A stretch of 38,305 nt of DNA. Origin: Blepharisma japonicum (taxonomy: Eukaryota > Ciliophora > Heterotrichea > Heterotrichida > Blepharismidae). Under the pieces are notes generated by a model. That model was given only the letters and a program-made list of their open reading frames with translations, did not search any database and was not told where the DNA came from. The position numbers and the translations under genes were made by a program. Shown one piece after another: positions 1 to 38,305 of the stretch. The stretch is taken from the NCBI GenBank assembly GCA_949751835.1, contig CATKHK010000163.1, positions 1 to 38,305 on the forward strand. Reading direction: 5' to 3'. The first letter of the stretch is position 1. Every line of letters starts with the position of its first letter.

Positions 1-127
1 TGGAAAATTTAATAGAGTTTTATATGATATTGAATTTAAAGAAGTTATTTTAGATAAAACCATAAATAATCAAGCTCTCAGATCTTTTCTGATGGAAAAG
101 CAAAATTCAATCAACTTATACTTGCCA
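1..127. repeat. Direct terminal repeat, left copy
   Basis: Bases 1-127 are identical to bases 38179-38305. The match is exact over 127 bases and stops only at the contig end. A 127-base exact overlap equals the largest k-mer commonly used in short-read assemblers, so it most likely marks a closed assembly graph path (circular contig) rather than a biological terminal repeat. Confidence 0.97.
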
Positions 128-148
128 AACAAAAAACCTCAGCAGTAA
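2..148 (+). other. Open tail of 48 codons, possible 3' end of a gene or a gene remnant
   Basis: This frame is open from the contig start to TAA at 146-148. It also has an in-frame stop just upstream when read across the circular junction (38162-38164). It has no good start except an ATG at 92. The peptide contains ALRSFL...NLYL, which loosely recalls the first helices of an RGS domain, but the match is too short to name. It could be the last exon of a gene whose upstream splice is not visible, or a remnant. Bases 149-488 (340 nt) are AT-rich and hold nothing else that I recognise. Confidence 0.2.
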
Positions 149-488
149 GGGGCCTTATATTTAGAGGGTAGGCTTGATAAATAAAAGTTGTCAAACTCTT
201 CTTTTACTAGCAGATAATTTCAGATTCTACTGCAATAAGTTTATATATTGCTGATATTGTATAGTATAAGATATAGTAAATCCTGACAAATTATATTGCC
301 TAAAATTGTATCAATAATTTGCAATTAAAGCTATTGAGGATCCTTGCTAAATTTTTTGAAATAATTATAATTTAATTCATGCTGAATTCTGTTTGCATTA
401 AATATTATAATATTCACTTATTGGAGAATTAAATATAATTCATTCAAATAAAAGAAATAAATAAATTTAATGCTTGAAGAAATGATAA

Positions 489-1595
489 TTAATTGAAAAC
501 CATCCAAAAAATTAATGACAAAGAGCCTATAAGCATAGACCCACTCTGCCCAACAAGTGATCCATGTGGGTTTTTGTTAATTGTATGCATGTACCTATGC
601 GCCAGCTGAAAATAATCAGAGTTTATCATCGTCTCTATACAATAATCATTTTCTTGAATATCGACATACTTTACCACAGTTTCCCTCAAAAACATCAGCT
701 TATATGCGTCATTTTCTCTCCAATTATCCAAAATACACGCCTGGTGGTGCCTTCTCATTGTATTGCATTTTTTAATTTCATCAGATCTATATCACTTCGT
801 CAATTGTCCTAAATAATCCAAATATTCATCATCTCCAGGTAATATTCCACAGAATTTTTTCCCTTTAGGGTTAATGCCACAGTGGCATCCTGGGCTCAGA
901 GACACCCCAGAAATAGTATCAACTTTTGATATACATTCTTCATCAGTGTTGCATATGACTGGATTTTTTTTATTTTTTCCTAAATAGCTCAAGCAGTAAT
1001 GCTTATTTTCTGTTGAATTTGTAAAACAATATGAAGATTCACATAGGAAATTAGAGTTGCTGATACATTGAGAAACTTCTTTATTGATCTTTATGCTTAA
1101 ATATTTTCTGCAAATTCCTCCATCACAGCCAGAGCCATTTTCACATTCATAATCATTTGCACAGCCTTGAACGCCATCTGAGAACTGCTTAACACAGATT
1201 TTTTGGTTGTTACAGAACGCTCCGGGCTCGCAAAAATGTGAGTCACTGCAGAATCCGAAGACTGGGCTTCCTTGGCAGACGTTTTCGACACATTCACCAA
1301 TATAATTATATTTGCAGTCATCAGTAGTCCGGCAGCTTTCACCAGGCCACTTTAAGGACGATTTTGTTTTGGCTTGGGGAAGAGAGCAGGTAGCATTTTT
1401 TCCGGTAACTGGGCTGCAGTAATATGTAATATCGTTTTGGCAAGAGTGAAGCCAGTATCTGTCTGATTCAGCTTCGTAGAAGGAGCAAGTATCGTCGACA
1501 AATTTTTGAGATTGAAGCTTGCAGGAGTAGGCGGGGCAGGTTTCCAAAGAAATTACAGGAGATGTGCTAAGAAGGGAGAGAAATAGGAATATCAT
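489..1595 (-). CDS. Cysteine-rich secreted, probably GPI-anchored surface protein
   Basis: The 368-residue protein ends in TAA. It is read through one TGA (as Trp), which joins the Cys-rich part to its C-terminal tail. Residues 1-17 are a clear signal peptide (MIFLFLSLLSTSPVIS). The mature part holds more than 25 cysteines in spaced pairs (for example GESCRTTDDC and GFCSDSHFC), like the disulfide-rich Dickkopf-N-like or EGF-like modules common in ciliate surface proteins. The last 20 residues are hydrophobic after a small-residue stretch (GSLVGQSGS), which suggests a GPI attachment signal or a single membrane anchor. It is transcribed away from the gene at 1812. The family assignment is loose and the function unknown; secretion is well supported. 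Confidence 0.8.
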
Positions 1596-1811
1596 TTTTA
1601 TTGGTTTCTACATTAAATGGTATGCAAGTCATATATTTTATTAGTAGTGCTTATATAAATAACTTATTGAGTTTTGTTGGAAATTGTAATTAAGATTTAT
1701 ATTTTTATGATAATAAGATTATTATTTAATTTTCAAAGGAAATAGTAGGATTGATTTATAAGAGTTTTGGATTTTCCTTTTATTATTTCTTAATTTTTAA
1801 CTTTTATAAAT

Positions 1812-2276
1812 ATGGCTGCCGAAATTCTATTCGGAACTAGATCTCTAAGAATTCCAGTTGAAAAAGCATGGAGAATGAAAGGTGGCATCCCAATGCGCCA
1901 AGCTACAATAGAAGAAAGGCTTGAATACATAAAAAAAGTTAAAGAAGATCTAAATTTAGAAAGTTTTTTAAGACATAGCACTCGCCAAATGTCAGCAGGC
2001 ACTCAAAGATTCCAAAATTACCCAGTTTTCCATGTAAATCCAAGAAGAGCCCCTATAATAGCAAACCCAGGTGCTATTTCTTTAGAAGTTGAAGACTCCC
2101 ATGGAAACCCACTCACTCCTCGTGTTGATAACCCAATGGATTACGTAACAGATGAAATAAGAGATTACTTCAAGAGAAAGAATATCAATATTGACCTATA
2201 CTACTCTCATGATGAAAATCAAGAAGGGCCTAAAAAACGTGATAAAAAGACTCCAATAAACTCTAACCTCAAATAA
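1812..2276 (+). CDS. Conserved-looking hypothetical protein, 154 aa
   Basis: An uninterrupted ATG-to-TAA frame with coding-like composition, starting right after an AT-rich 216-bp spacer shared with the divergent gene upstream. The protein is soluble and basic. It has a charged N-terminal helix (TIEERLEYIKKVKED) and a proline-rich middle (VFHVNPRRAPIIANPG). A final Lys/Asp-rich tail looks disordered. No signal peptide, membrane segment or known motif is visible, and I do not recognise the family. The next gene (PP2C) starts 143 bp downstream on the same strand, but nothing links the two functionally. Confidence 0.7.
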   Translation: MAAEILFGTRSLRIPVEKAWRMKGGIPMRQATIEERLEYIKKVKEDLNLESFLRHSTRQMSAGTQRFQNYPVFHVNPRRAPIIANPGAISLEVEDSHGNPLTPRVDNPMDYVTDEIRDYFKRKNINIDLYYSHDENQEGPKKRDKKTPINSNLK

Positions 2277-2419
2277 ATTAGGATTATTAGCCAAAACCTA
2301 TTTTCCTTAAAAATTTACCTAAGTATATCGTATTAGTCTAATTAAATCCTATAAATTCTTCTTATCAGCTTAAAATTTCTCACCACCGATATAAATATTA
2401 TAAATTAAAATATTAGACA

Positions 2420-3349
2420 ATGGGACCTTATTTGTCAGCTCCTAAAAGAGATAAACGTAAAGTTTCAGGCGAAAACCAAAGGTTACGATTCGCCTCAAGT
2501 GAAATGCAAGGCTGAAGGAACTCAATGGAAGACGCCAAGCTTACCAACGTCCAGCTGGACTCAAATACTTCAATATTTGGAGTATTTGACGGACACGGAG
2601 GCAGTGAGGTCGCTGAATTCGTATCCCGGCACTTTAGTCGGCAGCTTCTATTAACCCCTGCTTATAGGGAAGGCAGACTAGAAGACGCCCTACGAGAAAC
2701 CTTTTTACGAATGGATGAACTGTTGAATACTATTGAAGCTAAGCGTGAACTTGTAAGAATTTCCAGGAACCTTCCGAATAACTACCCTGTCGAGCCTGAC
2801 GACAGCTTAATGGCTGGCTGCACAGCTGTTGTATCATTAGTAAGAGGAAACCAGCTAATTGTAGCCCACGCTGGAGACTCGCGTTGCGTTTTGTGTAGAG
2901 AAGAGAGGGCTTTGGAAATAACCCGAGACCATAAGCCAGACTTACCAGAAGAAAGAACAAGGATTATTCGAGCAGGAGGGAATATTGTGGATGGAAGAAT
3001 TATGGGGAATCTTAATTTAAGCAGATCTATAGGAGATTTGGAATATAAAAAGAACGCATCGCTACCACCTCAGGACCAAATAATAACGGCTTATCCAGAT
3101 GTGAGGAGAGAAACTATTACAGAAAATGATGAATTTTTTATTTTGGCGTGTGATGGGGTGTGGGAGATGCTAAATTCACAACAAGCAATAGATTTTGTGC
3201 ATAAAAAAATAAAAAGTAAACCGATTACTGTTATTGCAGATGAAATGCTGGATAGGTGTCTAGCAAGAGATGTCTCGAGCAGTGGAGGACTGGGATGTGA
3301 TAATATGACGGCAATCATAGTTGCTTTCAATCATCCTTTAGGTCAATAA
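2420..3349 (+). CDS. Protein phosphatase 2C (PPM-type Ser/Thr phosphatase)
   Basis: A 309-residue Mg/Mn-dependent phosphatase covering one complete PP2C domain. Motifs are in order: QGWRNSMEDA (29-38), FDGHGG (56-61, metal Asp57), GDSR (152-155), DHKPD (170-174), NLSRSIGD (199-206), ACDGVWE (243-249, metal Asp) and CDNMT (293-297, metal Asp). Trp32 in the first motif is encoded by TGA; Trp is the family consensus there, which makes this one of the best proofs of the UGA=Trp code. The start at 2420 gives MGPYLS, a Gly2 N-terminus typical of N-myristoylated ciliate and protist PP2Cs, so membrane attachment is likely (inferred). No intron is needed. It acts on phospho-Ser/Thr substrates that cannot be told from sequence. 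Confidence 0.95.
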
Positions 3350-3622
3350 TAATTATAATTATTGCATTTTAACTGTAGATTAATATTTTTTATTACTGTA
3401 TATTTTGATAATTTAATTAAAATCAATAATCTAGGATAATAATGAGCTGAGTGTTCTTTTTAATGAAATTATTTATCTAATAAATCCAGAGATGCCATTT
3501 TCAATGATTTTACCCTCTTTAATAGGCGAAAGCTTTAAGTTTTATTGGGCAAAGAAAGCAAGCATTATTATTAATAAGTGCTGAATTTTATTTTATATCA
3601 GACTATATAATATATTTATAGA

Positions 3623-4444
3623 ATGCTCCATAGCTCAACAACACTAAAACCTCGAGATTATATTTCTCGAAAAACAAAAATTTGAGAAAAATACAAAGAG
3701 CCTTTATCTGCATTCCGATCTCGTAGAATAGAAGAGTTTGCAAGACACAAAGGTAAATTAGCAAAGCAAAAGCAAACAGAAATAAAATTAAAAAAGATAA
3801 TAAGTAAAAATACAATAAGAGAAGCAATGAAGGCGTGTAATAAAAAATGCGAAGAAAGCAGGAAAAAAAAGGAAAAAGCTGAAAAATACTTAAAAAGAGT
3901 TGAAGATTGAGAAAATTTTGTAATAGAAAACAATGGGAAGATAAATGAGGCAGAATCCATATTTAAAAGACTTTTGTTAAACATATTAGAAAATGAAAAG
4001 AGCATATTTGACTGATTAAGAATTCAAATAAATAATGAAGTTTATTGGCAGTTGTTTTCACAAATTGAAACTGCAAAAACTATTCGTGATAATATTACGA
4101 TTGAAATTAAAACAAGGGCTGAGAAATTAGTGCCGGAATATCTAAGATACTTAGAGAAATTTATTAAAAAAGGAATGAATGAAATAATTGCTGAAAAGGA
4201 GGCTCAAAAGACGATTGAAGCAAAAAAAAGAGAAGCTAATGATGATATAAAACAAGCCAAAATTATTTTTAATAAATTCAATAGTGCAATCAAAACTAAG
4301 CAAGCTGAAGTAAAAACATTTTTAGCTCTTGCAAATCTCTTTTGGGCAAAAAAGAAAGAAAATATTGAGGAAGCTGAGCAAAAAATGCTGAAAACTTTAG
4401 AATCCTTTCCTCACTGCAGTTGCTTGAGTAAGTGCAATAATTAA
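3623..4444 (+). CDS. Lysine-rich coiled-coil protein, 273 aa, function unknown
   Basis: The frame runs from ATG 3623 to TAA and reads three TGA codons as Trp (IWEKYKEP, EDWENF, FDWLRI). The product is almost entirely helical and Lys/Glu-rich, with heptad-like stretches from about residue 40 to 250, and ends in a short Cys/His cluster (FPHCSCLSKC). There is no signal peptide or membrane segment. Long open frames on the opposite strand here are mirror images of the Lys/Glu codons. I do not recognise the family; structural or cytoskeletal roles are common for such ciliate proteins but are not shown here. Confidence 0.75.
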
Positions 4445-4606
4445 ATATGCAGTTTGTGGATAATAATTGCATTTTATTTTAATTTAAAAAAATATTTTAA
4501 ATACCTCAGACATCATTCACCTTATTTCCAAATATTTTTCTTATAAGTGTCCTTATAGCTTTAGCTTTTATGAATTCTCACTTAATTTAAAGAGAAAAAC
4601 CGGGAA

Positions 4607-5800
4607 ATGGAGCGAAATATACCTCTTCATATAGAAAGGCTCGTATATGAATTAGAGCATTCTAAAGAAGTCGAAGAAACATTGCTAAGTGCCACAAATT
4701 TGCTAGGAAAAGATGTGACACTCTTGCAAATTTATACTCAGCTGGGGTTTTGTATAGAAACAAATAAGTTCTTAAGATCTCCGACCCTGAATCAAGCATT
4801 ATCATTAATTTCTCAAGAATATGGTCTTCCCTACCACCAAACTTCTATTGACAGCTTCCTTGCTAATACACCTCCAAAGGTAAGTGATGCTGATTCAGAC
4901 TTGCGCCGAGAAATGTTGCGAACTTTTTATGAACAAGGAATTAACGAAATTGCATCAGGATCAGAATTAGGGCTAGAGCCTTCAGCGGAGCCACCATTAG
5001 CAAGTGCATGGGACTGTTTTAGTGTTTTGCCTAAGCAAATACAATTTTCTACCCCAAAACCGAGAAGACTTCACCATAGTCCAAGTACACAAGCAACTAA
5101 ATTTTTTACCCCGTCTTCAGTAAACTCAACTCCTTATTCAGAGTGTGGGTCAGAATTTGAGACCCCAAAATCTACTAAAGGACTTAGGTATTTAACAACA
5201 CTAGTAAGGCAACTTGTATGCAAGCATCAGCCGACTTCTTTTAAAGATGTGGCTTTAAAATTAATTGATGAGCTAATTGATACTGAAGGTGTTGATAGAA
5301 TAAAAGAAGAGAAAAATATAAGGAGAAGGGTTTATGATGCTATAAATGTTCTTATTGCTGCAGGAGTTTTAGAACGTGATGAAAAAAATGTTCGATGAAA
5401 AGCAGAATTTAATGTTGGGGAATTAGTAGAAAAAAGAGAGTTTTTAGAAAAAAGAAAGAGAGAAATTGACACAAAAAGACTTGAATTTAAAGAAATTTTG
5501 AATAAATATTTAGCGATTCAGAATTTGATAAATAGAAACACAATCAATCCGAAAGGAGAACCTGCCCTTCAATTTCCTTTTTTATTGGTATCCACATCAG
5601 ATTCACCTACAAATTCTATGTCAATTAAAGTAAATTCTTCAGCGACTGCACTTGATTTAAAATTTGCTGAAGCTATCACAATGTTTGGAGATATGGATGT
5701 CTTGATTTCTCTAAAAATGCATAAAATCAAGCCTTCGCTGCTGCGGCATTTTCTTCCTAGCAGAGAATTATTGAATTATTGCACACCTTATTTTCCTTAA
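4607..5800 (+). CDS. DP-type transcription factor, partner of E2F
   Basis: 397 residues, read through one TGA (Trp264). The winged-helix DNA-binding domain spans about 190-270 and contains IRRRVYDAINVL (about 238-249), the signature of the DP/E2F family. It is followed by a DP-type sequence in which VRWKAEF parallels the IKWIGL of animal DP1. Residues 275-320 form the leucine-rich dimerisation coiled coil ending in IQNLINRN, which parallels IAFKNLVQRN in DP1. The rest resembles the DP marked-box region. DP proteins pair with E2F to control S-phase genes in the nucleus. The N-terminal 180 residues are ciliate-specific and partly Ser/Thr/Pro-rich. I prefer DP over E2F because of this coiled-coil match. 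Confidence 0.88.
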
Positions 5801-6447
5801 TTTATAAAATAAATAAGATAAAATATAGCTGAATTTTAGTTTTGAGATAAATAGAAAAGAGAATGATTCAGTACGCAGGCTGGAAATTTTCAGTGAAAGG
5901 AAATAAGATGGATTTGCAAAAGAATGAAAGCATTATAATTGTGCTGACACATTTATGATAAAATCTTTATGATATTTATAAATGGCTGTAATTTAATATA
6001 TAAATCATTTATTAAAATCTGTTAGGATAGTCTTAATTCTATTTATTCCCCTAGCAAGTAATTAAATATACGCTCTGCATCAAGGGCAATTTATTCTTTT
6101 TTGATGATGTAGCAGGTATAAAATGCAGTCATGCTCACAATCTGTTTAAATTAGGTTAGAAATATTTTCAAGAAATATCAAACAAACATTGAAGCATAAA
6201 TTTTCTTTGGCAAGATGATATTTATGCCTGAATCATTCCAAAATAGGAGTGAAAACACAAAATATATGACAAAACCTAGGCAAAATAAGTCGAAAATAAT
6301 AACAATCATGCAAATCCTACTAATATTATTAATTAAGAAAAATAATAGCAATTTTAGATTATGCATATTTAATTAAGATAATTTTATTTTACTAAAATTG
6401 CATTAATTCCAGCATTTAATTAAAGATGGTGCTGCCTTACACCAAAA
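5801..6447. other. Intergenic stretch with one doubtful small membrane ORF
   Basis: AT-rich spacer between two convergent genes. The only open frame worth noting is on the minus strand at 6151-6366: 71 codons with one TGA read as Trp, very hydrophobic (Phe/Ile/Leu-rich), ending in TAA. Its composition follows the local AT content, so chance is likely. A plus-strand ATG at 5863 opens only about 32 codons. No RNA gene or repeat was recognised. Confidence 0.4.
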
Positions 6448-6951
6448 TTAAGATTCTTTACATAGTGTGCTGCTGATTTCAGAAGAGCATTCCATAATTC
6501 TTGGAGTATAATAAATAGCAATCACAATTACTAATAACCATGGGAAATTAGTGTATTTGAAAAGAAATCTGGGAATTAAAATCCATTTTTCCCATTCAGC
6601 AGACATTTGAAAAAGATTAAAAAAATTAATCATTTCTATCATTTTGATATTCTCTTTAGAGTTGGTATCTTCTTTAAAAAGTGCCATAATGAACGATATA
6701 GGACTTCTGCAGACAGGGCAAATTCAATTCCAATGTGCGTAAATTAATTTCAAAATGCAACTTGCACAAAATTTATGCCCACAATTGAGAACAGTAAACC
6801 ATTTCTTTTCCTCTGGACAAATGATACAATCATTAGGCTCGTTATAGATTTTTGAAATTTCCGATTTTATCCTCACATGTGATTTATAGAAAAATGCAAG
6901 GACTGTCCAGATCAGAGCAAAATATAAAAGATCATTTCCGAAAATGGTCAT
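6448..6951 (-). CDS. Membrane-anchored RING finger protein (probable E3 ubiquitin ligase)
   Basis: 167 residues. A complete C3HC4 RING is made of C42, C45, C57, H59, C62, C65, C78 and C81. The Trp just before the last Cys pair (HWNWICPVC) is encoded by TGA, so under the standard code the RING would be cut in half. One hydrophobic segment precedes the RING (about 7-22, LLYFALIWTVLAFF) and one follows it (about 134-149, FPWLLVIVIAIYY). The ring would therefore face the cytosol from an intracellular membrane. The layout resembles RNF170-like ER ligases, but that assignment is tentative. The gene is divergent from the WD40 gene at 7159, with 207 bp between them. Confidence 0.82.
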
Positions 6952-7158
6952 TATGTTTATATTGTAGAATTATATTATTCTCTAATTAAATCTGATTTAA
7001 AAACGAAAATTTATTACTGAGAATTTGTATGAATTTAATAATATGATTTTTATCCTTGGATTTTCAAATTTAAACTATTTTTGTCGAAAAATGAGAGTCT
7101 TCAGATTAAAATGGTAAATAATTATATAGTTAAAATTTATTATTTATGTAATAAATAA

Positions 7159-8256
7159 ATGGAATATTTAGGTGAGGTCGTCATATCAACATCCAAAGAC
7201 GATCCCAATATTTATATTTGGGAGCCTCCCACATTATCACTCCTCGCTCACTTCACCGAAACCATTTCTCTACACAAGCAAAGCTTAGCTCTCTCTAATA
7301 ACACAATAATTGCCCCTCAAGGCCACAAATCATTAATCAATTATTACAGATTTGGCAAAGAAGCTCCAGAAAAAAAATCCTCGACCCTTGAGCAAGTTTC
7401 TGCAATAATCAGCTACAATTGGATGATTCTGGCTGGAACAGTCCAAGGTCAACTTATGCTATGGGACATTAATACAGGGGTGTTAATGCATATATGGAAG
7501 CCTCACTTTAATAAAGTCACTGCCTTACAAATAATCGAAGGGTTTTTTATCAGCGCCAGCGAAGATGCCTCTATACAAGTTTTCGCAGTTTCCCAAGTTT
7601 TGGGTGGAAATTATATGCCTTTTAGGAATTTTTCTCAGCATTTAATGCCTATCACAGATATGGCTGTGTTAGGGACAAGCATTTTTTCATGCTCCAGAGA
7701 TCGGTCATTTAAAGTGTACAGAAATTGGGAATTTTTCTACGAAAAATTCGTAAATTGTCCATTAAATACAATTGAAGTGAGCGAACAAGGGAATAATAAA
7801 CTTTATGTAGCTGGAGATGATGGGAAAGTTTATTTTAATAGAAATAATGAAATTTTAAGCTGGGATATTGACGAAAAGCCTATCACAAATTTAGTCCTCA
7901 CCTCAAATGAACAATTTTTATTAGCCTCAACCGACAAAATTTTTGTTTTAAATCCACAAACTGGCCAAAAAATAAAAACTTTTAAATTACACAAAGGCGA
8001 AGTTGTCAGTTTATTTTGCATACCAAGGCCAAGTGATTTTACAGCCCAAATCCTCACACATCAGCCAATAAAGATCCTTCAAAAACAGCTGGAAGGGGAG
8101 CCTGATACAATAGGATTTGAATTCCAGAGGAAAAAATTCGAGCCAAATGAAGAAAATAAAGAAGAACAAAATATAGTAGCGAATTCTGAAGAAATTGAAA
8201 GGCTTAATCAAATCAATGGGAATTTATATAGACTTTGGATAGAACATTGCATTTAA
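7159..8256 (+). CDS. WD40 protein of the WDR18/IPI3 type
   Basis: 365 residues, one exon. Repeats with WD-type ends are visible (IYIWEPP, LMLWDINTG, SIQVFAVSQ, FKVYRNWEF, KIFVLNPQTG), giving a single propeller over about residues 1-290. A charged C-terminal extension ends in a helix (EEIERLNQINGNLYRLW). The N-terminus and the segment HLMPITDMAVLG...SRDRSFKVYR resemble animal WDR18 (SHHALPITDLHCG...SLDQTVKLWE), the homolog of yeast IPI3, a Rix1-complex subunit in 60S ribosome and ITS2 processing in the nucleus. The C-terminal helix also fits that family. Other WD40 families remain possible. Confidence 0.72.
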   Translation: MEYLGEVVISTSKDDPNIYIWEPPTLSLLAHFTETISLHKQSLALSNNTIIAPQGHKSLINYYRFGKEAPEKKSSTLEQVSAIISYNWMILAGTVQGQLMLWDINTGVLMHIWKPHFNKVTALQIIEGFFISASEDASIQVFAVSQVLGGNYMPFRNFSQHLMPITDMAVLGTSIFSCSRDRSFKVYRNWEFFYEKFVNCPLNTIEVSEQGNNKLYVAGDDGKVYFNRNNEILSWDIDEKPITNLVLTSNEQFLLASTDKIFVLNPQTGQKIKTFKLHKGEVVSLFCIPRPSDFTAQILTHQPIKILQKQLEGEPDTIGFEFQRKKFEPNEENKEEQNIVANSEEIERLNQINGNLYRLWIEHCI

Positions 8257-8311
8257 TTAAATAGAAAAGTGCTTATTAATTTCATATGATAAAGGCGGGA
8301 TTATAATTAAA

Positions 8312-8725
8312 ATGGAAGAAGATAACTCTCTAAGCCCTTTGAAGAGACAAAGAACAGAGCTAGAAGGTGCAATTGTGCATGAAAATAAAATATGTAAACT
8401 GAGCCCAGGGAGCAGTGAAAGTTATTCTGAATATAGAACTCCGCCTGAATTTCCTTCAGATGAGAAGAAGTTTAAATTGTCGCCGAAAGAAGAAAATGAG
8501 ACTGATGTTGGTGATGAAATGGAGATACATCACGAAGAACAAAAAAATTTGGATTCAACTGAAATTATGGCTTCACAAAATAAGCTAACAGATGAATCCC
8601 AGACTCCAACTGAGATATTTGGTGAAACTAGCGATATAGCGGATCTTAAAGATGTCCCTAAGCAAGAAGAAACCACAATAATTATCGATGGACATATAAT
8701 CAAAGTGACACTTAATAAACCTTAA
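8312..8725 (+). CDS. Acidic, disordered hypothetical protein, 137 aa
   Basis: ATG-to-TAA frame 55 bp downstream of the WD40 gene on the same strand. It is rich in Glu, Asp, Ser and Pro and has three SP motifs near the N-terminus (LSPLKRQR, LSPGSS, LSPKEE). LSPLKRQR could be a phosphorylated nuclear localisation signal. The last 15 residues (TIIIDGHIIKVTLNK) form a short beta-prone segment that may be a binding peptide. I recognise no domain. Coding status rests on the open frame and on composition that differs from the spacers. Confidence 0.6.
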   Translation: MEEDNSLSPLKRQRTELEGAIVHENKICKLSPGSSESYSEYRTPPEFPSDEKKFKLSPKEENETDVGDEMEIHHEEQKNLDSTEIMASQNKLTDESQTPTEIFGETSDIADLKDVPKQEETTIIIDGHIIKVTLNKP

Positions 8726-8823
8726 AATGGATTTTCCGTAAACTAAAAATCATATGTTAAAATAAATTATTCCTAAGCTTTTGTCTCTATCGCAATTTTG
8801 AATTCTGTCTAATTAATAATTAT

Positions 8824-9600
8824 ATGCAGAAGCCACACCAGCACCTCAGAAACAAAAGCGACCAATTACAAAATAACGCAAAGCCAAAATTTAAACTCGA
8901 CTTAAAACATTCTTTAATTTCTCCCAATTCCAAATTTATAGGGCTGACTAATAGAGATTGAAATAATTCCCCTTACGCAACTATTAAAACCCAAAAACTT
9001 CGTAAAATCAGTTCAAATTTGCCAACTCAGCGCAGCAATTCTCCAGCAAATCCAGAATTTTTGACTGTTCAGACAACCAAACACCACAAGGCCAGCTCAG
9101 CTTTTAACTTTATTATAGGAGATTCTCCTATACAAAGCAATAGCCCATCCCCAATTAAACTTCTGAAAAATTCCTCCTCTGGGCTTTATGTATTTAATGA
9201 TACAAAACAAGTTCAAGACTTAAGCACGGTGAGGATGCCAAATAATGGAGATTTTTCTGAAATGACAGCTGATCTCATAGAGAAACTGAAAAAGTCTGAA
9301 AACGCCAGTAATGAAGAAAAGTATCAAATTGTTAATTCAGTTTTTGATACAGTTATACAGCTTGATAAACCTTTTGGAGCTTTATTAATGAAAATCAAAG
9401 AGTCTTATGAGAGCCTGCATCATGAAAAAGCTACTTTAAATGACATAAAAATCAAGTCAAAAACTCCGACTCCAACAGCCTTTAATTTGCCCAAGCTGCA
9501 ACTATCAAGAAAAAACTCTCAAGACTTCCAAGATGAATTTATGCAGCATTTAGATGAGTTTTCAGATAGCTGGAGAAAAGCAATTATCGACGGAAGATAA
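8824..9600 (+). CDS. Ser/Thr-rich protein with a C-terminal helical region, 258 aa
   Basis: The frame starts at ATG 8824 and reads one TGA as Trp (NRDWNNSPY). The N-terminal 130 residues are low-complexity and rich in Asn, Ser and Pro, with many SP sites (NSPANP, DSPIQS, PSPIKL). From about 135 to 210 the sequence becomes helical (EMTADLIEKLKKSEN; VFDTVIQLDKPFGALLMKIKESYE). The segment LDKPFGALLMKIKESYE is the most conserved-looking part and recalls ciliate coiled-coil proteins, but I cannot name the family. It ends 35 bp from the convergent DDRGK gene. Confidence 0.65.
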
Positions 9601-9635
9601 TTTCATGTTTATTCTCAATAATTATCATAAAAATA

Positions 9636-10496
9636 TTAATTCCCTTTTCTCTCTTCTTTATCATCCTGTTCTAGTATCTCTACAAGCGCTCTTTCTTCAG
9701 CCTGGATTTTCGCTTTGTCTTCTTCTGTAGGATCCAGCCTTACGAGCCTATTTCCTTCATTACAAAGCTCGGCTCGTGACACCCTGCCTCTTTTTTCAAT
9801 GTATTTTTTGACAGCTAGAAACTCTTCTTCTGTGATATAAATGTATTTCCCTCTCTCGTCTTTTATGCCATTAATCCATCCACCCTTTTCTAAGTCATCT
9901 AGTCTTGATACAGCTGTTTTTCCGTCCAGGCCAAATTCAGAAGCTAGTTCTTCAACCATCACGACTTTTCTCATTTTAATGAAATCAATGAATTTTTTCA
10001 AATCATACCCAGCTTCTTCAGCTTCTTCTCCTCCTTCATCAACTGCAAACATATCTTTCCATTTTGCATACTCCTCTTCTTCTTTTTTCTGTTTTTCCTC
10101 CTCAATCTTCTTCAGCCTCTCTTCTTCTTCCTTTTCTTTTTCCTCTCTTTCTTTTTCCTTCTCTAAATATTTTGCATTTTTTTCATTCTGCCTCTGCAGC
10201 TTTTCTTCATAAGCTTGTTTTTTCGCTTCTCTCTGTGCTTTTTTCTCTTCTTTTTTCGCTAATTTAGCTGCTTCTCTTCTCGATAACTCCGATTTCTCGT
10301 CATCTTCTTCAGTCTTTTCTTCTGATTCAATCTCTTCTGCATGCTTTTGTCTTAATTTTAAATTCATCCTGCCCTGCGCCTTTTTTTCTACCTCTTGAGG
10401 CTGCACAACTGGTCCTGATTTCTGTTTAAGCGCCCAAAAGCCTATAGCTCCTATCACAATTGTCAATAAAAGGACACTAATAGCTTCAATAATCAT
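9636..10496 (-). CDS. DDRGK1: DDRGK domain protein (UFBP1), UFM1 pathway
   Basis: 286 residues, one exon. An N-terminal membrane anchor (about 5-25, ISVLLLTIVIGAIGFWAL) is followed by a very charged coiled coil (about 40-165, Lys/Glu repeats). The DDRGK winged-helix domain covers about 165-265. Within it, IKDERGKYIYITEEE matches IDDRGKFIYITPEE of animal DDRGK1, and RGRVSRAELCNEGNRL matches RGRVSIAELAQASNSL. DDRGK1/UFBP1 sits in the ER membrane and recruits the UFL1 ligase to UFMylate ribosomal and ER targets. Its presence implies a UFM1 system in this organism. The gene is divergent from the small gene at 10535 across only 38 bp. Confidence 0.93.
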   Translation of the reverse strand: MIIEAISVLLLTIVIGAIGFWALKQKSGPVVQPQEVEKKAQGRMNLKLRQKHAEEIESEEKTEEDDEKSELSRREAAKLAKKEEKKAQREAKKQAYEEKLQRQNEKNAKYLEKEKEREEKEKEEEERLKKIEEEKQKKEEEEYAKWKDMFAVDEGGEEAEEAGYDLKKFIDFIKMRKVVMVEELASEFGLDGKTAVSRLDDLEKGGWINGIKDERGKYIYITEEEFLAVKKYIEKRGRVSRAELCNEGNRLVRLDPTEEDKAKIQAEERALVEILEQDDKEERKGN

Positions 10497-10534
10497 ATAT
10501 AAATATGGAATAATAATTCCTTATTATCTTTAAA
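10497..10534. promoter_or_regulatory. 38-bp spacer between two divergent start codons
   Basis: The whole space between the ATGs of DDRGK1 (minus) and the gene at 10535 (plus) is 38 AT-rich bases. Any core promoter for both genes must lie here or overlap the coding starts. No TATA-type motif can be told apart from the background. Confidence 0.4.
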
Positions 10535-10819
10535 ATGGTGAGAACTCACTATCCTTCTTATCTCAAGACAGTGCTAAAATCAGGATCCATCGTCAGCTTG
10601 CTCTATTGGGCTATGTGCTTGAACCTAGGCTGGGTACATCATAGAGAACTTGCGAAAAACTCCAGAGTACGAAGACGCTTTATTAAAGCTGGAGGATTTG
10701 ACTCATTTTTGCAAATGAGAGACGAATATCATAAAGAACAAGTCAGACCCAAGTTGGATTTCCAGCCAAATCAGCCTTATGCAAGTCCAGCACCATTGAA
10801 GCCTCAGAAATACTTTTAA
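10535..10819 (+). CDS. Small single-pass membrane protein, 94 aa, unknown
   Basis: ATG lies in the AAAATGG context seen at several starts here. A hydrophobic segment near residues 17-34 (GSIVSLLYWAMCLNLGWV) is followed by a basic stretch (HHRELAKNSRVRRRF), an amphipathic region and a proline-rich tail. Length and layout recall small mitochondrial inner-membrane or respiratory accessory subunits, but no motif proves it. It ends 35 bp from the convergent gene at 10855. Confidence 0.65.
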   Translation: MVRTHYPSYLKTVLKSGSIVSLLYWAMCLNLGWVHHRELAKNSRVRRRFIKAGGFDSFLQMRDEYHKEQVRPKLDFQPNQPYASPAPLKPQKYF

Positions 10820-10854
10820 GGCTAACTATTTAGCTTATTATCATTATTTATAAT

Positions 10855-12045
10855 CTACATAACCTCGCATTGCTTTTTATTTTTCTTTGCACAAGCTTTT
10901 GAAAAGCATGCATAATTACTTTTTCGCTCTGTTGAGATAAACAGCCTTTGCTCATCGTACCGAATAGTAGGGAACGCTGCGGTTTGTTGGACAAGCTTTA
11001 TGTTGGTTCTTTCGATCTCTTTTTTGAGAGCTGCTAGCTTATTGGCAATTAATTTGATTCTTTTTGTGATTACATAAATTTTGTCCTCTGGCATCAATAT
11101 ATTGAAATATACAGAAAATGCAAGCTTTGGAGACTCATAAAGTTCATCATTTAAAACAGTCATTAGCATGTATTTTTGAGGGACCTCTACCTTAAAAGAA
11201 GACTCATAAGATTTTATTTCTAAAACCGAAGTAGGCTCCGTATTGGCTTGAAGTAGATACTGATACACATCGATATAACAAGTGGCCACTGCCGTTTTTG
11301 GCGGCCTAAACTGCCTTGTGGTGTGTTCATACAGCACCACTTCTGCAGCTTTGTCTTTAAACCCGCTTTCTCTGTATATCTCTTACAATTGTATCGCGGC
11401 ATCTCAAATTGCTTTATTTCCCCTAATGTCAACCACATCAGTTTCAGATGACGAATTTCCTACATTTAGCCTCAGCGAGTACCCTTCAAAGCCTTCTTCA
11501 AATGCTGATTTTAAATCAGTGATTTCTACAAAGCTCGCCAACATATAGACAGGCACCAAATCTTCAATGTTTTCGCTCGTCAGCCTAGTGGCGTCATTTA
11601 TTTCTAAAAATGATAAGCTATTATGGTTTAATAGAGTTTCTATATCTCGGTCTTTTAAGTCAGGGTATGGAAGTGTCAGATTCCTATAGACTCCTAAAGC
11701 AGTATCTAATAATCTTTTCTACATAAAGACTACAGTGAGGGGAGCTTCTTTTAGCAACTTCAGGTACCTTTGGTGCCTCCTTACAAGAGTGTCAGAAAAA
11801 ATTTGGAGAAATTGGTTCCTTATTAGCATTTACAATGATTTACTACCAAATTTGTCGCTTGTAACTTTTTCCCAGATGCGCTTGACTTCTGATAGAGCTT
11901 GCTGGCAGTCTTTGTTGTAAAATCACACAGTAAGGTCTGGGAAAGCGATTTTTAGGTCAGATTTGTCCTCTATGTCAGCTTCATTTAAGGATCGATTGTA
12001 CTCTTTCCGCATTTCTTCAAAGAGTTTTTGGGGAAGGTCTTCCAT
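10855..12045 (-). CDS. Unrecognised protein, 381 aa, with three 15-nt introns
   Basis: Four exons (12045-11834, 11818-11734, 11718-11387, 11371-10855) join to 382 codons ending in TAG, with two TGA codons read as Trp (LTVWFYN, KAIWDAA). Each intron is exactly 15 nt, GT...AG, and removes an in-frame TAA or TAG, which makes the model strong. The protein is soluble and mixed helix/strand, with a C-terminal helical stretch (RIKLIANKLAALKKEIERTN) and a final Cys/Lys-rich tail (CFSKACAKKNKKQC). No signal peptide or membrane segment is visible. I do not recognise a family. Its neighbours end 35 bp (gene at 10535) and 36 bp (LITAF gene) away. Confidence 0.82.
11372..11386 (-). other. 15-nt intron 3 of the gene at 10855-12045
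   Basis: On the minus strand it reads GTAAGAGATATACAG. It removes an in-frame TAA, and splicing gives AAIQLESGF. Confidence 0.85.
11719..11733 (-). other. 15-nt intron 2 of the gene at 10855-12045
   Basis: On the minus strand it reads GTAGTCTTTATGTAG. It removes an in-frame TAG, and the join lies between codons (PLT|KRLLD). Confidence 0.8.
11819..11833 (-). other. 15-nt intron 1 of the gene at 10855-12045
   Basis: On the minus strand it reads GTAAATGCTAATAAG. It contains an in-frame TAA, and splicing gives SKSLNQFLQ. Confidence 0.85.
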
Positions 12046-12081
12046 TTTGTGTATATTTTAGTTATATATTTATTGATTATT

Positions 12082-12552
12082 TTATATAGAAAATGTATTT
12101 CTTGAAGGGATTAAAGTTTTTCTGCATTGACTGCATCTTTTTTTGGAAAGCTGAAATGAGGAGTCAATGAGAGGAAAGAGACAGGCCCCAAACCAGCAAC
12201 CCAGCAGGCACATGCTCCCACAATCAAATCAAGCTGCACTTGTAGGGATTGAGGACTCGACAGGCTTGGTATAAGCTTTGCAGTGGTCACATCTTAATTT
12301 GAACAGAACAGCATGATCAACAGTAGGGGTTTTGGTGAGGGTTGTTGCCATTGTGGCTCGTCGCTTATGGCCTATGACAGGGGTAAAATCAGGATTGCTT
12401 GCTTCATCTGCATTGAAGGAGTCTTTTGATCATTGTGTAAACCTTCTCCCTGTGCTTGGCATTGATATTAGTCCTGGCATAGTAAAAGGGAAGTTATCCA
12501 ATTCTGACTCATCTTCAGAACTCTCAAGCAATGGAAGCAACCCTTCATTCAT
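12082..12552 (-). CDS. LITAF-domain (LITAF/CDIP-type) membrane zinc protein
   Basis: 156 residues, two TGA codons read as Trp (Trp41, Trp108). The C-terminal half is a full LITAF domain: CDHC (88-91), a hydrophobic Cys-rich membrane-inserting stretch (about 107-130, AWFDCGSMCLLGCWFGACLF) and a second CxxC (140-143, CSQC), the two pairs forming a zinc site. The order and spacing match LITAF/SIMPLE proteins, which sit monotopically on late endosomes and lysosomes. The N-terminal 80 residues are disordered and acidic. Trp108 lies at the Trp normally found before the hydrophobic stretch. The long plus-strand open frame over the same bases is a shadow. Confidence 0.92.
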
Positions 12553-12664
12553 TTTTACTAATCCAGCATTTCTAACAGATATATTAATTTTACTGTGTTA
12601 TTTTTTCTATTTTAATTAAAATATTATATCTGCTTCATATTTATTCATTTCAAATAATTTTAAA

Positions 12665-14290
<1,626 letters not shown>

Positions 14291-14353
14291 TTATGGTTTA
14301 TTTGAATTATATAATTATTGCAAAATTTATAATATTTTAACTCTTAATTACTT

Positions 14354-15325
14354 TTATAGCTCATTTAACTCAGAATCAGCGCTGTCAAAGCTCACGTCAC
14401 TCATTTCTGAGTCTGACTCAATAAGATCTGGCCTCTGTGGAGGCTTTGGTTCTTTAGGTGGTGGCTTGATTTCTTTCACTTGTGGCTTGTCTACTTTTTG
14501 TGGCTTTGCCGTTTCTTCTTCTTTGTCTGGAAAATCAAATACAGCATCCACTATTACATAAGCATTTCTTTCAAAAAAGTCAATCCATTCCTTTTGTCCT
14601 TTTTCTTTAAGACTTTCAATCCACTGCCAAATATACCCGGGATCGTTTCTTATTTTTGCTCTTAAATCTACAATTGTCGGATCCTTGCTTTTAAGCAGGT
14701 TTTCTAATATTGTCGCATCATCATTTGTGCTGACTGATGGTTGCTCTTCAATTTCTTCAGGCTTTGCATCTTTTGATAGAAATTTTTTTGATTCTTCTAA
14801 ATTACCATCATACTCTTGAAGGGCTTTATAAGCATCTTCAAACTCATAACCTTCTTCCATTAATTTTGCAAGTTTTCAATCCCAATTGCTATCATCTTGT
14901 GTAGAGTTTGGGCTTTTCTCTTGTATATTGCTTTTTGGGCTTGAATTTGGAGTCGACTTTTCTTCTCCATCACTTTCATAATTGCTGTTTGGGCTTTCTT
15001 CATGGTTTATGTTTTCTGCAATTTGAGGTTGGGGTTCAGGATGAGGTTGAGACTCAAGCAGAGGTGGTGCCTGAGGCATGATATCTGGGGCATTATCGCG
15101 AACTATAAGATATTGAACAAAAACCTTTGGAGTGTCAATCAGTCCTGGGAGGTTTAAAATTGTGAGTTCGGGATTAATTTGTTTCCCTTTGTAAACAACT
15201 TTGGCTCGAGCTGTATCAAGACCTTGATTATCCAGATAGGATATTATTTGTTGCAGCAATGGCAGATCATTGTTTATCTCAATATCTGAGAATGTCCTGA
15301 TCCTAGAATCGATTATAATTTTCAT
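14354..15325 (-). CDS. RAD23-like ubiquitin shuttle protein with one UBA domain
   Basis: 323 residues; one TGA (Trp150) lies inside the UBA domain, so it is a single gene. Domains: ubiquitin-like (1-75, with VVYKGKQINPELTILNL as in Ubl folds), a Pro/Ser-rich linker, UBA (about 148-192, LMEEGYEFEDAYKAL), then an XPC-binding/STI1-like segment (about 203-262, LLKSKDPTIVDLRAKIRNDP). The tail is acidic, with Ser-Asp repeats. RAD23 carries polyubiquitinated cargo to the proteasome and, in other eukaryotes, supports XPC in DNA repair. The second UBA that normally ends RAD23 is absent, replaced by the acidic tail. Confidence 0.82.
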
Positions 15326-15365
15326 TTTATAAGAAATATAAAATGACTAAAGAATACTAATTAAG

Positions 15366-16878
15366 TTATATATTAATCCACCCCATTCAATATGAAAACA
15401 GCCCTACTAAGGCTGCGCCTGATATGTATTTTCGGTTCCCACCTGTGCAAAATCTGTATGCATTTACAAATTTCATAACAAAATTCATGCATTTGCTGAC
15501 GCAGTCGATCACTGTTTCCATTTCGGCTGGACTTCTGCCAAATTGGGTGCCAAGCATTTGGCCCATCATATTTTTCATTTCAGGGTTGTTTAGCATGGTT
15601 TGAACCATGTTTGCGTTTATCTGTGGCATGCCAGGGCTTGCTTGTGCTGCTGAGCCAGGCTCTTGAGGGGCTGTAGTAGGGAATCCTCCTGATCCCATCA
15701 TTTGTGACATCATTTTGATGGTTTCAGGGCTCATCATCTTAGTCATATTTTGTATTTGCTCAGACGAAACGTTTAATCCTTGATTCCTCATCATGCTTTC
15801 CATAAATTTTGGATCCATGTTCTTGAGAGTAGACGTCATCCTCTCCAAATCTTCAGGGCTCATGTTTTTTAAAGTTTCCATTCCTTTACTCATCATATCA
15901 CTATTAATATTTGCTGGATGAATTGTAGGATTATTTATAATCGGAGCAGGCTGCTTTGGTGGTTCTTCAGTTTCCTCTTCAATGATAATTTTCTTTTGTG
16001 GAACTTTTTCTTCTTTTTCAGGAATTTTTTCTTCTTTCGGTGGATTTTTCGTTTCTTCTTGTAGAAGTTTTTCATTGAGCTCAATCCCTCGATTTTTTTC
16101 TTTATTACTCAGCTGCCCAGAAGGCTTTGGCTCTTCTTTTTTCACTGTTTCGTCAATTTCTTCGATTTTCGGAGAATTTTTCTTCGGTGGAGCTTCAAGT
16201 GAAGCAGCTCTAACTTCCTCTAATAATTTTGTGACTAATTTTAACATTACTGTTGTCGTCACTTGGTGACAATCTTTTAGCCTCTTCTAGTTTCGCTTTA
16301 GCTTCTTTTAATTCTCCTTTTTTCATTAAAGCCTGCCCATATCTATAATAAGCTTTTGCATTTCCTCCAAAAACTAAAACCTTTTTGCACTGCTCTATTA
16401 TTTGGTTATAATCTTCAAATTTCGCTAAACAGTTGGCTAAATTCATTCTGCAAGAAATTTCTAAGGTTTTTGCTGATTCTGAAAGCGGCTCTTTTTGAAG
16501 CTTCCTTAAAGCTTCTTCATAGCGATCAATGGCTTCTCTGTATTTTCCTTGATTAAAATATGTGTTTCCTTGATTTTTTATTTCTGTTGCTTCAACCACT
16601 GTTGCAGTTGGAGGCTCAGGCTGTGGTGGTGGGGATTGTTGAGGAAATCGACCAGCTGGGACGTTGTTCTTCATGTTTTCCAAGGTAGATTCATCCATTT
16701 TTGACATATTGGCTGCTGCAGTCCTAAAGAGCGATGGATCCATGTTCCCCATCCCAGCCATTGATAGGTATTGTCTGAGCTGGTCGTCAGACATTTTCGA
16801 CATCATGTCAGCGCTTTGCTTCATGTTTGAGCCGTTCATCATGTTTTTGTAAGCTTCGAACTGGGCTGGGTTGAACAT
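15366..16878 (-). CDS. OEP61/TPR7-like ER-membrane TPR co-chaperone
   Basis: Two exons (16878-16251, 16234-15366) give 498 residues. The 16-nt intron joins the TPR half to the C-terminal half. The true end is TAA at 15366, eight codons past an in-frame TGA (Trp). Parts: a Met-rich N-terminal segment (MMSKMSDDQLRQYLSMAG), three TPR repeats (about 88-200, EIKNQGNTYFNQGKYREAIDRY...), a charged Lys/Glu/Pro linker, STI1-like Met-rich repeats (about 310-430, NMSPEDLERMTSTLKNMDP) and a C-terminal hydrophobic anchor (GAALVGLFSYWMGW). This order matches plant OEP61/TPR7, which docks Hsp70 at the ER near the Sec translocon. The role is inferred from that family. Confidence 0.83.
16235..16250 (-). other. 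16-nt intron of the TPR co-chaperone gene
   Basis: On the minus strand it reads GTAATGTTAAAATTAG. Its removal shifts the frame from the TPR exon to the second exon (DDNITKLLEEV). Without it the TPR frame stops soon after. Confidence 0.88.
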
Positions 16879-17143
16879 TTTATTATAATTTTTAGATTTA
16901 ATAGAATTTACTTATTTAGCCAACTGTTTATAATGAGTTACTAAGCCATATCCAAAGACAAATTCAACAAATTGCATTTTAGCTGCAATTTATTCATTTT
17001 TGTCTTTCAATCCTTTCAATTGATTTCCAATAATCAATTTTTTTACCCAGTCCTATATATTTTCAAAATGATCTCAAAAACTTGTAAGCTTCCAACATTC
17101 AAATAAAAATATTTAATTTATATAGCTTAATAAATAATAAAAG

Positions 17144-18211
17144 CTAAATTTCTTCAAATTGATTAGGGACTGGCTGATTTCGAATTCTTTTTATTGAAGA
17201 AGCAAATTTCAGATCTTTTTGCGTTGCTTCGTAGTTCTTAAAAGATGGAGATAAAGTGCAAATCATATAGGTTTTACAGTTCCCTCCTAATGCATTTGAC
17301 AAAATTCTAGTTAACACAGAATCTCTATACCGTATTATTGCGCCTCTACTAGCAGGATTAGCCAATCCTTTCACAACTGTGTGCAGTGCAGCAATAGAAG
17401 TATTGAGTAAGATAACCCATTTCTCAGGAGATACACTTGAAAAAGTTCTTTGAGTTGCAGCAAGGTCTGCAAAAGTAATAAAACTTCTCATTTCTAAAAC
17501 TTTATTTTCTTGAGTAATTCTTTGTTTCAATTCTAATATCAAAATAATATGTGAAACTCCTGCAAGATTATTCATCAGAAATCGGAAGGACCGCTTATTT
17601 GCTAAACCTCCTCTTATCAATACTTGGAATTCATCAGGACTTCTAGCAGGCTGCTTCGAAAGATTTTCGACATAAACTCCATGATCACGATTTTCTCTTA
17701 TTTTCAGCCCATGCTTAGGCCAATTAATTTTAGGGACCAATAAATCATAGATTTCTTCAGCATAAATTTCATACATGCTTATCAATATTTCATTTTCTGG
17801 TAAATTATTTAGCCTTGAAAACAGCTTTTCGCATGTAAAAGGTGCAATTCCTTGGTTATTTCCAATTCCATATATAGAAAACGTCTTACCTGATGCACTC
17901 TGACCATATGAAAAAATGCAGGAATTGTAGCCTTGCAGTAAATTATTTAAAAGTTCGTTACTGTATTCTTCATTTATATCTTCCTGACCTGCAAACTTGC
18001 TGGAAGTTTTCAAACATAACCCATCTTCTCTTTCAACAAAACCATCATGTGACCAGAATGAATTATTAAACAAAAATTGCTCGGATTCAAGACTTTTAGG
18101 ATTTGTAATTATTGTAGATTTACCTTCCATCTCTATGCAGCATTGATTTTCAGCAGATTGAAGCTCAAATCGAATGAATGGTCTAACTCGGACAGAAACA
18201 TTTATATTCAT
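17144..18211 (-). CDS. Divergent, motor-only kinesin
   Basis: 355 residues, ending in TAG. The kinesin fold is clear: NVSVRVRPF at the start, FSYGQSASGKT (P-loop 103-110), EIYAEEIYDLL, YRDSVLTRILSNALGGN (295-311) and a closing LKFASSIKRIRN. The nucleotide switches are degraded. Switch I, normally NxxSSRSH, reads MNNLAGVSH (213-221), and switch II, normally DLAGSE, reads DLAATQ (249-254). No tail, neck coiled coil or cargo domain follows. ATP binding may persist, but hydrolysis or motility is doubtful. It could act as a regulatory or cilia-associated pseudo-motor (inference). The subfamily cannot be assigned. Confidence 0.85.
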   Translation of the reverse strand: MNINVSVRVRPFIRFELQSAENQCCIEMEGKSTIITNPKSLESEQFLFNNSFWSHDGFVEREDGLCLKTSSKFAGQEDINEEYSNELLNNLLQGYNSCIFSYGQSASGKTFSIYGIGNNQGIAPFTCEKLFSRLNNLPENEILISMYEIYAEEIYDLLVPKINWPKHGLKIRENRDHGVYVENLSKQPARSPDEFQVLIRGGLANKRSFRFLMNNLAGVSHIILILELKQRITQENKVLEMRSFITFADLAATQRTFSSVSPEKWVILLNTSIAALHTVVKGLANPASRGAIIRYRDSVLTRILSNALGGNCKTYMICTLSPSFKNYEATQKDLKFASSIKRIRNQPVPNQFEEI

Positions 18212-18502
18212 TTTAACTATCAGATGCTACCAGAAGAAAGAGTATTAGTTAATTCCACTACACCATAAAAACAGAAATTATAATTTGTTTGTGAAATTTG
18301 AAATTTTTCTTATGTTTACAAATTTTTTAAAATTATATTTTTATTTTGCCATATATTTTAAAATACTTTCACAATTTACTCTTATACTTTTCTTTGTCTC
18401 TTATATGAAAGTAGATATAGGCCCAATATATTAATTGAGCTAATAAGCTAACTACTTCTGCTATTGAAAGAGATATAAAGCTAGAGATTCTATTTTACCT
18501 TA

Positions 18503-18622
18503 GACTCAAGACTCTTAGGTTTTTGTAGATGTGCTTTCACAATATATAACAGAATTTATCTACAGACTGCAGCTAATAATGACTGATAGTTTGCCTTGAG
18601 CAGCAATATTTATATTGATTTT
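18503..18622 (-). pseudogene. Remnant of a kinesin 5' end
   Basis: Just upstream of the kinesin gene, 18503-18622 aligns in the same order with the first 130 bases of that gene (18083-18213). Best parts: 18503-18524 against 18083-18104 (about 19 of 22 bases equal, encoding PKSLES in both), and the last stretch around the start codon. The copy has in-frame stops and no intact start. It looks like a decayed tandem duplicate. The rest of the 18212-18655 spacer holds nothing recognisable. Confidence 0.42.
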
Positions 18623-18655
18623 TTATGTAACTTGTTTATTAGCAGCCAATATTTA

Positions 18656-19612
18656 TTAATTAATATCCTCTGAATCATAAAGAACGACATTATATTTTTT
18701 TTGATAAAAATCTGAAAATTTCGTTAATTTTACACTTTCTGCATCCACTAATATTCTATTTGAGCCATTTCCTATGCAAGCAGAATGTATTATTCCTGAA
18801 CTAATTAAAAATTTCATCAGCTCAATTAAAATTAAACATTTTTCTTTTGCACTTTTAAACACATAGATTTCTCTATATTTTTGGCCAAACTCTATACATT
18901 TTTCTAATATAAACCTTGAGTTGTTTTTAAAGTCAAAATTTCTATGAAACATCAAGCAGTTTTCTCCTACTGTAATTATTTTCATAAAACTTTTTATACG
19001 TACCTCTAGCCCAGACCATAATGAGTCATTATAATCAGTTTCAGAATTCTTATAGTCCTTCACAAATTTTTTGAGGTTAAAAAATTCTCTATTTTTCTTT
19101 TTATTCTCTGAGAATTTTAAATATCATTCACAATTTATTGCGTTTTTTGACTCTTGCTGGCAAAAATTCTTACAAGTGTGTTTTTCTTCATCTCCTACGT
19201 GCAATGTAAAATTAGCCCCATATGCACGAAGAGAAACTCTTTGAAATTTACGATGTCTTGTATATGAACTTTTTTGGGCTTGAGTAATAAATCCATCTTC
19301 AAAAGGATAGGAATCAAGAATAAGCAATCTTCCACAGATCTTGCAAATTCGAAAATAAAATAATAATCGACTACCTTTGTAGATTTTATTGAAGAGTCCT
19401 TTAAAAGTAATTATACATGGGTAGTCAAGAGATGGCCTAATTCAAAAAATTTCAGGAAGCATGTTGGAAAATAATCTTTCAATTGCCCAGCTTGTTTTTG
19501 ATGTGTGATAAAAAGTCTTGTTAACATGAGGGATTGAGGATAAAAGTTCAAGTGGAGTTAAGAATGATAAAATGCTGCCAAGCAAGTTATTGTTATACAG
19601 AACTTGATTCAT
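18656..19612 (-). CDS. F-box-type protein with a Cys/His module, paralog of the gene at 35033
   Basis: 318 residues, reading two TGA codons as Trp (EIFWIRP, NCEWYLKF). The N-terminus (LLGSILSFLTPLELLSSIPHVNKTF, cited in parts) has the hydrophobic pattern of an F-box. A central module has CKIC (near residue 88) and later HTCKNFC, a possible zinc site. The C-terminal half is helical (KCLILIELMKFLISSGIIHSA). The gene at 35033-36076 shares the whole layout, with matches such as FSNMLPEIFW/FSNMLSDIIW and the C-terminal IELMKFLISSGII/IELILFLIKNEII. F-box proteins choose substrates for SCF ubiquitin ligases; that role is inferred. Start 19612 was chosen by this alignment. Confidence 0.75.
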
Positions 19613-19710
19613 GATTTGTATTAATAATAAGCCCCATAATATAAATTAATTGAGTGATGAAGCCTACCATTTTATATAAAATAAATATGACAAAATAATA
19701 AGGAAATTGT

Positions 19711-20150
19711 TTATCCAAATCAATATTTAAATGAAATAATGATTATTACATTAAATTGCCTTGCTTCAATAAGCAAGTTATATGCCGGTGCAGGTTGATT
19801 TGATGAAGCTGTTCTTGGATAATTTTTATTGCATATTTTGTCAGGAATTTCCATTGCACACACTTTCAAATAATCTGGGGCATAGAAATAGCTGATATTT
19901 TCCCCCATCTCTAAATCTCTCTTTTTATAGCTAACGATTACATACCGAAAACAACATCATGGTACAGTCTTTGTGCTAGCTCAATAAATTTGGACAATTT
20001 TTCTTTTTTCTTTAAAGTAATACAGCTTATTATACTTTTCACTAAATCTCTACCAAAAGCCTTGCTAACAGTTTGCAGAGAAACCAGCTGGAAAGGATTT
20101 AAGTAAGATAGGATACAGCCTAATAAGTCATAATTATCTAAAACGTTCAT
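19711..20150 (-). CDS. Short F-box-type gene, splice or frame uncertain
   Basis: The start, MNVLDNYDLLGCILSYLNPF, is the same F-box subtype as the genes at 18656 and 35033. The frame meets a stop at 19937. The next clear coding block is in another frame (MGENISYFYAPDYLKVCAM, up to TAA at 19711 through one TGA). A 15-nt GT...AG intron (19931-19945) removes the first stop but leaves the frames unmatched. A 35-nt intron (19911-19945, GTATG...TTTAG) joins them exactly into 134 residues. So either this is an unusually long intron for this genome, or the gene is broken by an indel. Function unknown beyond the F-box. Confidence 0.5.
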
Positions 20151-20271
20151 CTTTATTTTTATATATTAAGACCCCGCCAATTTTATTAATCCATAAAAGA
20201 ACAATTATTTAGAAGAACTATAATACTGATAATGAGACTTTTCTGAGTTTTTTAGAGAACTGTAACATAAA

Positions 20272-21786
20272 ATGGATAACCTCAACAAAAGCCCTTATTC
20301 AACCAAGCTTCAAACTGAAATAGATAAAGCTATTAATTTTATGAGAATCCACAACTTTAGCCACCCCTCAATATCCCAAGCCTGCGAATTCCTTCAAATT
20401 TCTCCAGATGAACTTTACCCAAAAAGTTATCAGGAATTTAATGATGATAGCACTATTTCCGAGTGCCAAAAAATCCGCTATAACCACTTCGAAAACCGTC
20501 GTAAGGCAAAAATAAAAGTCGTTGCTTCATATATAGCAGAAAAAGACCTTTTGCATGAGCATTCTAATCGTGTAGAGACAAGTTCCAGTCATAGTAGTCA
20601 GTTAGATATTTTTCAGAACACAGCTTGTCCTCCCACCAACCAAAAATCAAGACACAGCAAAACCAATGACCCAGAGCTGCCGCTTTATGTCCCAATTTCT
20701 CTAGAAGAAGTGACCAAAAGAAAATTCGATATGGCAAAACATGATGTTTTTCGAAAACTCCAAGTCAAAGAAAACCAAAAGTATATCAGGCAAAAAAGTG
20801 AAGAAAAAATTAAGCAGGCCACTTTAAAAGAGGTAACAAAAGCACAGAAAATCGAAATGGATAAAAAAATCCATGATGAGTTAAGGATGACGAAAATTAT
20901 GAAAATCGAGGAAAAAAGAAAAGGAATTTTGATGAAAAGACACCAGGAATATGAAAAATATGAAAAAGAGGCGCTGTCGAATAACCAGTCATTTAGTAAA
21001 TTAGACACTTTTAATGCTTCTGGAATTTTGAGTAGAAGCCAAATTGCATCGAGGGAAAGAGGGTTGAGTCCTGTTAGGAGAAGTGTGATTGTGGAAAGTA
21101 GATATAATGATGAAGCAGTTGATGAGCAGCTTAAAAAATATACAGACAAAATGGAAAACTCAACAAGGCTGGCAACCCGCTTTCAGGTTGAAAAAGCTGC
21201 ATCTAGCTATATGAGAAGCTTATCTGTAAATAAAGTCTCTGAGTATCGAAAAAGCTTTCAATTGCAGGAAATGGAAAGATTGGATCAAAAATTGCAAAAG
21301 CTGCATAAAAATATTGAAGAGTCTTTGGTAACCTATATCTAGAAAAGAAAATCAGAAATCATTGAAAAAGAGGCAAATAAAAAAGCAAAGAATAAACAAT
21401 TTTGAGAAGAAAAACTGTCTGAGGAGCAGAAAAAACTTGACGAATATTACAGAGCCAGGGAAAATTATTTAGAGCAAAAAGATCAAAAGCGTCAAAAAGC
21501 TGCAAAAGAAGCTAAGGACGCAAGAGCTAAACGAAGCGCTATGCTTACAGAAAAAAATTACTTACGCAAAAAAGATCAAGAAGAAAACATCGAAAAAGTC
21601 AACCAAAAATTCGAACAATTCAAGCAGAAAATTTTTGGAAAACATAAGGAAGCTGAAGAATATTTGCGAAAATTAAAAGCTGTAGACTCACAGATTCCTC
21701 AAATTAAAGTTGAAGCAGAAATGATTTTTAAAATGGAAAGAGAAAATTCCAGCAGAGACAAATCAAATGTAAAAGCAGCAGCTTAA
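20272..21786 (+). CDS. Long coiled-coil protein, 499 aa, with one 15-nt intron
   Basis: Exons 20272-21327 and 21343-21786. The intron removes an in-frame TAG, and the downstream exon has one TGA as Trp (KQFWEEK). The first 60 residues form a small helical domain (INFMRIHNFSHPSISQACEFLQISPDEL, cited as a pattern of alternating hydrophobics), followed by a disordered Ser-rich stretch. From about 150 to the end the protein is a Lys/Glu-rich coiled coil. Such proteins are frequent in ciliate cortex and axonemes, but no family name can be given. Start ATG sits in an AAAATGG context. Confidence 0.82.
21328..21342 (+). other. 15-nt intron of the coiled-coil gene
   Basis: It reads GTAACCTATATCTAG. 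It lies exactly between codons (ESL|KRKSE) and removes an in-frame TAG. Confidence 0.87.
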
Positions 21787-22192
21787 TTAATATTAATTTA
21801 TTTGTAAATGACTTATAACCCCCTACCAGCTTTTGACACGATTTTATCACTTAATCCTAAGTTCATCTATTAGTTATTCCAGTTATATTAACTTTCATGC
21901 AGCAGCTCTGATAAGATTTAAGCTTCAACAGAATTTCTTTAGCTAATTGTACATGTATTAAATTCTGTGATAATATGTTATATACTTTTGATTCAGATAA
22001 TTTTTATTTATATCTTATTGAAAGTCAGGGGAAAATATATTAAAGTGTAACGAATACTTTCAAACGAAAAAAGGCCCAAAATAATTAAATCTGATCATTT
22101 CAATTATTCGTTTTTTAAAATCCCCATATTTACTAATTTCAAAACATTTTATAATTAAAATTCTATTTTTTTTACCTACCAAAAAAATATAA
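21787..22192. other. Intergenic spacer, 406 nt
   Basis: AT-rich and without a convincing frame, repeat or RNA gene. A 63-codon minus-strand frame at 22060-22251 overlaps the start of the next real gene and is taken as chance. Confidence 0.5.
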
Positions 22193-23635
22193 ATGAACAT
22201 TTTTACTTGCAACTTTTCTGAGTGTCGCCAAGATGCTGAATTTATTTGCAAATGTTCAGCATCATTTTGATGCAGAAATCATATTAATATTCATGGCATT
22301 TCTTCTATTAAAACAATGAAAGCTAAAATTTTAGAATTTTCAACTCAAAATGCTTTTGATTGCGAAAATATCTTAGATCAAGCTTCTTCTGAGCCCCGAG
22401 ATATTTGCAAAATACGAAAATTTGAAAGAAATTCTTTTTTGATGACATTGATTCTAAAGCCAGAAGATGAAACAAGAATAATAAGAAAAATGATTCAATT
22501 GGATTGAAATTTCCAAAAAAATGAATTTTTTATTGCAACTTTTAATAAAATTGCAAACAAATTAATTGGCATTCACAATTTCAAAAGGAAAATTTCAAGC
22601 TTATTAACTTCTGATATAAATAATGACATAGATAATATCAGCAGATTACTTGAAAATCAAATCATTTCAAAACTGAGCTTGAGTAATACTGAAAAAGAAA
22701 GAATATTATTTTATTGCAGCATTAGCCAAGAAATGAAATTTCTTTATGATAATTACTTAAAACAATATCAGGACATTCATAAAGTATTAAAAGAATACAT
22801 TGATGGCCTTAGATATGATAAAAATTATTTATACAATATCGAAGTCATCAATAACTATACTGGAATATGGACTTTCAATTTAGAAAGTTGCCAAAAAGAA
22901 TGGAAGTTATTTTCCATGCCAGATAATATGGGCCATCAAACATGCATTGTACAGCTCCCTTACTCCCAGTTGTTTTGCTTCAGCAGCTATTCTTCTAATT
23001 CTGGCTGTGCTTACATTTTTAATCTTAAAATTGGAGATTTACAAAGAGCTTTACCTCATACAACTCCACGCACCCATTCAGGAGGGATTTATTATAGCAA
23101 TGCTGTATATGTTTTTGGTGGAAAAATAAATTATTCAGCTCAAGAATGCTGTATTGTGCAAAAATTCGATTTAAATAAAAATAAATGATTTTCACTCCCA
23201 TCTCTCTTAAAGCCATCCCATGGCTGTTCTTGTGCTATTTTTAAAAATGGGATTTTGCTGTCTGGTGATAGTGATACAAGGCTGTATAAATATGATTTAT
23301 CAATTGAGGGCTGCTCAAAGATATATTCAATAAAAGCAATCAGGCATCATAGTAAGATATTATTTACCAGGAATTCAAGGCTGTATTTTCTCCAGCAGAA
23401 TGGACCTATTTTTGAGAGTGAAATAGATAATGAGTATATCTGCCATAAAATTGGCTATAGCAATATGACTTATTCATATAACACTTCAAAGATTTTTATT
23501 GAAGATATTGTTTATTTTTCTATATTTTATGATCAAGATGTATGCTGCTATAAGTTCGATCTATCAAATAAAAAAGTGGAAAAATTCATCAAAAATAAAA
23601 AAAACAGCTCATCAGCAAAAAAGGCTTTACAATAG
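22193..23635 (+). CDS. Kelch-type repeat protein with an N-terminal zinc-binding motif
   Basis: 480 residues from ATG 22193 to TAG, reading TGA as Trp at three or more places. The N-terminus carries C6, C11, C19, C21, C27, H30 and H34, a B-box-like zinc module; its Trp26 is a TGA codon. A helical middle (about 60-215) leads into Kelch-like blades with GG and W/Y positions (WTFNLESCQKEW, SGGIYYSNAVYVFGGK, QKFDLNKNKWFSLPSL). The layout, short zinc module plus helical region plus Kelch propeller, recalls TRIM-like or Kelch adaptor proteins, and large families of it occur in heterotrichs as far as I recall. A ubiquitin-related role is possible but unproved. Confidence 0.78.
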
Positions 23636-23994
23636 CAAAACTTAATTAAATTTTAGAGACTAAAATAGTTAAACAATATAAAAAATTGAAGCTTTATTTT
23701 TCAACCATTTCTTAAGGTTATACAGATTGAATACAAAATTTCTTATAATAAAAATCATTGGTATATAAATTATATTTTTAAAATATTTGAAAAACGAAAG
23801 ATTGCCATACAAGAAAGTATAAGTAACTGTTAAATTGATCCTCATAGGCAATGCAAATCAGAAATTTTCAAAATCTAAAAAATTAAATAATAATTCTCAA
23901 ATTAATAAAAATTCTTGTTTGTAATTGGAGAGGTCATAGATAAAAATGATCATAGAGTCAAATATCAAATTTATATAATGAATTAGTTGTCAAA
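23636..23994. other. Intergenic spacer, 359 nt, upstream of RPLP0
   Basis: AT-rich. It holds a 60-codon hydrophobic frame on the minus strand (23669-23851) that is probably chance. The promoter of the RPLP0 gene must lie here, but no clear element stands out. Confidence 0.45.
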
Positions 23995-24996
23995 ATGGCA
24001 GAGGTCAAGGCTAAAAAGTATGAGTACTGGGAAATCCTCTGGAAACTAGTTGAAGAGTACCCACAAGTTTTGATCTGTGAAGCCAACAACGTTGGTAGCA
24101 ACCTCTTGGAGGACATCAGAACTAAAATCAGAGGACAAGCTGTCATGCTCTTCGGAAAGAACACACTGATTAGAGCTGGGCTTAAGCACAGAATGGAAGA
24201 GCCAACTCCAGAACAAGAAGACTATGAGAAGAGAAAAGACAAATGGTTCCCATTAGAAAACATCAAAGAGCTTATTCCAAATATCAAAGGCAACGTCAGC
24301 TTAATCTTCTGCAAAGGAGGAATGGACAAGATCCTTGAAATCATTGAAACTTCAACCACTCCAGCAGAAGCTAAAGCTGGCACAGTCTCTCCTTGCAACG
24401 TCTCTGTGCCTTCAGGACTAACCGGTATGGATCCTTCACAGACTGTCTTCTTCCAAGCTCTTAGTGTTCCCACCAAGATCACTAATCGCCAAATTGAAAT
24501 TATCACAAAAGTCCAGGTCATTGAGCAAGGCAAGAAGGTAGGAAACAGTGAAGCTGTCCTCTTGAAAAAGCTCAACATCAAGCCATTCCAATTTGGTCTT
24601 AAAGTAACCAAGGTTTATGATAATGGCTCAGTCTACAATGCTGAAGTCCTCAAATTAGCACCAGATATTGTAATTGAAAAATTCTTAAACGGTGTCAGAA
24701 ACATTGCTGCCATGTCTTTGGAACTTGGAATCCCAACCACAGCCTCAGTGCCTCACTCAATTCTTAATGGATTTAAGAATTTGGTCGGAATTGCAATCGC
24801 TATTAACTATCCATTAAAACAAGCACAAAAAATCATTACTGTCATCAAAGATTCATCAAAACTTGCAGCTCTTCAAGCTGCTTCAGCCACAACTGCCACT
24901 GCTGCCCCTCACGAAACATCTAAGCCTGTAGAAGAAGAGAAAGAAGTTGAGGTCGATTACGATCTTGGAGGAATGTTTGGAGATGAAGACTATTAA
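23995..24996 (+). CDS. RPLP0: 60S acidic ribosomal protein P0 (stalk base)
   Basis: 333 residues, one exon. The L10-type rRNA-binding domain (about 8-110, VLICEANNVGSN...MLFGKNTLIRAGL) is followed by the eukaryote-specific insertion (GLTGMDPSQTVFFQAL...PTKITNRQIEI) and the C-terminal stalk region. P0 binds 28S rRNA and carries the P1/P2 dimers that recruit elongation factors. The C-terminus reads DLGGMFGDEDY instead of the usual acidic peptide ending in GFGLFD. All three Trp codons are TGG and the codons are enriched in C-ending forms, unlike most neighbours, as expected for a highly expressed gene. Confidence 0.97.
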   Translation: MAEVKAKKYEYWEILWKLVEEYPQVLICEANNVGSNLLEDIRTKIRGQAVMLFGKNTLIRAGLKHRMEEPTPEQEDYEKRKDKWFPLENIKELIPNIKGNVSLIFCKGGMDKILEIIETSTTPAEAKAGTVSPCNVSVPSGLTGMDPSQTVFFQALSVPTKITNRQIEIITKVQVIEQGKKVGNSEAVLLKKLNIKPFQFGLKVTKVYDNGSVYNAEVLKLAPDIVIEKFLNGVRNIAAMSLELGIPTTASVPHSILNGFKNLVGIAIAINYPLKQAQKIITVIKDSSKLAALQAASATTATAAPHETSKPVEEEKEVEVDYDLGGMFGDEDY

Positions 24997-25329
24997 ATAA
25001 CATATTTTCTTCTTTGCATATAAAAATATAATTTCTATGTGAATAGTTTTGATTGCTAATTTATATTAAAATTCTGTTAGTTTGTTCATTAAAAATGAAG
25101 TGAAAGACCTGGATATAAAAATTTTCGCAGAAAGCTATTAATAGCTAAAGCAAAGAAATTCCAAGAAGCAAGATTTAAAGCTGAAGAAGGCAAAAAATAT
25201 GCTTAATCAAAATAAATGAAGCTTAAAATGCATTGCAAAAATTGAGCTAATGGTGGTATATTAGCAATATATGCAAAGTATTTCAGATTTTCCAATAAAA
25301 AATTTTAATTACCTATCTAATCAATAATT
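24997..25329. other. Intergenic spacer, 333 nt
   Basis: It lies between RPLP0 and the convergent F-box/LRR/ankyrin gene. A Lys-rich open frame without a start (about 25094-25206, using one TGA as Trp, ending in TAA) is present. It could be a gene remnant, but no family is recognisable. Nothing else was found. Confidence 0.4.
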
Positions 25330-27273
25330 TTAAAATAATTTGCAACTCTTTCGATCTCCATTTTTGCTAGAAATATCAATACTTTTTAATACTAGAGCTG
25401 CTTCATGTTTATAATTCATTTTTGCTAAGTTAAGAGGTGAGTATCCCTCATTGCAAATAGATGAAACATCTGCGCCTAGACGAATTAGCTCTTTTATAAT
25501 ATTTACATAGCCATTATGTGCAGCTTGATGGAGTGCGGTTTTTCCTGTTTTATCTCTTTTATCAATAATTCCTCCGTGATTATGTAGATAAATAAAAAAA
25601 TCTAGATTTCCGCACGAGGAAGCTGCAAAAATTGCTGTTCAACCAAATTTATCTTCAGCATTTATATCGAATCCTGATTCCACACATTTTTCGAGAACAC
25701 TTTTACAACCGTTTTCAGCGGCAAGCACTATTAATGGCTTATGGCAGTCGTTTTCAACAATTGATTGTTTTAATTCATCATATATTTTACAAGTATTTTT
25801 TCTTAGAATTTCCTTCTCTTTATCTACTATTCCTTTTTCAATAAGAAAATTGATTATTTTTAAAGCTATTTTTTCTTTTTTTTCAATAATATAATGCTGT
25901 GCTGCTTCATGAATTACAAAAAGTTGAAAATAATCAGGATTGTCTAGCATTGTATCAACTATTTTTAAACTTGAGATTCAGTCTCTATTGTGTCTATTGC
26001 ATTCAAAATAAGGAAAATTATTCTTCATAAAGAATTCAAGCATGACTTTCTGCCGATTTCTCAAAGCTGCACACACTGGATGACAAAATTTTTCGTAATC
26101 AAAATTTTTGGGATACAAATTATATTTCAAAAATAACTGAAAAATCAAAATATTACCTGAAGAAGCAGCATAAGTCACTGCTGGCATTTCATCTGGGCAT
26201 GAAACTTTATATGGCCAAATGTCAGCTTTATACTTCAGAAGTACATCCACCAGTGCAACATTTCCAGTTGAGATCGCTGCATTTATAAGCGACATGTTTG
26301 TCTCAGATGAGTGAAAGCACAAATCAAACCCATACCTTATCATTATTTGATAAGCTTTAGCAATCAAATTTTCATTTTTATTAGATTTTAGGAATTTTCA
26401 ACGAGGATAAACTCATGATGTTTTTGAATATATCTTGGTTATTGTTAAATCAATGTCAATTCCTTGCTTAAGTCAATATTCTAAGCATTCTAGATCGGAT
26501 TCATCATTTACTTCGCTAAGAACAGTTTCAATATATTTATTCACAATTTCAATATTATGCCCTTCAAAAAAATTAATAATTTCCGGATCGATATCAGTAA
26601 TAAATAGTCTTCTGAGATTTGATTCATTCAATGCAGTATTTAATTCATTTAAGTCCTCATTTAGCTTGATAATACTGTCACAATTCATTACATCAAGTAG
26701 CTCTAGCTTTTTAAAGTTGCTTACAATAGTTTTAAAATCTTCTTTTGTAGTATATGTGTTCCCAGCATATAATTTCTTTAAATTTGGATAAATTTTTACT
26801 AAAGTATTATATCCAACAGAGCCATACCTATTATTTGAAACTCTAAGTTCTTCAAGAGGAAATTCAAATTCTTCAGGAGGGTTTTTGCTTTGCAAATTAA
26901 CCTTTAGCTGGAAAATTGCTGCCCAAAGCTCATCTAATTTTGTATATGTATTTGTAAGATTGAGCTTCAGTATTCTGGGTTGTGAAGCAAATATTTGCAC
27001 GATGTCAGAGTTAATGAACTTCATATTTCGCAAGTCAAGAGACAGAATCTTTAATGAAAGTGATTTATTATTGCACATTTCGATTACTCTTCACATATCC
27101 ACATTAATGGGCTGAAATTTTCTAATATGAGTACCTTGATATGATACATAAAGATGTGCTTTTTCTATTAGATGCTTTCACCTTTTACAGACAACTGCAA
27201 GCTGTATCAACTCATATATTTGCCCTACAGCCATAAGAATTTCAGAAAGAATTGGATTGGGAAGCTTTTCCAT
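25330..27273 (-). CDS. F-box / leucine-rich repeat / ankyrin repeat protein
   Basis: One 647-residue frame with five TGA codons read as Trp; under the standard code it would look like several small genes. The F-box is at 3-42 (LPNPILSEIL...LAVVCKRWKHLIEKA, with a TGA Trp in VCKRW). LRR-type segments follow (about 70-250, LSLKILSLDLRNMKF, PRILKLNLTNTY, LEELRVSNNRYG). Ankyrin repeats fill about 290-647 (NAAISTGNVALVDVLLKYKAD, GKTALHQAAHNGYVNIIKEL). F-box proteins usually recruit targets to SCF ligases. Here both LRR and ankyrin regions could bind substrates, an unusual combination. A truncated copy of its 5' end lies about 730 bp upstream (27999-28118). Confidence 0.87.
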
Positions 27274-27998
27274 AATTTGATAATTAGTAATTTATAATTA
27301 ATAAATTTGAAGATTAAACAATAATTTTAAAAAGATAATACTAATGGATAGCATTTCTCGAAAATCCTTAATTATATTTTTATTACTTCAATAGAGAGCT
27401 TGAGAAACCTAAAACTGGGTGAGAAATTTTTGTAAATAATTATATTTTTCTATTGGTATTTTCTGAGTTTTATTAATTTTTGAAAATCTGCTTGCAAACA
27501 AAGTTTTAAAATAAATAGGACTAGCAGCCAAGGAGTTTGAATTCCTTTGAGAGTTTTATAAAATAAGAAAACAAATTCTAAGAATTCGATATTTTCCAGA
27601 GGCCATCAAGCAGTAAACTGATTAGCAATTATTCCAAATTTTATTGATTCTTCATCATTTATTGGTGTCTAGAACCTTTCGATTAAGTGTTAAACTTTTA
27701 TATAGATAGATGATACTTGGATTTTAGCAAGCGTATTTATACTATTGAACTAAAATGTTTCAAGCATATGAAACCTTTTAATATTGATAAATAGAATATT
27801 TGATCTAATTATTTGTTCTAAGCTAAAAGCCTATAAGATTCTTATATAAAAAAATAATATAATTTTTTTAAAATAAATTTAAGTTAGATTCCAATTAATA
27901 ATTACAAAAAAGTGCTCTTTATTAAATGGGGTAATTTAATACCTGCTAGTGGATAGATGAATCATATTCTTCTAAGAATAGAAATTAAGTTTTTTATG
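27274..27998. other. Long AT-rich spacer without a gene
   Basis: The 725 bases between the F-box/LRR/ankyrin gene and its truncated copy show no supported frame on either strand with TGA as sense. They may contain the decayed body of the duplicate, but I could not align it by eye. Confidence 0.45.
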
Positions 27999-28118
27999 TT
28001 AGCCCATTTTTACTAGATATTTTCACCTTTTACAGACCAATGCAAGCTGTATCAACTCATATATTGGAACCATAGCTATAAGTATTTCAGAAAAAACTGG
28101 ATTGGGAATCGTTTTCAT
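27999..28118 (-). pseudogene. Truncated copy of the F-box 5' end
   Basis: This starts with ATG and reads 39 codons to TAA. It parallels the start of the 25330-27273 gene: IPNPVFSEILIAM...IYELIQLALVCKRWKYL against LPNPILSEILMAV...IYELIQLAVVCKRWKHL, with the same TGA Trp in VCKRW. DNA identity continues upstream of the start codon (28119-28160 against 27274-27320, both TAAT-rich with TTTAAGATTTAA-like ends). The LRR and ankyrin parts are missing. It is a recent partial duplicate, probably dead, though a 39-residue F-box peptide could still be made. Confidence 0.8.
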
Positions 28119-28155
28119 AATTTATTAATTATCATTAATTCATTAACTTTAAGAT

Positions 28156-29172
28156 TTAATCAGTAGTTGCTAAAGGAGATTGAAAGTTTAGACACTGCTG
28201 TATAATAGATTTCTCAAAAGCTCTATAAGAAACTTCCAGCTCTTTAATTAAGGTTTTTAGTGTCAAAGCTCGATTTTCTTGAGTCGAGAGCCTTAAAAGA
28301 CCAAAAAATGTATATGGCATTCTTAATTTTTGATACTCCAAATGATTTACCTCTTTTTCATTAAGAAATCTATTGGCGCTTTTTTGATTTTTTTTAATTA
28401 TTTGTGGGTCTATTATAGGATAAGCTTTGAAATCCACTTGATTGAGTTTATAAATATATTCAAGAACTTTATTTAATGCTGATTGTAATATCAATGAATA
28501 TTGGATTGTTGCTTCATCAGCAATCAAGTCTAATGGCCTCTCTTTTATAGCAAATGATAGTCAAATAGTTTCTATTGTTAACAAGGATTTATTAAGCTCC
28601 ATCAGATCGAGGGGCTTTATATTCATAGATCTTCCGATAGTTCTATAATTATAATTATCAATCTTGAATAAATTGAATTTTGCTATAAAATCTGAACAGA
28701 ATTTGATAGTTTTTCTTATAATATTATATTCTGTGACAATATTTTGATTCTTTTCTAATTCCTCCTTAAATCTTTTATTTAGCTTTTCTGATTCTACATC
28801 AGACATCAAGCTGATATTTTTCTTCAGTTTCATTAGAGGATGAATAATTTCAATAGTATCACAATTAATTGCTTTATGGCCAACCTCAGCTTGCTTTCTT
28901 TTGCAGAGCTCATAAAGACGAATTTCATATGCTTCGACAGAAGTTTTTGTATTTTGAATATAGTATAAAAGCTTTCCAATAATAATTTTATCATTAAATT
29001 GAGGGTTTATTGATTTAGAGCATAAAATTTTCTCATTTCAATTTTCATCAGAAAACCAGGTTGTCCCTCTTTTAGTAATAATTGTGTCTCCTTTTAAGCT
29101 CGAAAATGAGGCTTCTCTTTGAATTTCATGAGTTGAGATTGTGTTTTGATTTGACAAGTTCTGATTTTCCAT
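28156..29172 (-). CDS. Hypothetical helical protein, 338 aa
   Basis: Single frame from ATG 29172 to TAA with two TGA codons as Trp (DENWNEK, ETIWLSF). Mostly helical, Lys/Glu/Leu-rich, with a coiled-coil-prone stretch (about 125-155, ESEKLNKRFKEELEKN). There is no signal peptide, membrane segment or known motif. The C-terminal part (YTFFGLLRLSTQENRALTLK) is compact and looks like a folded helical bundle. I do not recognise the family. It ends 37 bp from the F-box fragment. Confidence 0.72.
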
Positions 29173-29550
29173 TATAATTATAAAATTAATTAGAAATAAG
29201 TTGACACATTATAGTCTAAAATATGAACTTCAATTTTAATATGGTAATCTGAATAATAAATAGATTAATTTCAGCCTATAATTATCTTGACTGCAGGAAA
29301 GGTTAAATAGGTTTTTTTTGTTTATAAAACTATCCAAGTTCCTCGATTTTTTATCTTTTACTTATTAAAATTAATATTACTTCCCTTACTAGAATAAATC
29401 ATCTAAAATTTTAAAAATTATTGATCAAACGAAATAAACAAAGTTGTAAAAATTTTATTTTTGGCCAGATTTAATTATTAATTCAAATTCAAAATTGTGG
29501 TATACATAAATTTTCATAAATTTATATTTCATTCTCCGCTGCTCAATAAT
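29173..29550. other. Divergent spacer, 378 nt
   Basis: AT-rich. It separates the minus-strand hypothetical gene from the WD40-channel gene and must carry promoters for both. It includes poly-T and TTTTGTTT runs (near 29310-29330) but no recognisable factor site, repeat or RNA gene. Confidence 0.4.
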
Positions 29551-32500
29551 ATGGAAAACTCACAGCTTTACATACCACTCCTCTCCAAAGTTTTCCCTGA
29601 AGAGTCCAGAACCACATCATCCACCATAACTTCAAGTTTTGCTCGCTTTCTTTCAAAAGCCCTTGAGCCAGAATTGCATTCTATGAAAACTGCAATTTTT
29701 GATATAAATTCTAGCTTTGGGAAAATTCTCCCAAATTACCTTCATTGCCCATACGGGATAGTTGCTATGGAAAAGCTCCCTGATGAAACCCATTTTTTGG
29801 CTGCCACACATGAGGGCTATGCCTTGATATTTGATATAAAGACTGGGCACATCGATGACAAAAAAATCTGTGAAAGGTTAAATGATGTTAAAGCATTTCC
29901 TTTTGCAAGGATTTCAGTATTTTTAGGAGATTCATCGATATTTACACTTACTGTACCTAGTTTTAACATAGGAGAGATTAAATTTGAGTCTTGTGTAAAA
30001 TCTATTGCACAGTCAGCTGACAAAAAAGAGCTTTATATTCTATTAGAAAATGAACTAATAAAACTCGAGCCACCTGATTTTAAAAGTCAACAAATAGTGA
30101 TGACTGGGGAAAATTATTGAAGTTTGTGCATGTCTCGAAATAAGAAATTTGCAATTGCAAATAAAGAAGGAAAACTAACTATATATGACTCAGAATTTAA
30201 TAAAATTGGGGAATCTCAATTAAGAAATGAAACAATTGTGAAAATGTTTTCTGCTTCTGAAAGTAAAGTAGTGACTATTAATTGCAGGAAAAAAATCATC
30301 AAAGTTATAGAGATAAGTTCTTTGGAAATTATTTCAGAAATCAAAACTAAGGATTCAGCTAGCTGTGTCGCTATAACAGATGATGAAAAGACATTAATTT
30401 ATTCAGAAAATTCTAGCATTATTTTTTGAAATATCCAAGCATGTAAAATTGTGGGAAAAATTAATGCGCATGAAGATAGAATTAGATATTTAGGATTAAG
30501 CCTAAATAATGATTGCATCTATTCATGCGGAATTGATGGGAAATTTTCTATACTTAAATTTCCAGAGTTCTCGACTGAAAAAACCAAAAAAGCAAATAAA
30601 TTTGAAGTAAATCCATGAAATGGAGATATTATAATTCATACGAAAAATAAATTAAAACTGTGGGATTTTGACAAAGATTTCGATAAAGAGCTTGATAAAT
30701 TAGAAAATTTCAATAGAAAATCTGATATATTAAATATCAGAATCGTAAAAAAAAATATTATTATTTATTTATATAGTAATTGTGTATGCAAAATCAACAA
30801 TTCTACAAACGAAAAGAAAATTTTTATATTAAGCGGAGATAGGCATGATAGTTTTATTTGTGCAGAAATCAGCCCTGATGGAAAATTTTTAGCCACTGGT
30901 GGCCATTCTCAAAAACTTTGCTTGTGGGATATAGATACAATGACTAAGCAAAAAGAATTCAAAGGGCATGACAATTATATACACTCCATATTATTTTTGC
31001 AGAACTCAAACATCATTTCTTCTGGCTGTGCTACTGGAGTTATAAGGTTTTGGGACATTGAAACTGAAAAAGAAGTAATTTCCGCCCTTAAATCCCACGA
31101 CAAAGTTATTGAAGTGCTAAAAGTTATCAAAGACGAATCAATCTTAATTGTTGGTAGCAATGATGGAATAGTAACAATATGAAAATGAAGGGAAAAATTG
31201 TTATTAAATACTATCAATCCAAATGGTGGAAATATAAAAGATATTTATATAAGCCCAGATGAGCGTTCAATGATCACTTGTTCATATCATGGGAAAATTG
31301 CTTTTTGGTGCTTGGAAACGTATTCTCAATTATTTTTCTATGATACAAAAACTTTCATATGAAATCTCAGGCTGACAGATGATAATAAACATTTGATGTA
31401 TGTCGATTCAAGAACCAATATAATGGAGGGGAAAATTCACAACAAAAATTGTGAAATTGTAATAAAGCTAAATCCACTTATTTCTGATATTGTTCAAGCA
31501 TGCGGCAATGGGAATAATTATGATTATATGAAATATGTAAGCAACATTATTTCAAATAGAAGACTAGCTTATGATCCAGATATGGATAATTGGATTATTT
31601 TACCCTATAAAATCAATACACTTCATCTTTATTCCTATTTTAACCGTCCTGCTCATCTTAAAGCTGCATTATCAAACCAAGCTTCACTATTTAACAACAT
31701 CTACAACCAAAACCCATTATCATTATCAGCATCAAAAGGTTTTGAAAGCTGCCTAAACGTTATAATTGCCTCAATGGGAAAATATTTATCACATAATCCT
31801 TATTCATTTTCAAGCATAAGTAATTCTACGCTTATAGTGCTAAACAAATCAGGATACTCCACAATAGACAATTTTTATAGATTTGCTTTTAAAAAATATG
31901 AAGGCTATAGAACAACTAAATTCTGCGATGACTCAGTTAATACGCCAATTTTCAGACACTCTAGCGACCCTATACCAGTCGAATCTGACTTTCTAAGCCC
32001 CACTGACAAAAAACAGGAAGAAAAACCTATAAAATTTATGCATTCTTTAATTGCTTGTGGGCTAAGTTTTGGCACAAAAGATAGCATTGATTTTTTAAAC
32101 AGTATCAGAGATTCTCCAAATTCAAGAATTTTAGTCACAAAATTCATCCAGTCACTGCTTGACTATAAATGAAATAAATTGAAATGGATGATGTACACAC
32201 AAGCCCTTCTTTATTTAATATTTATGCTGCTACTATCAATATATGTGCTTGATTTTATTGATGCGAAACAGCAAACTATTGTGCTTTTATCATTCAGCAC
32301 TCTTTTAACGTTCTATGAGGTGTATCAATTTTTTGCTTCCCCTCGTGACTATATCAAAGATATATGAAATTATGTTGATTTGATTAGATCATATTTTACA
32401 ATTAATTATGCAATTTTTATATGGTGTGACTACGACTCAGTCACAGCCCATGATTTCTTAGCATACCTAGTCATTGTGTCATGGCTTAGAGGAATAGCGT

Positions 32501-33171
32501 ATTTTAGGCTATTTAAAAATACAAGATATATGGTCAATTTGCTAACAGAAGTTGTCAAAGATATGTTTTCATTCCTAATCCTTTTGTTTTATTCAACAGC
32601 TGCATTTTCATTTATTTTTACAGTTCTTGATGATGAAGGATGAAGCTATTTGAAATATTTGACTATTTCTTATAGAATTGATTTAGGAGATTTTGATACA
32701 AGCTATATGAATTCAATGCAGTGACTTTTCTTTGTGTTGGCGACTATGTCAAATATGATTATTATGTTGAATTTATTGATTTCCATAATGTCAATCACTT
32801 TGGATAGAGTTCAAGAATTTTCAGAAATTGCAGATAAAAAGGAATTAGTAGGCATGATTATCGAGCTAGAAACGTTATTATATTGGAGAAGAAAACTTGA
32901 AGGGACTCATTATTTTCATCTATGCCAGGAAGATAAAGCAGATGATAAAGAAAAAAATATGGCAACAAGGGTGCATGCGATTAAGAGAAACCTAAAGACA
33001 TTTCAGAATGAAACTAGGCATGAAATTAATGAAGTTGTTGGAGAAGTTAGAGGGCTCAGAGAGGTTGTAATGGAGATGAATGAAACTTTGAAAAGCTTAG
33101 TTGAAGAGAAGAATAGACAGAAAGGAATGATAAATGAATCATTGCTATCAGTTGAAGAAGTAAAATTTTAG
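29551..33171 (+). CDS. WD40-repeat / TRP-like ion channel fusion protein, 1206 aa
   Basis: One frame from ATG 29551 to TAG with ten TGA codons read as Trp; no in-frame TAA or TAG, no intron. The N-terminal part (about 40-640) is WD40: LCLWDIDTMTKQKEFKGHDN (about 457-476), GVIRFWDIETEKEV and GKIAFWCLETY are clear blades, enough for two propellers. A linker follows (about 640-870) with ankyrin-like pieces (PLSLSASKGFESCLNVII). Six membrane segments follow: S1 about 882-903, S2 908-927, S3 944-959, S4 970-990, S5 1001-1027, S6 1057-1079. A pore loop lies between S5 and S6, and S6 ends NLLISIMSITLDRVQE, like TRP channels. The C-terminal tail is coiled coil. Likely a cation channel gated through its cytosolic propeller (inference). 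Confidence 0.85.
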
Positions 33172-33639
33172 GATTAATTGCTTAAGATTTAGAAAATAAG
33201 GGGCCGTTGTCTAGTCAATTTATAAAAGAGTCTCATTTTTAGCCAAAAATTTTAATTTTCTATAAGATTATTCATTCTTTTATTAGAAAGTTAGAATACA
33301 ATACAAATACAATTCTTTAGAGTTATAAAACTCTTTTTTTGCTCATAATTAGATGAGTAAATGAATTTGAATTATCAAGATCAATATATTTAAGATTATT
33401 TTAACTACATTTTATTGTTGAGATAAAATAAGAATAATTAATTATTCCAAAATATTTTTATTTAAAATTTCTGCTTTTTATTTTACTATATATTTATTTT
33501 TTTAAAGATGAGAATCAATAATCCAGAAAGTTGTAATGTCAATGTCAGCATAGAAAAACTCCATTTAATATAAGATCTTTCATTTTAGAAGTTAAGGCAT
33601 TTTCTCTACCTTTTCTTCCAAATCTATCAAAATGATGTA
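33172..33639. other. Spacer, 468 nt, with a hairpin followed by a T run
   Basis: No gene. At 33319-33334 a perfect 6-bp stem (AGAGTT/AACTCT, loop ATAA) is followed at once by a run of seven T. It lies about 150 bp past the channel stop codon. It could be part of a 3' end or chance in AT-rich DNA. The motif near 33201 (GGGGCCGTTGTCTAGTC) looks like a tRNA 5' arm, but no tRNA body follows. Confidence 0.4.
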
Positions 33640-34920
33640 ATGGAATATAAACCATTTATTTTAATACCTCTTCTGATGTACAAATTAGTGGTCGCCGGTG
33701 GAGGCACGGCATCAGTAAACATTGTCAGCCAAATCATTCGTTCAGGAAAACTCAAGCCGAATGAAATAGCTGTAATAGACCCATCTCCAAAACATTATTA
33801 TCAACCTGCATGATCTATGATAGGCGGGGGAGTTTTAGGGAACAACAATGAAGTTAAATCCAAACTCAGCAATTATGTGAGAGACACTAGATCCTTATTT
33901 CATCCTGATGTAAAATTCTACTCAAAATCAGTCACAAAATTCATCCCCGAGTTAAATAAAATTCAAGCCGAAGGGAATGAAGAAATTTCTTATGAAAACT
34001 TGGTTGTTGCTTTAGGGCTTGTAATGGATTATGATCGACTGCCAGGTTTAAAAGATGCTTTAGAAGATGAAAATTCCAAAGTAGGGACAATCTATGATTT
34101 GAATTATGCAATGAAAACAAATCGGCTGATTTCTGAATTTCAAGGAGGAAAAGCTTTTTTCACTGAGCCGACACAGCCAATTAAATGTGGAGGAGCACCA
34201 CAAAAGATTATGTATCTTGCTGATGGGATATGAAGAGATAAAAATATTCGTGACAAGATCAATATCAATTTTTTTCTTCCAATGTATTCAATATTTACAT
34301 CTCCTTATTATGCAAAGCTTCTAATAAAAATTGCTGAGGATAAAAATATTTTGGTCCACTATGGCCATTTATTAACAAAATTGAATTGAAAAAATAATGA
34401 AGCGATTTTTGCCCACAATAAAGAAGAAATCAAGCTTAACTATGATTTTATCCATGTTACACCTTTTCAGTCTACACCAAAAGCGTTAAAAAATTCTCCG
34501 ATTAGTGATAAAGACGGTCTAGTAGATGTAGATAAAGGGACACTTAGACATGTAAAATATGAAAATGTTTGGGGTATTGGAGATTGCTCAAATCTTCCAA
34601 CTTCTAAAACTGCGAGCGCAGCCATTGATCAAGCGTTTGTACTAGTAAACAATCTTATTAAAAAAATAGAGAAGCAAGATTTAAATGCCAAATATACAGG
34701 ATATACATCTTGCCCGCTATTTGTTAGTCATGGAAAAGGAATTCTAGCAGAATTCAAATATGAAGGAGTTCCAGATCATACTTATACAAAACTTATGGAT
34801 AAGCCTAATAGGTTTGCATATTTTCTGAATAGATTTCTATTGCCAAAAGCGTATTTTTGGTTGATGCCTAAAGGAAGATGGTATGGAAGAAGATTGATAT
34901 TTCCCCCAAAATTTAAGTAA
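33640..34920 (+). CDS. SQOR: Sulfide:quinone oxidoreductase, mitochondrial type
   Basis: 426 residues, three TGA codons as Trp. The flavin-binding loop VVAGGGTASV is near the N-terminus. The redox cysteines are in IKCGGAPQKIMYL (C183) and YTSCPLF (C358), as in human SQOR (IKCAGAPQKIMYL, TSCPL). NVWGIGDCSNLPTSKTASA is the second FAD motif. The enzyme oxidises hydrogen sulfide and passes electrons to ubiquinone in the inner mitochondrial membrane. The start is either 33640 (MEYKPFILIPLL, which adds a hydrophobic leader) or 33676 (MYKLVVAGGG, 414 aa). The longer one could help import. It fits an organism living in sulfidic sediment or low oxygen. Confidence 0.93.
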
Positions 34921-35032
34921 TTAATTTTAATTTAAATACCATAAAAATATTATTAAAAATTATTCAAAGGCCTACTTATTTTATATTCCGTGAATTAATA
35001 ATAATTAATACTTAATAACTTAATAAGTTATT

Positions 35033-36076
35033 TTAATCAATATCATGAAAATCTAAAATGAAAATATGCGGAAAATCCAACCAAATATCAATCTCACTAA
35101 TATTATTTGAATCTTGTCCCAAAATCACTTGCAAATTATTAGATTTTGCACTTTCTATAATTTCATTTTTGATTAAAAACAGTATAAGCTCAATAATGAT
35201 TAAAGATACCTTTTTTCTGCTTTTGAAATAATAAGTTTGATCGTATTTTCTACTGAATTCATTACATTTTTCTATAAAATTTACTAAAGATTCCTGCCCT
35301 ATTGGCTTGAAAACGAAAGAAATATCCACTGAAGATTGTACTCGAGTCAAAGACTCACGAATTATCATTTTTTCTGAGGATACAAAATTAAGCCTTGATG
35401 CCATGTTATAATTATGATCTTTTTCAATTTGATTTTTCCTTTTGACAAGCCATTTTAAATTTCTGTCTAAGTTTTTTTCTTGCTTTAAGCGAGTCAGATA
35501 ATAATCCTGCTTGAACTGAGATTCTTCATTAGCCTTAGCTGTTAAAATTTTGCATAGTCTTCCGATTTTTTGAAATCACTCACTAGGATCTGGACTATCT
35601 CAAGAAATCGCGACCTTTTCTCCTTTAATGTTCTTGCAGGAATGATTAGAGGTACTTCCAAAATATAAATCAAAAGTTTCAGAGGCATAAGAAAGTTTTA
35701 TTTTTTGGTATTGCTTATGGGTAACTCTAAGTCCAACTGAGGTGTGTTGTCTGATCGTTTCTGATATAATTTTATATCTAAAAATGCCTACAAATCGACC
35801 ACAGCAACTACATGTAAAAAGTTTAAAAATTAGCCGGCATTCTTCATCAATTGCATTAAATAATCCAGAGAATATTTTGATTGCTGGATAATCAATGACA
35901 GGATTTGTTCATATTATATCTGAGAGCATGTTCGAAAATATTTCTTCAATAATAGGATGAGATTTCGACGTTGAATTAAAAGTTCGGTTCACTAAAGGGA
36001 TTGAAATTAGAAGGTCAAATACATCAAGGTAGGAGAAAATATTTCCAAGTAAATTATAATTTCTTAAAACATCCAT
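35033..36076 (-). CDS. F-box-type protein with a Cys/His module, paralog of the gene at 18656
   Basis: 347 residues, three TGA codons as Trp. The N-terminal F-box-like segment (NYNLLGNIFSYLDVFDLLIS) aligns with the genes at 18656 and 19711. The central module has CSCCGRF and later NHSCKNI, matching CKICGRL and KHTCKNF of the paralog at the same places. The C-terminal helical part (SLIIIELILFLIKNEIIES) also matches. The shared Cys/His positions across diverged copies suggest a real metal site. Substrate or partner unknown; an SCF adaptor role is inferred from the F-box only. Confidence 0.77.
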
Positions 36077-36231
36077 TTATTTAAAATTAGAGAGTAAAGC
36101 AATTTTGTTATCAACAATTATGCTATTAGTGCTCATTCAGCGTTGTTATTGCTGATTCGTTAGTAAAAGATTCAGTATTCTTTTCAGATTAAAAATAGAC
36201 TGAAAAATTAGATTTAATTTCATATTAGATA

Positions 36232-37242
36232 ATGGATGCCAAGCATCTGGCGCAACAGCTCAAAGAAAACTCCAGGAAAATTCTTTTGATTGCGTCTCTA
36301 GCCGCCTTAAGTTACGTTTGATATAGATCCTTTTTGTCAAATCGAAAAGCAAGCCATTTGCTTGTTCTCAGAGACAAGCTAATCCTTTCCAAAATCAGTC
36401 TAAAATTTCCTCCTCTTAATGAAATGAAAATTTACTCTTTCTCCGAATTCCAAAAAGGAAAAACCCCTAGAACTCAAGGTTTTAACATTGGAAAATTGCT
36501 TAATTCCACAAATCCTGGTGTTCTACGCTATGCAGCAAATGTAATGTACTCTCACAGAACAACATCAACTTCAAAAATATTGGACACCATTGATGGTATA
36601 AAAGAAGGAATTTTATATGTTGCCGACTTACAAACCCAAGGAATTGGCAGAACAGGTTCATGGGTATCTGACCCAGGCTCCCTTTTATATTCCTACATAT
36701 TTTCATGTCGTGCACAGCATGCAGTTATGATTCAACTTATTGTTCCACTGGCGATTATCAGAGCAATAGTTAAAATTGGGGCAAGAAAAGGAGTTTCCAA
36801 AGAGAGGCTTGGCTATGTTAAATTAAAGTGGCCAAACGACATTTTATATAGAGATGTAAAAATTGCTGGAATTCTGGTAAATTCAAAAAGTGAAGGAAAA
36901 GATTTTGTGATGAATATTGGGATTGGAATCAACTGTGACAATGCTAAGCCAACTACATGCTTGAATCTTGAATACGGTGGAATTTTCACAAGGGAAGATT
37001 TAATTACTGAATATCTGGCAAATTTTTCTGAGATTTGTGATTTATTAGAGCAAAACGGTGGATATGAAATTATTAGGAATGAATATAAATCGAATTGGTA
37101 TCATTATAATAAGATTGTAGATCTTCCTAATCAGAAAGTTAAAGGAAAATTAATAGATATTACAGAAGATGGGGTTTTGCATGTTGAAGATGATGAAGGA
37201 ATTAGATATCAAGTTCATTCAAGAGAAGAAATTATTTTTTAA
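36232..37242 (+). CDS. Biotin-protein ligase (holocarboxylase synthetase type) with an N-terminal anchor
   Basis: 336 residues from ATG 36232, one TGA as Trp (SYVWYRS). Residues 15-35 are hydrophobic (KILLIASLAALSYVWYRSFL) with positive flanks, a membrane anchor or an import signal. The catalytic domain shows TTSTSKILD (substrate loop), QGIGRTGSW (biotinyl-AMP loop, in place of GRGRxGxxW), VKLKWPNDI (about 196-204) and KIAGILV, then the C-terminal SH3-like domain (KGKLIDITEDGVLHVED). It attaches biotin to carboxylases through biotinyl-AMP. The loop differs from the usual GRGRxG by carrying IGRTG. Confidence 0.9.
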
Positions 37243-38051
37243 GTAAATGAGCCTCAATAATTTCATAGTTTGAGGAATAAAACTTATTATTGAGTAATGA
37301 TAAGTATTTTATAAATACAGCATTATAGTATATTGAAGTGCTTACGTATAATTAATTCACCTAATTTAGTATTTTTAATAAGATTCTAATTACTTCTACC
37401 TCTCCATTCTGTATTGAGCTACTCAAATAACCAATTTTTAATATATTATAGATAAATATTTGAGATGAAATAGAACTATTATTTAGCATCTGCTTCAAGG
37501 AAAAACAAATAATATTTTCCTTTATAGAGAGGAGTGCTACTTACATACTTAGATTTCTTATTGGTTTGGCCCGAATTATATATACGCTGCGCTTTTCCTT
37601 TTAGAAATGAAAGGCAGGCTTGGTAAAATCTTAAAGGGTCATGTTTTTCTAATTATAAAGTTCAAGATGAAAGGGTAGCCCCGAATAAACTGCATTACTC
37701 TTTTTAAGAAATTTTCCACACATCAAGTTGACGGTGAAATAGTCAACAAAAAACGTCTCTGAAAAAATCTTTATTATGGAAGTAGATAGTTAGCACAAGC
37801 GTCAACTGGGATGACCCACCCTTTGAATAGGTGGTAACCCCACCTTTTGGATGGCACCCCAACTGCCCCCCCCTCAACCCCTTTATAAATCACACTCCCA
37901 CCCTTTTGCACAGAAAGCACCCCCATATATATGCACACTATAGAAAACTAGATATATTTTTATATTCACAATCAAGCTGTCTTGCCACTTGATTTGGTAA
38001 ATTGCAATTGAACTAATTAATGAGATAACTAAAAATGAGTCTGGTTTAACT
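37243..38051. other. Gene-free stretch before the contig junction
   Basis: 809 bases without a supported frame on either strand. From about 37540 the composition changes from the AT-rich background to a more mixed one, with a C-rich patch at 37814-37925 listed separately. With bases 149-488 at the other end, this makes the largest gene-poor zone of the circle. Confidence 0.55.
37814..37925. other. C-rich patch with G-quadruplex potential on the minus strand
   Basis: The plus strand carries repeated C runs, including eight C at 37866-37873, four at 37878-37881 and five at 37920-37924. The minus strand thus has at least four GGG-GGGG runs within 60 nt, enough for a G-quadruplex. GGTGG at 37830-37834 can pair with CCACC at either 37816-37820 or 37840-37844, so alternative hairpins are possible. 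Its composition is foreign to the surrounding DNA. Confidence 0.6.
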
Positions 38052-38177
38052 ATGAGTTTTAAAGATTCTTTGCAGAGGATTGCTTCTCCGGAGTAAAGAG
38101 TGTGTAGAGAAAATTCTTTGAGGAGATGCTTGTTTAGAAAATCTTTCTTTAAAAATCTATTTAAAATAACTATTTAA
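38052..38177 (+). CDS. Doubtful 36-codon ORF with a possible 15-nt intron
   Basis: ATG 38052 opens a frame that stops at TAA 38089-38095 region unless GTAAAGAGTGTGTAG (38093-38107) is spliced. With splicing it runs to TAA 38175-38177. The product is basic (SLRRCLFRKSFFKNLFK). The intron-like element has the right size and ends, but a chance match is quite possible, and no protein family is recognised. Confidence 0.22.
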
Positions 38178-38178
38178 G

Positions 38179-38305
38179 TGGAAAATTTAATAGAGTTTTA
38201 TATGATATTGAATTTAAAGAAGTTATTTTAGATAAAACCATAAATAATCAAGCTCTCAGATCTTTTCTGATGGAAAAGCAAAATTCAATCAACTTATACT
38301 TGCCA
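38179..38305. repeat. Direct terminal repeat, right copy
   Basis: Identical to bases 1-127. On the closed circle this copy and the left one are the same DNA, so the true unit is 38178 bp. Confidence 0.97.

Follow-up and report, generated by a model that had tools for sequence, protein, structure and literature searches.

A predicted family of WD40-bearing TRP-like channels in the ciliate Blepharisma japonicum, with a probable Ca2+-permeable pore

The classification of TRP channels follows the modules at their cytosolic N-terminus, and known members usually carry ankyrin repeats, MHR or no N-terminal repeats. The present analysis concerns a window of 38,305 nucleotides from Blepharisma japonicum (the whole of contig CATKHK010000163.1, assembly GCA_949751835.1), in which one open frame encodes both a WD40 region and a TRP-like channel with six predicted helices. 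The closest described systems are channels of the TRPV/TRPM/TRPA group (TRPV3, TRPV6, Inactive, TRPM8 and the structure 6pw4, which we take to be Chlamydomonas TRP1). The window protein resembles these in its predicted six-helix domain, its pre-S1 linker, its S6 core with the helix predicted to follow, its ankyrin-like region before S1 and its coiled-coil-like tail, and it shares the LGD filter of Inactive. However, it has a long N-terminal WD40 region and only about two weak ankyrin-like repeats. No MHR or LSDAT domain, as found in TRPM, occurred among the Pfam families listed (25 of 38; for the paralogs, 25 of 60 by member count). The protein falls into no clear TRP subfamily, given that the whole channel scores best with TRPM8 and the pore with Inactive, PKD2L1 and TRPV3.

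Two further groups are relevant for comparison. The pore and LGDF filter align with those of the polycystin PKD2L1 (E 2e-6), and weak PKD_channel matches were observed in 7 of 23 family members, but the alignment leaves no room in the window family for the long extracellular S1-S2 domain of PKD2L1. Polycystin membership was rejected on the closeness of S1 and S2 (alignment and hydropathy) and on the genome-wide search with PF08016, whose 35 matches overlap no locus of the WD40-channel family. WD40 proteins (PkwA, WDR3, EML and others) share repeats of about 42 residues with this family; unlike them, the window protein is fused to a channel, and none of the best 60 of 559 matches in the Protein Data Bank (PDB) is a channel.

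A search of the full-text literature, which covered titles and abstract openings and few subscription papers or preprints and is therefore weak evidence, found no description of a WD40-TRP fusion in ciliates. Protist TRP channels are named without WD40 in the text seen of a review of eukaryotic excitability (PMC7935092), the term 'WD40' is absent from the main text of a survey of protozoan mechanosensitive channels (PMC3681921), and both 'channel' and 'WD40' are absent from the main text of the B. stoltei genome paper (PMC9942806). Similar proteins may already sit in public ciliate proteomes under automatic names.

Reading frame, genetic code and genome setting

With UGA read as Trp (translation table 4), positions 29551 to 33171 of the forward strand form the single frame of 1206 codons that the initial annotation had described, open to a terminal TAG. 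The frame contains 10 TGA, 9 TGG, no TAA and one TAG codon, the last being the stop. Because ten codons are TGA (W190, 293, 356, 544, 546, 604, 874, 939, 1031 and 1058), the standard code splits the frame into eleven pieces, where about ten had been predicted. The ciliate code of table 6 was also tried and rejected, as the gene is fragmented under it. The assignment of UGA to Trp is supported by the paralogs: six of the ten positions (293, 544, 546, 874, 939 and 1058) are Trp in the majority of the 29 further members in the family alignment, encoded there by TGG as well as TGA. W874 is Trp in all 29, in 20 via TGG, and W546 is the slimmest of the six (16 of 29). The remaining four positions are variable, with Trp in none of the 29 other members. 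Across all 30 family frames there are 199 TGA and 387 TGG codons; these frames were cut at TAA and TAG, and the lack of both codons within them is thus uninformative. Chance does not explain a frame of this length, which is conserved in paralogs.

The frame shows no apparent 15-nt intron: it has 12 GT-N11-AG matches, none of which, by eye, coincides with the five-residue insertions that only the window protein has in the family alignment. Across the window, 15- and 16-nt intron-like patterns, themselves a guess, were not in excess over shuffled sequence, and tRNA and Rfam scans gave no match. The paper on the B. stoltei ATCC 30299 genome describes 41 Mb in 64 telomere-to-telomere sequences, 66% AT, UGA as Trp, tiny introns mostly of 15 and 16 bp and the telomere repeat CCCTAACA (PMC9942806). 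The assembly used here comprises 45.2 Mb in 224 contigs, and three tandem copies of CCCTAACA match it 168 times (reversed control, 0), the listed matches lying near base 1 of contigs or at the far end (C5, C7). Telomere repeat and code both mark the genome as that of a Blepharisma. The initial annotation had expected automatic annotation to miss the gene; this is not supported, as the B. stoltei project reports UGA as Trp and used a tool of its own for gene prediction (PMC9942806).

The same window contains ordinary eukaryotic genes: a DDRGK protein (9636-10496, -), a katanin p60-like AAA ATPase (12665-14290, +), a kinesin motor (17144-18211, -), a ribosomal protein of L10/P0 type (23995-24996, +) and a biotin/lipoate ligase (36232-37242, +). 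It also encodes an F-box and ankyrin-repeat protein of 647 aa with seven TGA codons (25330-27273, -) and a separate second WD40 protein of 365 aa (7159-8256, +), whose Pfam matches include no channel domain.

Domain architecture of the predicted protein

The features of the gene, with the evidence for each, are as follows.

29551..33171 (+), complete coding sequence, 1206 aa (table 4 translation; paralog Trp; N-terminal motif)
29551..29586 (+), short PLL-containing motif at the N-terminus, aa 1-12 (paralog comparison)
29728..30660 (+), first predicted propeller region with degenerate WD40 repeats, about aa 60-370 (family blade HMM; alignment to regular paralogs)
30661..31470 (+), second predicted propeller region, about aa 371-640, four clear blades (PF00400; PDB; blade HMM)
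31471..32160 (+), conserved domain of ankyrin-like repeats (about aa 685-745) plus linker (to aa 870) (PDB profile; Ank_2; conserved sites)
32161..32796 (+), predicted pre-S1 and S1-S6 channel domain, about aa 871-1082 (PF00520; PDB profile; hydropathy; conservation)
32683..32694 (+), pore selectivity-filter motif LGDF, aa 1045-1048 (alignment to solved structures; family columns)
32797..32895 (+), post-S6 segment resembling a TRP helix, about aa 1083-1115 (conservation; alignment with Inactive after its S6)
33016..33141 (+), C-terminal tail of coiled-coil-like character, aa 1156-1197 (heptad score against shuffles; no proline)

The N-terminal motif is common to paralogs and the ATG at 29551 is therefore supported: of 14 full-length paralogs, 9 have PLL close to the N-terminus, two more have PMI or PLF variants and three have no such motif. 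As a guess, it could be a sorting or docking signal.

The WD40 part of the window protein scores 77.6 bits with PF00400 (cut-off 27), and its PDB matches are PkwA and other WD40 chains from E 2e-31. A family blade model, built up from the highly regular repeats of paralog L047, finds six blades above 12 bits, two in the first propeller region (aa 190-213 and 271-295) and four in the second (437-461, 477-504, 523-546 and 562-589), with weak or negative units between them; the degenerate remainder of the first half was placed by alignment to more regular paralogs. The same model gives 13, 16, 14 and 16 WD40 units, some low-scoring, in L042, L043, L044 and L047, which fits two propellers. The WD40 region is thus predicted to form about two propellers, of which four to six blades are clear in the window protein. 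Locus L047 itself (C66:220000-226200) encodes roughly 15 highly regular 42-residue WD40 repeats, and its channel lacks S5, the pore and S6.

Between the propellers and the membrane part lies a conserved domain of about 230 residues, in which P685, P799, G841 and S845 are present in 30 of 30 aligned members. A profile of this domain from 19 sequences gave 18 PDB matches with E ≤ 10, of which 17 are ankyrin proteins (13 identified by name and 4 that we take to be such), the best at a non-significant E of 0.076. Pfam Ank_2 was reached in 4 of 19 members, the window protein not among them, and a two-sequence profile gave two PDB matches (E 0.51 and 1.3), neither of them ankyrin. The domain is weakly assigned as ankyrin-like. 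As it precedes the membrane part, WD40 seems to have been added ahead of something like the usual TRP N-terminus.

The channel domain begins with a pre-S1 segment whose K873-W874 pair is kept in 30 of 30 members. PF00520 (Ion_trans) scores a modest 28.5 bits in the window protein (cut-off 25), aligned over positions 13-237 of 241, and is found at E ≤ 1 in 21 of 23 family members. Family-averaged hydropathy places S1, S2, S4, S5 and S6 above the chosen threshold and S3 below it. When a linker-channel profile of 23 sequences was compared with the PDB, the best 60 of 138 matches were all TRP channels, led by TRPM8 (6.2e-10) and including the TRPM2 chanzyme, 6pw4 ('TRP-like ion channel'), TRPV and TRPA1. 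Similarly, the best 60 of 146 matches of a pore profile of 17 sequences belong to the TRP superfamily, among them Inactive (1.3e-7), PKD2L1, TRPV3 and NOMPC. The NCBIfam model TIGR00870 'trp' was matched at E ≤ 10 in 22 of 23 members (best 8e-8); on the window member it gives a non-significant E of 8.6 and 4.3 bits, far under the cut-off (498.75). Homology of the predicted S1-S6 to the TRP superfamily is therefore carried by the family profile and not by TIGR00870 on the window sequence alone.

In the PDB profile search the LGDF filter aligns with LGDY of Inactive and LGDF of PKD2L1, channels that pass Ca2+. The filter has the form x-G-D in 16 of 23 members and is exactly LGD in 6; L025, L026, L027 and L038 have LGN, LGE, LGE and LGT, and the filters of L033, L034 and L035 are neither x-G-D nor of the LG type. 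At the end of S6 the window protein reads SIMSITLDR, where most paralogs read SI(M/I)G(D/N)TF. In the TRP-helix-like segment E1105 is kept in 29 and E1107 in 30 of 30 members. The tail of the window protein has no proline, and its heptad score was equalled in 3 of 300 shuffles; in 12 of 15 sequences tested, at most 14 of 300 shuffles did as well, with L002, L025 and L044 failing.

The initial annotation, which had reported WD40 blades and a TRP-like channel in one polypeptide, was thus right about the two domains and their shared frame, as well as about UGA as Trp and the ciliate origin. Its description of both as clear stands as far as WD40 and Ion_trans exceed their cut-offs, but the first half of the WD40 region is degenerate, six blades exceed 12 bits and S3 is below threshold. 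It had also missed the ankyrin-like/linker domain and about 80 related loci.

The gene family and the evolution of its two halves

Searching the genome with the linker-channel sequence gave 87 stretches, which correspond to 80 loci; 74 are at least 900 nt long and 24 lie within 15 kb of another copy. Upstream of the channel and in frame with it, PF00400 was found (E ≤ 0.001) in all 51 distinct loci examined out of the 80, namely 14 of 14 full-length paralogs, 17 of 17 flanks and 20 of 20 further flanks; in 19 of these last 20 flanks the frame ran without a stop across all 533 upstream codons. With dozens of such genes in the genome, the fusion appears to be genuine and widely used and not an accident, and the simplest reading would be one old fusion followed by duplication. 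Relatives were also sought in viral contigs (51 pattern matches) and in bacterial and archaeal genomes (248 pattern matches), and none was confirmed.

Some loci have features of their own. L032 (C196) is interrupted between 11183-12154 and 12729-13139 and L036 (C31) between 445984-446958 and 447901-448311, in both by an insert in the linker; the inserts of these close paralogs (about 0.6 and 0.9 kb) are related, rich in stops and similarly placed. They may stem from a single old insertion, whether retained eliminated sequence, transposon remnant or pseudogene. L033 (C12, 2869-3717, +) has a cysteine-rich C-terminal extension that matches the zinc-binding domain C1_2 at 27.3 bits (cut-off 26), and L029 (C1, 1-1500, -) has a very long coiled-coil-like tail in a frame of 1777 aa, with an apolipoprotein-like helix score below cut-off. 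Elsewhere in the genome, Ion_trans domains occur in dense runs about 1 kb apart (C16:129119-146011, C71:204628-225821, C95, C26, C51, C159 and C6), a pattern that multi-domain voltage-gated channel genes in tandem arrays would produce.

The distances among paralogs in the WD40 half and in the channel half are strongly correlated over 30 loci (Mantel r 0.83), a value reached in none of 2000 permutations (maximum 0.24); this set excluded L047, whose channel is incomplete, and partial loci such as L012, L016, L018, L032, L036, L040 and L045. The nearest neighbour is identical by the two halves in only 15 of the 30 loci. On these distances, the halves have evidently been inherited together and have co-evolved.

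In the pair L004/L005, dN/dS indicates purifying selection on both halves: the two WD40 parts have 0.34 and 0.41, the linker has 0.16 and the channel 0.21; the C-terminal tail of this pair gave 3.7 over 74 codons with very few synonymous changes. In all 11 pairs computed, which are non-independent in being drawn from seven genes, dN/dS was higher in propeller 2 (0.26-1.13) than in the membrane part (0.13-0.23), for example 1.13 against 0.13 in L010/L013. Three pairs lie outside this regional count (L006/L021, L031/L035 and L004/L008), and L006/L021, computed by halves, gave 0.17 and then 0.29, opposite to the trend. The interrupted pair L032/L036 gave 0.48 and 0.78 by halves. In most of the few close pairs tested, the propeller thus changes faster than the membrane part. 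However, cytosolic parts of channels often change faster than membrane parts, and faster propeller change need not mean ligand diversification. Given this, the non-independence of the pairs and the contrary case of L006/L021, sensor diversification is a suggestion and not a result.

Proposed mechanism, rival explanations and significance

We consider it likely that these genes encode a family of Ca2+-permeable TRP-like channels that are gated or placed by diversified cytosolic propellers. The typical chain would consist of a WD40 propeller region, a short ankyrin-like/linker domain, a six-helix channel, a TRP-like helix and a coiled-coil-like tail, and four such chains would form a tetramer around one pore, for which Ca2+ permeability is proposed because the filter is acidic. 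Arranged as a skirt on the cytosolic side, the propellers would bind a partner (a peptide, a modified protein, or cytoskeleton or membrane cargo), and the ankyrin/linker domain together with the TRP helix would pass binding or pulling to the S6 gate. The initial annotation had likewise suggested that the propeller may gate or scaffold the channel. Close paralogs have a near-identical pore and faster-changing propellers, and different inputs would therefore feed one type of Ca2+ signal. A more speculative extension, which we regard as doubtful, is a lineage-specific chemosensory or signal-receiving repertoire of some 70-80 channel genes in a single cell, in which the Ca2+ pore would be strongly conserved and the WD40 sensors inside the cell diversified. 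In such a family of receptor-channels a cytosolic beta-propeller would be the part that varies.

The chief rival, and a plausible one even if we do not favour it, is that the propeller is a targeting or anchoring module for cilia, cortex microtubules or the contractile vacuole, without gating, such that paralogs would differ in location. WD40 propellers mostly act as scaffolds, the N-terminal PLL resembles a sorting signal, and fast-changing propellers would fit different partners; however, the conserved ankyrin/linker domain with its invariant residues looks like a coupling element, as in TRPs. Anchoring is also partly compatible with the reading in which propellers gate or place the channel.

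It is improbable that the membrane domain is non-conducting in part of the family, perhaps including the window member, and merely anchors a WD40 scaffold. Pores have been lost or changed in some relatives (L047 as described above; L041, L042 and L044 lack the GD motif), and not all members therefore need conduct. The low Ion_trans score of the window member points the same way, but that member still has S1-S6, its LGDF filter and the core of S6, and the membrane part is under purifying selection by the dN/dS of the 11 pairs of relatives, the window gene itself being too distant for such a comparison. Finally, a reading of two adjacent genes as one, or an assembly artefact, is hardly credible: the same order and open frame recur on many contigs, the halves co-evolve, and the two-gene reading was rejected on the presence of WD40 upstream in 51 of 51 loci examined.

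On the reading of channels gated or placed by propellers, a WD40 module in an expanded and conserved TRP-like family would add a new type to the TRP channels. Mechanically activated currents are noted in Stentor and other ciliates in the survey cited above (PMC3681921), and the family would supply concrete candidates for the unassigned channels behind the sensory currents of heterotrich ciliates. It would also be a case of one protein family in which a single type of pore is coupled to many potential inputs from within the cell.
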